This document shows positions 1 to 64,000 of a stretch of DNA of 64,000 nt, one piece after another; position 1 is the stretch's first letter, and each line of letters starts with the position of its first letter. This DNA is from Actinobacteria bacterium HGW-Actinobacteria-1 (GTDB lineage: Bacteria > Actinomycetota > Coriobacteriia > Anaerosomatales > Anaerosomataceae): assembly GCA_002841355.1 (NCBI GenBank), contig PHFB01000007.1, forward strand, positions 62,001 through 126,000, given 5' to 3'. The position numbers and the translations under genes are program-made. The notes beneath the pieces were generated by a model. That model ran no database searches and was not told the DNA's origin. It was given only the letters and a program-made list of their open reading frames with translations.

Positions 1-348
1 CCTGCCGTCGGAAAGACGGTGCTTGAGGCGGTTGAGTTCCTTGAGGACATCGTGCCCATCGTCTATGCGCATCATGAGCGTCCGGATGGCGCGGGCTATC
101 CCCTGGGCCTCTCCATGGACGAGATTCCAGAGGAGGCCAGGATACTGGCGGTGGCGGACAGCTTTGACGCGATGACCTCGAATCGCGCATATCGACGTCC
201 GATGAGTATCGGTGAAGCGCGAGCTGAGTTGACGCGAGTACGAGGCAGCCAGTTGGATTCCGCTCTCGTGGACCTATTCCTCGAGTCCATATCAGCCTTC
301 GATAGCATTGAAGAACTCATCGAGGCGATTGGAGCAAGCCGTGCCTGA
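1..348 (+). CDS. HD-GYP domain protein, 3' part only
   Basis: This is the C-terminal part of an HD-GYP type cyclic di-GMP phosphodiesterase; the reading frame is open from base 1, so the gene begins before the window. Visible hallmarks are the H-H-E-R-P-D-G-A-G-Y-P signature, then an I-L-A-V-A-D-S-F-D-A-M-T segment and an R-A-Y-R-R-P segment that are typical of the second half of the domain. The family hydrolyses c-di-GMP in the cytoplasm. The next gene starts inside its last codons, so the two are probably co-transcribed. Whether a sensor or receiver domain precedes it cannot be seen. Confidence 0.88.
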   Translation, partial: PAVGKTVLEAVEFLEDIVPIVYAHHERPDGAGYPLGLSMDEIPEEARILAVADSFDAMTSNRAYRRPMSIGEARAELTRVRGSQLDSALVDLFLESISAFDSIEELIEAIGASRA

Positions 349-1555
349 GTGGGAGAAGACGCGAGTAGGCTCATTTATGCTCAGCCTCGTTTTCATTGCC
401 GCCGGTCTTGCGGTCTCGCTTGTCGCGGTTCTGGATGTGCAGTCGACATCCCTGGTGCTGGTCGTAGCTTTCGCGGTTGCATATGGTCTTGTTGATGCTA
501 TGAGTGTTCGGCTTGCCCGCGGGGATACGGTGTTCGTTGACGGGGCGGTTTCGCTGTCAGCGGTGGTCGCGTTGTCGCCGGGCGCTGCAGTATTGAGCTG
601 TCTCGTGGGGACAATCCTTGGCGCGGTCTTTCATTTTGGCGTTCACCGGTCTCTGGCGCTGCGTCTTGGGGAAATCCTGAAGCGGCCGCTGTTGGTCGCA
701 GGTCTCGCTGTTGCGGCGGCTCGGTTCCTGGATCGAGGAGCCTTGGCGGCGGGCAGCATTCAAGCACTTGTAGTCTGTGTGTCACTCGGACTTGCGTACT
801 CGGCCGTCGATTTCATGTTGCTGTCGGCGATGGTGGCCCTGGACACCAAGGCCACCGTCAGCCGTGTTGTGCGCGGGCTCGCGCGTTCCTTGGTCGCACT
901 TCACGCAGCTCACGTCTCGCTTGGGGTTGCTGCTGCACTGCTCATGCGCCAGGTTGGGACGTGGGGTCTCTGGTCGATGGTCGCCTTGGTCCTCCTGAGC
1001 CAGTACAGCTTCAACCTGCTTCTTCGTACTCGGGGAGCATATTCGGAGACAATCCAGGCACTCATGCGAGCGAGCGAGCTGCGTGTTGAAGATGCGGCTC
1101 AGGGTCACTCGCAACGCGTCGCTGACCTGGCGGTGGGTGCCGGGCGATTACTTGGCATGTCCAGCGCGACCTTGGAGCAGCTGAACTACGCTGCCTTGCT
1201 GCATGAAATAGGTCGGATCGGCGCAGGTGATGACTTGAGCGTCAGCGGCGTGATTCGCGAGCACGCACTGCGAGGGGCAGAGATCGTAAGTGCAATTCCC
1301 TTTCTGGCTTCGACGGAACGCATGATTGCAAACCAACGTGAGTTGCAGGCGAAGTCACCAGACAGTGATGAGGATCTGGTGTGTGCCAGGCTAATAGGAG
1401 CGTGTTGTGACCTGGATCGAGCAGTGACAGCACAACCTTCGCGTTGGACGCGAGCAGCAAGTGCTGAGAAGCTCGATGCGTGTCTTCCCGAGACGCTGGA
1501 GACCAGGTTGCGCCTGGCCGTACTTCAGTCAGCCGCTCATCGTATCGACCAGTAG
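341..1555 (+). CDS. Membrane protein with degenerate HD domain
   Basis: About 404 residues. The GTG at 341 is preferred over an upstream in-frame start because it has a GGAG six bases before it, and it overlaps the stop of the HD-GYP gene. The first ~240 residues form several hydrophobic segments. The C-terminal third resembles an HD-GYP fold (H-S-Q-R-V-A-D-L-A near residue 260, then L-L-H-E-I-G-R-I-G). The canonical H-D-I-G-K is changed to H-E-I-G-R and no GYP motif follows, so phosphodiesterase activity is doubtful. It could be a sensory or regulatory partner of the preceding HD-GYP protein. The exact function is not recognised. Confidence 0.7.
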   Translation: MPEWEKTRVGSFMLSLVFIAAGLAVSLVAVLDVQSTSLVLVVAFAVAYGLVDAMSVRLARGDTVFVDGAVSLSAVVALSPGAAVLSCLVGTILGAVFHFGVHRSLALRLGEILKRPLLVAGLAVAAARFLDRGALAAGSIQALVVCVSLGLAYSAVDFMLLSAMVALDTKATVSRVVRGLARSLVALHAAHVSLGVAAALLMRQVGTWGLWSMVALVLLSQYSFNLLLRTRGAYSETIQALMRASELRVEDAAQGHSQRVADLAVGAGRLLGMSSATLEQLNYAALLHEIGRIGAGDDLSVSGVIREHALRGAEIVSAIPFLASTERMIANQRELQAKSPDSDEDLVCARLIGACCDLDRAVTAQPSRWTRAASAEKLDACLPETLETRLRLAVLQSAAHRIDQ

Positions 1556-1673
1556 CAGCTTCGGACAGCTCCAGGTGACTTTGTCTCACGGTCGATTCCG
1601 AGCGTAGATCACGATTTTCGCCAGCCGAAACGGAAGCTACCTTCCTCCAGCTAGCTATTCACCGGAGGTTGGA

Positions 1674-1679
1674 TATACT
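1674..1679 (+). promoter_or_regulatory. Putative -10 element before SARP-like regulator
   Basis: TATACT lies about 38 bases upstream of the ATG of the large regulator, matching the -10 form seen before ssrA, murI, infC and the pheS leader. No convincing -35 is visible. The rest of the 1556-1717 gap shows nothing else clear. Confidence 0.4.
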
Positions 1680-1717
1680 CGTTTCACCTCAGGACGGTCT
1701 CCCAGTTTGGGGGGAAA

Positions 1718-4700
1718 ATGGGAGAGATTCCAGTTCCAAGCGGCGCCAGCCGTCACTACTGGGTGCGTCGAGAGAAACTCGAAAGGGCGTTTCTTCAGAC
1801 TCGGCCGGATGTTGTGTTCGTCGTGAGCCCAGGGGGCTATGGCAAGACGGTGTTGGCTCGGCAGTTGGCGGCATCAGCAACCGGGGAGGTTCTCTGGTTG
1901 TCGATGGGAGGCGGGTCGCCATCCTCCGCAGACCTGCCGTCCGCGCTGTCACTGGCGATCACGACAGATCGTCAGTCGGGACGCGGGGCCAGCATCGCGA
2001 GTGCTGTTATGGCTGACAACGGGTGGGATCGCCTCGATGAGGCTCTAGATGGCCTGGAGCAGCGTCCTGCGGTCTTGGTCATAGACGGGCTCGACGCACT
2101 CAGCTCCAGTGAGTTCATATACGACCTTCTAGACCGATGTCGGCGAGCGTTCTCGCATACACTCCAAATCATCGTGACGTGTCGCACGCGGGATGCGGAC
2201 GATGCGCCACGATCATCGGACGTCTCACAGTGGTGTATCGATCGCACACTACTCGAGTTTGATCTTCAAGAGACCATTGAACTGGCGACACATCTTCTAC
2301 AACGAGAGGTGACTGCGCACGAAGCCCAGGTTCTGGCGACGTCCTCAGCCGGTCAACCAGCGCTGCTGCTGCTCATACTCAGGAACATCACACTGAGCGG
2401 ACGTGACGTCGACGCAGTTCTCTCATCGGCCACGGGAGATGTTGCGGCACACCTGCGCTCTCTCGTGTCGCGCGATACTCCGTGGCCTGTGCTGTCCGTG
2501 CTTCGAGTGGCCGCCATGCTCAGGCACGGGAACTTGCGCCAATTGACTGAGATGGCGGGTGTTGCTGTAGAAGCCGTCTACCAGGCAGTGGATCTGATGC
2601 CGCTGCTTAGGGTTACAGGAGCAAAGGGCACGCTGCGAGGCTTCGAGATGCATGACCTTGCTTGTGAAGTTCTCTGTGGCCTGTTGGTGAGTCGCGAGTC
2701 TTGTCATACGCAGGCGCTCTCGCAGGTGGTACATGAGCTTGCAGGGCGTCGAGAATACGACTGGATGTTTGATGTCCTCGTTGCGTCCGGTGACGTCGAC
2801 ATGATGCTTGAATGGATCGAACTCCTTGGCCTGTGCATGATTGAGGAAGCACGACTTGATTTGCTCGAGTCGGTTCTGGACCAAGTGCCCGCAATAGTAC
2901 AAGCGGGAAGTCCGCGCCTGCTGCTGATTGCAGCTCTCCTTCACAGGTCCAAAGGTCGAACATCCCAAGCGTTCACACTTGCATCGGCCGCCCGACGTGC
3001 GGCCGAGGTCGCATCGGACGAGCGGGGTGCGATTGAATGTCTCATGGTTGAAATCAGACTTCACTGGGACGTCGCCGACTACGAGACCATCCTGCCTCGC
3101 ATGGGTGAAGCACTGGCGCGCGCACAGGGCAGAGGCGACAACGACACCACTGCCATGCTTCTCGGCTATATGGCATCTGCATACGCACAACTGGGAGACG
3201 TCAAACGGGGGCGCGAGTACGCTCTCAAGTACCGAGAAGCGTCGAGGCTGCCGGGTGTGCAATCAGCCACCAAGGTGCAGGCGCTTCAACCCGTTCTGTT
3301 CGTGTTAGGTTTTGTCGCTGGAGATATCGCCCTAGCTGCCAGTATGTTGCGCGAGGCGAGGGCGGAGGCCAAGTATCCGCGAGCACTAGCGCTGCAGTGT
3401 GACGCGAATCTTGCGTCGCTTGTGCTGGAGATGGGTCGTGTGACATCGGCAATGCGGATGATCAGTTCTGTTGGGGTTCATCTGCAGGCGTCGGGTTTCA
3501 GCATTCTGAGCGACGCCTGCTCGGGTACTGAGGGTGCGATTCGGGCCGCGATGGGAGACAAGCCCGAGGCCGAGAGTCTTCTGCGAGCTGCCGTAGAGGA
3601 CGCACTGTGTCCGGACGACCGGCTTTCGGTGGAGTGCAATCGGCTGTACCGCTCGGCGATTCGACGCGCAACTGGGTCCGTCGACGAGGCGCTCTCGGAT
3701 TCCGAAGATGCGCATGCGGCCTTCTCAGATGACGGCAGCGGTCTGCCCGTCATGCGTTGTCTTGCCAAAATCGAGATGGCTGCGAATCTACTGGCTCTCG
3801 GGGACTTGCGGCGGGCCGAGGAGCTGGCGTCGGTAGCTCATCGGGACGCCAGCCTGTGGACGGCCGCGTATCACCTCCTCCGTGCCGACATGGTCCTGGC
3901 GGAGATCGAGCGGCAGCAGGGAGCGTTCGACGAAGCTATCGCCCGAATCGCTCAGCATCGCGAGTACATCCTGACGGAGAGCGCCAACTGGCAGATTGCG
4001 ATGTACATCCGGGCCTTCCCGGGCCTGCTCGGCGTGTTCGCCAAGGCGGTGGGTGTTGATGCCTTGCCGTCTCACTTGCTCCGCATGATTCTGCACGACT
4101 ACGCGCGGCCGGCGCTTGACGCGTGCCATGACGAACTGCCAACTGCGGACATGGAGCGGCTCGCGGCGCGTCTTCTCGGCAAGAGGGCCGCAGCCGTGTT
4201 CATGCGCGAACGTGCCAGTGGCCCCAAGGCCGTCGTTCGGTTGTTCGGCGGCATGCAGGTAGTAACGCCTACGGGCGCCGTCACCGACAAGGACTGGCGC
4301 AAGCGGAAAGCTCGACTGCTCTTTGCGCTTCTGGTGCTCCGGCGCGGCCAAGACATGCCTCGTGAGCAGATCTTCGAGCACTTCTGGCCCGAGATGGACG
4401 AGGAGCGAGCGAAGAGCAACTTCTACGTGACGTGGAGCATCATGAAGCGCGCGCTGGCCGCAGGCACCGGCGGCAAAGGGCCGTGTCCATACGTCGAGCA
4501 TGTCGGTGGCGTGTGTCGCGTAGTCCCCGCATTGATCTCGTCGGACTTCGCAGAATTCGAAGACGCCCTTACGGCGATGCGCAAGGCCGACCGCGCCGGT
4601 GATGCGTCGCTTGCATTGGCGGCAGCGGAGCGAATCGTCGAACAGTATCGCGGCGAGCTGCTACCAGGCGAGCTCTACGATGACTGGCTCGGCCCGATAC

Positions 4701-5017
4701 GCGATCGGTGTCGGCATGACTACGGCGATGCGATGCTGCGCGCCTCGCAGCTAACGTACGAAGCAGGCGATTCCGAGAAGGCACTCCACCTCGTTCGTGC
4801 AGGACTGGGGCAGGATCCCTGGCGCGAGGACCTGTACCAAGCTGCGTTGCGCTATCTCATTCACACCGGTCAGCGCAGCGGCGCTATCGAGACATACGTC
4901 GCATGCAAGAGTAAGCTTGCCGAGGACCTGGGCCTTGATCCTTCGACCGAGACGCAGCGGCTGTACGACCAGATTCTGGCCATGGAGGACCCGCCCGGCG
5001 CGCCTGCGCCAGGGTAG
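1718..5017 (+). CDS. SARP/MalT-like transcriptional regulator with P-loop ATPase, TPR and BTAD domains
   Basis: A 1099-residue regulator. Near residues 30-45 there is a Walker A-type loop (S-P-G-G-Y-G-K-T) in a STAND/MalT-like NTPase, with V-L-V-I-D-G-L-D as a Walker B. The centre (about 400-800) is helical repeats resembling TPRs. From about residue 830 an OmpR-like winged helix (V-V-R-L-F-G-G-M-Q-V, then W-R-K-R-K-A-R-L-L-F-A-L-L) is followed by a bacterial transcriptional activation (BTAD) domain to the end. This order, ATPase-TPR-wHTH-BTAD, is that of large SARP-family activators, except that the DNA-binding domain is C-terminal. A G-run precedes the ATG. Ligand and targets are unknown; the neighbours suggest signalling. 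Confidence 0.82.
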   Translation: MGEIPVPSGASRHYWVRREKLERAFLQTRPDVVFVVSPGGYGKTVLARQLAASATGEVLWLSMGGGSPSSADLPSALSLAITTDRQSGRGASIASAVMADNGWDRLDEALDGLEQRPAVLVIDGLDALSSSEFIYDLLDRCRRAFSHTLQIIVTCRTRDADDAPRSSDVSQWCIDRTLLEFDLQETIELATHLLQREVTAHEAQVLATSSAGQPALLLLILRNITLSGRDVDAVLSSATGDVAAHLRSLVSRDTPWPVLSVLRVAAMLRHGNLRQLTEMAGVAVEAVYQAVDLMPLLRVTGAKGTLRGFEMHDLACEVLCGLLVSRESCHTQALSQVVHELAGRREYDWMFDVLVASGDVDMMLEWIELLGLCMIEEARLDLLESVLDQVPAIVQAGSPRLLLIAALLHRSKGRTSQAFTLASAARRAAEVASDERGAIECLMVEIRLHWDVADYETILPRMGEALARAQGRGDNDTTAMLLGYMASAYAQLGDVKRGREYALKYREASRLPGVQSATKVQALQPVLFVLGFVAGDIALAASMLREARAEAKYPRALALQCDANLASLVLEMGRVTSAMRMISSVGVHLQASGFSILSDACSGTEGAIRAAMGDKPEAESLLRAAVEDALCPDDRLSVECNRLYRSAIRRATGSVDEALSDSEDAHAAFSDDGSGLPVMRCLAKIEMAANLLALGDLRRAEELASVAHRDASLWTAAYHLLRADMVLAEIERQQGAFDEAIARIAQHREYILTESANWQIAMYIRAFPGLLGVFAKAVGVDALPSHLLRMILHDYARPALDACHDELPTADMERLAARLLGKRAAAVFMRERASGPKAVVRLFGGMQVVTPTGAVTDKDWRKRKARLLFALLVLRRGQDMPREQIFEHFWPEMDEERAKSNFYVTWSIMKRALAAGTGGKGPCPYVEHVGGVCRVVPALISSDFAEFEDALTAMRKADRAGDASLALAAAERIVEQYRGELLPGELYDDWLGPIRDRCRHDYGDAMLRASQLTYEAGDSEKALHLVRAGLGQDPWREDLYQAALRYLIHTGQRSGAIETYVACKSKLAEDLGLDPSTETQRLYDQILAMEDPPGAPAPG

Positions 5018-5022
5018 CGGCC

Positions 5023-5028
5023 TACACT
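5023..5028 (+). promoter_or_regulatory. Putative -10 element (TACACT)
   Basis: TACACT followed by GACATC lies 20 bases upstream of the DUF5317 GTG. The same TACACTGACATC string occurs at 18918 before the M42 peptidase gene, which supports it as a promoter core. Confidence 0.4.
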
Positions 5029-5047
5029 GACATCACGGGGAGCGGCT

Positions 5048-5587
5048 GTGCTTCTGCTTGACGGTATCGTGCTCGGGCTTGCACTTGGCCTGCTTGCGGG
5101 CGGGTCGTTCGCACGCTTCTCTCGCGTGCATCTCAAGGGCGAGTACCTGTTCATGCCGCTGTTGGCGTTCCAGCTCCTCGTTCCGCGGTTGGCGACGATG
5201 CTTGGGTTCGCGCCCGCGGTTGCGCTGGGACTGTGGGTTGCCGCGATGTGCGGCCTTATCGCCCTCGCGCTCTGGAACAGACGATGGCTTGGTCTTTCGA
5301 TCGCCGCGCTCGGAATCGCGCTGAATGTCGTAGTGATCGTTGCGAACGGCGCCATGCCGGTGTCGCTGGATGCGATCGCCCGGCTGGACCCCACGCTCGT
5401 TCCGCAGTTCGACCTGGTTCACGAGCAGCTTACGAGTGAGACGCGCTTCCAGGGGCTCGCCGACGTCATCGCGTTTCCGGGCCCGAAGTGGCACCGAGGA
5501 GTCGCAAGTCCGGGTGATTTTCTGCTCTCGGCGGGCGCGGGAATCTTCGTGTTCGCCGCGATGCGCAAGAAATCCGAGGATGGTTAG
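5048..5587 (+). CDS. DUF5317 family membrane protein
   Basis: 179 residues with about four hydrophobic segments, starting at GTG with GGGGAG upstream. The pattern of an N-terminal L-L-L-D-G-I-V-L-G helix, a short basic loop, a P-L-L-A-F-Q-L helix, and a conserved N-G-A-M-P-V-S region followed by a P-G-P segment matches the DUF5317 family of small integral membrane proteins found in actinobacteria and clostridia. Function is unknown. It is separated from secA by a 365-base gap, so it probably is not co-transcribed with it. Confidence 0.7.
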
Positions 5588-5629
5588 CCGCGGTTCAGCG
5601 GTGGTTTAGGAGCCCCCTGTATCGTAGGT

Positions 5630-5800
5630 CTCGGCCCGGACATCCGGGCGGGTCGGAGGGGGCGGGTTCGATCGGTTCCCGAAAGGGCGATGCGGTTCTC
5701 GGCGTTCGGCTGGTGTGGAGACGGGAGACTCCTGAGGGGCACCAGGCTTCGTTGGGATCACGAACCGGTGGGGCTTTGCGAGTCCGACCGAACGGGGGCG
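5630..5800 (+). ncRNA. Candidate structured RNA upstream of secA
   Basis: The 5588-5952 gap has no credible gene but can fold. A GC hairpin (5634-5639 with 5644-5649, loop ACAT) precedes a three-way arrangement. Its closing stem is 5666-5675 with 5784-5793 (one mismatch), with a small CCC-GAAA-GGG hairpin inside. It also holds a long arm: 5693-5698 with 5762-5767, an internal bubble, 5710-5715 with 5740-5745, and 5717-5720 with 5729-5732. No known riboswitch core was recognised. The long bubbled hairpin is loosely reminiscent of 6S RNA, but this was folded by eye only. Confidence 0.25.
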
Positions 5801-5897
5801 GCTTCGGGTGCGTCATGACCTGGAGCCGCTCTTCTCGTCTCGTTGCCGAAACGCTGCCAGAGCTACGCGGCATGAACGCATTCGTGAAGGTCGCCTG

Positions 5898-5906
5898 TGC
5901 TAGAAT
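5898..5906 (+). promoter_or_regulatory. Extended -10 promoter for secA
   Basis: TGC-TAGAAT, 47 bases before the secA ATG. The 12-base string TGCTAGAATTGC is repeated exactly before ftsE at 13428, so it is probably a genuine extended -10 element. No clear -35 was seen. Confidence 0.5.
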
Positions 5907-5952
5907 TGCTGTGCTTTTTACCCCCACTCTAGAATCCGCGAGGTCACGTTAC

Positions 5953-8709
5953 ATGGCCAATTTCCTAACGAAGATCCTCACAATGGGCGAAGGTCGCCAG
6001 ATGCGTGAGTACGAGGACGTCGTCGAACAGATCAACGCTTTCGAGCCCGCCATTTCAGCGCTCACCGATGAGCAGCTGCAAGCCAAGACGCCCGAGTTCC
6101 GTGCCCGACTCGCAGACGGCGAGACCCTTGATGACTTGCTTCCCGAGGCGTTCGCCGTCGTTCGCGAGGCAGCAAAGCGCGCGCTCGGCATGCGTCACTT
6201 CGACGTGCAGCTTATCGGCGGCATCGTCCTGCATCGCGGCATGATCGCCGAGATGAAGACCGGCGAAGGCAAGACGCTCGTGGCGACGCTTCCCGTCTAC
6301 CTGAACGCGCTCGCTGGCAAGGGCGTTCATGTCGTCACGGTGAACGACTATCTCGCTAAGCGCGACAGCGAGTGGATGGGGCGCGTCTACCGGTTCCTCG
6401 GCCTCGAAGTCGGCATCGTGCAGTCGCAGATGGATCCCGAGCGCCGCAAGCCCGCGTACGCTGCCGACGTCACCTACGGCACCAACAGCGAGTTCGGCTT
6501 CGACTACCTGCGTGACAACATGGTCACTCGGCCCGAGCTTCGCGTGCAGCGCGGACACAGCTACGCGATCGTGGACGAGGTGGACTCGATCCTCATCGAT
6601 GAGGCGCGTACCCCGCTCATCATCTCCGGCGCCGGTACCAAGTCCGCCGAGTCGTACAAGCAGTTCGCGAAGGTCGTGCCCCGCCTCAAGCCTGACGAGG
6701 ACTTCGAGTTCGACGAAGCCAAGCGGACGATCGCTCCCACCGAGGAGGGCGTTCGCCGGGTCGAGCAGTGGCTCGGCATCGAGGATCTGTACTCGGACCC
6801 GTCCGGGCAGCTCGTCAATCACTTGCAGCAGGCGCTCAAAGCGCAGTTCATGTTCAAGCGCGATGTTGACTACGTCGTGAAAGACGGCGAAGTGCTCATC
6901 GTCGACGAGTTCACCGGGCGCCTCATGGTCGGTCGCCGGTACTCGGAAGGCCTGCACCAGGCGATCGAGGCAAAAGAGAAGCAGCACGTTCGTGAGGAGA
7001 ACCAGACCCTCGCGACCATCACCCTGCAGAACTTCTTCCGCATGTACGAGAAGCTCGCGGGTATGACGGGTACCGCCGTCACAGAAGACCAGGAGTTCCG
7101 CGAGATCTACAAGCTTCCGGTTACCGTGATCCCGCCGAACCGGGCGATGATTCGCGACGACCGCAACGACCTCATCTACCGCAACGTCGAGGCGAAGTTC
7201 AACGCCGTCATCGAGGAGATCGTCGAGCGCAACGCGAACGGGCAGCCGTGCTTGGTCGGCACCATCTCCATCGAGAACTCCGAGCGTGCGTCGCGCATGC
7301 TGCAGAAGCGCGGCATCCCGCACAAGGTGCTCAACGCCAAGTTCCACGAGCAGGAAGCGCACATCATCGCGCAGGCCGGGCGTCTCGGCGCCGTGACCAT
7401 CGCAACCAACATGGCAGGCCGAGGCACCGACATCGTGCTCGGCGGCAACCCCGACTTCCTCACCGATGAGATCCTCATCGAGCGCGGCATCAAGCCCGAG
7501 GAGGCCACCGAGGAGCAGCTTGCCTCGGCGCTGGAGCGCTCCAAGGAGATCTGCGCCGAGGAGCACAAGCGCGTCGTCGAAGCTGGCGGCCTGGCCATTC
7601 TCGGCACCGAGCGCCACGAATCGCGTCGGATCGACAACCAGCTCCGTGGCCGCGCCGGGCGCCAGGGCGACCCGGGTGCAAGCCAGTTCTACCTCTCGCT
7701 TGAGGACGACCTCATGCGGCTCTTCGGCGGCAACCGGATGGAGCGCGTCCAGTCGCTTATGGAGCGCACCGAGATCCCGGAGGACATGCCGATCCAGGCC
7801 GGTATGGTGAGCAAGGCCATCGAGAGCGCTCAGCGGCAGGTCGAGGCGCAGAACTTCGCAGCCCGCAAGTACGTGCTCGAGTACGACGACGTCATGAACA
7901 CCCAGCGCCAGGTCATCTACGGCGAGCGGAACCGCATTCTCGACGGCAAGGACATCCACGGTCGCGTGACCGAGATGATGGGGGAGACCATTTCTCTCAT
8001 CGTCAAGGAGTATTGCCCCGAGAAGGCGTACTCGGAGGAATGGGACTGGGACACGCTGGCCGAGGACCTGAAGAGCCTCACCGGCCTCGACCTCGTCACG
8101 CCCGAGCTCAAGAGCAAGGTCGAGACCCCGTTCGAACTCGCCGACGACCTGACCGAGGCAGCGCTGGCCGCGTACGGCACCAAGGAGACTGAGCTTGGCT
8201 CCGAGAACCTCCGCGAGCTTGAGCGCCAGGTCATGCTTCGCGTCATCGACACGCGCTGGATGAACCACCTGCTCGAGATGGACTACCTCCGCGAGGGCAT
8301 CGGCCTTCGGGCTATGGGCCAGCGCGATCCGCTCGTCGAGTACAAGTCCGAGGCGTATGAGATGTTCCGCTTCCTCGTCGACGAGGTGAACCACGACTTC
8401 CTGCGCACGATCATGCACATCCAGGTCGTGCAGGACACGCCTGCACCCGAGATCCTCGCGCAGCCGGTGAGCTACTCGGCACCGAGCGAGCAGAGCATCT
8501 TCTCGGGCGCGATGCAGCAGGCGGCAGCGTCGGTGGAGGGTCCTTCCGAGGACGCCATCTCGCAGGCCGCGGCGGTCGCCGGCAAGGGCGGTCCGGGGCG
8601 GACCGTCGAGAAAGACAAGGGCGATCCGTTCGCGAATGTCGGCCGCAACGATCCATGTCCCTGCGGCAGCGGACGCAAGTACAAGCACTGCCACGGCGCG
8701 AGCGCATGA
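5953..8709 (+). CDS. secA: Preprotein translocase subunit SecA
   Basis: A 918-residue motor ATPase that drives Sec-dependent protein export through SecYEG. The start M-A-N-F-L-T-K-I-L is typical, although the frame is open further upstream. Visible are Walker A (M-K-T-G-E-G-K-T), the DEAD-like [16 protein letters not shown], the [10 protein letters not shown] motif of the second nucleotide-binding fold, and the [10 protein letters not shown] motif. The C-terminus ends with a zinc-binding SEC-C tail ([14 protein letters not shown]), which in other bacteria contacts SecB or lipids. Length is normal for the family. It is followed by prfB after 71 bases. Confidence 0.98.
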
Positions 8710-8780
8710 CCCGGGCGGTCCGGGGCATCGCCCCCTGACCGCAACGAGTCCCGTCCGCGTCGACCGAAATACGGTTCAAG

Positions 8781-9911
8781 ATGATCGAAGACCGCACTCA
8801 ACAGATCCAAGCGATGCGCGAGCGTGTCACGCGTATCGGCGAGTACCTGCATCTCGACGCCAAGCGCGCTGAGGTCGCTTCACTTGAGGAACTCACGATG
8901 GCTCCGGGCTTCTGGGACGATCCGTCCTCGGCGCAGGGCGTCATGTCGAAAGCCGCCGAGCTTCGTGACGAGATCACGTCGTTCGAGTCGATCGTCGCCG
9001 ACCTTGATGATTTCGAGGTCGGCAATGAACTTGCCGTCGCCGAGGATGACGAGGAGATGGCCGCCGAGGCCGCTGCTACCGAGCAGGACCTGCTCCGCCG
9101 TATCAACGACCTCGAACTTGCCTCGTGGTTCACAGGCGAGTTCGACCACGGCGATGCGATCGTCACCATCATCCCGGGCCAGGGCGGTCTTGAGGCGCAG
9201 GACTGGGCCGAGATGCTCATGCGCATGCTCACCAAGTACGCCGAGCGCCGCAAGTGGAAGGTCGACCTCCACGACGCGCCGGCCGGCGTCGAGATCGGCA
9301 TCGACCGGGCCGTGTTCACCGTGCATGGCCGCAACGCATACGGCATGCTGCAGTCCGAGGTGGGCGTGCATCGCCTTGTGCGCATCAGTCCGACCGACGA
9401 GAAGAAACGTCGCCAGACGACATTCGCGAAGATCGAAGTGCTGCCGGTGCTGCCGGACGAGGTCCAGGTCGAGATTCGCGAAGAGGACCTTCGCATCGAC
9501 GTGTACCGCTCATCCGGTCCCGGCGGTCAGTCGGTTAACACGACGGACTCGGCCGTACGCATCACGCACCTCCCGAGCGGTCTCGTCGTGACATGTCAGA
9601 ACGAGAAGAGCCAGCTCAAGAACAAAGAGAGCGCCATGACGATCCTGCGCTCACGCCTCTATGAGCTTGAGGAGGAGAAGCGCCTCGCGGAGCTCGATGC
9701 GCTACGCGGCGAGAAGCTGGACATCTCCTTCGGCAGCCAGATCCGCAACTACGTCCTCTATCCCTACCAGATGGTCAAGGACGTGCGTTCGGGCGTGGAG
9801 ACCAGCCAGGTGGACCGCGTGCTCGATGGCGAGATCGACGAATTCATCGTCGGCTTCCATCGCTGGCGCGTTGAGCACCAGACAGCCTCGGCAATGGGCG
9901 GGGGCGCGTAG
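8781..9911 (+). CDS. prfB: Peptide chain release factor 2
   Basis: 376 residues. RF2 recognises UGA and UAA stop codons and triggers peptide release. The catalytic loop G-P-G-G-Q-S-V-N-T-T-D-S-A is intact. The N-terminal region runs straight through G-E-Y-L-H-L-D-A-K-R without an internal TGA, so the programmed +1 frameshift of many RF2 genes is absent here. The stop-codon recognition tripeptide, usually S-P-F, reads S-P-T (I-S-P-T-D-E-K-K-R-R-Q-T-T-F). The downstream R-R-Q-T-T-F-A stretch still identifies it as RF2 rather than RF1. The gene ends directly against the PHP gene. Confidence 0.95.
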   Translation: MIEDRTQQIQAMRERVTRIGEYLHLDAKRAEVASLEELTMAPGFWDDPSSAQGVMSKAAELRDEITSFESIVADLDDFEVGNELAVAEDDEEMAAEAAATEQDLLRRINDLELASWFTGEFDHGDAIVTIIPGQGGLEAQDWAEMLMRMLTKYAERRKWKVDLHDAPAGVEIGIDRAVFTVHGRNAYGMLQSEVGVHRLVRISPTDEKKRRQTTFAKIEVLPVLPDEVQVEIREEDLRIDVYRSSGPGGQSVNTTDSAVRITHLPSGLVVTCQNEKSQLKNKESAMTILRSRLYELEEEKRLAELDALRGEKLDISFGSQIRNYVLYPYQMVKDVRSGVETSQVDRVLDGEIDEFIVGFHRWRVEHQTASAMGGGA

Positions 9912-10670
9912 ATGCGCCTGCTGGCGGATCTCCATACGCATACGGTCGCGTCGGGCCACGGATACTCTACGGTGACCGAGGTGGCCGCTGCTGCAGCGGC
10001 GAAGGGGCTAGAGCTCATCGCTATCACCGACCACGGCCCCGCTGTTCCGGGCGGCGCGCATCTGTGGTACTTCTGGAATATGAAGGTCATCCCCTCGGTT
10101 CTCGGCGGTGTTCGCATCCTCAAGGGCTGCGAAGCGAATCCGTGTCTCGATACCGAGAACGGGATCGATCTTCCCGATGAGATGCTGTCGATGCTCGATT
10201 TCGTAGCGGTCGGCTTGCACCCGGCCTGTGGCTTCGACGAAGTCGATCGCGTGAAGAACACCGAGGCGCTGCTCCGCGTGGTCGAGAACCCGCTCGTCGA
10301 CATGATCACTCATCCGGGAAACGAGGATGAGTTTCCGGTCGATCTCGACGCCATCGTGAGCGCTGCCGTGCGCAACGACGTGATTCTCGAGCTCAACAAC
10401 TACTCGTTCGATCCCCGCAGCGGTCGTCACTCATCCTTCGAGCGCGAGCGTGAATTCGCCGAGGCGGCGCGCGATGCCGGCGCTACCATAGCGGTCAATT
10501 CGGACGCGCACTTCCATCTTCTCGTCGGCGAGGTCAGCAATGCCCTCGCGGTAGCCGAGGAGATCGGCTTTCCCGAGGAACGAATCGTGAATCGCGACGC
10601 GGCATCGGTCCTCGCATTCCTCGGCGCGAAACGTGAGCGGCCGCGGATCGACGCAGGGGGAGTGTGGTAG
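9912..10670 (+). CDS. PHP domain phosphoesterase (YcdX-like)
   Basis: 252 residues, starting on the base after the prfB stop. PHP metal-binding motifs are in order: D-L-H-T-H-T near residue 7, I-T-D-H-G near 37, G-L-H-P and T-H-P-G-N in the middle, and N-S-D-A-H-F near 196. The length and the order resemble the YcdX-type zinc-dependent phosphatase subfamily rather than the larger polymerase PHP domains. The substrate is unknown; family members hydrolyse phosphate esters in the cytoplasm. It overlaps or abuts the YitT gene and probably forms one transcript with prfB. Confidence 0.82.
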   Translation: MRLLADLHTHTVASGHGYSTVTEVAAAAAAKGLELIAITDHGPAVPGGAHLWYFWNMKVIPSVLGGVRILKGCEANPCLDTENGIDLPDEMLSMLDFVAVGLHPACGFDEVDRVKNTEALLRVVENPLVDMITHPGNEDEFPVDLDAIVSAAVRNDVILELNNYSFDPRSGRHSSFEREREFAEAARDAGATIAVNSDAHFHLLVGEVSNALAVAEEIGFPEERIVNRDAASVLAFLGAKRERPRIDAGGVW

Positions 10671-10672
10671 CG

Positions 10673-11575
10673 ATGGCTGCACGGAGCCTCTCAAGAGTTG
10701 CGCCGAGCGCGGTCCTCAAGAGCCGACGCGTCAGAGACTACCTGTTCATGACGGTCGGCATCCTGATCACCGCCTGGGGTCTCGACGCGTTCCTCATCCC
10801 CAACAAGCTTGTCGCCGGCGGTGTGTCGGGTCTCTCGACGGTGTTGTACTACACGCTGCTCGATCAGGGCATCAAGGTGCCGGTCGGCATGATGATGCTC
10901 GCCATGAACGCCGTGCTTCTCGTCGTCGCGGTCTCCTTCAGGGGTTGGCGCTACGGTGCGAAGACGATCTACGGCATGGTGGCGCTGTCGGTGGCCGTCG
11001 ACGCGCTTGCGCCGTTTACGCCGCACCTGGCTGCGAACGACCACCTACTCGCCGTCTTGTATGGCGGTGTCGTCACCGGAATCGGCATGGGCCTGGTATT
11101 CAAGGCCCGGGGCAACACCGGCGGTACCGACATCGTTGCGCAGCTTCTGGCAGATCGCAGCAACTTCGGCGTCGGTCAGATGATGCTCGCCGCCGACGCG
11201 ACCGTCACGCTGGTCGCCGTCCTCAAGTTCGGACCCGATCTGGCCCTCTATGGTGCCGTCGCGGTGGTCATCATGGGGCGCGTCATCGACCTCGTGCAGG
11301 AGGGCCTCTCGGTGGAGAAGGCCGCCTATATCATCTCGGAGCACTCAGACCGCATTGCCGAGGCGATACTGCACGAACTCGGTCGTGGTGCGACCGGCCT
11401 GGCCGGTCGTGGTCTGTACTCGGGCAACGAGCGGGAGATCATCCTCACGGTCGTCTCCCGAAGGGAGATCGACGCACTCAAAGCGCTTGTTCACGCCGCT
11501 GACCCTGGCGCGTTCATGATCATCTCGGATATCCACGAAGCGCTCGGCGAAGGATTCAAGGAGATAGGAGTCTAG
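10673..11575 (+). CDS. YitT family membrane protein (DUF161/DUF2179)
   Basis: About 300 residues. The ATG at 10673 is chosen because GGGGGAG ends ten bases before it; a GTG at 10664 is an alternative. The N-terminal two thirds hold about five membrane helices with the characteristic G-L-D-A-F-L-I-P-N-K-L-V-A-G-G-V-S-G and G-N-T-G-G-T-D-I-V-A motifs. The C-terminal ~90 residues (A-A-Y-I-I-S-E-H-S to the end) are the DUF2179 ligand-like domain. YitT proteins are inner-membrane proteins of uncertain transport function. The next gene starts on the base after its stop codon. Confidence 0.87.
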   Translation: MAARSLSRVAPSAVLKSRRVRDYLFMTVGILITAWGLDAFLIPNKLVAGGVSGLSTVLYYTLLDQGIKVPVGMMMLAMNAVLLVVAVSFRGWRYGAKTIYGMVALSVAVDALAPFTPHLAANDHLLAVLYGGVVTGIGMGLVFKARGNTGGTDIVAQLLADRSNFGVGQMMLAADATVTLVAVLKFGPDLALYGAVAVVIMGRVIDLVQEGLSVEKAAYIISEHSDRIAEAILHELGRGATGLAGRGLYSGNEREIILTVVSRREIDALKALVHAADPGAFMIISDIHEALGEGFKEIGV

Positions 11576-12427
11576 ATGGCACAGGTCCGTACACCCGATG
11601 AACTACGCGAGCTCGCGCGGCGCATGCGCTGCGACATCGTGAGCATGCTCACCGAGGCCGGCTCGGGACACCCTGGCGGCTCGCTGTCTGCGGCCGACAT
11701 CGTCGCGACGCTCTACGGCGCGGTCATGCGGCACGACGCTTCGCAGCCCACGATGCCCGAGCGCGATCGCTTCGTGCTCTCGAAGGGTCACGCGGCGCCG
11801 GTGCTCTATGCCGCGCTTGCCGAGGAGGGCTACTTCGATCGCAAGCACCTCGGCACGCTGCGCAAACTCGGTTCGATGTTGCAGGGACACCCCGACTGCA
11901 AGAAGACGCCGGGTGTCGAGGTCTCGACGGGTTCGCTCGGCCAGGGTCTTGCGATCAGCAACGGCATGGCGCTCGGGCTCAAGCTCGACGGTATGACCGA
12001 GCCGACGGTGTACTGCCTGCTCGGCGACGGCGAGCTGCAGGAGGGTGAGGTCTGGGAGGCGGCGATGTTCGCGCCGCATCACGGGCTCATGAACGTGGTC
12101 GCGATTGTGGACAACAACGGACTTCAGATCGATGGAGCCTGCTCCGAGGTCATGTGCCTCGGCGAGATCGCCCGCAAGTTCGACGCGTTCGGCTGGGACG
12201 CCGTTGAGTGCGACGGCCATGACGTCGATGCCCTCCTAGCCGCACTCGGTGGGGCTCGCGCTCGCGCCGAGGCGGGCGGCAAGCCGGTCGTCGTGGTGTG
12301 CGCGACCGTGAAGGGCAAGGGCGTCTCCTTCATGGAGGGGCTGGCGGACTGGCACGGCAAGACCCCCACAGCCGAGCAGGCTGCGACCGCACTGGCAGAA
12401 CTCGGCTGCAACGGAGAGGTGGCCTGA
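11576..12427 (+). CDS. tktA: Transketolase, N-terminal (TPP-binding) subunit
   Basis: 283 residues. It holds the thiamine-diphosphate-binding half of transketolase (S-G-H-P-G-G-S-L-S near residue 32, G-S-L-G-Q-G-L near 124, G-D-G-E-L-Q-E-G near 150, then D-N-N-G-L-Q-I). It transfers two-carbon units in the non-oxidative pentose phosphate pathway. As in many actinobacteria, archaea and anaerobes, the enzyme is encoded as two subunits rather than one ~650-residue chain. The next gene encodes the other half and overlaps this stop by one base (TGATG), so expression is probably coupled. Confidence 0.95.
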   Translation: MAQVRTPDELRELARRMRCDIVSMLTEAGSGHPGGSLSAADIVATLYGAVMRHDASQPTMPERDRFVLSKGHAAPVLYAALAEEGYFDRKHLGTLRKLGSMLQGHPDCKKTPGVEVSTGSLGQGLAISNGMALGLKLDGMTEPTVYCLLGDGELQEGEVWEAAMFAPHHGLMNVVAIVDNNGLQIDGACSEVMCLGEIARKFDAFGWDAVECDGHDVDALLAALGGARARAEAGGKPVVVVCATVKGKGVSFMEGLADWHGKTPTAEQAATALAELGCNGEVA

Positions 12428-13368
12428 TGAGCGAGAAGCGTGCAACGCGTGAGGCGTTCGGAGCGACGCTCGTCGAGCTCGCCGCTGCAGGTGTGGATGT
12501 CGTCGTCGTCGAAGCGGACCTTTCGAAGTCCACAACAACCGCGACCTTCGAGAAGGCGTACCCGGCTCGCTTCTTCAACGCCGGCATCGCCGAGCAGAAC
12601 ATGATCGGCACGGCCTCTGGGCTTGCTGTTGGTGGCAAGATCGCGTTCACGGGCTCGTTCGCTGTGTTCGCGACCGGTCGCGCGTACGATCAGGTTCGTA
12701 ACACCGTGTGTTACTCGGGACTCGACGTGAAGCTCTGCCCAACCCACTCGGGCATCACCGTCGGCCCGGACGGCGGAAGCCATCAGATGCTCGAGGACAT
12801 CGCGCTCATGCGCGTGCTCCCGGGCATGCGGGTGCTTGTGCCCGCCGACGCGCGCGCGGCCGCTGCCGCGATTCGCGTGGCAGCGCAGACGCCGGGGCCG
12901 TTCTACGTGCGGCTCGGCCGCGCAGCGGTTCCGCTCGTCTACGATGAGGGCTTCGAGTTCGAGCTCGGCCGTGCTTACGTGCTGCGTGATGGCACCGACG
13001 TCACGCTTGCCGCTTGCGGCGTCATGGTCGAACGCGCGCTTGCCGCCGCCGAGCTTCTGGCTGCCGAGGGCATCTCGGCGGACGTGCTCGATGTTGCGAC
13101 CGTGAAGCCCATCGATGCCGAGACGATCGTCGCCTCGGTTGCCAAGACCGGCTGCGTCGTCACGTGTGAGGAGCACTCGATCATCGGTGGTCTGGGCTCC
13201 GCTGTTGCCGAAGTCATCGGCGAGCAGTGCCCTGTGCCGCTGCGCCGTGTTGGCGTGCGGGATGTCTTCGGAACATCCGGAGACCCCGAGGAGCTCATGA
13301 CGCACTACGGACTTACGGCGACCGATATCGCCTCGGCAGCACGTGAGGCGATTGCCGCCCGCGCGTGA
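12427..13368 (+). CDS. tktB: Transketolase, C-terminal subunit
   Basis: 313 residues containing the pyrimidine-binding and C-terminal domains of transketolase. A-E-Q-N-M-I-G-T-A-S-G-L, F-A-V-F-A-T-G-R-A-Y-D-Q and S-G-I-T-V-G-P-D-G-G-S-H-Q are family signatures. The start ATG overlaps the stop of the N-terminal subunit. A frame open further upstream was rejected because it lies inside the partner gene. It should assemble with the preceding subunit into the active thiamine-dependent enzyme. It is the last gene of a tight run that began at prfB; about 60 bases later a new promoter serves ftsE. Confidence 0.95.
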   Translation: MSEKRATREAFGATLVELAAAGVDVVVVEADLSKSTTTATFEKAYPARFFNAGIAEQNMIGTASGLAVGGKIAFTGSFAVFATGRAYDQVRNTVCYSGLDVKLCPTHSGITVGPDGGSHQMLEDIALMRVLPGMRVLVPADARAAAAAIRVAAQTPGPFYVRLGRAAVPLVYDEGFEFELGRAYVLRDGTDVTLAACGVMVERALAAAELLAAEGISADVLDVATVKPIDAETIVASVAKTGCVVTCEEHSIIGGLGSAVAEVIGEQCPVPLRRVGVRDVFGTSGDPEELMTHYGLTATDIASAAREAIAARA

Positions 13369-13427
13369 AGGTCGTGTGAAGTTCGAGAAACGCCGGAGGC
13401 GTGAAAGCGACCGTACGGCAGCCGTTT

Positions 13428-13436
13428 TGCTAGAAT
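13428..13436 (+). promoter_or_regulatory. Extended -10 promoter for ftsE-ftsX-ctpA
   Basis: TGC-TAGAAT, 35 bases before the ftsE ATG, identical over 12 bases to the element before secA. It follows a short GC hairpin at about 13391-13401 that may end the upstream operon. Confidence 0.5.
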
Positions 13437-13470
13437 TGCCCGGGAATCGTTGTCAACAGATGGAGCACCC

Positions 13471-14157
13471 ATGATATCCATGCGGAACGTCAGCAAGACG
13501 TACGGCGCTGACAAACCCGCTCTCTACGACGTGAATGTGGAGATCGAGCAGGGAGAGTTCGTCTTCCTCGTCGGTCATTCCGGTTCCGGTAAGTCCACAT
13601 TCATCCGACTCCTTCAGCGCGAGTTGCTGCCGTCGGAAGGTTCCATCGTCGTTGCGGGCCAGGACCTGACCAGGATGAAGAACTGGAAGGTGCCGTTCCT
13701 GCGCAGGAACATCGGTTGCGTCTTCCAGGACTTCAAGTTGCTGCCGAACAAGACCACGTACGAGAACGTGGCGTTCGCACTCGAGGTCATCGGCCGGAGC
13801 AAGCACGTCATCCGCACCCAGGTGCCCGAGGTGCTGCGTCTCGTCGGTCTTGAAGAGAAGATCAATAGCTATCCCGATGAGCTCTCCGGTGGTGAACAGC
13901 AGCGCGTGAGCATCGCGCGTGCATTCGTGAACCGTCCGCCGCTGCTCCTCGCGGACGAGCCGACCGGCAACCTGGACCCGGCGACATCGCTCGGGATCAT
14001 GAGCCTCTTCAGCCGCATCAACAAGACCGGCACGACCGTGCTGGTTGCGACGCATGACAGGGAGATGGTCGACTCGATGCGCAAACGCGTAATCGCACTG
14101 GAGAACGGCCGTGTCATCCGTGACCAGGATCGCGGGGTGTACGGCTATGGCGATTAA
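13471..14157 (+). CDS. ftsE: Cell division ATP-binding protein FtsE
   Basis: 228 residues of ABC-type ATPase. Motifs in order are Walker [11 protein letters not shown]-loop F-Q-D-F-K-L-L, signature [13 protein letters not shown], Walker [13 protein letters not shown], and the switch A-T-H-D. FtsE with FtsX controls peptidoglycan hydrolases during septation. The ATG at 13471 has GGAG upstream; an earlier TTG would add seven residues with no family match. The stop overlaps the start of ftsX, as is usual. Confidence 0.96.
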
Positions 14158-15064
14158 CGTCGGCTACTTCGTTCGCGAGTCCGTTCAGAGCTTCCGCCGC
14201 AACTGGGTCATGAGCCTGGGCGCGGTCATCACCATCTACCTCTCGCTGCTCATCGTCGGAGCTTCCGTCGGCAGCAGCATGGTCGTCGGACAGGTCGTCC
14301 GGTCGGTGGAGGAGAAGGTCTCGATCCGCATCTTCCTGAAGGATGGTGCCGCTCCCGCTGACGTCGACGCGCTCAACAAAGCACTTGTCGGCGATGCGCG
14401 CGTCAAGGACGTGAAGTACACCTCGAAAGAGGAAGCGCTCGAGGAGCTGAAGAAGACGACTCTGGCTGACAGCCCTGAGATCGTCGATCAGCTTGAGGTG
14501 AACCCGCTGCCCGCGTCGCTCGACGTCAACCTGAAGAAACCGCAGGACGTGAATGCGGTCGTCGAGACCATCAAGGCGAATCCCGGGTTCCTGAAGGTGG
14601 CGGACCGTCCGGACAACCCTGAGAAGTCACTCAAGTACGGGCAGCAGATCGTGAACCAGCTGTTCGCGTTCACCAGTGCGCTGCGAGTGATCGGCGCCGT
14701 GTTCATCATCATGCTGGCTGTCATCAGCCTCATCTTCATCAACAACACGATCCGGCTTGCGATCTACGCCCGGCGCAAGGAAATCGGCATCATGCGCCTC
14801 GTGGGAGCGTCGAACTGGTTCATCCGTACGCCGTTCCTGCTGGAGGGCATGCTGCAGAGCCTTCTCGGCGCGTTCCTCGCCCTGCTGACGCTCGGCTCGG
14901 TCCAGTGGTTCTTGATGCCCAAGCTCAAGGAGACCATCTCGTTCCTGCCGGTCTCCCTGTCAGCCGGTGCCTCCGTGCAGATCTCACTCATACTCATCCT
15001 GAGCGGCGTGATCATCGGTCTCGCCGGCTCCGCCGTCGCCCTGAGGCGCTACCTGAAGGTCTAG
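14147..15064 (+). CDS. ftsX: Cell division protein FtsX
   Basis: About 305 residues. A first membrane helix (residues ~22-45) is followed by a ~100-residue extracytoplasmic domain, then three more helices in the FtsX-family arrangement, including the [15 protein letters not shown] cytoplasmic loop. It partners FtsE, which it overlaps by 11 bases, and transmits ATPase-driven changes to extracellular cell-wall hydrolases. The start chosen is the ATG giving [12 protein letters not shown]; a longer frame upstream lies inside ftsE. Confidence 0.95.
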
Positions 15065-15070
15065 ACCCCC

Positions 15071-16261
15071 ATGAACAAAGCATTGAAGTACACCATCGGC
15101 GTAGCCGTTGTGCTGACGCTCATCATCGCAGCGTTCGCTGGCGGCGTCCTGTTCGACCGCATGCTGCCCACGGTGGGCGTCGTCCCCGGAGTGGGCGAAG
15201 CGCCCGTGAGCGTCGAGCGCGCTGCGACCGAGGTTCAGAAGATCATCAACGCCGAGGCGCTTGAGCCTAGCGATGAGGCTTCGATGACCGCGGGAGTCGT
15301 GAAGGGGATGCTCGAGTCCCTCGGCGATCCGTACGCGACGTACTTCGATGCCGAGCACTACAAGTACTTCACCGAGCAGACAAACGGCGAGTTCTATGGC
15401 ATCGGCATCACAATCGCCGACAAGGACGGTCAGGCGTACGTGGTGAAGGTTCTCGACAAGACGCCAGCCGCCGCCGCTGGGCTTAAGGCCGATGACGTGA
15501 TCACCTCCATCGATGGCGTGACCCGCGACAAGTGGGACGTCGATGAAGTCGTGAAGCGGGTTCGTGGCCCCGAAGGCACGCCGGTGAAGCTTGGAATCAC
15601 GCGCGCCGGTTCAGACAAGCCGATCGTGTTCACCATCAAGCGCGCGAAGATCGAAGTGCCCAACATCGAGCAGGAGTTGGTGGGCAAGGACGTCGGCTAC
15701 ATCCGTCTGTACACGTTCAACCAGCGCTCGGGCGATGACGTTCGTGCCGCCATCGAGAGCCTCACCAAGAAGGGCGCCAAGGGCTTCATCCTTGACCTCC
15801 GAGACAATCCGGGTGGCCTTCTCAGTGCATCGGTCGACGTGGTCTCGCTCTTCGTGAAGGACGGCGTGGTGGTCACTGTCGATGGTCGCGCTGCGGGCAC
15901 CGACGAGACGTACCGTGTCTCGGGCGACACCGCAACCGACGCGCCGCTCGTGCTCCTCGTGAACGAGAACTCAGCCTCGGCTAGCGAGATCGTCGGTGGC
16001 GCGCTCCAGGACTACAAGCGCGCGACGATCATCGGTGTGACGTCGTTCGGCAAAGGGAGTGTCCAGCAGATCGAGGAGCTGTCCTTCGGCGGCGCCGTCA
16101 AGCTCACGATCGCGCACTATCTCACGCCGCTGGGACGCGTCATCGACAAGAAGGGCGTCGTGCCCGAGATCTCCGTGACGATGGATGCCGAGAAGCAGGT
16201 CGACAAGGCGAAGGACACGCAGTACCAGCGCGCGCTCGCGGAGATTCGCAAGAAGCTCTAG
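15071..16261 (+). CDS. ctpA: S41 family C-terminal processing peptidase
   Basis: 396 residues. An N-terminal membrane anchor (about residues 8-29) is followed by a PDZ domain (about 95-185, starting F-Y-G-I-G-I-T-I) and the S41 protease core. The catalytic serine is in N-E-N-S-A-S-A-S-E-I at about residue 301 and the lysine in F-G-K-G-S-V-Q at about 327. These proteases act outside the membrane, trimming C-termini of secreted or envelope proteins. Its position six bases after ftsX suggests a role in envelope maturation, possibly regulating cell-wall hydrolases. It converges with the next minus-strand gene, and the two stops share CTAG. Confidence 0.94.
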   Translation: MNKALKYTIGVAVVLTLIIAAFAGGVLFDRMLPTVGVVPGVGEAPVSVERAATEVQKIINAEALEPSDEASMTAGVVKGMLESLGDPYATYFDAEHYKYFTEQTNGEFYGIGITIADKDGQAYVVKVLDKTPAAAAGLKADDVITSIDGVTRDKWDVDEVVKRVRGPEGTPVKLGITRAGSDKPIVFTIKRAKIEVPNIEQELVGKDVGYIRLYTFNQRSGDDVRAAIESLTKKGAKGFILDLRDNPGGLLSASVDVVSLFVKDGVVVTVDGRAAGTDETYRVSGDTATDAPLVLLVNENSASASEIVGGALQDYKRATIIGVTSFGKGSVQQIEELSFGGAVKLTIAHYLTPLGRVIDKKGVVPEISVTMDAEKQVDKAKDTQYQRALAEIRKKL

Positions 16262-16680
16262 TCTTCGTCCTCGTCGTCATCAAGCGTGACGTACGACTGC
16301 GGATCGAACGCGATCTCGTCCATGAGCCGGATGACCGGTCGGCCTTCGCGTAGGTCCGGCTCATCAAGCGGCTCCAGCGTGAGGCGCAGACCGTCGCCGG
16401 TCAGTTCGATGCGTGTCGTGCCATCCTCGGCGGTCGCGAAGTCCAGGTAGCGGAAGCTTGCGACGTTCAAGAACAGGCAGCCATTCACGAGGAGCGTCGA
16501 AGAATCCGGATCGGCCATGATCTTCACGAGCGTGGCCTTGCCTTCGGAGATCGGCGCGCCGTCGACGGCGTACTGATACTCGAAGGTCTCCACGGTCTCC
16601 ATAGCGCGAACCATGTCGCGAAGGCTGGTGAGGGTGCCGGTCCCGATGAGGGTCGGTGTGAGTTCCCGCTGGGTGTGCAT
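16258..16680 (-). CDS. Uncharacterised acidic 140-residue protein
   Basis: Not recognised. It is a soluble protein of mixed strand and helix character with a strongly acidic tail (D-D-D-E-D-E-D). A CGGAG lies six bases before the ATG and a plausible extended -10 lies upstream, so it appears to be expressed as a single gene. Composition and third-position GC look like the neighbours. It overlaps the ctpA stop by four bases. No signal peptide, membrane segment or catalytic motif is visible. Confidence 0.65.
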   Translation of the reverse strand: MHTQRELTPTLIGTGTLTSLRDMVRAMETVETFEYQYAVDGAPISEGKATLVKIMADPDSSTLLVNGCLFLNVASFRYLDFATAEDGTTRIELTGDGLRLTLEPLDEPDLREGRPVIRLMDEIAFDPQSYVTLDDDEDED

Positions 16681-16722
16681 GTGCGCTCCGAACGCTCAGG
16701 TGTAGAGTTGCACCATACAGAG

Positions 16723-16731
16723 ATTGTAGCA
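16723..16731 (-). promoter_or_regulatory. Extended -10 promoter for the 140-residue protein gene
   Basis: Read on the minus strand this is TGC-TACAAT, about 42 bases upstream of the ATG at 16680. The form matches the extended -10 elements of secA and ftsE. Confidence 0.4.
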
Positions 16732-16804
16732 CCGCGGCAAGCCGCGCCCGGTCCGCCTGGCGGACGCGACGTGCCGCTTGTCGAACGGTTCGGGGGAGGC
16801 TCCT

Positions 16805-18889
16805 GTGCGTCCTGACAAGCTGGTCGTAAAGACGCTTCGCGCCGGAGGCGGCAAGCCAATGACCGCCGAGGACCTCGCCGCAGCACTCGAGAGCGAGGGC
16901 CTGGCGGAGTCCCGCATCACGACCATTCTCGCGTCCCTCGTGAAGTCGGGCGCCGTGGCTGAAGGTCCCGGCGGCACCTACATCGCCCTCAAGGAGCGGG
17001 GCCTGCTCGTTGGGCGCGTGACCATGAACCGCAGGGGATTCGCCTTCGTGGTCACACCGGTCGGCGACATCTACGTGGGTCGCCGGGATGTCAACGGCGC
17101 GATGCATGGGGACACGGTTGCGGTCAGACTGAACAATCAGCGCTCACGCGAGGGTCGCTCGGGAGAGATCGTCCAGGTGCTCGAGCGCGCGGTCACACGC
17201 GTGGTGGGCACATTCGAGCGGCATGGAGCGCTGGGGATCGTGACGCCCACCGATGCGCGGGTTCGCTCGGACATCTTCGTTCCGCTCAAGGGCGACGTGC
17301 AGCCCAAGCCGAACGACATCGTCGTGGCGCGCATCACGCGCTACGCGACGCAGCGCGACGCGATGCAGGGGGTTATCGAGGAGGTTCTCGGCCCGGCGGA
17401 TGCACCTGGCGTGGATGTGGAGATCGTGATCCGCGAGCACTCGCTGCCGACCTCGTTCTCCGAGGAGGTCGAGAGCGTCGCGAATGGGCTCACGCAGGAC
17501 GGCGAGGCGGAGCTTGCGCGCGGCCGCACGGACGTCCGCGACGTGTTCACGGTGACGATCGACCCGACCGACGCGAAGGACTTCGATGACGCGATCTCCA
17601 TCGAGCGCCGAGACGGCGGCTTCCGCATGTGGGTGCACATCGCCGACGTGAGCCACTACGTGCCGTGGGGGAGCGTCATCGACGAAGAGGCGCGCATGCG
17701 GGCCACCTCGGTGTACCTCGTCGATCGCGTCATCCCCATGCTGCCCGAGCGGCTCAGCAACGGCATCTGCTCCCTCAACCCCGCCGAGGACCGCTTGACG
17801 TTCACGGTGGAAATGGACCTCGACAAAACCGGGCTGGTGGAGGCGTACCGGCTGTACCCCTCGGTCATGCGAAGCGACCACCGGCTCGACTACGACACCG
17901 TTGACCTCTGGTTGACATCCCGCGGCTTCGCGAACGACGAGCTCAAGCGCATGCTCACCGACTTCCGCTCGGCGGCCGATGCAATCCACAAGCGGCGCAT
18001 CGCGCGCGGCGGACTCGATTTCGACACCGTCGAGGCGCGCGTGAAGCTCGACGACGCCGGCAAGCCGCTCGAGGTCGTGCTCCGCAAGCGCACGGTCGCG
18101 ACGAACATGATCGAGGAAGCGATGGTGCTCGCGAACGAGGTCGTCGCGCGGCATATGCGCGATGCCGAGGCCCCGATGATGTACCGCATCCACGAGGATC
18201 CTGATCCCGATGCGCTCGGGCAGATCGCGGTGATCCTCAAGGAATTCGACTACCCGATGAAGGACATCCACGGCGCAAGCCCGCAGACGTTCCAGAAGAT
18301 CGTGAAGTTCGCGAAGGGTCGCCCCGAGGAGCTGCTCATCAACTCGCTGCTTCTGCGTGCTCTGGAGCGGGCGCGGTACTCGGACATCCTCGAGGGCCAC
18401 TTCGGGCTTGCGAGCGACGCGTACTGCCACTTCACGAGCCCGATTCGCCGCTACCCGGACCTCATCGTGCACCGCCTGCTCAAGGCGCAGCTCACCGGCA
18501 CGCTCGACAAGGAGCCGGTCGCCAGCATGGCGCACGAGCTCGGCTGGCTCGCCGAGCACTGCTCGGTCATGGAACGCGAGGCGGAGGCGGCCGAGGACTC
18601 GTCGCAGAAGGTGAAACTCGTCCAGCTCATGGCTGATCATCTCGGCGAGGTGTTTGAGGGCATCATCACGGGCGTCATGTCGTTCGGCTTCTTCGTACAG
18701 CTCGACAACACCGCCGAGGGCCTCGTACACGTGCAGACCCTTGGCGACGACTACTATCGGTTCGATGCCGAGCGGTTCATGCTCTGGGGTGAGAATCGCG
18801 GCAAGCAGTTCCGTCTCGGGCAGCGGCTGAAGGTGCGCGTGATCGATGTGAGCCCCGCCGAGCGAAGGATCGACTTCGAGGTCGCGTGA
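16805..18889 (+). CDS. rnr: Ribonuclease R
   Basis: About 694 residues. The GTG at 16805 is chosen because GGGGGAGG lies seven bases before it; an upstream TTG has no such site. The order is an N-terminal winged helix (to ~75), cold-shock RNA-binding domains, the RNB catalytic domain with D-P-T-D-A-K-D-F-D-D-A-I (about residue 255), and a C-terminal S1 domain from about G-E-V-F-E-G-I-I-T-G-V. RNase R is a 3'-5' exoribonuclease that digests structured RNA. Its closeness to smpB and ssrA fits its known role in degrading mRNA released by trans-translation. Confidence 0.95.
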   Translation: MRPDKLVVKTLRAGGGKPMTAEDLAAALESEGLAESRITTILASLVKSGAVAEGPGGTYIALKERGLLVGRVTMNRRGFAFVVTPVGDIYVGRRDVNGAMHGDTVAVRLNNQRSREGRSGEIVQVLERAVTRVVGTFERHGALGIVTPTDARVRSDIFVPLKGDVQPKPNDIVVARITRYATQRDAMQGVIEEVLGPADAPGVDVEIVIREHSLPTSFSEEVESVANGLTQDGEAELARGRTDVRDVFTVTIDPTDAKDFDDAISIERRDGGFRMWVHIADVSHYVPWGSVIDEEARMRATSVYLVDRVIPMLPERLSNGICSLNPAEDRLTFTVEMDLDKTGLVEAYRLYPSVMRSDHRLDYDTVDLWLTSRGFANDELKRMLTDFRSAADAIHKRRIARGGLDFDTVEARVKLDDAGKPLEVVLRKRTVATNMIEEAMVLANEVVARHMRDAEAPMMYRIHEDPDPDALGQIAVILKEFDYPMKDIHGASPQTFQKIVKFAKGRPEELLINSLLLRALERARYSDILEGHFGLASDAYCHFTSPIRRYPDLIVHRLLKAQLTGTLDKEPVASMAHELGWLAEHCSVMEREAEAAEDSSQKVKLVQLMADHLGEVFEGIITGVMSFGFFVQLDNTAEGLVHVQTLGDDYYRFDAERFMLWGENRGKQFRLGQRLKVRVIDVSPAERRIDFEVA

Positions 18890-18917
18890 AGCGGTGGCGC
18901 GTGTCAGCGCTCGGCGG

Positions 18918-18923
18918 TACACT
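18918..18923 (+). promoter_or_regulatory. Putative -10 element before M42 peptidase gene
   Basis: TACACT, followed by the same GACATC context as the element at 5023, lies 39 bases before the ATG. Confidence 0.4.
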
Positions 18924-18961
18924 GACATCTCTTGTCCACTATCCATCGAGGAGGCCGTTTC

Positions 18962-20023
18962 ATGCGTGCTGAGTCGTTCGATTTCCTGAAGTCCCTCGTT
19001 GAGGCCCCGTCGCCGTCCGGCTACGAGCAGCCCGCCGCCAAGGTGTTCCGCGACTATGTGTCGCCGATCGCCGACTCGGTGGAGACTAACGTCATGGGCT
19101 CCGTCCACGCCGTGCTCAAGGGCACCGCTGACGGCCCGTCGGTCATGCTGGCCGGGCACATCGACGAGATCGGCTTCATGGTTACCTACATCACCGACGA
19201 CGGCTTCTGCGCGTTCGCCGGTATCGGCGGTCACGATCCGCAGATCCTTCCGGGCGCGCGCGTTACCGTGCACACCGCCGAGGGCCCGCTGCTTGGCGTG
19301 CTTGGGCGCCTCGCCATCCATCTGCTTGACGACGAAGAGCGCAAGCAGGTCGTCAAGATGCACAAGATGTTCATCGACCTCGGCATGAAGGGCGAGGATG
19401 TCAAGAAGCGCGTGCGCATCGGCGACCCGGTCACGTACGGCGTCGGCATGGAGACGTTCGGCGACAACATGGCCGTCTCGCGCGCCTTTGACGACAAGAT
19501 GGGCGCCTGGATCGCCGCCGAGGTGCTCCGTACGGTGAAGGAGGCCGGCGGATCCAAGAGCGACTTTATCGCGGCCGCAACCGTGCAAGAAGAGATCGGT
19601 CTTCGCGGTGGAACCACCTCGGCGTACGGCGTTGACCCCGTGGTCGGCATCGCCGTCGAGGTCACGCACGCGACGGACTACCCGGACGTCGACAAGCGCA
19701 AGCACGGCGACGTGAAGTGCGGTCTCGGCCCCGTGATCAGCCGAGGCGCCAACATCAACCCGCGTGTCTTCGACCTGCTCGTCGAAGCAGCAGAGGCCGA
19801 GAAGATCCCGTACCAGATCGAAGGTGCGCCTCGCGGTACCGGCACCGACGCGAATGCCATCCAGCTTTCGCGCGGTGGCAAGGCGGCGGCGCTCGTAAGC
19901 GTGCCGCTGCGCTACATGCATACGCCCACCGAGGTGCTCTCGATCGAGGACCTTGAGAACACCGTGAAGCTGCTGTCGGCGTTCATGCTGCGCCTTGAGC
20001 CTGATACCGACTTCACGCCGTAG
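18962..20023 (+). CDS. M42 family metallopeptidase (glutamyl aminopeptidase-like)
   Basis: About 353 residues. The ATG at 18962 has GAGGAGG eight bases upstream. Metal-binding and catalytic motifs of the M42/M28 clan are visible: A-G-H-I-D-E-I-G near residue 64, S-R-A-F-D-D-K-M-G near 177, V-Q-E-E-I-G-L-R-G near 211, E-V-T-H-A-T-D in the middle, and Y-M-H-T-P-T-E near the end. Such enzymes are large cytoplasmic oligomeric aminopeptidases that process peptides released by proteases. It lies 13 bases before smpB and may share its transcript. Confidence 0.93.
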
Positions 20024-20036
20024 TCAGAGAGTCTCC

Positions 20037-20507
20037 ATGCCCAAAGAAGAGCGCCTCATAGCCAACAACAAGAAGGCCTTCCACGACTACACCGTGGTCG
20101 AGACCTTCGAGGTCGGCATCGCTCTCACGGGCACCGAGGTCAAGTCGCTGCGTGAGAACAAAGCGAGCCTGCGCGACGCGTTCGCATCGGTGAAGCGCGG
20201 CGAGGTGTGGCTCCACAACGTGCACATCTCGCCGTACAGCCACGGCAACCGCGGCAACGTGGACCCGAACCGTGCGCGCAAGCTGCTACTGCACAAGAAC
20301 GAGATCCGCTACCTCATCGGCAAGACGAAAGAAACCGGATTCACGCTCGTGCCGCTCAAGATGTACTTCGCCACGTCGGGGCTCGTGAAGCTCGAACTCG
20401 CGCTCGCGCGAGGCAAGAAGTCGTACGACAAACGCGACGCGCTTGCCGAGAAGGATGCGAAGCGTGACGTAGCCCGGGCGCTCAAGGACCGCACGCTCGG
20501 CAGGTAG
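20037..20507 (+). CDS. smpB: SsrA-binding protein SmpB
   Basis: 156 residues. SmpB binds tmRNA and carries it to ribosomes stalled on mRNAs without stop codons. Signatures are [21 protein letters not shown] and the C-terminal basic tail that fills the mRNA channel ([13 protein letters not shown]). The start at 20037 gives the standard [12 protein letters not shown]. The tmRNA gene itself follows 100 bases later, the usual arrangement. Confidence 0.97.
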
Positions 20508-20531
20508 CGGCACGCTGCTTGCATGAACAAG

Positions 20532-20560
20532 ATGACGCCGCGCTTCTGCGGGGATATACT
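20532..20560 (+). promoter_or_regulatory. ssrA promoter
   Basis: ATGACG (20532-20537) and TATACT (20555-20560) are separated by 17 bases. Transcription would start about 40 bases before the mature tmRNA 5' end, leaving a leader to be removed by RNase P. Confidence 0.55.
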
Positions 20561-20606
20561 ACGCATCCGCACTACGCACGGCAGGACGTTGACAACGTTC
20601 GATTCC

Positions 20607-20956
20607 GGGGGCGACTGGATTCGACATGATAGGTTCGAGGGTAGCAGCAGGTCGAGGTCTCCTCGCCTCGTTAAACAGGGGTAAAGACGCTCAAGCGTCG
20701 ACAATAATTACGCTCTCGCTGCTTAAATAAGTAGCGACGTCGCCCGGTGAGAGTCCCCGTCACCGGCCCCGACGTCACTCAGGGGACTGGCGCGACGGAT
20801 GTGGGCTGTATGCCGCTAGCGCAAGACTGAACAGCCAGGGCACGGGCACGCGGGTCACCGAGTGTCGCCCGTTCTGACGATAATCGGTGTCTGAGCCTGG
20901 AGATACTACCCGGGGGTCTATTGTGGACCGGAGTTCGATTCTCCGCGCCTCCACCA
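20607..20956 (+). ncRNA. ssrA: tmRNA
   Basis: Transfer-messenger RNA of about 350 nucleotides. The 5' end (GGGGGCGACTGGATTCGACA) pairs with the 3' end (CGCCTCC then A-CCA) in a seven-pair acceptor stem with one G-T wobble, and the T-arm GGTTCGATTC-type sequence is present as GAGTTCGATTCTC. The internal reading frame ends in codons for Y-A-L-A-A and a TAA. The CCA end is encoded. It follows smpB and its own promoter and ends at a strong terminator. Confidence 0.96.
20700..20726 (+). other. tmRNA proteolysis-tag reading frame
   Basis: The most likely resume codon is GAC at 20700, preceded by GTC as in other tmRNAs. This gives D-N-N-Y-A-L-A-A and a stop, to which the tRNA-borne alanine is added. 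Starting one to three codons earlier is possible; a TAA in the same frame five codons upstream of GAC limits how early it can begin. The Y-A-L-A-A end is the usual degradation signal for ClpXP, encoded at 43046-44929. Confidence 0.65.
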
Positions 20957-20963
20957 CATGCAC

Positions 20964-20998
20964 AACAGGGGTCTGTCGTCTTCCGACAGACCCCTGTT
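20964..20998 (+). terminator. Strong hairpin between ssrA and arfB-like gene
   Basis: A perfect 15-base-pair stem (20964-20978 with 20984-20998) and a five-base loop. It lies between the tmRNA and a convergent minus-strand gene and could end transcription in both directions. Confidence 0.85.
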
Positions 20999-21027
20999 CT
21001 TGTTCCTGACACCCCGAGTAGTCGCGT

Positions 21028-21387
21028 CTACTCGTCGTCGGCAGACACCCGCTTGCGAAGCGTCTTCTTGCGAGCGGCGACCCGCTTTCCCTCGACCATG
21101 GCACGCTTCACCGCACGAGACTTGCGTGTGGGGATTCGCGCAGGGTCGACGTGTTGCGCCTCGGCGATACGGGTGCGCAGCCGGGTGAGCGCCGCCTTCT
21201 TGTTGAGGTACTGGCTGCGTTCGCGTCGCGCGACGACCACGATCCCGCTCGGCCGGTGCTTGAGTCGCACGGCACTGTCGGTTGTGTTCACGCCCTGGCC
21301 ACCAGGACCGGTGGCGCGAAACGTCGTGACGTCGCACTCGGCAAGCAGCGCGTCATCGGTTTCCGGCATCGTGTAGTCCTGGTCCAT
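21028..21387 (-). CDS. ArfB-like class I release factor domain protein
   Basis: About 119 residues starting at the ATG with GGAGG five bases upstream. It holds only the catalytic domain of class I release factors ([15 protein letters not shown], then Y-L-N-K-K-A-A-L) without a codon-recognition domain, and ends with a basic tail ([21 protein letters not shown]). This is the layout of ArfB/YaeJ or related release-factor-like proteins that rescue stalled ribosomes by hydrolysing peptidyl-tRNA. It sits next to smpB-ssrA, so two rescue routes are side by side. A PrfH-like role is an alternative. Confidence 0.82.
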
Positions 21388-21492
21388 GGCATCCTCCAGG
21401 GCCATTCTACCGCGCAACGGCAGGGTGACAGCAGCACGTTCACTCGTGACCCTCCCGACGGTTCACGCTAGGGTAGGGCACGGAGGTGTTCG

Positions 21493-22161
21493 ATGTCCCA
21501 AGGTCCCCACCCTCAGCCCGAACTTCGCATCGTCGTGTGGCGCCTGCTTGGCGCCCTCTTCGTCGTACAGCTTGTGCTTGCTGCGATCTTCCGCGGCCTA
21601 CTGCTTGCCGCGCACGGCACGGGCAGCGTCTTTCGCTTCCAGCTCGTGAATGGCGCGAGCTTCGTCGTGCTCGGCGTCGTGCTTCTCGTGGCGTTCCGTC
21701 CGAACCTCGCGGTGCTCGGACTGTCGCTTGCCGGCAGATCCGCCCGTACGCGGTGGCTGTCGCTGCTCGGCGTCGCTGCCGTTCTTGCGCTCGTGATCAC
21801 CTCACGCTCCTTCGGCATCATGCCGTTCGTGCTGAACCTCACGTTCGGCCTGGCCGTCCCCGCGTTCGAGGAGCTGCTGTTCCGAGGGTGGGTGTTCGGC
21901 AAGTTGCGATCCGTCTCGGCGGGACCTCGCGCTTCATGGGTGGCAATCGCGACAAGCGCGGTACTCTTCGGTCTGTGGCACCTGGGGTACGCGCCCACGC
22001 TCCTGCAGCACCCGGCGCATCCGGAGATCGTGTCGCTTCTGGCGTTCAAGGTGGGCTACGGGACCGTTCTCGGTCTGGCTACCGGCTGGCTGCGCGAGCG
22101 CACAGGCGGCACGTACGCGCCTTTCGTACTGCACGCGGTCGCGAACATCTTGGCGCCGTAG
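21493..22161 (+). CDS. CPBP family intramembrane metalloprotease
   Basis: 222 residues with about six to eight membrane helices. The family motifs are present: F-E-E-L-L-F-R-G-W in one helix, and L-W-H-L-G with a later H-A-V-A-N in others, supplying the Glu and His residues thought to bind the metal. CPBP proteases act within the membrane; the best known member, Rce1, cleaves prenylated proteins, and bacterial members are linked to bacteriocin immunity or have no known substrate. GGAGGT precedes the ATG. Confidence 0.87.
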   Translation: MSQGPHPQPELRIVVWRLLGALFVVQLVLAAIFRGLLLAAHGTGSVFRFQLVNGASFVVLGVVLLVAFRPNLAVLGLSLAGRSARTRWLSLLGVAAVLALVITSRSFGIMPFVLNLTFGLAVPAFEELLFRGWVFGKLRSVSAGPRASWVAIATSAVLFGLWHLGYAPTLLQHPAHPEIVSLLAFKVGYGTVLGLATGWLRERTGGTYAPFVLHAVANILAP

Positions 22162-22174
22162 ACGGAGGGTGTGG

Positions 22175-22180
22175 GATACT
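22175..22180 (+). promoter_or_regulatory. Putative -10 giving a leaderless transcript
   Basis: GATACT ends six bases before the ATG at 22187, so transcription would begin at or next to the start codon. A GGAGGG lies further upstream, before the -10, and could serve a read-through transcript. Confidence 0.35.
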
Positions 22181-22186
22181 GTGGCG

Positions 22187-22561
22187 ATGCCCGAGAAGAC
22201 TCGATACGGTTTCACCCTGGAGGCGTGGCGCACCGGCAAAGCCGAGGCGCGCGACTTCCTGATCAGCCGTGCCCGTGAGCGTGGCACCACGACGTACTCG
22301 GAGCTCTGTGAGGTTGTCTCGGCGATTCAGCTTCGCCCGTATTCGTTCGGGATGATGGCGTTCCTGAACGAGGTGTGCGCCGAGGAAGACGCCGCCAACG
22401 GCATCATGCTCGCGTCGCTTGTGACACGGCGCGACACGGGGATGCCGGGCGACGGTTACTTCAAGTTCGCCGCCGGGCTCGGACGAGACTCCCTTGATCG
22501 CGAGACATTCTGGCGCTCTGAGATCGAGCGCATTTACGCAGCATTCCCCCCGGAGGAGTAG
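22187..22561 (+). CDS. Uncharacterised 124-residue protein
   Basis: A soluble protein not assigned to a named family. Visible features are an N-terminal basic helix with R-A-R-E-R-G-T-T-T-Y-S-E-L-C, and a conserved-looking G-M-P-G-D-G-Y-F-K-F-A block followed by a W-R-S-E-I-E-R-I-Y helix. This block recurs in small bacterial hypothetical proteins of unknown role. No catalytic motif is evident. An in-frame GTG at 22181 is an alternative start. It ends seven bases before the next gene and probably shares its transcript. Confidence 0.65.
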   Translation: MPEKTRYGFTLEAWRTGKAEARDFLISRARERGTTTYSELCEVVSAIQLRPYSFGMMAFLNEVCAEEDAANGIMLASLVTRRDTGMPGDGYFKFAAGLGRDSLDRETFWRSEIERIYAAFPPEE

Positions 22562-22567
22562 GCGCGC

Positions 22568-23032
22568 ATGCCGGCATTCGTGGCGGGCCTCCCGGCCTGG
22601 CTGAAGTACATCGTCATCACCATCATTCCGTGGATCGAGTTGCGTGGAGCGATTCCGCTTGCGGTACAGCAGCACGAGCAGTACTACCTGCCGCTGATCT
22701 TGCTGTCCAACCTCGCCATCTTCTGGCCCGGCTTCTACTTCCTGGAGCTTGTCTATCACCGCATCCCGGAGGGTTCGTGGCTGCACCGCAAGCTCGAAGG
22801 AATTCGCGCGAAGGCGCATCCTCTGGTTGAGAAGTACGGTGTGCTTGGCCTTGCCGTGTTCGTGGCGATTCCGCTGCCGGGCACGGGCGCCTACTCCGGG
22901 ACCGCAGCCGCGTGGCTACTGAGGATGGAGCCGAAGAAGGCATTCCTCGCCGTGTCGCTCGGCGTAGCGGGTGCGTTCGTCCTCGTGTGGGCGTTGTCGG
23001 CGGGCGTCGCGGCCGGCTTCAGGCTGTTCTAG
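22568..23032 (+). CDS. Small multidrug export-like membrane protein (COG2426)
   Basis: 154 residues with about four hydrophobic segments. The P-W-I-E-L-R-G-A-I-P-L-A motif near residue 22 and the I-P-L-P-G-T-G-A-Y-S-G-T-A-A-A motif near 101 are signatures of the Sm_multidrug_ex family. Despite its name, its transport activity is not well established. GGAGGAG precedes the ATG. Confidence 0.8.
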   Translation: MPAFVAGLPAWLKYIVITIIPWIELRGAIPLAVQQHEQYYLPLILLSNLAIFWPGFYFLELVYHRIPEGSWLHRKLEGIRAKAHPLVEKYGVLGLAVFVAIPLPGTGAYSGTAAAWLLRMEPKKAFLAVSLGVAGAFVLVWALSAGVAAGFRLF

Positions 23033-23040
23033 CTTCGCGC

Positions 23041-23046
23041 TACACT
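23041..23046 (+). promoter_or_regulatory. Putative -10 giving a leaderless transcript
   Basis: TACACT ends seven bases before the ATG at 23054, which has no ribosome-binding site before it. This is the geometry expected of a leaderless mRNA. Confidence 0.45.
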
Positions 23047-23053
23047 CTGAGCC

Positions 23054-23896
23054 ATGACGCAACCACACCTGCCACGACGCACTCCCTTCGCCTTCGGACT
23101 CACGTTCGTGCCGCCAGTAGCTCTGGGCGGCATCGTGCCAGACACCGTCGAGCCCGCGCAGGCAGTGTTGCGTGCGTGCCAGGAGCTCCGTGCGGCATTC
23201 GCGTTCGTGCCTTCGTGGGAGCCCTGGGCCGAGAACGCCCTCATCGCGCTGGTGGATGCCGGTATCAGCGTCTTCTGGACCCTTGAGGGACCACTGTGGC
23301 CGATTCTCAACGCCGGTGGCGTCGCAGCGGGACTGCGCCAGACGCTCACTGACGCCGAGGGTATGTCGCGGCGGATCGAATCCGGGCTCGACGCGGTCAT
23401 CGCCCGCGCGAGGCACGGCCTCGAGTCAGGTGCGGCCGGTATCGTCCTTGCCGAGGATCTTGCCGGCTCGGAGGGCCCCTTGGTGGCACCGGATTTCGCG
23501 ATCGAACGATTGATGCCCGCGTATGCCGAGGTCGTCCGCGTGGCAAGCGAGTTCTCTTCGCCGACGATCCTGCACTCCGACGGGGACACCCGGTGGCTGC
23601 TCGGTGCGATCAGGCGAGCCGGCTTCACGGCGATCCACGGAGGGGGAGGGTTGGACTTCGATGGCTTCGAGCGATTGTTCTGGGCCGCCAAAGCGATCGA
23701 TCTCGCCGTCATCGGTGGCTTGCAGTCGATAGAGCTGAGCGCAGGACTCGCCCGCGCCGAGGTGCTCGGCAGCCGTATCGGACTGCTGACGCGTGCCGGA
23801 GGACTTCTCGTGGCTGATGATGGTGGCCTGACCACCGCGCGCGAGCTGTCCGCGCTGAGTCACGCGCTTGGCGTGGCGCGCTCTGCTGCCGGGTAG
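23054..23896 (+). CDS. Uroporphyrinogen decarboxylase-like (URO-D fold) protein
   Basis: 280 residues. The alternating strand-helix pattern and the late segments A-G-I-V-L-A-E-D-L-A-G-S-E-G-P-L-V and P-T-I-L-H-S-D-G-D-T-R-W-L resemble the C-terminal half of the URO-D superfamily, which includes heme-pathway HemE and corrinoid-dependent methyltransferases (MtaA/CmuA). It is shorter than HemE (~350) and lacks the usual N-terminal R-Q-A-G-R-motif, so a decarboxylase role is unlikely. Substrate unknown. The assignment is moderate. It converges with the minus-strand sulfur-redox operon at a shared hairpin. Confidence 0.55.
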   Translation: MTQPHLPRRTPFAFGLTFVPPVALGGIVPDTVEPAQAVLRACQELRAAFAFVPSWEPWAENALIALVDAGISVFWTLEGPLWPILNAGGVAAGLRQTLTDAEGMSRRIESGLDAVIARARHGLESGAAGIVLAEDLAGSEGPLVAPDFAIERLMPAYAEVVRVASEFSSPTILHSDGDTRWLLGAIRRAGFTAIHGGGGLDFDGFERLFWAAKAIDLAVIGGLQSIELSAGLARAEVLGSRIGLLTRAGGLLVADDGGLTTARELSALSHALGVARSAAG

Positions 23897-23907
23897 CCGC
23901 AAACGAA

Positions 23908-23935
23908 AGCGAGGCGCCCTAGTGGACGCCTCGCT
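23908..23935 (+). terminator. Bidirectional hairpin between convergent genes
   Basis: AGCGAGGCG (23908-23916) pairs with CGCCTCGCT (23927-23935). It lies between the stops of the URO-D-like gene and the HdrD-like gene, so it probably serves both strands. Confidence 0.7.
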
Positions 23936-23955
23936 CTCATGCGTGTGTTCGGTAG

Positions 23956-25239
23956 CTATGCGTGCGTGGGCTTCGTCCCCTTGAGCGGCATGGCCGCAAC
24001 CACGAGGTCGATCACCTGCCACACCTGGAGTCCGAGTTCGTGGATCTCGTTAAGCTCCTCGATCTGCAGGCGGCAGTTCTCACACGGACAGGCCAACACA
24101 CTGGCACCGCTCGCCTTCAGCTGTTCGACCTTCTTGATGCCGGATGCCAGTCGCACATCCTTGAACTCCTCCATCGCGACAATGCCGCCACCGCCACCGC
24201 AGCACCATTGCTCGGCACGGTTGGGGGTGAGATCGACGAAATTGTCCGTCACTGCTTTCACGATGTCCCGCGGCTCCTCGAACTTGCCGCCGTTGCGGCC
24301 GAGCTGGCACGGATCGTGATAGGTGACCTTGCCCTCGATGAGACCCTTGTCCACGGTGATGCGACCGGCCTTGATGTACTGGTCGACCTTCTCGAGGATG
24401 TGGCTGATCTTGAAGGGCATCGGTTCCTTTGACCAGGCCTCGTAGAAGAACTCGGCGACGCGGTACGCATGACCGCACTCCGGTACGACGATCTCCTTGA
24501 CGCCCAGTCGTTTCGCCTCATCGATATAGCGCTTGGTGATGAGCCGCGCCTTCTCGACATCGCCGTAGAAGAAGCCGTAGTTGGCCGCTTCGAACATCGA
24601 GATGGTCCAGTTCTCGCCAGCCTCCTCAAAGATGACGGCAGCAGGACGGATCGAGTGCGCCCCGGCGAGCGCCACATACAGGATGTCGGCACCCTCCTTG
24701 TTCACCGGAACCCGGGAGTTCGGGTTGCCGGTGATCGCACGCACTTCCTCCTGGATGTCCTCGAAGCCGCTGACCATGACGTCGTTGAACATCTCGGCAT
24801 TGTCGCCCTTGAAGATCGCGGCGTCAGCCAGCTGACCGAGCATCTCGTTGCCCTTGCCCGCGGCGATGAGGATCGCTTTCGCCACCGAGAGGATCCAGGC
24901 GGTGTCGATCGAGAACGGGCAGTAGTACATGCAGCGACGGCAGCCGGTGCATGCGTACGTCGAGTCGTAGAGCTCGTCGAGCAGGTTCTCGTCGGGGTCG
25001 CGCGCCTCGTAGAGAGCGGGCACGAACTCGCCGGTCTTGGTGAAGTACTTCTTGTAGATCTGACGAATCAGCTCTGCGCGCCGGGCGGGGAGGTACTTGA
25101 AGTCCCCGGTTCCCACGTACTGATGGCACGCGTCCTTGCAGATCGCGCAGCGCGCGCAGATGTCCATGTACTGCTTGAGCTGTCGGTTCATCTTCTTATC
25201 GATGACCCCCGTGAGGGTCGTGAGCTGCGTTGAGTCCAT
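23956..25239 (-). CDS. HdrD/DsrK-like iron-sulfur oxidoreductase
   Basis: 427 residues, cytoplasmic or membrane-associated. Two ferredoxin-type [4Fe-4S] sites are visible: Cys28-31-34-38 and Cys97-100-103-107. The C-terminus holds one complete CCG domain (D-P-C-Q-L-G, then W-C-C-G-G-G-G-G, then C-P-C-E-N-C), which in heterodisulfide reductases binds a non-cubane cluster at the disulfide site. A first CCG domain is degenerate, with only P-E-C-G-H left. This is the layout of HdrD, DsrK, TmcB and HmeD. It is the last gene of a minus-strand operon directly after a NarI/DsrM-like cytochrome, with GAGGAG before the ATG. It probably passes electrons between quinone and a thiol or persulfide. Confidence 0.87.
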   Translation of the reverse strand: MDSTQLTTLTGVIDKKMNRQLKQYMDICARCAICKDACHQYVGTGDFKYLPARRAELIRQIYKKYFTKTGEFVPALYEARDPDENLLDELYDSTYACTGCRRCMYYCPFSIDTAWILSVAKAILIAAGKGNEMLGQLADAAIFKGDNAEMFNDVMVSGFEDIQEEVRAITGNPNSRVPVNKEGADILYVALAGAHSIRPAAVIFEEAGENWTISMFEAANYGFFYGDVEKARLITKRYIDEAKRLGVKEIVVPECGHAYRVAEFFYEAWSKEPMPFKISHILEKVDQYIKAGRITVDKGLIEGKVTYHDPCQLGRNGGKFEEPRDIVKAVTDNFVDLTPNRAEQWCCGGGGGIVAMEEFKDVRLASGIKKVEQLKASGASVLACPCENCRLQIEELNEIHELGLQVWQVIDLVVAAMPLKGTKPTHA

Positions 25240-25241
25240 GC

Positions 25242-25967
25242 TTACTCACTCCTCACAAGGTTGGACGAGAAGGCGCCGATCGCGTGCACGAGCTTGCTGA
25301 ACGGGAAGTACATGAGCAGCAGGTCCGTGAAGAGCATGTGCGTTCCAAGCGAGACTCCCACGTTGCTGGCGAGCAGCTCGGCCGGAATCTCCGGCTTGAA
25401 CGTCATGAGGCTCAGGAACCACTCGCGATAGGTGGCTGCGTGTACCACGCCGCCGTATACGAAGCGCATGTGGTCGCCCATCGCAACGACGCCGAGGAGC
25501 AAGAAGAGCAGTAGGTAGTCTTCCGGCACAGAGAGGCTCTTGTACGGGCCAAACGTCCTGCGGACGATCCAGAAGAGCACGCCGACGAGCATGAGGATTC
25601 CGGCGATACTGCCGGACCATGCCGCGAAGGTGTTCATACCGGCCTCGCCGAGCCATTCCGGCAGGAACGGGAACTCGTGGATCAAGCGCAGATGCCCGAC
25701 GAACGCGCCAAGCGCGGCGACGTGGAACGCCATCGCGAAGATCCACATCGTCGGCTCGATCTTGGCCGATTGGGGGGCGATGAACGTATCGGCAAGCAGC
25801 TTGCCGAAGCGGCCTGCGCCGCTCTTCGGCTTCGGGAACATCCCGAGACGGACGGGCGACTTGGGTGTCGTGGCCCACTGGTAGATGCGCCACGCCATGC
25901 CGCCGAAGAACACGATCGCCGTGAGGTAGATGCCCCAGACCGATGTTATCCAGAGGTAGGTTTCCAT
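25242..25967 (-). CDS. NarI/DsrM-like membrane cytochrome b subunit
   Basis: 241 residues with about five membrane helices. Four histidines, His82, His92, His210 and His228, have spacings of 10 and 18 residues, the same as the four heme b ligands of nitrate reductase NarI (known from E. coli). This strongly supports two hemes. The start chosen gives M-E-T-Y-L-W-I; a longer frame runs into tusA and was rejected. It lies between tusA and the HdrD-like gene and probably anchors that protein and oxidises or reduces membrane quinones, as DsrM does for DsrK. Confidence 0.88.
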   Translation of the reverse strand: METYLWITSVWGIYLTAIVFFGGMAWRIYQWATTPKSPVRLGMFPKPKSGAGRFGKLLADTFIAPQSAKIEPTMWIFAMAFHVAALGAFVGHLRLIHEFPFLPEWLGEAGMNTFAAWSGSIAGILMLVGVLFWIVRRTFGPYKSLSVPEDYLLLFLLLGVVAMGDHMRFVYGGVVHAATYREWFLSLMTFKPEIPAELLASNVGVSLGTHMLFTDLLLMYFPFSKLVHAIGAFSSNLVRSE

Positions 25968-25977
25968 TGGCTCCACG

Positions 25978-26220
25978 CTACTTGACGCGCTTGACCAGGA
26001 AGACGAACTCGCTGCCTTCCTTGGCGGCCTGCAGCACTTCGTTCCCGGTGCTTTTCGCCCACGCGGGGATGTCTGCCATGGCACCCGGGTCGGTCGCGAC
26101 GGCGCGAATGACGCCACCCACCGGCACGTTGCCGATGTTCTGGCTGACCTTCACCATCGGGAGGGGGCAGAGGAGGCCCTTGAGGTCGAGTTCGAGGTCG
26201 ATCTTGGTCTCGTCAGACAT
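25978..26220 (-). CDS. TusA family sulfur carrier protein
   Basis: 80 residues. The C-P-x-P motif (G-L-L-C-P-L-P-M-V-K, Cys18) marks the sulfurtransferase TusA/YeeD/SirA family, which carries a persulfide on that cysteine. AAAGGAG precedes the ATG. It is the second of two likely sulfur-handling genes (after DsrE2) in an operon that ends with membrane and iron-sulfur redox subunits, so it may deliver or accept sulfane sulfur for that complex. Confidence 0.92.
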   Translation of the reverse strand: MSDETKIDLELDLKGLLCPLPMVKVSQNIGNVPVGGVIRAVATDPGAMADIPAWAKSTGNEVLQAAKEGSEFVFLVKRVK

Positions 26221-26289
26221 GAGTGCTCCTTTAACGGGTCGTGCCGAGGCACGACCGGCTGCTGATACGTGCTGGTTTCGTTTGCGGGA

Positions 26290-26778
26290 CTAGATGAACA
26301 GCTGGATATCGGCGTCCTGCGCCTTGAGCAGGAAGAAGCCCACGCCGACCGGCTCCTTGACACCGTCGATGAAGCTCTCCTGCGGCATCTCCATGACGTC
26401 CATCGACATCTGGCAGCCGTACATGTTCACTCCCAGGTCGATCGCGAGGTCGCGGAGTTCGCTGAGCTTGCTCACGTTGTGATTACCCATCATCTTGCCG
26501 AACATCCAGCGACCCATACCGCCGAAGCTGAACTTGGACGGATTGGCCTTCATGATGTCGCCGCCGTACATGAGACCGAGCATGCGACCGAACAAGGTCT
26601 TGCCCGTGCTCACATTCTTCTTGATCGCGCGCAGGCCCCAGAACGTGAAGAACATGGTGACTTCCATGCCCATCGCGGCTGCGCCCGTTGCGATGATGAA
26701 CGCGCCGAACAACTTGTCCATATCGCCGCTCATCACCACCATTGCCAGGCTCTTCTGGCGGGGCTCCTCTTCCGGCAT
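26290..26778 (-). CDS. DsrE2-like peroxiredoxin/sulfur-transfer family protein
   Basis: 162 residues of the DsrE/DsrF/DrsH-like family. The fold is recognisable from S-L-A-M-V-V-M-S-G-D-M-D-K near residue 10, the hydrophobic G-M-E-V-T-M-F-F-T-F-W-G-L stretch, and the late V-N-M-Y-G-C-Q-M-S-M-D segment. The only cysteine is Cys122, the position used for persulfide binding in relatives. Such proteins often sit next to TusA and transfer sulfane sulfur. AGGAGG-like sequence precedes the ATG. It follows the ArsR gene on the same strand. Confidence 0.9.
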   Translation of the reverse strand: MPEEEPRQKSLAMVVMSGDMDKLFGAFIIATGAAAMGMEVTMFFTFWGLRAIKKNVSTGKTLFGRMLGLMYGGDIMKANPSKFSFGGMGRWMFGKMMGNHNVSKLSELRDLAIDLGVNMYGCQMSMDVMEMPQESFIDGVKEPVGVGFFLLKAQDADIQLFI

Positions 26779-26835
26779 CTAGCGTTCCTCCTTTGAGACT
26801 CAGGGTATGTTCACGGCCCGAGGACCGTTCCGGCC

Positions 26836-27168
26836 TTAGTCGTGCTCGCCCGGAGCGGCCGCCGTGCGGCTCTGCTCCTCGAGCGATTCGCGCATGACCT
26901 CGGTGATGAGGTCGAAGGCGACGAGGATCTTGGGATTCGAGAGGGTGTAGTAGATGTTCGCGCCTGATCGGCGCGAGCGGACAACGCCACGGCTGCGCAT
27001 GATCGAGAGATGCTGGGAGAGCGTGGCCTGGGGGATGCCGGTCCGAGCTGCGATCTCGCTCACCGACACCTCGCCTTCGCGAAGACTGTCCAGAATCATC
27101 TGCCGCTTGGGATTCGCAAGCGTCTTGCAGACCTCTGAATGAAGACAGTAGAAGCTTTCGTCGTCCAC
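26836..27168 (-). CDS. ArsR family transcriptional regulator
   Basis: 110-residue winged-helix repressor (L-A-N-P-K-R-Q-M-I-L-D-S-L, then V-S-E-I-A, then T-L-S-Q-H-L-S-I-M-R, then wing R-R-S-G-A-N-I-Y-Y). Two cysteines, Cys8 and Cys14, lie in the N-terminal helix and are the only ones in the protein, so a thiol-based or metal sensor is plausible. Being the first gene of a sulfur-transfer operon, a persulfide or redox signal is the likely input. Upstream, at 27190-27211, an AT-rich repeated motif stands out and is a candidate operator. No known-family effector can be assigned from sequence alone. Confidence 0.9.
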   Translation of the reverse strand: MDDESFYCLHSEVCKTLANPKRQMILDSLREGEVSVSEIAARTGIPQATLSQHLSIMRSRGVVRSRRSGANIYYTLSNPKILVAFDLITEVMRESLEEQSRTAAAPGEHD

Positions 27169-27189
27169 GGCGTCCTCCGTAGGTACTCA

Positions 27190-27211
27190 CATATGCGAAT
27201 ATGCGAATATG
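27190..27211 (-). promoter_or_regulatory. AT-rich repeat, candidate ArsR operator
   Basis: Three ATATG units at an 8-base period (ATATGCGA twice, then ATATG), with CATAT at one edge and ATATG at the other. This is about 20 bases upstream of the ArsR-like gene start in a GC-rich genome. It probably overlaps the operon's promoter, so the regulator may control its own operon here. Confidence 0.5.
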
Positions 27212-27322
27212 ATGCCACAATATTAGGACTTGCTAACAATCAAAGCAAGTGGCTTCACAAGCGATTCGTCCTTATGCTGCCATCCGTCCGTCGGAAGTGC
27301 CTTTGGAGCCGCTTGCGCTGCT

Positions 27323-27350
27323 TTGAACCCCCGAGGGTGCGTGCTACGAT
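27323..27350 (+). promoter_or_regulatory. Promoter of the chemosensory operon
   Basis: TTGAAC (27323-27328) and TACGAT (27345-27350), 16 bases apart, with TGC forming an extended -10. It lies 75 bases before the GTG of the DUF4388 gene. No other promoter-like site was noted in the operon that follows. Confidence 0.5.
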
Positions 27351-27425
27351 TAAGCCCGCATGAACCCTTGCGTGGGCGCCGTCGACCGGTTGCTGCGCTG
27401 ACACGAACCGGACGGGGAGGATCAC

Positions 27426-28172
27426 GTGGCCCTCGAGGGTAACCTCAAGGACTTCTCACTTGCGGACATGTTCCGTCTGCTTGCGTCCGGTCGGAAGACC
27501 GGGACGCTGCATCTCGAGTTGCCCGATGCGCAAGGGAAGGTCTGCTTCAAGAAGGGTCGCGTCTTCTTCGCGTCCAGCAACTGGCACCGGGAGTCGCTCG
27601 GCCGACGCATCGTCAAGGCCGGCGTGATCTCGGAGAAGCAGCTTCGCCAGGCACTCGGCCTTCAGAAGATCCAGAAGAAGGAAAAGGCGGATCGCCGCCT
27701 CGGGCAGATTCTGGTCGATGAGGGATACCTCGATGCGAAGGTCCTCGAGACCTTCATCCAGGAGCAGATCAACGACACGCTCTTCGATCTCTTCCGCTGG
27801 GAAGACGGTCAGCTCCGCTTCGAAGGCGATGAGACGTGCGAGGAAGAGGACATCGGTATCTCGGTGTCTGTCGAGAACATCATCATGGAGTCATCTCGGC
27901 GCCTCGAGCTTTGGGGACGGATTCGACAGAAGATTCCATCGCTGGAGACGGAATTCGTCATGGCCTCCGCGCCGGGCGACAAGTCGATGGAGATTCACCT
28001 CAAGCCGAAGGAATGGATGTTGCTGTGTTACCTGCACGGCGGGCGTTCGGTGAAGGAACTCGTCGGTCTCACCGGCTACAACGATTTCGAGACTGCACGG
28101 ATTCTGTACGGCATGTACTCGGCCGGGCTTATCGAACGAATCGGAGACGACGCTGACGGCGTCGTCGACTGA
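27426..28172 (+). CDS. DUF4388 (PATAN domain) protein, first gene of chemosensory operon
   Basis: 248 residues, GTG start with GGGAGG upstream. Residues ~3-55 are the DUF4388/PATAN fold (L-K-D-F-S-L-A-D-M-F-R-L-L, G-T-L-H-L-E-L, G-K-V-C-F-K-K-G-R-V-F-F-A). Between ~58 and 120 are two similar helical motifs: S-L-G-R-R-I-V-K-A-G-V-I-S, and R-R-L-G-Q-I-L-V-D-E-G-Y-L followed by a helix ending in Q-E-Q. They resemble the paired motifs of MshEN c-di-GMP-binding domains. The C-terminus has a small winged-helix-like region (L-K-P-K-E-W-M-L-L-C-Y-L). PATAN proteins elsewhere connect chemosensory signalling to type IV pilus motors. It is probably an output or adaptor of this operon. Confidence 0.8.
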   Translation: MALEGNLKDFSLADMFRLLASGRKTGTLHLELPDAQGKVCFKKGRVFFASSNWHRESLGRRIVKAGVISEKQLRQALGLQKIQKKEKADRRLGQILVDEGYLDAKVLETFIQEQINDTLFDLFRWEDGQLRFEGDETCEEEDIGISVSVENIIMESSRRLELWGRIRQKIPSLETEFVMASAPGDKSMEIHLKPKEWMLLCYLHGGRSVKELVGLTGYNDFETARILYGMYSAGLIERIGDDADGVVD

Positions 28173-28183
28173 GGTCGTGACCG

Positions 28184-29692
28184 GTGAACGGTGAAGGTCT
28201 CGCGAAAGACTTGACGATGGATGAGTTCGCGCGTTTCCGCGACTTCATCCACTCCTCGTCGGGCATCTTCCTTGAAGATGGCAAACTCGACTCGCTGCGG
28301 ATCTCGCTTGTGACCCGCGCGACGCGGCTCGGATACCCGGCGTTCGACGACTACTACCGACTGCTGGTGCAAGACGACCAGGAGTTCAATGAGCTCATGA
28401 ACCTCGTCACAATCAATGAGACGAGCTTCTTCCGCTTCCCACAGCAGTTCGACGCGCTGAGAAACAAGATCCTCCCCGAGATCATGGCGGGGAAGCCGCA
28501 ATCCAACCGCAACATAAGGATCTGGTCGGCAGGATGCTCCACTGGCGAGGAGCCATACTCGCTCGGCATGACGTGCATCGACGCCGGCATCCAGGGGCTC
28601 GGATGGAAGCCGCAGATCCTTGGCACCGACGTCTCCACCAAGGCGCTTTCGGCGGCTAAGAAAGGCGTGTACGGCAAGCGGGCGATGCTCAACGTCTCCA
28701 AGGAGGTCGTCGCGCGGCACTTCGAGCCCGAGAACGAACTCTTCGCGGTAGCGCCTCACGTGCGTAGCATCGTGGATTTCGGCTACCACAACCTCATCAA
28801 GGAGCCGTATCCGCTCTCGCTCATGGGGAACTGGGACATCATCTTCTGCCGAAACGTCACCATCTACTTCAAGATGGAATCGACCAAGCGCGTCGTCTCG
28901 AACTTCTACAACAGCCTGAATGAGGGTGGCTACCTTTTCATCGGCCACTCGGAGACACTGTCCTCCGTAAGCGATGTGTTCGAGGCCGTCGAGGTCGACG
29001 GTGTCTTCCTGTACCGGAAGCCACGTGCGAAGCGGCTGTTCGCCGCGACTCGCCCGGAGCCGAGAGCACCGATCGTCGTGCCGTCGGTGTCTCCGGTTGC
29101 GAAGACCGAGCCCCGCGCCCCTCGCAAGCCGGTCGTCATTCCGGTACCCGCGCCGAAGCCCCCCGAATGCGGCGACGGCGAGGATCTTATCGTTCAGGCT
29201 CGGCAGTGTCTGGAGCAGGGGCATCCTGAACGAGTCCTGGACCTCGTGGAGCGCATTCTCGCCGATGATCCCGGCAATGCCGAGGCGCATCTTCTCTCGG
29301 CGTACGTGCACGCGGATTCTGGCGACTACGTGCAGGCGCTCGAGGCGTGCCACCGGGCGCTGGCGATCAACCCGCTGCTTCCGGTTGCACGCTACATACT
29401 CGGCATCATCTATCAGCGTCAGGGTGACCCCGTTCGGGCGATCAGCGAACTGAAGAAGACCATCTATATCGACGCCGACTTCGCCCTCGCGCACCTGAAT
29501 CTCGCCAACATCTACAAGGCGCAGCGCAAGTGGGAATCCGCCGCTCGCGAGTACGAGAACGCGCTGCGTGCGCTCTACAAGAGCCCGGAGGGTTCATGGA
29601 CTGAGTTCCTTGGCGGATTCAAGGCCGATCTGCTTGCAAAGACCTGCGAACGGAGTCTGCTAGAGTGTCGGAAGGCGATGGGAGCCGCCTGA
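28184..29692 (+). CDS. cheR: CheR methyltransferase with TPR repeats
   Basis: 502 residues. The first ~275 are a chemotaxis receptor methyltransferase: an N-terminal helical domain, then the SAM-binding motif I-W-S-A-G-C-S-T-G-E-E-P-Y-S near residue 110, and N-W-D-I-I-F-C-R-N-V later. A Pro-rich linker (about 290-325) joins a C-terminal TPR domain (A-H-L-L-S-A-Y-V-H-A, then A-R-Y-I-L-G-I-I-Y-Q, A-H-L-N-L-A-N-I-Y). CheR-TPR fusions occur in alternative chemosensory systems such as Frz. It methylates receptor glutamates for adaptation, opposing CheB at the operon's end. The GTG start gives the shortest plausible N-terminus. Confidence 0.94.
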   Translation: MNGEGLAKDLTMDEFARFRDFIHSSSGIFLEDGKLDSLRISLVTRATRLGYPAFDDYYRLLVQDDQEFNELMNLVTINETSFFRFPQQFDALRNKILPEIMAGKPQSNRNIRIWSAGCSTGEEPYSLGMTCIDAGIQGLGWKPQILGTDVSTKALSAAKKGVYGKRAMLNVSKEVVARHFEPENELFAVAPHVRSIVDFGYHNLIKEPYPLSLMGNWDIIFCRNVTIYFKMESTKRVVSNFYNSLNEGGYLFIGHSETLSSVSDVFEAVEVDGVFLYRKPRAKRLFAATRPEPRAPIVVPSVSPVAKTEPRAPRKPVVIPVPAPKPPECGDGEDLIVQARQCLEQGHPERVLDLVERILADDPGNAEAHLLSAYVHADSGDYVQALEACHRALAINPLLPVARYILGIIYQRQGDPVRAISELKKTIYIDADFALAHLNLANIYKAQRKWESAAREYENALRALYKSPEGSWTEFLGGFKADLLAKTCERSLLECRKAMGAA

Positions 29693-29767
29693 TGAAGCGA
29701 ACCCTAAAGCAAACACGTGCGTGGGGCGATACATCACGGGAGAGCAGTGTCGAGGAGGGAGCTGGGA

Positions 29768-30145
29768 ATGCCTGCACGCATACTCGCGGTTGACGATAGC
29801 CCGACGATCCTTGAGATGATCAAGGCTATTCTCGAGGCCGGAGGCTACGACGTCATCACCGCTGCGGACGGCGCGGAAGCGCTGGAGACCGCGCGCAGCG
29901 AGAAGCCCGACCTGATCCTGCTCGACGTGATGCTGCCCAAGCTCGACGGGTATCGCGTCTGCCGCCTGCTGAAGTTCGACCAGAACTACAAGAACATCCC
30001 GATCATCATGCTGACTGCCAAGACCGAAGAGCAGTCGATGGCTACCGGTATCCGTACCGGCGCCAATCAGTACCTCACGAAGCCCGTAGAACCCGACACC
30101 CTTCTCTCGGCTGTTGCCGAGGAACTCGCGAAGGTGCAGGGCTAG
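29768..30145 (+). CDS. CheY-like single-domain response regulator
   Basis: 125 residues, one receiver domain. Phosphoacceptor Asp53 (L-L-D-V-M-L-P-K), the acidic pair at 9-10, Thr83 and Lys105 (T-K-P-V) are all present, so it should be phosphorylated by the CheA of this operon. GAGGAGGG precedes the ATG. It lies between CheR and the PilB-like pseudo-ATPase, which would be a natural partner. No output domain is attached. It resembles PilG/PilH-type regulators as much as flagellar CheY. Confidence 0.93.
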   Translation: MPARILAVDDSPTILEMIKAILEAGGYDVITAADGAEALETARSEKPDLILLDVMLPKLDGYRVCRLLKFDQNYKNIPIIMLTAKTEEQSMATGIRTGANQYLTKPVEPDTLLSAVAEELAKVQG

Positions 30146-30151
30146 GCACAT

Positions 30152-32056
30152 ATGGACGACACGAACGCAATCTCCAGTCGAGTGCTCGATAGCCTGGTAG
30201 GGGCGGGGTTGCTCACTGTTGACCAGCTTGCAACGGTAAGCGGGCAGGCGGCGACACGCGGCGTGAGTGCCGGAGTCGTGCTGGCAGAGCGTGGTCTCGT
30301 CTCGGCGGCCGATGTCGCTTCTGTGCTCGAACATGAGATGGGTGTGCCGAGAGTCGACCTTTCCAGCTACGCGCCGGAGGATGCAGCGCTTGCGATCGTG
30401 CCCGGCGAGGTGGCGCGGGCGCGCCGTGTGCTGCCGCTCTTCGATATCGAGGGCATGCTGACGGTCGCCATCGGCGATCCGATGGACGTGTTCATGCTTG
30501 ATGACCTGGCTGCCGACCTTGGCATGGAGTTGGAGCCTGTTCTCACCGAGACGGCCGCGGTCGCGGCCGCTATCGAGACGTACTACGGTGCCGGGACAGC
30601 CGCAACGCCTGAAGCCGAGCCTGACGAAGCATTTGAGATGCCTTCGCCGGTCGCCGCTGACGAACTCCCGCCGCCTCCGCCAGTGGCAGAGGTCGAGGAT
30701 GCACCGCTCTTCGCGGCCTCGGACTTCTTCGACGAGCACGCCGACGAAGCCGTTGAGACGCCGTCTGTACCGATCGCACCCGCTGCGGAGATCGCGCCCG
30801 AGGACGTTGCACCGCTGCCCCCGGTCGAGACCATCGAGCAGATGGCCGAGGCGGCACCGGTGAGTGGCCCGCGTTCGATCGACCTCGACGTACTCGCGGT
30901 GGCCGACAGCCGGAAGATCGCGGTCCTCGTGACCGAGATTCTTGAAAGCGCCGTAGCTCGCGAGGCGAGCATGATCCATCTGCTGCCGTACAAGGACGAT
31001 TTCTTCCTTGTGTTCCGCGTGAAGGGCGGCCTCGAGAAGGTAGCGAGCGCACCGCTGTCGCTTCAGGGCGCGCTTGTGGACGGCCTCAAGAGCTTCGCGA
31101 AGATGTCGGGCGTGCAATCGTCGCGCCCGGCGCTCTCGCGCGTTCGCACCCGGGTCGCCGACAAGGACCTGGTGGTGACGGTTTCGGCCGTTCCGACGAT
31201 CGCCGGACAGCGGCTCGTCATCTCGCTTGCCCCGCACAAGCCGCACCCGCGCGGTCTTGGCGACCTTGGCATGTCTGAGGCCGAGGTCCGCGCGCTGCAT
31301 GCGATGGTCGAGCGGGGCCGCGGCATCCTTCTCGTGTGCGCACCCGTGGCTGCTGGCGCGAGCACGACGTACTACGCGCTCATGGCGCACGCTGCATCCA
31401 TCGGCAAGACCGTCTACTCGGTCGAGCGCTCGGTAGAGTACGAGATTCCCGCCGTGGCGCAGGTCATGGTGAACACAGCGTCGCCTGTCCCTGCTGCAAA
31501 CTACCTCGCAGCAGGGCTCAAGCAGGATACGGACGTCGTCGCCATCGACGGGCTTCGCACCGTCGAGGACGTGCACCTTGCTGTCGAGGCTGCGGGTCTC
31601 GGCAAGCTGGTCATCGCCACGTTCCCGGCGTCGGACATCGCTTCCGGCGTGCGTCGTATGCTCGATCTTGGCGTGGAGCCCCACAGCCTTGCCTCGGCCC
31701 TGACGTTGGGCGTCGCTCAGCGGCTCGTGCGCATCAACTGCCCGAACTGCACGGTAGAGGCGCCGAGCGATGCGCTGGCTCGGATTCCGGGCGTGACAGC
31801 GGACGTCGTGAACAAGACCGGCACGGGATGCCCGAATTGCGGCAAGAGCGGTTTCCGCGGCGCCGTCGGCATCTTCGAGGTGCTGCCGTTCACCGAGCCC
31901 GTGCGGGCGAAGGTCGCGACGGGTTCCACAGGTGCGGAGATTGCCGCTGCCGCGGATGCGGCCGGCATGCGTCCACTTTCGGCCTCAGGCCTGGCACGCG
32001 TACGTGCCGGTGCAGTGAGCGCCGATGAGCTTGATAGGGTCCTGCGGTTCTCCTAG
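30152..32056 (+). CDS. PilB/GspE-like pseudo-ATPase with MshEN-type N-domain
   Basis: 634 residues in the order of a type IV pilus extension ATPase but catalytically broken. Residues ~10-145 resemble a GspE_N/MshEN domain, and 146-240 are an acidic, Pro-rich linker. From ~245 the N2 and C domains follow, with an intact tetracysteine zinc site (C-P-N-C at 530-533 and 560-563). All nucleotide motifs are changed. Walker A is A-P-V-A-A-G-A-S-T-T (397-406; the Lys is Ala403). The Asp box E-D-P is E-R-S. The Walker B G-E-I-R is D-G-L-R, and the His box S-T-L-H-T is A-T-F-P-A. It cannot hydrolyse ATP in the usual way. It probably acts as a scaffold or signal receiver in the chemosensory operon. Confidence 0.85.
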   Translation: MDDTNAISSRVLDSLVGAGLLTVDQLATVSGQAATRGVSAGVVLAERGLVSAADVASVLEHEMGVPRVDLSSYAPEDAALAIVPGEVARARRVLPLFDIEGMLTVAIGDPMDVFMLDDLAADLGMELEPVLTETAAVAAAIETYYGAGTAATPEAEPDEAFEMPSPVAADELPPPPPVAEVEDAPLFAASDFFDEHADEAVETPSVPIAPAAEIAPEDVAPLPPVETIEQMAEAAPVSGPRSIDLDVLAVADSRKIAVLVTEILESAVAREASMIHLLPYKDDFFLVFRVKGGLEKVASAPLSLQGALVDGLKSFAKMSGVQSSRPALSRVRTRVADKDLVVTVSAVPTIAGQRLVISLAPHKPHPRGLGDLGMSEAEVRALHAMVERGRGILLVCAPVAAGASTTYYALMAHAASIGKTVYSVERSVEYEIPAVAQVMVNTASPVPAANYLAAGLKQDTDVVAIDGLRTVEDVHLAVEAAGLGKLVIATFPASDIASGVRRMLDLGVEPHSLASALTLGVAQRLVRINCPNCTVEAPSDALARIPGVTADVVNKTGTGCPNCGKSGFRGAVGIFEVLPFTEPVRAKVATGSTGAEIAAAADAAGMRPLSASGLARVRAGAVSADELDRVLRFS

Positions 32057-32062
32057 ATTCGG

Positions 32063-32623
32063 ATGGTGAGTGTGGCCCGCAAAACGAAGACAGAGGATAC
32101 GTCGCCTGCTCCGAGCGAGTCGAATGAGTCTGTGCCGGTGACGGCCCCGGGTTCGATCGCGTTCGAGATTCCCCAGGTGGTCGTCTTTCGCCTCGCCGAG
32201 CAACTGCACGCGTTGCCGATCGAGTGCGTTCAGGAGATCCAGCAGATCGTGGAGTTCACACCGGTTCCGGGTGGCTCGGCGGCGCTTGTCGGCATGATCG
32301 ACCTTCGTGGCAGCGTCGTGCCCGCAATCGATCTTCGCGCCCTGCTGGGAATGCCGCTGCTGGACTACTCGCTCGATACGCCGATGATCTTCTTCAAGAC
32401 CCACGGTCGTCTTGTCGCATTGCTGGTCGATGAGGTAGAGGACGTCGTCGACCTTCCCGACGACTGCATGCAACCGCCGTCGAACCTCTACGATCTTGCG
32501 GACCGCATGATCGGTATCTGCAAGCTCGACCAGGGGCTGACCATCGTTCTAGATCCCGACCGGCTCGTGCCTGATGCCGCGCTGTCGAGCGGGGACCCGT
32601 TCGGTGGGGAGGGATTGCTGTGA
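32063..32623 (+). CDS. cheW: CheW-like adaptor (first copy)
   Basis: 186 residues. After a ~30-residue polar N-terminus, a CheW SH3-like fold follows (Q-V-V-V-F-R-L-A-E-Q-L-H-A-L-P-I, then V-G-M-I-D-L-R-G-S-V-V-P-A-I-D-L-R, then V-A-L-L-V-D-E-V-E-D-V-V). CheW links receptors to CheA. It follows the pseudo-ATPase by seven bases and overlaps the next CheW by four. Having two different CheW copies in one operon suggests distinct interactions, e.g. one with the receptor and one with another partner. Confidence 0.92.
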   Translation: MVSVARKTKTEDTSPAPSESNESVPVTAPGSIAFEIPQVVVFRLAEQLHALPIECVQEIQQIVEFTPVPGGSAALVGMIDLRGSVVPAIDLRALLGMPLLDYSLDTPMIFFKTHGRLVALLVDEVEDVVDLPDDCMQPPSNLYDLADRMIGICKLDQGLTIVLDPDRLVPDAALSSGDPFGGEGLL

Positions 32624-33174
32624 GCAGCGAGTCACCGATTATCCGCGAGTCCATCGCACAGCAGTCGCTCGACATACTTCGAACGCGCGCCGAATCACTG
32701 GCGCTTGCCGAGGATGTCGAGACCACCGTCGAGACGATGGGCCTCCTGCTCTTCCGGCTTGGCGAGGAGTGGTATGCGGTGCCAATAGCGGGTGTGCGCG
32801 AGATCATCAACGACTTCGTGCTCACGCCGATTCCGCGTGTCCCGGAATTCATCCGCGGCGTCATGAACGTGCGGGGCGAGATCGTTTCGGTCACCGACAT
32901 CGCGCTTCTGATGCGCATCGCATCGGACGGGCACCGTTTCGAGCGAGAGCTGCCCGCTGCGATCATCGTGCGCACCGATCTTTGTGTCAGCGCGCTTGTG
33001 GTCGACGAGATCGGCGACATCGTCGAGGTCGCCCGCGACGCGGTGGAGCCGCCGCTTGCGACGCTCGACCGATCCCAGGTCGAGTTCATCAGCGGCTCGG
33101 TGTACCTGGAAGGCAAGCTTATCGGCATCGTGAATCTTGACCGGGTGCTGGAACCGATCGGAGAGAACTCCTGA
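32620..33174 (+). CDS. cheW: CheW-like adaptor (second copy)
   Basis: 184 residues, GTG start overlapping the previous stop. CheW motifs are [29 protein letters not shown] and [14 protein letters not shown]. It has an N-terminal extension of ~45 residues with a helix. It is more like classical CheW at the receptor-binding face (N-V-R-G-E-I) than the first copy. It lies directly before the receptor gene. Confidence 0.93.
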
Positions 33175-33196
33175 TGGTGCGAGAGGGGACCATGAC

Positions 33197-34423
33197 ATGC
33201 TCACGGGACTGATCAAGAAGGTACGCGGTTCGTTCCTCTGGAAGTACTCGCTCGTCAACCTCGGGTTGATCGTTGTAGTGAACGCCATCCAGCTTGCCGT
33301 TGCGTGGTTCATGTTCGGTGACGAGCTGGCGGGCGAGCCGGAATTGTTCACCGATCTGGCGATTGTGCTGGGTGTCTTCATGGCGACGGGTGTGATCTTC
33401 ATCTACATCTACGCCCAAGTTGGCAAGAGATTCACGGCACCCCTTGGCCATGTCGTTACAAGCGTGAAGGCGGCGTGCGAAGGCGAGATCGGCCACAAGG
33501 TTGACGTCAATTCGGAAGACGAGTTCGGCGTACTGGCCCGCTCGTACAATCAGATGCTCGACCTCATCGTGTATCTCATCACACAGACCCAGGAGTCGTC
33601 GAACCGGCTGTCGGGTGCATCGTCCGAGATCCTCTCCGCTACCGAGCAGCAGGCTTCGGGTGCTGCCGAGCAGGCCGCGTCGATCAGCGAAACCACCGCA
33701 ACAATGGAGGAACTCGCATCGACGTACCGCCAGATCGCCGAGAACGCGAACCAGGTAGTCCACATGGCCGAGGCATCGCTCGGCAACGCTGAGAGCGGCC
33801 AGCAGGCGGTTGCGAACACGCTCGACGCGATGGAGCAGATCAAGACCCGCGCACAGTCCTCGGCGAACAAGATCCTGCAGTTGGGCGAGCGTAGCCAGCA
33901 AATCGCTCAGGTCCTGGCGATCATCAACAATATCGCCGACCAGACGAAGATCCTCGCGCTCAACGCGGCTATCGAAGCGGCGCGCGCCGGCGAGGCCGGC
34001 AAGGGTTTCTCGGTCGTTGCTGTTGAGATTCGCAAGCTCGCCGAGTCGGTCGTTGACTCCACCGGCGAGATCGAGACGATCATGACCGAGATCCAGACCG
34101 CCGCAAACGACCTGGTCATCTCTACCGAGCAGGAACTCAAGCAGGTCAACAGCGGCGTCGAGCTTGCGGGTGTCACCGGCGATAGCCTGGAGCACATCCT
34201 CGACACCATCGAGCAGACCACGGTAGCTGCCAAGGAGATCTCGGCTGCGACGCAGCAGCAGAAGAGCGCCACGGACCAGGTCGTCAAGGCCATGCGAGAG
34301 GTTGCCTCGGTTGCGCAGCAGACTGCCGCCGGCAGCAAACAGGTCGCATCTGCGGCCGAGCAGCTCGCGGCGATCGCGCGCGAGTCCAGCCATGTAGGCG
34401 CCGCATTCCGTATCGTCAGCTAG
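33197..34423 (+). CDS. Methyl-accepting chemotaxis protein lacking a sensor domain
   Basis: 408 residues. Two membrane helices (about 17-40 and 53-73) are separated by only ~12 residues, so there is no periplasmic ligand-binding domain. A HAMP domain follows (~75-130), then a long coiled-coil signalling domain with the conserved hairpin tip ([21 protein letters not shown] near residue 255). The cytoplasmic helices contain Q/E-rich stretches suitable for methylation by the adjacent CheR. Input may come from the membrane itself, from a partner protein, or from the cytoplasm. PilJ-like receptors of type IV pilus systems are an analogy, although PilJ has a larger periplasmic part. Confidence 0.93.
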
Positions 34424-34454
34424 CGAGCAGCCAGGCACACGCGAAGGGATCGCA

Positions 34455-36749
34455 ATGGTCGAGTTCGACCGGTCGGCGTTCATAAAGAAGTTCCAAGAGG
34501 AGGCGACGGAGTATCTCCAGCGCCTCAACGAGGGCGTCATCACGCTTGAGGCCGAGCCAGAGAACCGCGAGTTGATAGATCAGATGCTGCGCGATGCGCA
34601 CACGCTGAAGGGCTCGTCGCGCATGGTCGGTCTCATCGAGATATCCGATGTGGCGCATCGGCTCGAGGACATCATGGTGAAGGTCCGCGACGGCGACATG
34701 CGCTACGTTCCCGAAATGTCGGACGTGTTCTTCGAGGCGCTCGATACCATCGTGTTCCTCTCGGACAGCGCCGGCACGGACGTGAGCGAACAGACCGATA
34801 TCCCTGCACTGCTCGAGCGGCTTGCCGTGGTCGCAGGGAACGGCAAGAGCGATGACGAGGCAGAGGACGCGCCTGCGGAGCCGGAGGAAGAGAAGTCACC
34901 GGCACCCACGAAGCAGCCGGTCGGCGCAGAGAAGAAGCCGGCCAACAAGAGCGTGAAGAAGTCCTCGCCCAAGAAGGCCGTGCACGATGAAGAGACCCTG
35001 CAGACGCGGGTCCAGCACACGGTTCGCGTCCGGACCGAGCAGGTTGATCGGCTGTTGAACTTGGTCAGCGAAGTGGTAATCGCGCAGATCAAGGACGAGC
35101 AGCGCTCGCGAGACCTCCGTGGCCTTCAGGCGCTCATGAACGAGACGAACCAGCTCTGGAGCCGCGTTCGGACGTCGGCGGCGAACCTGTCGACACACGA
35201 CTCGGGGGGCTTCAACGAAGAGCTCGAGATGTTGGACGAACTGCTGGCCGACCAGCGCAAGCGCCTTGCATCGATCGTGAAGGTCGACGCGGAGGACGCA
35301 TCGCGGGCCTCGACGGTCGTCTCGGACTTGCAGGAACAGAGCATGGCGCTGCGCATGCTGCCGGTATCGACTGTGTTCAACACGTTCCCGCGTTCGGTGC
35401 GCGACCTCGCGCATCAGTTCAACAAGGACGTGGAGCTGGAGATAGAGGGCGGCGACACAGAGCTCGACAAGAAGGTACTCGAGGAGATAAACGACCCGCT
35501 CATCCATATCATGCGCAATGCGGTCGATCACGGCATCGAGAGCCCTGCCGAGCGCGAGGCCGCGGGCAAGCCCGCCAAAGGCACGATTCGCCTCGCCGCC
35601 AAGCAGGAGGGCGACCATATCGTCATAGAGATCGCCGATGACGGCGCCGGCATCGACCCGGACAAGGTTCGGGCGGCCGCCGTTCGCAAGGGCTATGTCT
35701 CGCAGACCGAAGCGAAGTCCATGTCGGACCGAGAAGCGAGCTACCTCATCTTTGAGGCCGGGTTCTCGACAAGCGCCATCATCACCGAGATCTCGGGCAG
35801 AGGCGTCGGCATGGACGTCGTCCGGGAGTTCATCGTCGAGAAGCTCAAGGGCTCTCTCGATGTGACGTCAGTCCTCGGGCAGGGAACGACGTTCCGTCTC
35901 ACGATTCCGCTCACGCTGGCAATCATCCGTGCGCTGCTGGTGAGCACCAGCGGTCGTACCTACGCGATTCCCACCGCTTCGATCGAGGAGACGCTGCGCA
36001 TAGACCCCGCCGAGGTCATCAAGGTCGAGGGCCGAGAAGTCATCCGGCGCCAGCGCCGCACGATCCCGATCGTGCACCTGCGCGACGTGCTCGGTCTCGA
36101 GTCCGGAGAAACCAGCGGGCGCAAGCTTCCCGTCGTGACGGTCGGATTCTCCGGTCACCGCATCGGATTCCTGGTCGATTCGTTCGTGGGTGAGCAGCAG
36201 ATCGTGATCAAGACGCTCGGCACGCACCTGGTACGCGTCGACAATGTCGCCGGTGTGACCATTCTCGGCGCAGGCGAGGTCGTCCCGATCCTGAACGTCC
36301 CGGATCTGATGCACCACGCACGGCAGCTTGCCGGTATGCGCACGCGTCAGGCCGCGGCTGCAAAGAAGGCCGAGTCCGGGCCGAAGCGCATCCTCATCTG
36401 CGAGGACTCCTTCACGACGCGCGAGCTGGAGCGCTCCATCTTCGAGGCTGCGGGCTACGATGTGGAGACCGCGACAGACGGGGCGCTCGGCCTGGCAAAA
36501 CTGCGCGAGGGGCTCAAGGTCGACGCTGTCGTGACAGACGTCCAGATGCCGAATATGACCGGCTTCGAGCTCACGCGCGCGATCAAGTCCGACTCGAGAC
36601 TCAAGGTCATCCCGGTCATCATCGTCACCTCTCTGGAGCGCGAAGAAGAGAAGGCCGAGGGTATCGAGGCCGGTGCAGATGCGTACATCACCAAGTCGGT
36701 CTTCAACCAAGACACGCTCATCGACACGGTCGAGCGCCTGATCAGGTAG
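34455..36749 (+). CDS. cheA: CheA histidine kinase with C-terminal receiver domain
   Basis: 764 residues. An Hpt domain carries phosphoacceptor His49 (D-A-H-T-L-K-G-S-S). A charged linker (residues ~130-180) is Lys/Glu/Pro-rich. Dimerisation and HATPase domains follow (N-A-V-D-H-G-I-E, D-D-G-A-G-I-D, G-R-G-V-G-M-D-V), then a CheW-like regulatory domain, and a receiver domain from about residue 640 (I-L-I-C-E-D-S, then V-V-T-D-V-Q-M-P). CheA-receiver hybrids occur in Frz, Pil-Chp and Pix-type systems; the receiver often acts as a phosphate sink. It lacks an obvious P2 domain. It should phosphorylate the single-domain regulator and CheB of the operon. Confidence 0.96.
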   Translation: MVEFDRSAFIKKFQEEATEYLQRLNEGVITLEAEPENRELIDQMLRDAHTLKGSSRMVGLIEISDVAHRLEDIMVKVRDGDMRYVPEMSDVFFEALDTIVFLSDSAGTDVSEQTDIPALLERLAVVAGNGKSDDEAEDAPAEPEEEKSPAPTKQPVGAEKKPANKSVKKSSPKKAVHDEETLQTRVQHTVRVRTEQVDRLLNLVSEVVIAQIKDEQRSRDLRGLQALMNETNQLWSRVRTSAANLSTHDSGGFNEELEMLDELLADQRKRLASIVKVDAEDASRASTVVSDLQEQSMALRMLPVSTVFNTFPRSVRDLAHQFNKDVELEIEGGDTELDKKVLEEINDPLIHIMRNAVDHGIESPAEREAAGKPAKGTIRLAAKQEGDHIVIEIADDGAGIDPDKVRAAAVRKGYVSQTEAKSMSDREASYLIFEAGFSTSAIITEISGRGVGMDVVREFIVEKLKGSLDVTSVLGQGTTFRLTIPLTLAIIRALLVSTSGRTYAIPTASIEETLRIDPAEVIKVEGREVIRRQRRTIPIVHLRDVLGLESGETSGRKLPVVTVGFSGHRIGFLVDSFVGEQQIVIKTLGTHLVRVDNVAGVTILGAGEVVPILNVPDLMHHARQLAGMRTRQAAAAKKAESGPKRILICEDSFTTRELERSIFEAAGYDVETATDGALGLAKLREGLKVDAVVTDVQMPNMTGFELTRAIKSDSRLKVIPVIIVTSLEREEEKAEGIEAGADAYITKSVFNQDTLIDTVERLIR

Positions 36750-36779
36750 CACGACCGGCACCGGAGGGGGCAGTATCAC

Positions 36780-37829
36780 GTGGCGGCACCAGCGCCTATA
36801 CGGGTCGTGATCGTTGACGACTCGCTTGTTGCCAGAGAGATGCTGGCCCAGATTCTTGCGACCGATCCCGCGATCGAGGTCGTCGGTCAGGCCGTTGACG
36901 GTCAGGACGGCGTCGATACCGTTGCGCGCCTCCGACCTGACCTTGTCACGATGGACATCCACATGCCGCGGATGGATGGCCTCGAGGCGACCGAACGCAT
37001 AATGGCGTACACGCCGACGCCGATCCTGGTCGTCTCTTCGTCGGTTCATGGCGAGGGCATGGGCCGTGCATTCGACGCGCTGTCCGCCGGTGCGCTGGAA
37101 GTGATCAAGAAGCCGGAGCCGCGTGACTGGGCCGACCTGGAGCGGATCGGCCGCGAGGTCATCCGCAAGGTGAAGATTCTGGCTCGCGTGAAGGTCATCA
37201 CCCACATCAGAGGGAAGCGGGGAGCGCCCGATCCGCACCAGAAGGTACCCGCTGTGCCTACATCAGGCGGTCATACGATCGTCGCGATCGGCTCCTCGAC
37301 TGGCGGGCCTTCAGCGCTCATGAGTGTGCTGAAGCCGCTGCCACGGACGTTCCCGCTACCCATCGTGATCGCACAACACATCGCGGACGGCTTCATCCCC
37401 GGCCTGGTGAACTGGCTTGACGGAAGCTGTACCGTCTCGGTGAAGGCGGCCGAGGATGGCATGACCATACAGCCCGGCGTCGCCTACTTCGCGCCCACAG
37501 GCCGCAACCTCAAGGTCGATGGCTCCCGTCTTGTCTTCTCGGCTCCCGAGAAGGGCCAGCTGTACATCCCCTCGGCGGACACGCTGCTTTCCTCGGTGGC
37601 GCGCACGCACCACGGTCGCGGCATAGGCGTGCTCCTCACCGGTATGGGCGCCGACGGCGCGTCCGGGCTCAAAGCGATGCGCGTTGCGGGCTCGCCCACG
37701 ATCGCGCAGGACGAAGAGACCTCGACGGTGTTCGGAATGCCGCGAGCCGCGATCGAGCTGGGGGCTGCTTCCAGCGTGCTTCCGGTGCAGGACATCGCAG
37801 CCGAGATTCTTCGCATGGTCGGTCGCTAG
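36780..37829 (+). CDS. cheB: Protein-glutamate methylesterase CheB
   Basis: 349 residues, GTG start. An N-terminal receiver domain (Asp59 in V-T-M-D-I-H-M-P) controls a C-terminal methylesterase. Its catalytic triad is visible: Ser in I-G-S-S-T-G-G-P, His in A-Q-H-I-A-D-G-F and Asp in G-M-G-A-D-G-A. It removes methyl groups from the receptor and completes the adaptation pair with CheR. It is the last gene of the operon; 24 bases later the murI promoter and gene begin. Confidence 0.96.
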   Translation: MAAPAPIRVVIVDDSLVAREMLAQILATDPAIEVVGQAVDGQDGVDTVARLRPDLVTMDIHMPRMDGLEATERIMAYTPTPILVVSSSVHGEGMGRAFDALSAGALEVIKKPEPRDWADLERIGREVIRKVKILARVKVITHIRGKRGAPDPHQKVPAVPTSGGHTIVAIGSSTGGPSALMSVLKPLPRTFPLPIVIAQHIADGFIPGLVNWLDGSCTVSVKAAEDGMTIQPGVAYFAPTGRNLKVDGSRLVFSAPEKGQLYIPSADTLLSSVARTHHGRGIGVLLTGMGADGASGLKAMRVAGSPTIAQDEETSTVFGMPRAAIELGAASSVLPVQDIAAEILRMVGR

Positions 37830-37840
37830 TCCGGAACCGC

Positions 37841-37846
37841 TATACT
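37841..37846 (+). promoter_or_regulatory. murI -10 giving a leaderless transcript
   Basis: TATACT ends seven bases before the murI ATG, which has no ribosome-binding site of its own. Initiation would be at or beside the A of the ATG. Confidence 0.5.
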
Positions 37847-37853
37847 GCTTGTC

Positions 37854-38789
37854 ATGCCTGATATGCGCGCGCTCCCCATCGGTGTGTTCGACTCCGGACT
37901 CGGCGGCCTCACGGTCGCCCGGGAGATCATGCGTACGCTGCCGGAGGAGTCGCTCGTCTACCTTGGGGACTCCGCGCGATGCCCGTACGGGCCGCGGGAT
38001 CGATCCGACGTTCGCGAGTTCGTGCTGGAGATAGGGAGCTGGCTTGCCAAGCGCCCCGTCAAGCTGATCGTGATCGCGTGCAACACCGCCACGGCCGCGG
38101 GTCTTCCGCTCGCGCAGCGCGTGTTCGACGTACCGGTCATAGGCGTCGTCGAGCCTGGTGCACGCGCTGCGGTGCAGGCGACCGTCAACCGCCGGGTCGG
38201 CGTCATCGCCACAGTCGGCACCGTTGAATCGGGCGCGTACAGTCGTGCCGTCAGAGCGCTCGATGCCGGCGTCACGGTCTTCTCGGCCGCGGCGCCTCGG
38301 TTCGTCGACGTGGTCGAGGCGGGTCTTCGCATGGACGACAGCCCCATCGAAGAATGGATGTCGCATACAGCCGATGTCTTCATCCGGCCTTCGTTCTACG
38401 AGATCTCTCGCGACTATCTGGACCCCCTCAAGCGCGCCGGCATCGACACGCTCGTCCTGGGGTGCACGCATTTCCCGCTTCTCTCCCCGGCGATCCAGCA
38501 GGTTGTGGGTCCCCAGGTTCGCCTCATCTCCTCGGCCGAGGAGACGGCGCGAGAGGTCGCCGAGACCCTTGCTGCGCGTGGGCAGCTCGCCGAGCGTTCT
38601 GGTGCGCCCGTACGCGAGTTCCACACGACCGGCGATGCGACCGAATTCGAGAACCTCGGCAGCCGCATACTCGGTGTCCCGACCGGTCCGGTCGGCACCG
38701 TGGGCGTCGAGACGCTCTCGTCGCGCGTCGACGATTCGATTCGGGCCGCTGCCGCGGCGTTCGCTGCCGAGGAGGAAGCATGCGACTGA
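37854..38789 (+). CDS. murI: Glutamate racemase
   Basis: 311 residues. It converts L- to D-glutamate for peptidoglycan. The two catalytic cysteines are in V-I-A-C-N-T-A-T-A and V-L-G-C-T-H-F-P-L-L. The start motif G-V-F-D-S-G-L-G-G-L-T-V is standard. It is about 40 residues longer than the usual ~265-270, with an Ala/Glu-rich C-terminal tail. The metallo-beta-lactamase-fold gene overlaps its stop by ten bases. Confidence 0.96.
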   Translation: MPDMRALPIGVFDSGLGGLTVAREIMRTLPEESLVYLGDSARCPYGPRDRSDVREFVLEIGSWLAKRPVKLIVIACNTATAAGLPLAQRVFDVPVIGVVEPGARAAVQATVNRRVGVIATVGTVESGAYSRAVRALDAGVTVFSAAAPRFVDVVEAGLRMDDSPIEEWMSHTADVFIRPSFYEISRDYLDPLKRAGIDTLVLGCTHFPLLSPAIQQVVGPQVRLISSAEETAREVAETLAARGQLAERSGAPVREFHTTGDATEFENLGSRILGVPTGPVGTVGVETLSSRVDDSIRAAAAAFAAEEEACD

Positions 38790-39529
38790 CGGTGCTTGGA
38801 TCATCTGCTTCATACGCCGACGCGGGCAGGGCATGCTCCGGGCATCTCATTCGCTCCGGTGGTGACGCCGTGCTCTTCGATTGCGGCAACGGTGTGCTCG
38901 CCAACCTTGCAACAGTCATGGACCCGCTCGGCCTCAAGGCTGTGCTGATCACGCACGAACATATCGACCACTTCGCGGACATCTACGCGTTGCAAGCGGC
39001 GTTGCGCTACGCTCCCGCCGGTGCCGCTCCCGCATTGCCGCTCTACGTGCCTCCCGGTCTGTTCGAGCGGATGGGTGCGGTGCTCGACCAGAAGGGCCAG
39101 CGTGAGCTAGCGGAAGCGTTCCTCGTGCACGAGCTTGAGGTCGGCATGGACCTGCATTTCGGACGGATCACCGTGCATGTGGGCGAGGGCGACCATGTGG
39201 ACCCCACGTTCACGCTCACGGCGTCCGACGGTGAGGCGCGTATCGTCTACACGTCGGACACGCGCCTCGGTGACGCCGCGCTTGCCGCGGCGATCGATGC
39301 CGACATTCTCCTGACGGAGGCGACGCTGCCGCCGGAGTACGCCGGGCGCGCAGCGCACATGACCCCTGCCGAGGCGGGGGAGCTCGCCGCTCGCGCAGGC
39401 GTCCACACCCTTGTTCTCACACACCTCTGGCCCACGGTCGACCGCGAAGCCGCGGCCGCCGAGGCGGGTGTCGCTTTCAAAGGTCGTATCATCGTGGCAA
39501 GCGAACTCGACGAGATCGCTCCGGAGTAG
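38780..39529 (+). CDS. Metallo-beta-lactamase-fold hydrolase
   Basis: 249 residues. The metal-binding motif T-H-E-H-I-D-H-F near residue 58, a following G-E-G-D-H, the Y-T-S-D-T strand and a final T-H-L-W-P histidine fit the RNase Z-like/MBL-fold family. AGGAGGAAGC precedes the ATG at 38780. It lies between murI and rph, a position where such proteins often occur in actinobacteria; it is sometimes called a cAMP phosphodiesterase or ribonuclease Z relative, but the substrate is not clear. It lacks the flexible arm of tRNase Z. Confidence 0.83.
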   Translation: MRLTVLGSSASYADAGRACSGHLIRSGGDAVLFDCGNGVLANLATVMDPLGLKAVLITHEHIDHFADIYALQAALRYAPAGAAPALPLYVPPGLFERMGAVLDQKGQRELAEAFLVHELEVGMDLHFGRITVHVGEGDHVDPTFTLTASDGEARIVYTSDTRLGDAALAAAIDADILLTEATLPPEYAGRAAHMTPAEAGELAARAGVHTLVLTHLWPTVDREAAAAEAGVAFKGRIIVASELDEIAPE

Positions 39530-39538
39530 GAGGAGTAC

Positions 39539-40288
39539 ATGCAACGTTCAGGCGATCGCGGGGCTGATGCCCTGCGGCCTGTCCGCATCACCCGCGGATA
39601 CCTCAAGCACGCGCACGGCTCGTGCCTGATCGAACTCGGCGACACGCGCGTGCTGTGCGCTGCGATGATGTCGGATTCCGTGGCCGGCTGGCGTCGCGGG
39701 TCGGGTCTCGGCTGGATCACCGCCGAGTACTCGCTTCTGCCTGCATCCACCCACACCCGTACCCGCCGAGAGGTGAGCCTGGGCGCTCCAGGCGGTCGCA
39801 CGCACGAGATCCAGCGGCTTATCGGTCGCTCGCTTCGCTCGGTGGTCGATATGGGCGGCATGGGCGGTGAGTTCACGCTCAACGTGGACTGTGACGTGAT
39901 TCAGGCCGACGGTGGAACGCGCACGGCTGCCATCACTGGCGCGTACATCGCCGTCTACGACGCGTTTTCGACCTGGCGTGACGCGGGCAAGATCAAGGAG
40001 ATCCCGCTGCTTGACGCGGTCGCCGCCACGTCCGTGGGTATGGTCGACGGCGTCGAGCTGCTCGACCTCGACTACTCCGAGGACAGCAACGCCGAGATCG
40101 ACATGAACGTCGTCGTGGACGGGCAGGGTCGGTTCATCGAGGTGCAGGGCACGGGAGAGCGCACGCCGTTCGACCGCGCACGCCTCGATGGACTGCTCGA
40201 CCTGGCCCTCGTGGGCACCGGTCGTCTTGTGGAGCTGCAGCGACGTGTCATTGCCGAGAACCTGGAGACGCTCGATGAGCGCTGGTGA
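39539..40288 (+). CDS. rph: Ribonuclease PH
   Basis: 249 residues. It is a phosphorolytic 3'-5' exonuclease that trims tRNA 3' ends. Motifs are R-P-V-R-I-T-R-G-Y-L-K-H-A-H-G-S, T-A-E-Y-S-L-L-P-A-S-T, R-E-I-Q-R-L-I-G-R-S-L-R and D-L-D-Y-x-E-D-S-x-A-x-x-D-M-N. GGAGGAG precedes the ATG. The tRNA cluster follows about 580 bases later, after rdgB. Confidence 0.96.
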   Translation: MQRSGDRGADALRPVRITRGYLKHAHGSCLIELGDTRVLCAAMMSDSVAGWRRGSGLGWITAEYSLLPASTHTRTRREVSLGAPGGRTHEIQRLIGRSLRSVVDMGGMGGEFTLNVDCDVIQADGGTRTAAITGAYIAVYDAFSTWRDAGKIKEIPLLDAVAATSVGMVDGVELLDLDYSEDSNAEIDMNVVVDGQGRFIEVQGTGERTPFDRARLDGLLDLALVGTGRLVELQRRVIAENLETLDERW

Positions 40289-40787
40289 GAAGCGTCGCGT
40301 GATCGTCGCCTCGACCAATCACGGCAAGCTGGCCGAGATCCGCTCGGCGCTTGATTTCGACGACCTCGAGTTCGTTACAGCTGCGGATCTTGGTCGCGAA
40401 CCCTTGGAGGTCGAAGAGACCGGCGAGACGTTCGCGGAGAACGCGCTGCTGAAGGCCCGTGCGTACGCCGAGACGTTCGGCCTGGCGGCTCTTGCGGACG
40501 ACAGCGGTCTCGAGGTCGATGCGCTCGACGGCGCACCCGGGGTCCGCTCGGCGCGCTACTCGGGCGAGGGCGCGACCGACGCGCGCAACAACGAGAAGCT
40601 GCTTGCGGCGCTCGATGGCGTGCATGGCGTGCACCGCAGCGCGCGGTTCCGCTCGGCCATCGCGCTTATGGAGCCGGATGGCACCGCGCTGACCGCGGAT
40701 GGTGCGTGCGAGGGCGCGATCGGCTTCGAGGGCCGAGGTGATGGCGGTTTCGGCTACGACCCGCTCTTCCTGCCCGCCGGCGGGTAG
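40275..40787 (+). CDS. rdgB: XTP/dITP diphosphatase, C-terminally truncated
   Basis: 170 residues of the Ham1/RdgB family, which cleanses pools of non-canonical purine nucleotides. The N-terminal S-T-N-H-G-K-L-A-E-I, F-A-E-N-A-L-L-K-A-R, L-A-D-D-S-G-L-E-V and F-G-Y-D-P-L-F-L-P motifs are intact. The protein stops directly after P-L-F-L-P-A-G-G. Family members normally run ~195-200 residues and end with a segment carrying an S-H-R motif that helps bind the substrate; that segment is absent in all frames downstream. The stop lies 82 bases before a tRNA gene. Truncation by an event at the tRNA cluster is the likely cause. Activity is uncertain. Confidence 0.9.
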   Translation: MSAGEKRRVIVASTNHGKLAEIRSALDFDDLEFVTAADLGREPLEVEETGETFAENALLKARAYAETFGLAALADDSGLEVDALDGAPGVRSARYSGEGATDARNNEKLLAALDGVHGVHRSARFRSAIALMEPDGTALTADGACEGAIGFEGRGDGGFGYDPLFLPAGG

Positions 40788-40807
40788 CGCTCAGACGGCT
40801 GCGCGAA

Positions 40808-40813
40808 TATACT
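40808..40813 (+). promoter_or_regulatory. -10 element for the tRNA cluster
   Basis: TATACT, 55 bases before tRNA-Pro. Confidence 0.45.
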
Positions 40814-40868
40814 GTTGCTCGCCCTCGGGGCGGGTCGTCCGGTAAGGCCCACGTTTCGGGCATGACGT

Positions 40869-40945
40869 CGGGCTGTAGCGCAGCTTGGTAGCGCATCTGC
40901 TTTGGGAGCAGAGGGTCGCAGGTTCGAATCCTGTCAGCCCGACCA
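40869..40945 (+). tRNA. tRNA-Pro (TGG)
   Basis: 77 nucleotides including the encoded CCA. The acceptor stem CGGGCTG pairs with CAGCCCG, the anticodon loop is TTTGGGA with anticodon TGG, and GGTTCGAATCC forms the T-arm. Confidence 0.96.
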
Positions 40946-40950
40946 GTTTT

Positions 40951-41026
40951 GCGGCGGTAGTTCAATTGGTAGAGCATCAGCCTTCCAAGCTGATTGTTGC
41001 GGGTTCGAGTCCCGTCCGCCGCTCCA
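40951..41026 (+). tRNA. tRNA-Gly (TCC)
   Basis: 76 nucleotides including CCA. The acceptor stem GCGGCGG pairs with CCGCCGC; the anticodon loop CTTCCAA gives TCC. Confidence 0.96.
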
Positions 41027-41091
41027 TTGACAATAGGTCGACCCAAAGGTACTGTCGGCACTCGGCAGTCCGGTGGTCGTCTCCGATATAC

Positions 41092-41168
41092 GCGCCCGTA
41101 GCTCAGCTGGATAGAGCGGGAGACTTCTAATCTCTAGGTCGGGGGTTCGAATCCCTCCGGGCGTGCCA
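41092..41168 (+). tRNA. tRNA-Arg (TCT)
   Basis: 77 nucleotides including CCA. The acceptor stem is GCGCCCG with CGGGCGT; the anticodon loop CTTCTAA gives TCT, reading AGA. Confidence 0.95.
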
Positions 41169-41180
41169 TTACCACACATG

Positions 41181-41257
41181 GTGGGTGTAGCTCAGTTGGT
41201 TAGAGCGTCGGACTGTGGCTCCGAAGGTCGCGGGTTCGAGCCCCGTTACCCACCCCA
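41181..41257 (+). tRNA. tRNA-His (GTG)
   Basis: 77 nucleotides including CCA. The anticodon loop CTGTGGC gives GTG. Position 73 is C and the base before the acceptor stem is G (41180), as expected for the extra G-1 of tRNA-His. Confidence 0.96.
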
Positions 41258-41266
41258 GGTGACACC

Positions 41267-41290
41267 CGGGGCTCCGGAAACGGAGCCCCG
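41267..41290 (+). terminator. Terminator after tRNA-His
   Basis: A 10-base-pair stem CGGGGCTCCG with CGGAGCCCCG closed by a GAAA tetraloop. The downstream run is not T-rich, but it separates the first four tRNAs from tRNA-Lys, which has its own promoter. Confidence 0.7.
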
Positions 41291-41309
41291 TGCGTAAAAG
41301 ACAGACGGC

Positions 41310-41337
41310 TTGCATTTCATTCGGCAGGTTGTAGAAT
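41310..41337 (+). promoter_or_regulatory. Promoter of tRNA-Lys
   Basis: TTGCAT (41310-41315) and TAGAAT (41332-41337), 16 bases apart, 15 bases before the tRNA. Confidence 0.55.
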
Positions 41338-41352
41338 GTCCTAGCGTTTGAT

Positions 41353-41428
41353 GGGCCGTTAGCTCAGCTGGTAGAGCAGGGGACTCTTAATCCCAAGGTC
41401 ATAGGTTCGATCCCTATACGGCCCACCA
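41353..41428 (+). tRNA. tRNA-Lys (CTT)
   Basis: 76 nucleotides including CCA. The acceptor stem GGGCCGT pairs with ACGGCCC; the anticodon loop CTCTTAA gives CTT. The last 13 bases are duplicated directly afterwards. Confidence 0.95.
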
Positions 41429-41441
41429 ATACGGCCCACCA
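41416..41441 (+). repeat. Tandem duplication of tRNA-Lys 3' end
   Basis: ATACGGCCCACCA occurs twice in immediate tandem: as the tRNA 3' end (41416-41428) and as a free copy (41429-41441). This may be slippage or the scar of an element that used the tRNA as an attachment site. Confidence 0.8.
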
Positions 41442-41455
41442 TCGATACTTCGAAG

Positions 41456-41482
41456 GTCGACGCCTCTGGCGGCGGCCTTTTT
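41456..41482 (+). terminator. Terminator after tRNA-Lys
   Basis: GTCGACGCC pairs with GGCGGCGGC (one mismatch, one wobble, loop TCT), followed by CTTTTT. Confidence 0.7.
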
Positions 41483-41512
41483 GCTATCATGGATGCTTGG
41501 CTCGTTAGCCAC

Positions 41513-41596
41513 GCGGGCGTGGCGGAATGGCAGACGCGCCGGGTTTAGGTCCCGGTGGGGAAACTCGTGGAGGTTCAAATCCTCTCGCCCGCACCA
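41513..41596 (+). tRNA. tRNA-Leu (TAG)
   Basis: 84 nucleotides with a long variable arm and encoded CCA. The acceptor stem GCGGGCG pairs with CGCCCGC; the anticodon loop TTTAGGT gives TAG. A TATCAT at about 41485 is a possible -10. Confidence 0.95.
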
Positions 41597-41654
41597 TTTC
41601 GTCCCTGTAGAACCGCGATGAGCGTGCTGTCAGACCCGTACACCTGGAGGATCG

Positions 41655-43043
41655 TTGGAAACCACTGCCGAGCGTTTGGAAGGCAATCTCGTTCGCCTGA
41701 CCGTTACCGTTCCTGCGGCTGATGTCGACGCCGCTATCGAGAAAGCGTACCGCGACGTCGCGGCTAAGCTGCGCATCCCGGGCTTCCGTCCCGGCAAGGC
41801 GCCCAAGACGATCATCGACTCGCACGTCGGTGCCGAGGCCGTGCTGGCCGAAGCACAGGAGGAGATCGTCGACGCCACGTACCCCCTGGCTATCGATGCC
41901 GAGGAGCTGCGTCCGATCGAGTCGCCCGACATGGGTGAGCTCGACGGTCTCGTCCCCGGTGAGCCGTTCACGTACGTCGCCGAGATCGTGACCCGACCCG
42001 AGTTGTCGCTTACCTCGGTCGACGACCTGAAGGTCTACGCCGGTGCCAAGACCACCAGCGACGCCGAGATCGACCAGCAGATCGAGCAGACCCGCGAGCG
42101 TTTCGCGACGGTCGAGTCGGCCGAGCGCCCCGTCGCCGCTGGCGACTTCGTGCTTCTCTCGTTCGTCGGCACTGTTGACGGCGAGGCGTACGAGGGCAAT
42201 ACGGTGGACAAGTATCTGTTCGAGCTCGGCCGGGGTCTTATGCCCACTGAGTTCGATGACGCGCTCATCGGCGCATCTGCCGGCGATCAGGTCGTGGCGG
42301 AGTTCGCGATTCCCGAGACCTCCTCGAACGAGGAGTTCGTCGGCAAGCAGGCTCGCTTCGACATCACGGTGCACGAGGTCAAGGCGAAGATCATGCCCGC
42401 CCTCGACGACGAGTTCGCGGCCAGCGTCGGTGGCTTCGACAGCATGGACGAGCTGCGTGAGGACATCCGCAAGAAGATGGACGAGAGCAAGGCACTTGGC
42501 CACATGCGCCGCGTCGAGCTGCTCTCCCGTGAGCTCATCGCATCGCGTCTCGACGGCGAGGTGCCCGAGGCCATGGTCAAGCAGCGCTCGGCGAGCATGA
42601 CCCGCGACTTCTTCGAGAGCCTCGACGAGCGCAACATCACGCTCCCCGCATATGTCGAAGCGACCGGCGTCGACGTCGCGCAGATCCAGGCCGATATCGC
42701 CGAGCAGTCGCTGATGCGTGTGACCGAGGAGCTCGCACTTGAGGCGCTTTTCCGCGCAAAGGGTATGGAAGTCACGGATGCTGATTTCGACGAAGCGGTG
42801 CTCGAGATCGCCGGTGGCGACGAAGCGGCCGTCGAGAAGACCCTCGAGGGTCTCCGCGAAGCGGGTGCGACGCCGATCGTGAAGGAAAGCATCGTCCACC
42901 AGAAGGCCCTCGAGTGGCTTCTGGCGAATGTCGAGATCCTCGAAGACGAGCCGGAGGCTCCCGAGGAGAAGAAGGCAAAGAAGGCCGCGCCGAAGCGCAA
43001 GAGCGCCAAGGCGGACAAGGCTGAGAAGGCCGAAGAGGAGTAG
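41655..43043 (+). CDS. tig: Trigger factor
   Basis: 462 residues, beginning at TTG four bases after a GGAGG. It is a ribosome-associated chaperone that binds nascent chains at the exit tunnel. The ribosome-binding signature G-F-R-P-G-K-A-P is near residue 47, the FKBP-type prolyl isomerase domain covers about 150-235, and a C-terminal helical domain follows. A Lys/Ala/Glu-rich tail of about 30 residues (from E-E-K-K-A-K-K) is longer than usual. It lies directly before clpP-clpX, the standard arrangement. Confidence 0.96.
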
Positions 43044-43045
43044 GT

Positions 43046-43657
43046 ATGACCCACGAAGCACAGGGACTCGTCCCCATCGTCGTCGAGCAGACGTCGCGCG
43101 GTGAGCGTTCCTTCGACATCTTCTCTCGCTTGCTCAACGAGCGCGTCGTGTTCCTCGGCCACGAGATCGACGACACGATCGCGAACCTCGTGATCGCACA
43201 GCTCCTGCATCTTGAGAGCGAGGATCCCGAGAAGGACATCAACCTGTACATCAACTCGCCCGGCGGTTCCGTCACCTCAGGCATGGCGATCTACGACACC
43301 ATGCAGTACATCCGCTCGGATGTGAGTACCATTTGCATCGGGCAGTGCGCCTCGATGGCAGCCGTTCTCCTTGCGGCAGGTGCCCCGGGCAAGCGTTTCG
43401 CGCTGCCGAACAGCCGCGTGCTGATCCACCAGCCGTGGGGCGGTACGCAAGGCCAGGTCACCGACATCGAGATACAGGCCAAAGAGATGCTCCGCATGCG
43501 CGCAACGCTCGACGAGATCCTCGCCAAGCACACCGGGCAGAGTGTTGAGAAGATCCACCTGGACACGGAGCGTGACAACATCATGACCGGCGCAGAGGCA
43601 GCGGCATACGGCCTCGTCGACGCGATCATGGAGCACCGGCCCAAGAGCGAGGACTAG
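43046..43657 (+). CDS. clpP: ATP-dependent Clp protease proteolytic subunit
   Basis: 203 residues. Catalytic Ser in G-Q-C-A-S-M-A-A and His in L-I-H-Q-P-W-G-G are present, and the Asp lies in H-L-D-T-E-R-D. ClpP forms the proteolytic barrel that works with ClpX. The ATG is three bases after the tig stop, and clpX starts on the base after its own stop. Confidence 0.97.
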
Positions 43658-44929
<1,272 letters not shown>

Positions 44930-44950
44930 CGAGTGTTCCTGGATTAGACA

Positions 44951-44974
44951 GAAGGGGCCCCGAGGGGCCCCTTC
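44951..44974 (+). terminator. Terminator after clpX
   Basis: GAAGGGGCCCC and GGGGCCCCTTC form an 11-base palindrome around GA (about nine pairs with a six-base loop), followed by TTCG. The convergent small Cys-rich gene ends 23 bases further on, so it may act on both strands. Confidence 0.8.
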
Positions 44975-44996
44975 TTCGTGTTCCGCACGGTGTCGT

Positions 44997-45218
44997 TTAC
45001 CCTCCGGCAGCGATGAGCGTATCGGCACGCTCCGTCTGGCTCGGGTACAGGTCGGCGGGGATGCGCTCCCGGCCAAGCGTCCTGAAGACCATGTGCCGGG
45101 CGCACTGTGAGTTGCTGCCGCGGCAATAGCGCTGCTTGATGATGTTCGACATCGACGGCATCTCGGCCATCTGATCGTTGAAGAACGGACATGCGTTGAG
45201 ACACTCGCAGTCAGCCAT
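44997..45218 (-). CDS. Small cysteine-rich protein
   Basis: About 73 residues. The ATG at 45218 is preferred because an AAGGTG lies a suitable distance upstream; other ATGs are three residues and more upstream. Five cysteines are visible (C-E-C near residue 4, C-P-F-F-N-D near 10, Y-C-R-G and Q-C-A-R-H-M near 32-40). Metal or cluster binding is plausible. The pattern C-x-C...C-P-F-F-N-D...Y-C...C-A-R-x-M-V is one I associate with small proteins of unknown function in anaerobes, but I cannot name the family. It stands alone on the minus strand between clpX and valS. Confidence 0.7.
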   Translation of the reverse strand: MADCECLNACPFFNDQMAEMPSMSNIIKQRYCRGSNSQCARHMVFRTLGRERIPADLYPSQTERADTLIAAGG

Positions 45219-45357
45219 GGGCATCACCTTTCAGAGCGGACTCTCCCTCTTCATTCTCGGCGTATCGGCGGTCATGTTAAATACCCTGTGGGTGTCAATT
45301 TCGGAATTATCGCGAATCTGCGACGAACGGCGATTCGCCGCGTGCACCGCTTTCCCT

Positions 45358-45363
45358 TAGAAT
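45358..45363 (+). promoter_or_regulatory. -10 element for valS
   Basis: TAGAAT, 17 bases before the first candidate ATG. No T-box or other leader is visible in 45219-45379. Confidence 0.4.
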
Positions 45364-45379
45364 CGACTCCTATCGAAGC

Positions 45380-48076
45380 ATGGAAGGGATGACGCACCGC
45401 ATGAGTGAGATGTCCAAGGCGTACGAACCCGAGTCAGTCGAAGGCGCGATCTTCGCTTCGTGGACCGAGGCCGGCTACTTCGGCCAGAGCATCGTTCCTG
45501 GCGAGACGCCGTTCACGATCGTCATCCCGCCCCCCAACGTGACCGGCTCGCTGCACATGGGTCACGCGCTCAATAACACCATTCAGGACGTCGTGATCCG
45601 ACGGTCGCGCATGACCGGCCGTCCCACGCGCTGGGTAATCGGCACTGACCATGCGGGTATCGCGACACAGAACAAGGTGGAGCAGAAGCTTGCGGCCGAG
45701 GGTTTGTCGCGCCATGACGTCGGTCGCGAGCGGTTTATCGAGCTGTGTTGGGAATGGCGTGCCGAGCATGGCTCTACCATCATCAGCCAGCTGAAGGCCA
45801 TGGGCTGCTCGTGCGACTACGCCGACGAGCACTTCACTATGGACGAGCCGTACCAGCGCGCGGTCAAGCGCGTGTTCGTGCAGCTCTTCAACGAAGGCCT
45901 CATCTACCGCGGTAAGCGGATCATCAACTGGTGTCCGCGGTGCACGACGGCCCTCTCGGATATCGAGGTGGAGCACGAGGAGCTCGACGGCCACCTGTGG
46001 CACATCCGCTATCCGCTCAAGGAGGCTGTTGGCGGGCGCGATCACGTTATCGTCGCCACCACCCGTCCCGAGACCATGCTTGGCGACACGTGCGTGGCCG
46101 TGCATCCCGAGGACGAGCGCTACCGCGACCTCGTCGGCGCGACCGTGGTCCTGCCGCTTCTTGGCCGAGAGATCCCGATCGTGGCTGACGAGTACGTCGA
46201 CCCGGCGTTCGGCACTGGCGCTGTGAAGGTCACGCCCGCGCACGACCCCAACGACTTCGAGATCGGCGAGCGCCACGATTGCGCGAAGATCAACGTGCTC
46301 GCTGCTGATGCGAGCATCACCGCCGAGGGAGGCCCATACGAGGGTCTCGACCGCTACGATGCGCGCAAGCGCGTCATCGCGGACCTGGAAACGGCCGGTC
46401 TGCTCGTGAAGGTCGACGACCATGTCCACTCGGTGGGGCACTGCTACCGCTGCCACACCGTCGTTGAGCCATGGCTCTCCGATCAGTGGTTTGTCGACAT
46501 GAAGCCGATCGCTGCGCCCGCGATCGAGTGCGTGCGTGACGGGCGCGTGAGCTTCCACCCCGAGCGTTGGGCTAACGTGTACTTCCACTGGATGGAGAAC
46601 ATCCGTGACTGGTGCGTGTCCCGGCAGCTGTGGTGGGGACACCAGATTCCCGTGTACTACTGCGATGCATGCGGCGAGATGACCGCGAGCGAGACCGACG
46701 TCACCGCATGCCCGAAGTGCGGCGGCGCCGTGCGCCAGGACCCCGACGTGCTCGACACCTGGTTCTCCTCGGCGTTGTGGCCGTTCGCAACGCTGGGGTG
46801 GCCGGACGAGACGCCAGAACTCGAGTACTTCTATCCCACGAGCGTGCTCTCGACCGCGCGCGACATCCTGTTCCTCTGGGTCGCCCGCATGATCATGCAG
46901 GGCCTCAAGTTCGTCGGCGACATTCCCTATAGCGACGTCATCATCCACCCGACGGTCTTCAACGCCGAGGGCAAGCGCATGAGCAAGTCCCTCGGCACGG
47001 GCGTCGATCCGCTCGACCTCATGGAGCACTACGGTGCAGACGGCATGCGCTTCGGTCTCATGCTGCAGACCACCGGTAGCCAGGACATCAAGTTCGCCGA
47101 GGAGAAGCTGGCGTCGTCCCGCAACTTCGCGAACAAGATCTGGAACGCCAGCCGCTTCGTGCTCATGAACATCGGCGAGGGCTACGTGCCCGGGCCGCCG
47201 AAGGCCGAGACGGTAGCCGACCGTTGGATCCTCTCGCGCCTCTCCGAGCTTGCCGAGACGGTCGACCTTGGCCTGGACCCGGATATCGCGCGCGCTGCAG
47301 GCACCGACGCGTTCCAATTTGGCGAGGTCGCGCGTTCGCTTTACGACTTCTTCTGGAACGAGTTCTGCGACTGGTACATCGAGCTCTCGAAGGGTCGCCT
47401 TGCCGCAGGCGGGGAGACGGCGCTCACCGCGCAGCGCAACCTCGTCTTCGTGCTCGACCGGGCCCTCCGCCTGCTCCACCCCATGATGCCTTTCATCACC
47501 GAGGCCATCTGGCGTAACCTGCCGCTGTCCGCCGAGGACGCCGCTGACTCGCTCATGATCGCAGCCTGGCCGACCGGCCTGGCTGGCTATCGCGACGAGG
47601 ATGCCGAGGCGTCGATGCGCGTGCTGCAGGAGCTCGTGACCGAGGTGCGCGCCGTGCGCGCCCGCTATGCGGTACCGCCGAAGGCGCAGGTCTCGGTCAT
47701 CGTTCGGGCTGCCGGAGCAGACGCGATGCTGGTGGAGTCCCAGCGCCACTACCTGCACGAGCTAGCCGGCGTCGAGAACCTCACGATCGATGCCGCTGCT
47801 GTCAAGCCGCCGCACGCCGCGGTCGGCGTGGCGGGCGGTGCCGAGATATTCGTCCCGCTCGAGGGTCTCGTCGACATTGCCGCCGAGCGCGAGCGTGCCA
47901 AGAAGGACCTCGACCGTGCTGCAACGGATCTCGATCGCCTCACGAAGAAGCTGAGCAACGAGGGCTTCCTCGCGAAGGCCGCGCCCGATGTCATCGACAA
48001 GGACCGCGCGAAGGCGACCGAGCTGGCAGCGCAGGTGGCGAAGCTGACCGAGCAGATCGCCGACCTGGCGGACTAG
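45380..48076 (+). CDS. valS: Valyl-tRNA synthetase
   Basis: 898 residues. Class I synthetase attaching valine to tRNA-Val. HIGH motif N-V-T-G-S-L-H-M-G-H-A-L near residue 53 and KMSKS as G-K-R-M-S-K-S-L-G. The W-C-P-R-C and C-D-A-C-G...C-P-K-C-G stretches are zinc-type motifs common in ValRS of this length. A C-terminal coiled coil binds tRNA. Start is uncertain: ATGs at 45380, 45389, 45401 and 45410 are all in frame. The protein match begins at S-K-A-Y-E-P, and GGAAGGG at 45382 would suit the ATG at 45401. Confidence 0.95.
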   Translation: MEGMTHRMSEMSKAYEPESVEGAIFASWTEAGYFGQSIVPGETPFTIVIPPPNVTGSLHMGHALNNTIQDVVIRRSRMTGRPTRWVIGTDHAGIATQNKVEQKLAAEGLSRHDVGRERFIELCWEWRAEHGSTIISQLKAMGCSCDYADEHFTMDEPYQRAVKRVFVQLFNEGLIYRGKRIINWCPRCTTALSDIEVEHEELDGHLWHIRYPLKEAVGGRDHVIVATTRPETMLGDTCVAVHPEDERYRDLVGATVVLPLLGREIPIVADEYVDPAFGTGAVKVTPAHDPNDFEIGERHDCAKINVLAADASITAEGGPYEGLDRYDARKRVIADLETAGLLVKVDDHVHSVGHCYRCHTVVEPWLSDQWFVDMKPIAAPAIECVRDGRVSFHPERWANVYFHWMENIRDWCVSRQLWWGHQIPVYYCDACGEMTASETDVTACPKCGGAVRQDPDVLDTWFSSALWPFATLGWPDETPELEYFYPTSVLSTARDILFLWVARMIMQGLKFVGDIPYSDVIIHPTVFNAEGKRMSKSLGTGVDPLDLMEHYGADGMRFGLMLQTTGSQDIKFAEEKLASSRNFANKIWNASRFVLMNIGEGYVPGPPKAETVADRWILSRLSELAETVDLGLDPDIARAAGTDAFQFGEVARSLYDFFWNEFCDWYIELSKGRLAAGGETALTAQRNLVFVLDRALRLLHPMMPFITEAIWRNLPLSAEDAADSLMIAAWPTGLAGYRDEDAEASMRVLQELVTEVRAVRARYAVPPKAQVSVIVRAAGADAMLVESQRHYLHELAGVENLTIDAAAVKPPHAAVGVAGGAEIFVPLEGLVDIAAERERAKKDLDRAATDLDRLTKKLSNEGFLAKAAPDVIDKDRAKATELAAQVAKLTEQIADLAD

Positions 48077-48080
48077 GGCG

Positions 48081-49391
48081 ATGCCCGGCGCCTTCACGTA
48101 CGCCGAGGCGATCGCTGCGCTCGAGCGCGCGCTGCGCTTCGGCATACACCCCTCGCTTGAGGGCATCTCGGCGCTTGTGGAGGTCCTGGGCCATCCGGAG
48201 GCGGCGTACAGCAGCGCGCAGGTGACGGGTACGAACGGCAAGACGTCCGTCACGCGCATGCTGTCGGCCATCTTGCAGGCGCATGGTCTGCGTGCGGCTA
48301 CGTACACCAGCCCACACCTGGAGTCGTACACCGAGCGGATCGTCGTCGCCGGAACGCCGATTGCCGAGGAGGCATTCGCGCGAGCGCTTGGCGCAGCGCT
48401 GGATGCCGGCGAGTCTCTTATGGATGCTCGTGCCGGCGAGCCGTTCACCGAGTTCGAGATCCTCACCGCCGCCGCGCTCGTCGCGTTCGCCGAGGCAGGC
48501 GTGTACTGGGCGGTGCTTGAGGTCGGCATGGGCGGCCGATGGGACGCCACGAGCGTTGTCTCGCCGGCAGTCTCGGTGGTCACCGGCGTCGCCCTCGACC
48601 ACACCGACCGCCTGGGGAGCACGCGCGAGGCGATCGCCTCGGACAAGGCGTACATCATCAAACAAGGCTCGATAGCGGTTCTCGGCCCGGGCTGCGAGGG
48701 GGTCGAGGAGCCGTTGCTGGCGCGAGCCGCGGCGGTGGGAGCTCCGGTCGTGCGGGTCGGTCTGCAAGCTGCCGACGTGACCTGGGACGTGACGGGCGTC
48801 CCGACAACCCCCGGCGGGCATCTGCGGCTCGATGTGGCAGGTGCGCTCGCGAGCTACGGCGAGCTCCTCCTTCGTGCCCCCTCGTACCAGGCGTCCAACG
48901 TCGCGGTCGCGGTTGCTGCCGCGGAGGCCGCGCTCGGCGCGCCATTGGACATTGATGCGCTGAGAGCGGCGCTCGCGGGCATGGCGTTCCCGGGACGCTT
49001 CGAGGTCCTTCGCCAGAGCCCGGCTCTTGTGGTCGACGGCGCGCACAATCCCGAAGCCGCCACCGTGCTTGCCGGGGCCGTCCGAGAGGCGTTCAGCGAC
49101 GCCGCACCCGTCTTCTTGCTCGGCGTTATGGCCGACAAGGACGCATCCGGTATCGTGCGCGCGCTCCTGCCGGTCTCGGCAGGGTTCGTGTGCACTCGTA
49201 GTCGATCGGATCGCGCGATGGCATCGCAGGATCTGGCGCGCATCGTGCACGCCGAGGGTGGTGTCGTCCTCGGAGCATCCGACGACCTCGCCACCGCGCT
49301 TGATCTGGCCGAGAACAGCCCGGGTGCGGGCGTGGTGGCCGCGGGCAGCATCTATGTCGCGGGCGAGGTCCGAGCGTTGGCGCGGGGCTGA
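48081..49391 (+). CDS. folC: Folylpolyglutamate synthase / dihydrofolate synthase
   Basis: 436 residues of the Mur ligase superfamily. The P-loop is V-T-G-T-N-G-K-T-S-V, with later H-L-E-S-Y-T-E-R and V-V-D-G-A-H-N-P-E-A. It adds glutamates to folates, and possibly to dihydropteroate. It follows valS by four bases, a pairing seen in many firmicutes and actinobacteria. Confidence 0.95.
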   Translation: MPGAFTYAEAIAALERALRFGIHPSLEGISALVEVLGHPEAAYSSAQVTGTNGKTSVTRMLSAILQAHGLRAATYTSPHLESYTERIVVAGTPIAEEAFARALGAALDAGESLMDARAGEPFTEFEILTAAALVAFAEAGVYWAVLEVGMGGRWDATSVVSPAVSVVTGVALDHTDRLGSTREAIASDKAYIIKQGSIAVLGPGCEGVEEPLLARAAAVGAPVVRVGLQAADVTWDVTGVPTTPGGHLRLDVAGALASYGELLLRAPSYQASNVAVAVAAAEAALGAPLDIDALRAALAGMAFPGRFEVLRQSPALVVDGAHNPEAATVLAGAVREAFSDAAPVFLLGVMADKDASGIVRALLPVSAGFVCTRSRSDRAMASQDLARIVHAEGGVVLGASDDLATALDLAENSPGAGVVAAGSIYVAGEVRALARG

Positions 49392-49438
49392 TCGGCATTG
49401 TTGCGATGCCGTTGCGTGCCCCGGTTCCGCGAATACGA

Positions 49439-49444
49439 TAGAAT
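49439..49444 (+). promoter_or_regulatory. -10 element before zinc-ribbon gene
   Basis: TAGAAT about 66 bases upstream of the ATG; a -35 at good spacing was not seen. Confidence 0.35.
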
Positions 49445-49509
49445 CCCGTTAGTCGTGCTCCGGGCAGCGTGAAGCGCCCGAACAGCCCAGTGGGGCGAGA
49501 GGGGAACGC

Positions 49510-49950
49510 ATGAACGACCTTTTGGGACCGATTCTCAAGCCGTACATGCCCGCGATCTTGCTGTCGCAGAGGCTGTGTACGCTCTTCTTCATCGTCTTCT
49601 CGGTAGCTCTGGTCTTCTGGACCTGGCGTGACGCGCAGCGCAGGGGGGCGATGCCCTGGTTCTGGGCGATCGTCGTGGCGCTGTTCAATGTGGCCGGCTG
49701 GAGCATCTACATGGTGGTTCGTCCGCCGGAGTCACGTGAAGACGCGCGCGAACGCGAGTTGGAGATTCGTGCCCGCGAGGCCGAGCTCAGCCGGGACAAT
49801 CCGGTGTGCCCTGCGTGCTTCAAGCCGGTCGACAAGGATTTCCTGATCTGCCCTTCGTGCATGAAGAAGCTCAAGAAAGAGTGCACGAACTGCGGCAAAG
49901 CGCTCAAGCTCGACTGGGCGGTGTGTCCGTACTGCAAGACGAAGCAGTAG
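49510..49950 (+). CDS. Membrane protein with C-terminal zinc ribbons
   Basis: 146 residues. Two membrane helices (about 18-38 and 50-72) are followed by a charged helical stretch. The tail has two double-cysteine pairs each: C-P-A-C-F-K-P ... C-P-S-C and C-T-N-C-G-K ... C-P-Y-C, typical of tandem zinc ribbons. Such proteins are common in actinobacteria but their role is unknown; the tail could bind another protein or nucleic acid at the inner membrane face. Its own promoter lies upstream and thrS begins 85 bases later. Confidence 0.75.
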   Translation: MNDLLGPILKPYMPAILLSQRLCTLFFIVFSVALVFWTWRDAQRRGAMPWFWAIVVALFNVAGWSIYMVVRPPESREDARERELEIRAREAELSRDNPVCPACFKPVDKDFLICPSCMKKLKKECTNCGKALKLDWAVCPYCKTKQ

Positions 49951-49996
49951 CGTCGCACGCGATTGCTCCAGCGGTTAAACTGAATGCATGGCCGGT

Positions 49997-50018
49997 CCGC
50001 CCCGCCGTCGCGGGGCGG
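49997..50018 (+). promoter_or_regulatory. Hairpin in thrS leader
   Basis: CCGCCCCGC with GCGGGGCGG, a four-base loop CGTC. No T-run follows, so it may be a weak terminator of the preceding gene or a leader structure of thrS. It is not a T-box. Confidence 0.5.
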
Positions 50019-50035
50019 TCCCTTATCGGAGGTAG

Positions 50036-51958
50036 ATGATGGTCGAGATTTCGGTGAAGCTTCCTGACGGCAGCGAACGTGCGGTTCCGGAAGGTGCGAC
50101 GGTACTCGACGTTGCGACCGCGATCGGCCCGCGCCTCGCACAGGCCGCGCTGGCGGGCTCGGTCAACGGCACGCTCGTGGATCTCGGCACGGTCGTTGGC
50201 AACGGCGACGAAGTCGCGATCATCACGTCCAAGAGTCCCGAGGCGCTCCACATCGTCCGTCACTCGGCCGCGCACGTTATGGCTGAAGCCGTGAAGGACC
50301 TGTTCCCGACCGCCAAGTTCGGTATCGGGCCCGCCATCGAGGACGGCTTCTACTACGACTTCGACGTGGACCGCCCGTTCACTCCCGAGGACCTTGAGGC
50401 GATCGAAGCGCGGATGCGCGAGATCGTGGCCGAGGAGAAGACCTTTACCCGTGGCGTGCTCGACAAGCTCGAGGCATGGGACGCGTTCGATGGTCAGCCG
50501 TACAAGCGCGAGCTGATCGAGGACCTCCCGGAGACCGGGACGATCTCGATCTACACCCAGGGCGCGTTCACTGACCTCTGCCGCGGGCCGCACGTGCCCT
50601 CCACCGGGCTTCTCGGCGCGTTCAAGCTCATGAAGTTGGCGGGTGCATACTGGCGCGGCGACAGCACGCGTCCGATGCTGCAGCGCATCTACGGCACCGC
50701 GTGGCTCACGCAGAGGGATCTCGACGCGTATCTCACGCGCCTGGAGGAGGCCGAGAAGCGCGATCATCGCAAGCTCGGCAAGGAACTCGACTTGTTCTCG
50801 TTCCACGAGATCGCGGGTGCGGGTCTGCCGCTCTATCACCCCAAGGGTGCGCGCATCCTCCGGCTGCTTCAGGAGTGGCTGCGCGCCGAGCTGTACCGTC
50901 GCGGCTATGTGGAGGCGATCACGCCGCACATGTACAAGGCCGATGTGTGGAAGACGAGCGGTCACTACGACTTCTATCGCGAGAACATGTACTTCTTCGA
51001 GATCGACGAGGGCGATGGCAAGGTCAACGAGTACGGCATCAAGCCGATGAACTGCCCCGGTCACGTCATGATCTTCGACAACGACGTTCGTTCATACCGC
51101 GACCTGCCGATGCGGATCTTCGAGTTCGGCACCGTGTACCGCCACGAGATGTCCGGTGTGGTTCACGGCCTCATGCGCGCCCGCGGCTTCACGCAGGACG
51201 ACGCGCACATCTTCTGCGCACCGAATCAGGTTCACGACGAAGTCATCAAGATGCTTGAGCTCGTTGACTACATCATGGGCGACGTCTTCGGGTTCGAGTA
51301 CTCGGCGGAGATCTCGACCCGCCCCACCGAGAAGTCGATCGGTGCCGATGATATGTGGGAGCTTGCCACCAAATCGCTCATGGGCGCGTGCGAGAGCCGC
51401 GGCCTGGCCTACGAGATCAACGAAGGCGACGGCGCGTTCTACGGCCCGAAGATCGACATCAAGCTCAAGGACGCGATCGGCCGCACGTGGCAGTGCTCGA
51501 CCATCCAGGTCGACTTCAACTTCCCCGAGCGATTCGGCCTGACCTACCGCACCGCCGAGAACAGCGAGGCGGTGCCGTTCATGCTGCACCGCACGATCCT
51601 CGGTTCGATGGAGCGGTTCCTCGGCATCCTGATCGAGCACTATGCGGGCGCGTTCCCCACGTGGCTCGCGCCGGTTCAGGCGGTCGTTATCCCGATCTCG
51701 GATCGGCACCTCGACTACGCCGAGTCGACCCGTCGCGATCTTGAGGCCGCCGGTGTCCGGGCCGAGGTGTACGCCGAGAACGAGCCGATGCGCGTGAAGA
51801 TCGCCAAAGCGCAGCAGCAGAAGGTGCCCTACATGCTGATCGTCGGCGACAAAGAGGTCGAGTCCGGCGCTGTCGGTGTGCGCGAGCGCACGGCGGGCGA
51901 CATCGGCGCGATGGCCGTTGACGAGTTTGCCAAGCGCGTGCAGTCGGAGAAGCCGTAG
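50036..51958 (+). CDS. thrS: Threonyl-tRNA synthetase
   Basis: 640 residues. An N-terminal TGS domain (to ~60), the editing domain with H-S-A-A-H-V-M-A-E-A near residue 80 and a later C-R-G-P-H, and a class II catalytic core (P-M-N-C-P-G-H, R-x-x-E-F-G-T-V-Y-R-H-E, A-F-Y-G-P-K-I-D), then an anticodon-binding domain. GGAGGTAG precedes two adjacent ATG codons. Confidence 0.97.
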   Translation: MMVEISVKLPDGSERAVPEGATVLDVATAIGPRLAQAALAGSVNGTLVDLGTVVGNGDEVAIITSKSPEALHIVRHSAAHVMAEAVKDLFPTAKFGIGPAIEDGFYYDFDVDRPFTPEDLEAIEARMREIVAEEKTFTRGVLDKLEAWDAFDGQPYKRELIEDLPETGTISIYTQGAFTDLCRGPHVPSTGLLGAFKLMKLAGAYWRGDSTRPMLQRIYGTAWLTQRDLDAYLTRLEEAEKRDHRKLGKELDLFSFHEIAGAGLPLYHPKGARILRLLQEWLRAELYRRGYVEAITPHMYKADVWKTSGHYDFYRENMYFFEIDEGDGKVNEYGIKPMNCPGHVMIFDNDVRSYRDLPMRIFEFGTVYRHEMSGVVHGLMRARGFTQDDAHIFCAPNQVHDEVIKMLELVDYIMGDVFGFEYSAEISTRPTEKSIGADDMWELATKSLMGACESRGLAYEINEGDGAFYGPKIDIKLKDAIGRTWQCSTIQVDFNFPERFGLTYRTAENSEAVPFMLHRTILGSMERFLGILIEHYAGAFPTWLAPVQAVVIPISDRHLDYAESTRRDLEAAGVRAEVYAENEPMRVKIAKAQQQKVPYMLIVGDKEVESGAVGVRERTAGDIGAMAVDEFAKRVQSEKP

Positions 51959-51987
51959 GATCGGTGCGAGACCCGAGGGAGTAGCGC

Positions 51988-54123
51988 GTGAGTTGGCTTG
52001 CGCCCGCAATCGTCGCGATTCTGAGTGGCAGCGTCATCCTGGCTGCTGTGTTCCTGTACCTCTACACGCGGGAACGTCAGGCGTGGATGGGCACTTGGGG
52101 CATCGCCTGGCTGGCGTACACCGCGCGCTTCGGGGTCGAGCTGTACCAGGCGCTCTCGGGTTCGCATGCGATTCTCCCCGCGCTCGCGAACAACCTTCTT
52201 GTGCTCATCACCGGCGTCTTGTTGCTCGACGGTACGTACCTGCTCGCCGGCAAGTCGATTCCCGGGTGGCATCGTAGCCTGGCGGTCGTGGCGGCCATAT
52301 GGACGGTCACTGCCGCGTTCATGGGGCTGGCGCCTGCAACGGTGAGTAGCGCGGCCTGGGTCTTCAGGGGCGTAGCGAACATCGCGGCGGGCATCGTCTG
52401 GTACCGCAGCGTGGTCAACAGCGGTCCGTGGGGCAAGATCACGGGCGTGTCGTTCGTGATCTGGGGACTGCACAACCTTGATTACCCGTTCCTCCGCGGT
52501 GTTGCCTCGTTCGCGGCGTTCGGCTTCATGTTCGGCGCCTTCCTCGAATTCATCATTGCGTTCGGCGCCTTGATCGCATACTTCGAACTGACCCGAGGTC
52601 AACTTCGTGAGAGCGAGTCCCGGTACCGGGCGATGTTCGAAGACAGCGCGTCGGTGATGTTGATCGTCGACCCAACGGACTCCCACATCGTGCAAGCGAA
52701 TGCTGCCGCCAGCGCGTACTACGGCTGGCCGACAGAGGTGCTGACGACGATGAAGGTATCCGAAATCAACACGCTCTCATCCGATGAGATCCTTGCTGAG
52801 ATGGCGGACGCCAGGCAGCGCGCGCGGCACTTCTTCCACTTCGTCCACCGGCTCGCCTCAGGCGAACTTCGGGATGTGGAGGTGTACTCCGGTCCTGTCG
52901 TGGTGAGCGGCCGCGAACTTCTCTACTCGATCGTCCACGACGTCACGGACCGGGCTCGCGCCGAGCGGGAGCTTCGTGAGAGCGAGGAGCGCTACTCAAC
53001 GCTCTTCGAGCGCAGTCAATCGCCGATGCTGATCGTCTCGAGCGAGGGAGCGCGCATCCTGGATGCGAATGACGCGGCGGCGCGCATGTATGGCTGGCCC
53101 GTTGAAACACTCATGCAGATGAGCATCGCCGATCTCAGCCTCGACGACGATGAGTCGGTTAGTCGTGAGGTCGCGGAGACCGTTGCCGAAGGTGGACGGG
53201 CGCGGATCTTCAGACATCGCGCCGCTGACGGCCGACTGCTCGACGTGGAGATCTACTCGACGCCGCTTCAGCTCAACGCGCGCACCGTGCTCTATACGAT
53301 CGTCAACGACATCACTCCACGGGTACATGCCGAGCAGCAGCTGGTCGAGTATCAGCAGCACCTCAAGGAGCTGGTCGAACAGCGCACTGCGGCGCTCAGC
53401 GCGGCGAACCTCGAACTTGAACGAGCGTCCCACGCGAAGGACGCGTATCTCGCCAACATGAGCCACGAACTGCGGACGCCGCTCAACTCCGTCATCGGCT
53501 TCTCGGCGCTTCTCACGCGCGGGATGGCAGGCGACCTCAACGAGGAGCAGCTGCGCCAGGTGGAGATGATCAATGCGAGCGGCCAGCACCTCCTGCGCGT
53601 CGTCGACGGAATCCTCGACCTGGCACGCATCGCTGCAGGCGAGATCGAGGTCACTGCTGAGGACGTAGACGTTTCTGATCTGTGCGACCAGGTCGCATCG
53701 CGGATCATCCCGCTGATTGCCGAGCGCGATATCGTGCTGCGCACGACCATCGAGCCCGGGGTGGTGATTCGGACCGACCCCGTGTTGCTGGAGCAGGTTC
53801 TTTGGAACCTGCTCGGGAATGCTGTGAAGTTCACCGAGCGCGGCGAGGTCGCGTTGGAGCTGGCGCTTCGCGACGAGCATGTCTCGATCGTCGTGCGCGA
53901 CACAGGTCGGGGCGTCCATCCGCTCGATCAGGAGCGGGTGTTCGACATGTTCGTCCGCATCGAAGACGAGCACGGTGTCAGATCGGATGGGACCGGCCTA
54001 GGTCTGCCGATCTCAAAGCGGCTCGTGGATGTGCTGGGCGGAACAATCGACTTCGAAAGCACGGTGGGCGAAGGAAGCGCATTCACAATCGTGCTCCCGT
54101 TGGATCCGGACGCAGCGGGATAG
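51988..54123 (+). CDS. Membrane-anchored PAS-PAS histidine kinase
   Basis: 711 residues, GTG start. Six to seven membrane helices in the first ~205 residues form a membrane sensor region. Two PAS domains follow (about 210-330 and 335-450), then a coiled coil, a HisKA domain with phosphoacceptor His in N-M-S-H-E-L-R-T-P-L-N-S and an HATPase domain (N-L-L-G-N-A-V-K-F-T, D-T-G-R-G-V, G-T-G-L-G-L-P-I). No partner response regulator is adjacent, so it is an orphan here. Confidence 0.93.
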   Translation: MSWLAPAIVAILSGSVILAAVFLYLYTRERQAWMGTWGIAWLAYTARFGVELYQALSGSHAILPALANNLLVLITGVLLLDGTYLLAGKSIPGWHRSLAVVAAIWTVTAAFMGLAPATVSSAAWVFRGVANIAAGIVWYRSVVNSGPWGKITGVSFVIWGLHNLDYPFLRGVASFAAFGFMFGAFLEFIIAFGALIAYFELTRGQLRESESRYRAMFEDSASVMLIVDPTDSHIVQANAAASAYYGWPTEVLTTMKVSEINTLSSDEILAEMADARQRARHFFHFVHRLASGELRDVEVYSGPVVVSGRELLYSIVHDVTDRARAERELRESEERYSTLFERSQSPMLIVSSEGARILDANDAAARMYGWPVETLMQMSIADLSLDDDESVSREVAETVAEGGRARIFRHRAADGRLLDVEIYSTPLQLNARTVLYTIVNDITPRVHAEQQLVEYQQHLKELVEQRTAALSAANLELERASHAKDAYLANMSHELRTPLNSVIGFSALLTRGMAGDLNEEQLRQVEMINASGQHLLRVVDGILDLARIAAGEIEVTAEDVDVSDLCDQVASRIIPLIAERDIVLRTTIEPGVVIRTDPVLLEQVLWNLLGNAVKFTERGEVALELALRDEHVSIVVRDTGRGVHPLDQERVFDMFVRIEDEHGVRSDGTGLGLPISKRLVDVLGGTIDFESTVGEGSAFTIVLPLDPDAAG

Positions 54124-54125
54124 GG

Positions 54126-54155
54126 TTGGACACATCACGGTGCTGCAGCTATACT
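54126..54155 (+). promoter_or_regulatory. infC operon promoter
   Basis: TTGGAC (54126-54131) and TATACT (54150-54155) with an 18-base spacer. The transcript would carry a ~220-base leader ahead of infC. Confidence 0.6.
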
Positions 54156-54184
54156 GACCAGGCTACAACTGCATACTGACAAGC

Positions 54185-54216
54185 GGGACCCCTGCCTTCA
54201 GGGCTAGCGTGGTCCC
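54185..54216 (+). promoter_or_regulatory. Hairpin in infC leader
   Basis: GGGACC (54185-54190) pairs with GGTCCC (54211-54216), with an inner CCTG/CAGG hairpin. It is part of the structured leader before the attenuator. Confidence 0.5.
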
Positions 54217-54296
54217 CACCTTGCGGCACAGGAACGAAGCAGCCGTCTGGTCGAGAGAGCTGAACGGGCCCATGTGGGTCGCGTTTCGCGTTTCGT

Positions 54297-54328
54297 CCCG
54301 ACGGCAGAAGCCGCCGGGAGTTTTTGTT
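54297..54328 (+). terminator. Attenuator before infC
   Basis: CCCG-A-CGGC pairs with GCCG-C-CGGG (one mismatch, AGAA loop), followed by AG-TTTTTGTTT. It lies ~50 bases before infC, inside the leader, so it would stop most transcripts unless read through. Leader attenuation of infC-rpmI-rplT by a ribosomal protein is known in other bacteria, and the same is likely here. Confidence 0.75.
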
Positions 54329-54378
54329 TGTGGAACGATGCGGCCATGAGGGCCGCGGACAGCGGAGGTGGAACGCCT

Positions 54379-55035
54379 ATCAGCACGACCGAGCCGAGGA
54401 TCAACGAGCGCATCCGCGCCCCACGTTGCCGTCTCATCGGCGCAGAGGGCGAGCAGCTTGGAATCTTCAACGTCTCCGACGCCCTGCGCGTCGCGGATGA
54501 CCAGGCGCTTGACCTGGTCGAGATCGCGCCGACTGCCGATCCGCCCGTGTGCCGGATCATGGACTACAGCAAGTTCAAGTACGAGCAGGCCATGAAGGCC
54601 AAGAAGGCGCGCAAGCACCAGACGACGGTGCAGATCAAAGAGATCAAGTTCCGTCCCAAGATCGACAAGCACGACTACGAGACCAAGAAGCGGCACGTTA
54701 TCCGGTTCCTCGAGAGTGGTGCCAAGGTCAAGGTGACGATCATGTTCCGCGGTCGTGAGATGGTTCACGCCGAGCGCGGCCTGGTAATCCTTGAGAGGCT
54801 TGCGGAGGACGTCAAGGACATGAGCATCGTCGAGAGCCAGCCGAAGCTGGAAGGGCGCAACATGCTTATGCTCCTTGCGCCGGTTAAGAAGGAGCCCGTC
54901 AAGGGCGAGAAGGCTGCGGTCGAGGCGGCGGAGGATGCCGAGATCGAAGTGGACGCACCTGACGCCGACACCGAGGTTCCCGAGATCGAAGTCGAGACCA
55001 CGGATGCTGAAGTCGAGACCACGGACGCCGAGTAG
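54379..55035 (+). CDS. infC: Translation initiation factor IF-3 with ATC start
   Basis: 218 residues. GGAGGTGG ends seven bases before an ATC, not ATG, GTG or TTG, and the protein family match begins just there: [13 protein letters not shown]. Rare start codons in infC are known to allow IF-3 to limit its own synthesis, since IF-3 rejects such starts. The standard N- and C-domains are followed by a ~45-residue acidic tail (E/D-rich, ending in the repeat V-E-T-T-D-A-E twice) that is unusual for IF-3. It is followed by rpmI and rplT. Confidence 0.93.
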
Positions 55036-55065
55036 CGCGTTCGGTACATGAAGGAGTCGTGAGCG

Positions 55066-55263
55066 ATGCCGAAGATGAAGACGCACAAGGGGACTGCCAA
55101 GCGGTTCCGTCTCACTGGCACTGGCAAGATCAAGCGTGCCAACGCGTTCAAGAGCCACATCCTGGAGAAGAAGAGCCCGAAGCGGAAGCGTGCCTTCAAG
55201 GCCGATTCTTTCGTGCACGCGGCTGACGAGAATGTCATCAAGAAGAATCTGGGCATCGGTTAG
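55066..55263 (+). CDS. rpmI: 50S ribosomal protein L35
   Basis: 65 residues, highly basic. [14 protein letters not shown] is the standard N-terminus. It lies 30 bases after infC and 33 bases before rplT in the conserved operon order. Confidence 0.97.
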
Positions 55264-55296
55264 TCCGACGCCGTTTGACGTGAGGAGAGATTCACC

Positions 55297-55656
55297 ATGC
55301 CTAGAGTGAAACGTGCCGTAAGCGCCAAGAAGAAGCGCGCAACAGTACTTACCGCAGCCAAGGGCTACTACGGCGCAAAGAGCCGTAGCTACCGCGCCGC
55401 CAAAGAGCAGGTCCAGCACTCGCTGCAGTACGTGTATCGCGATCGTCGCAACAAGAAGCGTGAGATCCGCCGCCTGTGGATCACTCGCATCAATGCCGCG
55501 GCTCGCCTGAACGGGCTGTCGTACTCGCTGTTCATGAACGGTCTCAAGAAGGCCGAGATCGCGCTCGACCGCAAGGTTCTTGCGGACATGGCTGTCAACG
55601 ACCCCGCGTCGTTCGCCAAGCTTGCCGAAGTTGCTAAGGCGCAGATCTCCGCGTAG
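55297..55656 (+). CDS. rplT: 50S ribosomal protein L20
   Basis: 119 residues. [18 protein letters not shown] and [11 protein letters not shown] are typical. L20 assembles early in the large subunit and in several bacteria represses this operon through its leader, so it is the likely controller of the attenuator at 54297. It is the last gene before a strong terminator. Confidence 0.97.
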
Positions 55657-55682
55657 GTTCTCGGCAGATAGTGAACGGAACT

Positions 55683-55712
55683 CGAAAGGCCCCGCCGTTG
55701 CGGGGCCTTTCG
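55683..55712 (+). terminator. Terminator of infC-rpmI-rplT
   Basis: A 13-base-pair stem CGAAAGGCCCCGC with GCGGGGCCTTTCG and a four-base loop CGTT. Confidence 0.85.
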
Positions 55713-55847
55713 TTATGGCGGGGGCAAGGTGCGGTTCAGTGCCAGGCAAGCGTTCGTTCAGCACGCTGCGGCATGCTGGGGTAGCCGCAATCGCGGCAAT
55801 CAGGTCATGTCGCTCTCCCCTCGGCGACGTCAGGAAAGGGGAGGGCT

Positions 55848-56330
55848 ATGAAGCGTTTCATACTGGTACTGCTGGCAATCGGGGTGGCTGCGTGTGCCGG
55901 CTCGGCGGGTGCGTATTTCACCGGGCAGGCCGAGGTCTCCGACAACATCATCCGAGCGGGCGGGGTGAGCCTGTCGTGTGAGCCGACCTCGGCGGCAATC
56001 TGCGTTGACTCGATCGCGCCGGGCACGGTGAGCGAGCGGAGTCTCACGGTCGTGAATACCGGAGCGCTGCCCGCGAGCTTCGTAGTCACCGGTGCGAAGA
56101 AGGCGGGTATCACGGACTTCTACAACGCGCTCACCTGCCAGGTCGCCGCAGACGGCGCTGTTGTCTACGACGGACCGCTCAACGCACTCAGAACGGCACC
56201 GTTCGAGCTTGCAGCAGGCGCGCGAGCGAGGCTGACGTTCGGACTGGGGCTGCCGGCCTCCGCTGGCAATGACCTCTCTGGCGACTACGTGAAGATGTCG
56301 TTCTATGTGGATGCGGAGCAGGTGCACTGA
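55848..56330 (+). CDS. TasA/CalY-like secreted protein
   Basis: 160 residues. An N-terminal signal sequence (positively charged start, hydrophobic helix, then A-G-S-A-G-A-Y-F-T-G near residue 20) is followed by a beta-rich domain with the conserved start of the camelysin/TasA family (A-Y-F-T-G-Q-A, then S-L-T-V-V-N-T-G and F-E-L-A-A-G). TasA and CalY need a dedicated SipW-type signal peptidase, and that gene is immediately downstream. Members form fibres or act at the cell surface. The two cysteines of the mature part (S-C-E-P and I-C-V-D) may be bonded. GGGGAGGG precedes the ATG. Confidence 0.78.
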   Translation: MKRFILVLLAIGVAACAGSAGAYFTGQAEVSDNIIRAGGVSLSCEPTSAAICVDSIAPGTVSERSLTVVNTGALPASFVVTGAKKAGITDFYNALTCQVAADGAVVYDGPLNALRTAPFELAAGARARLTFGLGLPASAGNDLSGDYVKMSFYVDAEQVH

Positions 56331-56728
56331 TGGTCGAGCGCGAGAGCGACCGGTTTCGCACCGCGAAGCGGGCGATGAGTCTGGCTGCGCTGGCCGCATG
56401 GGGGCTTGTCGTCGTCTTCTTCGGTGCGACCGTCATCACCGGTGGATCGATGGAGCCGTCGGTCAAGCCCGGAGATGTCGTGGTCTACCGTCGCTCGGCG
56501 GAGCGGGTCGGCGAGGGTGACATCATCTACTTCTCGCATCCGGAGTGGCCGAAGGGGGTCGTACATCGGGTCGTGGAAGTGCTGCCGGATGGCAGCGTAC
56601 GAACCCGCGGTGACGCCAATGCGGTCGAGGATCGTGACGCAGTTCCACGTAGACGCATTCGTGGCGTTGTGACCTTCGTAGTGCCAAGCGGGAAGGCGCT
56701 AGCGGCTGCCTCCGAAGCGCTGAGATGA
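56330..56728 (+). CDS. sipW: SipW-type signal peptidase I
   Basis: 132 residues. A first membrane helix (about 15-35) ends at the catalytic serine region G-G-S-M-E-P-S-V-K-P-G-D-V-V. The general base position is a histidine (G-V-V-H-R-V-V-E) rather than the lysine of typical bacterial enzymes, the hallmark of the SipW/ER-type signal peptidases. It overlaps the TasA-like gene by one base and probably processes its product. It is short because it ends just after the G-D-A-N and V-P-segment, with no second membrane anchor of notable length. Confidence 0.87.
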   Translation: MVERESDRFRTAKRAMSLAALAAWGLVVVFFGATVITGGSMEPSVKPGDVVVYRRSAERVGEGDIIYFSHPEWPKGVVHRVVEVLPDGSVRTRGDANAVEDRDAVPRRRIRGVVTFVVPSGKALAAASEALR

Positions 56729-56730
56729 TG

Positions 56731-56739
56731 TGCTATACT
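56731..56739 (+). promoter_or_regulatory. Extended -10 promoter of pheS leader
   Basis: TGC-TATACT, giving a start just ahead of the T-box leader. Confidence 0.5.
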
Positions 56740-56744
56740 CGCGC

Positions 56745-57061
56745 ACAATCGCACGATGGCAAGGCTATGACGGAGAGGCGTTCGCCTTCAGCAACCCGCC
56801 AGGGAAGGGACTCCAGAGACTGGAAGGGTCCCGGGAAGCGCGACGAACGGTTCACTCCATCAGCAGCGACCTGAACGGGCATATGCCTGAGTAGGGAAGC
56901 CGGGGCCCACCGATAACGGGTAGTCGGTTCACAACCGGCAGCGCGCGGCAGAGCCGCTCGCACTGAGAGGGCGCGATTCATCGCGTCAACCAGGGTGGTA
57001 CCGCGGGAGCCGCTCCCGTCCTTGGGAACAACCAGGACGAGGGCGGCTTCTTTCTGTTCTC
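56745..57061 (+). promoter_or_regulatory. T-box leader of pheS-pheT
   Basis: A T-box riboswitch that senses uncharged tRNA. The conserved T-box CAGGGTGGTACCGCGGG is at about 56990-57007. A candidate specifier TTC at 56851-56853 (Phe codon) lies in the expected Stem I region. The terminator follows at 57009-57047, with T-rich sequence TTCTTTCTGTTCT after. Uncharged tRNA-Phe should favour the antiterminator and read-through to pheS. Confidence 0.87.
57009..57060 (+). terminator. T-box-controlled terminator before pheS
   Basis: GCCGC-T-CCCGTCCT pairs with AGGAC-GA-GGG-CGGC (bulges at 57014 and 57040), then TTCTTTCTGTTCT. It overlaps the T-box antiterminator. Confidence 0.75.
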
Positions 57062-57083
57062 GCAAAGCGTGAGGAGAGCGTGC

Positions 57084-58145
57084 ATGAGTATCGTAGATGA
57101 ACTGCGAGCACTTGAGGTCGAGGCTCTTGGGGCCATCGGCTCGGTGTCTGACCTTCCCGCGCTCGAGGACGTGCGCATTGCGTTTCTCGGGAAGAAGGGC
57201 TCGCTCACGGCCGTGCTACGCGGCCTTGGTTCGCTTCCGGCCGATGAGCGTCCTGCGGTCGGCAAAGTCTCCAACGAGGTACGCGAGGCGCTCGAGCGTG
57301 CGCTTGAGGCTCGCAAGGAGGAACTCGCAGGCGCCGCCATGGCAGACCGGTTTATCGCCGAGGCGGTGGACGTCACGCTTCCCGGACGTTTGCGTCTGCC
57401 GGGCAAGCGGCACCTCATCAACCAGACCGTCGACGATATCGTGAAGGTCTTCCTGGGCTTGGGCTACAAGATCGCCGAGGGGCCAGAGGCGGAGCTGGAT
57501 TACTACAACTTCACGGCGCTCAACCACCCGCCGGAGCACCCGGCCCGTGCGGCTACCGACACCTTCTACTTGCGCGACCTCTCCGGCGATACCGCCGCGA
57601 TCGAGGGCGAGTCCGATGTCTTGCTGCGCACGCACACCAGCCCCGTGCAGGTGCGCGTGATGGAGCGGCAGCAGCCACCCATCTACGTGCTCGCTCCGGG
57701 CAAGGTGTACCGCAGGGACGTTGCGGACCCGAGCCATCTGCCGCAGTTCACGCAGATTGAAGGGCTCGTCGTGGACGAGGGCATAACCTTCGGCGACCTC
57801 AAGGGCACCCTCGAGCACTTTGTGCGCGAGATCTTCGGTCCCGATCGCAAGGTCCGCCTGCGTCCGCACTTCTTCCCGTTCACCGAACCGTCCGCCGAGG
57901 TCGACGTGTCGTGCGGCATGTGCGGCGGCAGCGGGTGCCGGAGCTGCAGCGGCGAAGGGTGGCTCGAGGTGCTCGGCAGCGGCATGGTCGACCCGAACGT
58001 CTTCGGATACGTGGGCATCGACCCCGAGCGGTATACGGGCTTCGCGTTCGGCGTCGGAGCCGAGCGGGTCGCGGCGCTGAAGTACGGCATCCCCGACTTG
58101 AGGCTGTTCGTCGATGGCGACATGCGGTTCCTGAGGCAGTTCTAG
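57084..58145 (+). CDS. pheS: Phenylalanyl-tRNA synthetase alpha subunit
   Basis: 353 residues, ATG with GAGGAG seven bases upstream. A coiled N-terminal arm is followed by the class II core (G-L-G-Y-K-I-A-E-G-P-E, then R-T-H-T-S-P-V-Q, then G-V-G-A-E-R-V-A-A-L). Near residue 280 is a Cys-rich insert C-G-M-C-G-G-S-G-C-R-S-C, a known feature of PheS in many bacteria, likely binding zinc. It pairs with PheT to make the alpha2-beta2 enzyme. Confidence 0.96.
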   Translation: MSIVDELRALEVEALGAIGSVSDLPALEDVRIAFLGKKGSLTAVLRGLGSLPADERPAVGKVSNEVREALERALEARKEELAGAAMADRFIAEAVDVTLPGRLRLPGKRHLINQTVDDIVKVFLGLGYKIAEGPEAELDYYNFTALNHPPEHPARAATDTFYLRDLSGDTAAIEGESDVLLRTHTSPVQVRVMERQQPPIYVLAPGKVYRRDVADPSHLPQFTQIEGLVVDEGITFGDLKGTLEHFVREIFGPDRKVRLRPHFFPFTEPSAEVDVSCGMCGGSGCRSCSGEGWLEVLGSGMVDPNVFGYVGIDPERYTGFAFGVGAERVAALKYGIPDLRLFVDGDMRFLRQF

Positions 58146-58201
58146 CGCCGATTCCATGCGAACCCCCGCCGCGATGCGGCGATAAAGGAAGGACCAACGC
58201 G

Positions 58202-60634
58202 ATGCGTGTTTCGCTCAAGTGGCTCAAGGATCTGGTGGACGTGGACCTCGGCGTGACCGAGCTCTGCGACCGGATGGATATGACCGGCACGAAAGTCGAG
58301 GCCGTGCACGTACTCGGTGCGGCGCTCGATGGCGTCGTCGTGGGCCAGGTGCTTACGCGCGAGCCACACCCCGATGCCGAGAAGCTCTCGTACTGCTCGG
58401 TGGATGTTGGCGACGGCACGCCTCGGCACATCGTGTGCGGAGCCGACAACTTCGCGGCGGGCGACAAGGTGCCGGTGGCGCTTGTGGGCGCCACGCTCCC
58501 GAATGGCATCACGATCAAGCGAGCGAAGCTTCGCGGCGTCGAGTCTGAGGGCATGATGTGCTCGGCAACCGAACTCGGCGTGGGCGGCGACGCCTCCGGG
58601 CTGCTGATCCTCCCCGGGGATGCGCCCGTGGGCCAGCCGTTCTCGGCGTACTACGGCATGAGCGACACGGTGCTGGAGCTTGAGGTCACCCCGAACCGTC
58701 CTGACTGCCTCTCCATGGTGGGCGTGGCGCGCGAGATCGGCGCCATCACGGACAAGCCCGTCAGGGAGCCCCGGTCGAAGCCCGAGGAGAACGGTCCGGC
58801 GACCGCCGACGCAGTCTCGGTCACCATCGAGAACCCCACGCTGTGCTCCCGGTACACCGCGCGCATCATCCGCGGCGTGAAGATCGGCCCTTCGCCAGCA
58901 TGGCTCGCCGAGCGCGTGGCCGCGTGCGGTGCACGTCCGATCAGCAACGTCGTCGACATCACCAACTACGTGATGTTCGAACTCGGGCAGCCGCTGCATG
59001 CGTTCGACCTCGGCACCATCGCGCAGGCGGATGGCAAGGCTGCGATCATCGTGCGCTCTGCCCGCGAGGGCGAGACACTGCGCACGCTCGACGGACAGGA
59101 GCGGTCGCTCACGCCCGAAACGCTGCTTATCACCGATCCGAGCGGCCCGATCGCGCTGGCCGGTGTCATGGGCGGGGAGTCGACCGAGGTCTCCGACGAC
59201 ACCGTCGACATCCTGCTCGAGGCTGCATCGTTCGATCGCGCATCCGTGAGCCGCACAAGCCGTCGCCTTGGACTCATCTCGGAGGCGTCTATGCGCTTCG
59301 AGCGTGGCGTTGACCCGGAACTCGCGGTGCGGGCGGCGGATCGCGCCGCGGCGCTGCTGGCGGAGATCGCTGGCGGCACCGTTGCCAAGGCGATCGTAGA
59401 TGTGTACCCGGTGAAGGCGACGCCCCGGCGTCTCACGCTGCGCGTCGGACGCATGAACGCGTTTCTCGGCACATCGCTGCCGTCGCGGGAGGTCGTGTCG
59501 ATCCTCGGTGGCCTTGGTATCTATGCAGAGCCGAATGGCGAAGACCTGGCGGTCACGGTTCCGACGTTCCGTCCGGACCTCGAGCGCGAAGTCGACCTCT
59601 ACGAGGAGGTCGTGCGTGTGTGGGGCATGGAGCGCGTGCCCTCGACGCTGCCGGGTGGTCGTGAGCGCGTTGGCGCGCTGACGGAGACCCAGGTTCGCAG
59701 GGAGCGTATCGGTGTCGCCTTGCGGGCGGCAGGTCTGAACGAGCACCTGGGTCTCGCATTCGCGGATCCCGAGGACATGCGGCGCCTGCGCTGGTCGCTC
59801 GGGCCCGATGAGCTTCCCGTTGAACTGTTGAATCCGATGTCGGGCGAACAGGCGCAGATGCGCTGGACGCTTGCGGCCGACCTGCTGCGCACCGTCTCGT
59901 ACAACCAGCGGCGCGGCGTCGCCGACGTGCATCTCTACGAGCTTGGAACGGTGTTCTGGACCGCCCCCGGTCGCAAGTCGCCGAAGGAGCGCTCGATGGT
60001 TGCTGGCGTTCTGGCGGGTTCATGGGGTCCGGCCGAGTGGAACGCTCCGGCGCGCACGCTCGACTTCTTCGACGGCAAGGGTGCCATCGAGGCACTGCTT
60101 GAAGAGATGGACGTTGTGAAGTGGCGCGTTCGTGCCGTGGATCTGCCGTGGCTGCAGCCCGGCCGTGCGGCCGAGGTCGTCATTGGCGGTGACGTGGCGG
60201 GATGGATCGGCGAGGTTGCGCCGGGCGTACTGAAGGAGTTCGAGGTCAACGGCCCCGTGACGCTCTTCGAGCTCAACGTGAAGATGCTCATCAAGGCGGT
60301 GTCCTCGCAGGTCCGCTACGTCGAGATCCCGCGTCTCCCTGCTGCAACGCTCGATCTTGCGCTCGTGCTCGACGATGACGTGGCGGCCGATCGTGTGATC
60401 GATGCGATACGCTCGGCGGGCAAGCCGCTGCTCGAGTCGGTGAGACTGTTCGATGTGTACAGGGATCCGGCGGGCGCTGAGAGTCGGCGTTTGCCCGAGG
60501 GCAAGAAGAGCCTCGCATTCTCGCTTACGTATCGCGCGGCAGACCGTACACTGACCGATGAGGAAGTGCGCCCGGCGCACGAGCGGCTCGTGAAGAAGGT
60601 ATGCAATGCGGTGCGTGCTGAGGTGCGTGCGTAA
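58202..60634 (+). CDS. pheT: Phenylalanyl-tRNA synthetase beta subunit
   Basis: 810 residues. The start M-R-V-S-L-K-W-L is the family norm; a longer frame upstream overlaps pheS. Domains in order are a tRNA-binding OB fold (about 40-150), B3/4 editing domain, B5 domain, the catalytic-like core and a C-terminal anticodon-binding (FDX-ACB) domain from about residue 715. It forms the alpha2-beta2 synthetase with PheS and is controlled by the same T-box. A ~150-base gap with an independent promoter follows. Confidence 0.97.
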   Translation: MRVSLKWLKDLVDVDLGVTELCDRMDMTGTKVEAVHVLGAALDGVVVGQVLTREPHPDAEKLSYCSVDVGDGTPRHIVCGADNFAAGDKVPVALVGATLPNGITIKRAKLRGVESEGMMCSATELGVGGDASGLLILPGDAPVGQPFSAYYGMSDTVLELEVTPNRPDCLSMVGVAREIGAITDKPVREPRSKPEENGPATADAVSVTIENPTLCSRYTARIIRGVKIGPSPAWLAERVAACGARPISNVVDITNYVMFELGQPLHAFDLGTIAQADGKAAIIVRSAREGETLRTLDGQERSLTPETLLITDPSGPIALAGVMGGESTEVSDDTVDILLEAASFDRASVSRTSRRLGLISEASMRFERGVDPELAVRAADRAAALLAEIAGGTVAKAIVDVYPVKATPRRLTLRVGRMNAFLGTSLPSREVVSILGGLGIYAEPNGEDLAVTVPTFRPDLEREVDLYEEVVRVWGMERVPSTLPGGRERVGALTETQVRRERIGVALRAAGLNEHLGLAFADPEDMRRLRWSLGPDELPVELLNPMSGEQAQMRWTLAADLLRTVSYNQRRGVADVHLYELGTVFWTAPGRKSPKERSMVAGVLAGSWGPAEWNAPARTLDFFDGKGAIEALLEEMDVVKWRVRAVDLPWLQPGRAAEVVIGGDVAGWIGEVAPGVLKEFEVNGPVTLFELNVKMLIKAVSSQVRYVEIPRLPAATLDLALVLDDDVAADRVIDAIRSAGKPLLESVRLFDVYRDPAGAESRRLPEGKKSLAFSLTYRAADRTLTDEEVRPAHERLVKKVCNAVRAEVRA

Positions 60635-60671
60635 CCATTACTCTGTATGTGTGCCCGGTAAATGGGCAGTG

Positions 60672-60735
60672 ATTATGGATTCAGGCGTTTGCAGTTTGCG
60701 ATAAATCTGCATAAGTGTTGACCAATATGCGTTTC
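60672..60735 (+). promoter_or_regulatory. AT-rich region, possible ArgR operator
   Basis: An AT-rich stretch in a GC-rich genome, with TTATGGATTCA at 60674 and CTGCATAAG at 60708, reminiscent of ARG-box half-sites. It overlaps the argC promoter. Confidence 0.35.
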
Positions 60736-60746
60736 CGCCGTACAAT
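60718..60746 (+). promoter_or_regulatory. argC promoter
   Basis: TTGACC (60718-60723) and TACAAT (60741-60746) with a perfect 17-base spacer, the best consensus promoter seen in the window. Confidence 0.75.
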
Positions 60747-60781
60747 CGTGCGACTATTCGGCGTTGCGCGGAGGTCATCAC

Positions 60782-61819
60782 GTGAAGAGGGTCGCCATCA
60801 TAGGCGCTGCCGGCTATGCCGGGGCCGAGCTCACGCGGCTCGTGCTCGGGCATCCGGACCTCGAGCTAGCGGTCGTCACATCCGCCGCTGACGCCGGCAA
60901 GACGGTTGCCGAAGTCTATCCCGCGCTTGCGGGATGCACGCTCGTGTATGCCGATCCTGATCCCGAAGCGATTGCTGCAAGCGTCGACATCGCGTTCCTC
61001 GCGGTGCCGCACACGGCAGCACTTGCGCTCGCACCTGCCCTGATGGATGCGGGCGTGACGGTCATCGACGCGTCGGCGGACTTCAGGCTGCGCGATGCGA
61101 GCGTCTACACCGAATGGTACGGGGTAGAGCACACCGCGCCAGGACCGCTGGCGAGTGCCGTCTACGGTCTACCCGAGCTGTGGCGGGACATGCTTCCCGG
61201 CGCACGGCTGGTCGCGTGTCCGGGCTGCTATCCAACGGCTACGTTGCTTGCGGCAGCACCGGCGATCGAAGCGGGTATCGTGACCTCAGAGAAGGTCGTC
61301 GTGGACGCGAAGTCGGGCGTCTCCGGCGCTGGTCGCTCGGCTGTTCCGGGAACGCATTATGTCGCGGTCAACGAATCGGTCGCCGCATACAAAGTCGCTT
61401 CGCATCGGCATACCCCCGAGATCGCGCAGGGGCTTGCGGATCTTGGCCTTGCGAACCCCAAAGTGGTCTTCACCCCGCATCTTGTTCCGATGACGCGTGG
61501 TCTGCTCTCGACGGTCTACCTCGACATCGAGCCGGGTACGGATATCCAGAAGGTCCACGCACTCTATGCTGCGCGGTATGCAGGCGAACCGTTCGTGACC
61601 GTGCACGATGCTGGTCGTATGCCTGCAACAGCAGAAGTCCGGGGCGGCAACCGGGCGCATATCGGCGTCGCCGTGGACGTGCCCTCGAGCACGCTCATCG
61701 TGACTTGTGCAATCGACAATCTGGTGAAAGGCACCTCCGGACAGGCGGTGCAGTGCGCGAATATCATCCTCGGGATTCCCGAGACGACCGGCCTCGACCT
61801 GCCGGTACCGGTACTCTGA
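60782..61819 (+). CDS. argC: N-acetyl-gamma-glutamyl-phosphate reductase
   Basis: 345 residues, GTG start with GGAGG upstream. The NADP-binding motif G-A-A-G-Y-A-G-A-E-L opens the protein, and the catalytic cysteine is in C-P-G-C-Y-P-T-A-T. H-R-H-T-P-E-I and F-T-P-H-L-V-P-M-T-R-G-L are family signatures. It is the third step of arginine biosynthesis and the first gene of an argCJB operon. Confidence 0.96.
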   Translation: MKRVAIIGAAGYAGAELTRLVLGHPDLELAVVTSAADAGKTVAEVYPALAGCTLVYADPDPEAIAASVDIAFLAVPHTAALALAPALMDAGVTVIDASADFRLRDASVYTEWYGVEHTAPGPLASAVYGLPELWRDMLPGARLVACPGCYPTATLLAAAPAIEAGIVTSEKVVVDAKSGVSGAGRSAVPGTHYVAVNESVAAYKVASHRHTPEIAQGLADLGLANPKVVFTPHLVPMTRGLLSTVYLDIEPGTDIQKVHALYAARYAGEPFVTVHDAGRMPATAEVRGGNRAHIGVAVDVPSSTLIVTCAIDNLVKGTSGQAVQCANIILGIPETTGLDLPVPVL

Positions 61820-61837
61820 ACTGGGAGCGAGCGTATC

Positions 61838-63055
61838 GTGACTGATCTTGATCTTGCATTCGTCGAAGGTGGCGTGACCGCACCGTTCGGCTTCATGGCC
61901 GCCGGTGTGAGCGCTGGCATCAAGAAGTCGGGACGCAAGGACGTCGCGCTCGTCGTCGCGAGCGCGCTCTGTCCGGCCGCGGCCGTCTTTACGACGAGCA
62001 GCATGGCGGCACCGCCGGTCGTGGTATCCCGCGAGCACGTCTCGGATGGCTTCTTGCGCGCCGTTGTCGTCAACGCCGGCAACGCCAACGCGTGCACCGG
62101 CGAACCGGGGATGCGCGATGCCCGCGCGATGGCCGATGCCACCGCCTCGGCGCTCGGGTGCGACGCTCGCGATGTGCTCGTGGCTTCCACGGGCGTCATC
62201 GGCGTTCCGATGCCGATGGATCTTGTGGTGCCGGGAATCGGGGAAGCTGCAGAGGCGCTCGACCTCGTCGCCGGGGAGTCGGCTGCCGAGGCGATCATGA
62301 CCACCGACACGTTCGTGAAGACCACGGGCGTCGCGTTCGAACTCGACGGCATCACCTACACGGTCGGCGGAATGGCCAAGGGCAGCGGCATGATCCAGCC
62401 GAACATGGCGACGATGCTCGCGTTCGTCACGACCGATGCGCCGCTGTCGCCAGCGAGCTGCGATGCAGCGCTTCGTGCTGCAGTGGCCCGGACGTTCAAC
62501 CGGATCACGGTCGACTCGGATACTTCTACCAACGACATGTGCGTGCTCATGGCGAGCGGCGCGGCGGGTGGCGACACGATCGACCCCGGCGACCCCGGCT
62601 TCACAGCAGTGGCGCATGCGATCGAGCACGTGTGCGGCGAGCTCGCACGCATGGTCGTGCGCGATGGCGAGGGCGCCACGAAACTCATCTCGGTCATAGT
62701 GAACGGCGCGAAGACCGAGCATGATGCCGAGACGGCAGCCTTCGCGATCGCGAATTCGCCGCTCGTGAAGACCGCCATCTTCGGCGCCGATGCGAACTGG
62801 GGACGGGTCGCCATGGCGATCGGCAAGTCCGCTGCGGCGGTCGATCCCGAGAGGGTCCGGATCACGTTCGCTGGGATCCTCACGTGCGAGGGCGGCACAG
62901 CGGTGCCGTTCAGCGAAGACGACGCGGCCGCCGCGCTTGCCGAGGACGCGGTCGACATCGTCGTCGACCTCGGGTTGGGCGATGGAACCGCAACGGTGTG
63001 GACATGCGACCTGAGCTACGAATACGTGCGGATCAACGGGGAGTACCGGTCATGA
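61838..63055 (+). CDS. argJ: Bifunctional glutamate N-acetyltransferase / ornithine acetyltransferase
   Basis: 405 residues, GTG start. The autocleavage site is at the Thr in A-T-M-L (M-I-Q-P-N-M-A-T-M-L-A-F), which creates the alpha and beta chains. G-V-T-A-P-x-G-F and N-A-G-N-A-N-A-C-T-G are further signatures. It recycles the acetyl group from N-acetylornithine to glutamate, so the pathway runs in its cyclic form. The argB start overlaps its stop (ATGA). Confidence 0.95.
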   Translation: MTDLDLAFVEGGVTAPFGFMAAGVSAGIKKSGRKDVALVVASALCPAAAVFTTSSMAAPPVVVSREHVSDGFLRAVVVNAGNANACTGEPGMRDARAMADATASALGCDARDVLVASTGVIGVPMPMDLVVPGIGEAAEALDLVAGESAAEAIMTTDTFVKTTGVAFELDGITYTVGGMAKGSGMIQPNMATMLAFVTTDAPLSPASCDAALRAAVARTFNRITVDSDTSTNDMCVLMASGAAGGDTIDPGDPGFTAVAHAIEHVCGELARMVVRDGEGATKLISVIVNGAKTEHDAETAAFAIANSPLVKTAIFGADANWGRVAMAIGKSAAAVDPERVRITFAGILTCEGGTAVPFSEDDAAAALAEDAVDIVVDLGLGDGTATVWTCDLSYEYVRINGEYRS

Positions 63056-63981
63056 GAAACGACGTCATGCAGCACCTGCTTGCCAAGGCGACCACGCTCA
63101 CCGAGGCGCTCCCGTGGATCAAGCGCACCTGGGGTCGTGTCGTCGTGATCAAGTACGGCGGCTCCGCAATGACAGACCCGGCGCTTCGGGCCAGTGTTGC
63201 CGAGGACATCGTCCTCATGAAGCTCGTTGGCGTGAACCCGGTTATCGTGCACGGCGGCGGTCCCGATATCACCGCGTACATGGAGCGGCTCGGCATGCCC
63301 GTCGAGTTCTGGCAGGGCCTGCGCGTGACGGACGACGCCGCCATGGAAGTCGTGAAGATGGTGCTCGTCGGCAAGAACAACAAGGAACTCGTCTCAGAGA
63401 TCAACACGCATGGCAGGCTCGCCGTCGGGATCTCGGGCGATGATGCGAAGCTCATCAGCGCGAAGCAGATGGATCCGCGGCTCGGGCGCGTCGGCGAGGT
63501 CACCGCTATCGACACCACCGTGGTGACGAACCTCATCGAGGACGGGTTCATCCCGGTCATCGCATCGGTCGGCTCGGGCGACGACGGCGGCTCGTACAAC
63601 ATCAACGCCGACCTCGTGGCCGGCGCGCTTGCGACCGCGCTGCATGCCGAGAAGGTCATCTTCCTGACCGACGTTGACGGCCTCTATGCAGACTTCTCGG
63701 ATAAAGACTCGCTGATAAGCGCGCTTGCGCTCGCCGAGGCAGAGGACCTGATCGCGAACGACAAGCTCGCGACCGGCATGCTGCCGAAGGTGGCGGCGTG
63801 CATCTCGGCACTCAATGGAGGCGTCGAGCGCGCGCATATCCTGAACGGCACCATCGCGCACTCGATCCTGCTCGAAGTCTTCACCGATGCCGGCGTGGGA
63901 ACGATGATCACGCACGAGGGCAGCCTTGGGCTCGCCGATGACGACACGTACATCGCGTACGAGGGCGAGGTGACGCTCTAG
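63052..63981 (+). CDS. argB: Acetylglutamate kinase
   Basis: 309 residues. V-V-I-K-Y-G-G-S-A near residue 30, V-I-V-H-G-G-G-P near 64 and a D-D-A-K-L-I motif identify the amino acid kinase fold. It phosphorylates N-acetylglutamate. The N-terminal helix of ~20 residues before the kinase core is of the type present in arginine-inhibited hexameric enzymes, so feedback inhibition is likely. The next gene starts on the last base of its stop. Confidence 0.96.
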   Translation: MRNDVMQHLLAKATTLTEALPWIKRTWGRVVVIKYGGSAMTDPALRASVAEDIVLMKLVGVNPVIVHGGGPDITAYMERLGMPVEFWQGLRVTDDAAMEVVKMVLVGKNNKELVSEINTHGRLAVGISGDDAKLISAKQMDPRLGRVGEVTAIDTTVVTNLIEDGFIPVIASVGSGDDGGSYNINADLVAGALATALHAEKVIFLTDVDGLYADFSDKDSLISALALAEAEDLIANDKLATGMLPKVAACISALNGGVERAHILNGTIAHSILLEVFTDAGVGTMITHEGSLGLADDDTYIAYEGEVTL

Positions 63982-64000
63982 TGGGCGCGCGCTACGAAGT
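63981..64000 (+). CDS. Start of next gene, probably argD
   Basis: A GTG overlapping the argB stop opens a frame (G-A-R-Y-E) that runs to the window edge. Position suggests acetylornithine aminotransferase, but only six codons are visible, so this rests on context alone. Confidence 0.35.

Follow-up and report, generated by a model that had tools for sequence, protein, structure and literature searches.

The window analysed here, a 64,000-nucleotide stretch of DNA from Actinobacteria bacterium HGW-Actinobacteria-1, carries a chemosensory (Che) operon that includes the gene for a pseudo-ATPase of the PilB/GspE family, hereafter psPilB (Table 1). Pfam searches placed this gene, as originally predicted, between a single-domain response regulator (REC) upstream and two CheW genes downstream. 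The order DUF4388-CheR-REC-psPilB-CheW-CheW-MCP-CheA(-CheB) was found in each of the 66 loci, to the extent that contigs cover them (these represent about 50 distinct genomes, some counted twice), so that homologues always occur together with DUF4388 and CheA-REC, a point that had been left for checking. The operon contains a Pil-Chp-like set (CheA-REC, REC, two CheW, CheR, CheB and MCP), in which the MCP receptor has two transmembrane helices, a short loop and, by hydropathy, no sizeable periplasmic sensor.

Elsewhere in the window, the minus strand upstream of the operon (23956-27168) encodes proteins judged from sequence to be TusA-like, DsrE-like, ArsR-like, Hdr-like and NarI-like, a sulfur-transfer-like set that is conserved beside the Che operon within the same family. 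Positions 1718-5017 encode a large ATPase of STAND-like type, which also carries a BTAD transcriptional activator domain.

Table 1. Features of the chemosensory operon and of psPilB, in window coordinates.
Feature	Position	Strand	Extent	Basis or state
DUF4388 (PATAN) protein	27426..28172	+		Pfam DUF4388, 113 bits
DUF4388 helical insert, MshE-type c-di-GMP motif	about 27597-27767	+	residues 58-114	NF053729
CheR methyltransferase with TPR repeats	28184..29692	+		Pfam
Single-domain response regulator (REC)	29717..30145 (start probably ATG 29762)	+		Pfam Response_reg, 108 bits
psPilB, PilB/GspE-family pseudo-ATPase	30152..32056	+	634 aa	Pfam, motifs, AlphaFold model
psPilB MshEN domain	30152..30598	+	residues 1-149	motif I Gly to Leu or Ile; motif II Arg-Leu lost
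psPilB former N2-domain ERRxPQDGR stretch	31115..31141	+	residues 322-330	lost
psPilB former Walker A, APVAAGAST	31340..31366	+	residues 397-405	Lys403 replaced
psPilB former Asp box, YSVERSVEY	31415..31441	+	residues 422-430	Asp lost, Glu425 invariant
psPilB former Walker B, DTDVVAIDGLRT	31526..31561	+	residues 459-470	Gly466 to Asp (39/39), Glu467 lost
psPilB former His box	31604..31636	+	residues 485-495	both His lost
psPilB zinc-site cysteines (CxxC...CxxC)	31739..31840	+	C530, C533, C560, C563	invariant
CheW 1	32063..32623	+		Pfam
CheW 2	32620..33174	+		Pfam
HAMP-MCP receptor	33137..34423 (true start probably near 33197)	+		Pfam, hydropathy
CheA with C-terminal receiver	34455..36749	+		Pfam
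CheB	36780..37829	+		Pfam

Sequence and fold place psPilB nearest to PilB, PilF and GspE. Pfam matched T2SSE (PF00437) at residues 252-629 (2e-60), with a score of 204.9 bits against a gathering cut-off of 24.9 that puts the protein in this superfamily, and MshEN at residues 63-149 (3e-15). The closest solved structure by sequence was PilB of Geobacter (4e-72), and the score under the PilB equivalog model TIGR02538 was below its cut-off (290.6 against 675.65 bits). An AlphaFold model (mean pLDDT 84) compared by VIA-align gave a Z score of 31 to PilB/GspE (5tsh/1p9w) and of 12.6 to MshE-N; the least certain part of its folded core is the P-loop, with pLDDT <50 at residues 400-402. The N2/C fold with the tetracysteine zinc site of PilB motors is present. 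Pfam, fold scores and the four invariant cysteines agree with the earlier claim that the PilB-type layout (MshEN-like domain, N2, C and zinc site) has been kept, and the predicted structure, aligned to PilB/GspE, confirmed both the fold and the loss of motifs.

The intact PilB copies of the same genome served as the reference for these motifs. Between them and psPilB, Walker A changes from GPTGSGKST to APVAAGAST, the Asp box from TAEDPVE to SVERSVE, Walker B from VGEIRD to IDGLRT and the fourth motif compared from TGHLVLSTLHTND to LGKLVIATFPASD. Motifs were read in 49 orthologues plus the window copy, and residue-level alignment covered 39 sequences. Walker A Lys and Walker B Glu occur in 0 of the 50 sequences read and the His-box His is absent from all of them, while the Lys403 site is R, A, S, G or C in the 39 aligned, with Arg, a mild change, in many. 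The predicted losses of Walker A Lys, Walker B Glu and both His-box histidines thus hold when set against the genome's own intact PilB. The predicted replacement of the Asp box stands for its Asp and Pro, lost in all psPilB, but not for its first Glu (E425), which is invariant (39/39). Further losses beyond those first described affect the ERRxPQDGR stretch of N2, other PilB-invariant arginines and the c-di-GMP motifs of MshEN. Because the N2 stretch and several arginines are gone, the trans side of the nucleotide site, located from the family's known ATPase geometry, seems to have been lost as well. Compared with 25 intact PilB sequences, psPilB has kept 54 PilB-conserved sites and lost 50, and it has 48 near-invariant sites specific to itself. 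From its motifs, psPilB is predicted to have lost catalysis.

Nearly all genomes of the order yielded a psPilB orthologue in our search of relatives; the best-scoring piece of every orthologue exceeded 470 bits, against about 170-200 for ordinary PilB. The dN/dS of psPilB, about 0.07-0.11 in pairs drawn from three same-genus genomes and one same-family genome, is similar to that of CheA and CheB, although dS is near or >1 in the wider pairs, which makes those values rough. Conservation within the protein peaks in the dead C-core (column mean 0.84 versus 0.50-0.75 elsewhere, with N2 at 0.75 and MshEN at 0.59-0.72). Homologues with intact motifs were looked for in close relatives and none was found. 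Signs of decay were confined to a frame break in a single orthologue, that of G023 (L060/L110), a low-coverage metagenome-assembled genome (MAG) in which a contig coverage of 2.9 makes an assembly error likely. The original proposal, that the gene has been selected for a role other than catalysis and is not decaying, is therefore well supported by dN/dS, by the order-wide pattern of losses and by the strong conservation of the dead core; a local pseudogene is ruled out by the losses common to all orthologues together with the low dN/dS.

In the class sample, psPilB was present in 52 genomes, all from one little-studied order (Anaerosomatales-type Coriobacteriia), and the class search found no orthologues in the other orders. 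Named records with psPilB belong to Coriobacteriia/Anaerosomatales or to generic Actinobacteria MAGs. A contig scan with peptide patterns that are order-specific, and a poor probe for psPilB outside the phylum, matched only Coriobacteriia-type or Actinomycetota-type MAG records. Genomes without psPilB also have no operon-type CheA, except G036, where a contig ends within the operon; in genus g22 neither was found.

Outside the order, we newly found half-dead copies and live PilB genes adjacent to a REC. The half-dead copies lie in the same operon in one other class of the phylum (genomes G518, G562 and G468): they keep the Walker A GKT and the Walker B Glu, have lost the Asp box, the His box and the N2 stretch, and already have Asp at position 466, as in psPilB. 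Live PilB with all motifs intact directly follows a homologous REC in G510, from the class of G518 and G562 (CheA-x-MCP-CheB-CheR-REC-PilB), and in G306 (a PAS kinase-REC-PilB unit with no adjacent MCP). Genome-wide, the top match of the window REC was the PilB-adjacent REC in G562 (186 bits), G518 (168), G510 (157) and G306 (135), next-best matches in these genomes reaching at most 107 bits; the PilB-adjacent REC of G468 scored 155 bits and was the sole match among those listed. In a PilB tree that is unrooted, has no outgroup and sets G518 and G562 on long branches, these two copies group with psPilB at 100/100, and the ordinary PilB of G510 and G306 branch off beside that group. From the REC matches, taken with the live, half-dead and dead copies beside them, it follows that REC and PilB form a long-standing pair, which stayed together while the motor died in steps.

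A further link between REC and PilB, by gene fusion, occurs in G348, where a zinc-ribbon-like stretch joins a live PilB to a C-terminal receiver domain (L154:8909-11227). On contig C23 of the window's own genome, about 10 kb separates two large proteins of the REC-GspE-REC type (L004 and L007), one of them intact and the other, L007, with its His box lost and its Asp box altered, perhaps a second pseudo-motor.

Flagellar output was rejected, FliM being found in 0 of 61 relatives. PilM was found in 53 of the 61, and all psPilB-bearing genomes that are at least 90% complete match PilM except G044; in genus g22, PilM was searched for in G037 and G059, neither of which has a match. The hosts thus have genes for type IV pili but lack a flagellar switch, in keeping with a Pil-Chp-like system, which lends indirect support to the suggested link with a pilus rather than another surface machine, and the Che operon may control pilus motors. 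A literature search for Anaerosomatales pili found nothing. At C8:74469-82739 of the window's own genome, a second CheA and a CpaF/PilT-like ATPase are separated by about 8 kb; this CheA perhaps belongs to the chemosensory system of another pilus.

With its ATP site nearly all lost and its gene kept intact in a Che operon, psPilB probably no longer drives pili and now passes signals between them and the sensing system. On a narrow balance of probability, we take it to be a signalling adaptor pseudo-ATPase between the chemosensory array and the type IV pilus machine, which it might bridge physically. Its ancestor would have been a live PilB already paired with the single-domain response regulator; the pair would have joined the CheA operon, after which the motor would have lost catalysis stepwise, presumably first at the Asp box, the His box and the N2 arginines and later at Walker A Lys and Walker B Glu. 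In the operon as it now stands, CheA would phosphorylate REC, and REC would dock on psPilB together with the DUF4388/PATAN protein carrying the c-di-GMP motif; psPilB, locked in an apo-like shape, would then act at the pilus base, on the platform or on live PilB. There are precedents for PilB in signalling: an interaction of the Synechocystis PATAN-REC protein PixE with the pilus motor PilB1 has been reported (PMC7690835), and in M. xanthus the ATPase-dead PilB K327A signals upstream of the Dif complex (PMC5544727). We advance only tentatively the more specific scheme in which the dead motor, as a ring or a monomer, receives signals from REC and from PATAN (c-di-GMP) and gates the live pilus motor. 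As the fixed partner of psPilB is REC, we lean modestly towards the output side, with REC acting through psPilB.

Signals might instead run inwards, which we consider a lesser possibility: psPilB at the pilus base, always nucleotide-free, would report the state of the pilus to the sensor-less MCP/CheW/CheA, as a dedicated form of the PilB-to-Dif route of M. xanthus, in which the ATPase-dead, weakly nucleotide-binding mutant PilB K327A is the form of PilB that actively signals, upstream of Dif MCP/CheW/CheA (PMC5544727). A receptor without a sensor favours an internal input, perhaps psPilB itself, and fits an input role equally well. Such an MCP is common to the psPilB loci and the half-dead loci of G518 and G562, and the MCP of the G510 operon, with its live PilB, has a loop of about 146 residues, but this contrast comes from a single Che operon with a live PilB. 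Moreover, the oldest fixed partner of the psPilB lineage is REC, an output element, present also in G306 with no MCP adjacent. A parallel with M. xanthus DifA, in which the periplasmic domain may likewise be almost absent, was set aside as unconfirmed from the literature.

It is doubtful that psPilB is a ligand sensor, in which the altered pocket would hold a nucleotide or some other small ligand unhydrolysed and serve as an allosteric switch. Nucleotide binding may be possible, as P398, G402, S404, E425, D459 and D461 are kept; across the pocket, P398, V399, G402, Y422-E425, D459, D461, A464 and D466 are invariant, and Walker A and B are intact in the half-dead relatives. However, the Lys site is free to vary, the P-loop has the lowest certainty in the folded core and the N2 arginines are lost too.

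We think it very improbable that psPilB is a c-di-GMP receptor, which would detect this messenger with its MshEN domain and relay the signal to the array. The MshEN fold is kept, as its Z score to MshE indicates, but both c-di-GMP motifs (PMC5013675), which are defined as two (R/K/L)LGxx... motifs (PMC11731258), are broken: the third Gly of motif I is replaced in all 39 aligned sequences, and motif II has no Arg/Lys/Leu-Leu start, a change comparable to that in PilF GSPII-A, which does not bind c-di-GMP (PMC12002112). The NCBIfam c-di-GMP model NF053729 is unmatched by psPilB and matched by the DUF4388 protein (42.4 bits against a cut-off of 38), which also matches PDB 5htl (E 8e-5). In the DUF4388 protein, the motif is assigned from sequence with the backing of the predicted helix pattern, and the helical insert that carries it is nearly invariant across the order; Foldseek with the DUF4388 model gave no significant match, and a literature search for DUF4388 together with pili found nothing. 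If c-di-GMP is part of the pathway, it would enter through the DUF4388 protein. Least credible, and refuted as a general account, is a hitch-hiking pseudogene or passenger gene, for which the lost catalytic residues and one frame-broken copy (L060/L110) might speak, but against which stand purifying selection, order-wide conservation, the dead domain being the best conserved and the low coverage of the contig with the broken copy.

The psPilB system is a real, conserved variant of type IV pilus chemosensory systems, for which we infer the adaptor function set out above. In most systems it is still unclear by what route chemosensory arrays act on the motor of the type IV pilus. To our knowledge, no pseudoenzyme standing between array and pilus has been described in known Pil-Chp systems, and psPilB is undescribed as a natural gene. 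Its operon resembles Pil-Chp (P. aeruginosa PilG-ChpA) and Tax/Pix (Synechocystis PixG/PixE) in its CheA with a C-terminal REC, single-domain REC, two CheW, CheR, CheB, MCP and PATAN protein, and in the absence of flagella; we know of no PilB-like gene in Pil-Chp or Tax/Pix operons. Unlike in those systems, the PATAN protein here has a c-di-GMP motif and no receiver domain: the PATAN-receiver fusion of the PixE/PixG type is absent, DUF4388 standing alone and the receiver being a separate gene. Relative to the MshEN c-di-GMP receptor domain, psPilB has the same fold with both motifs broken, whereas the DUF4388 insert has both motifs, but inside a PATAN fold.

Here a likely signalling function of PilB has been split off from its motor function and placed in a separate gene that always accompanies the response regulator. 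This, and the availability of live, half-dead and dead versions across lineages, make psPilB a clear case of a molecular motor turned pseudoenzyme, and the proposed signalling by nucleotide-free PilB could be tested here without confounding pilus loss. Geobacter PilB and Thermus PilF share with psPilB the MshEN-N2-C-zinc layout (fold Z about 31, 29% identity), but psPilB lacks the Walker A Lys, the Walker B Glu, the His box and the N2 arginine stretch and is encoded in a Che rather than a pil operon. Also close is the PilB-Dif pathway of M. xanthus, where an ATPase-dead form of PilB is likewise tied to an MCP/CheW/CheA complex (PMC5544727); there, however, this PilB is itself a working motor and its dead form was made by mutation in the laboratory, whereas psPilB has its own gene, fixed within the Che operon, and looks like the signalling face of PilB turned into a gene of its own.
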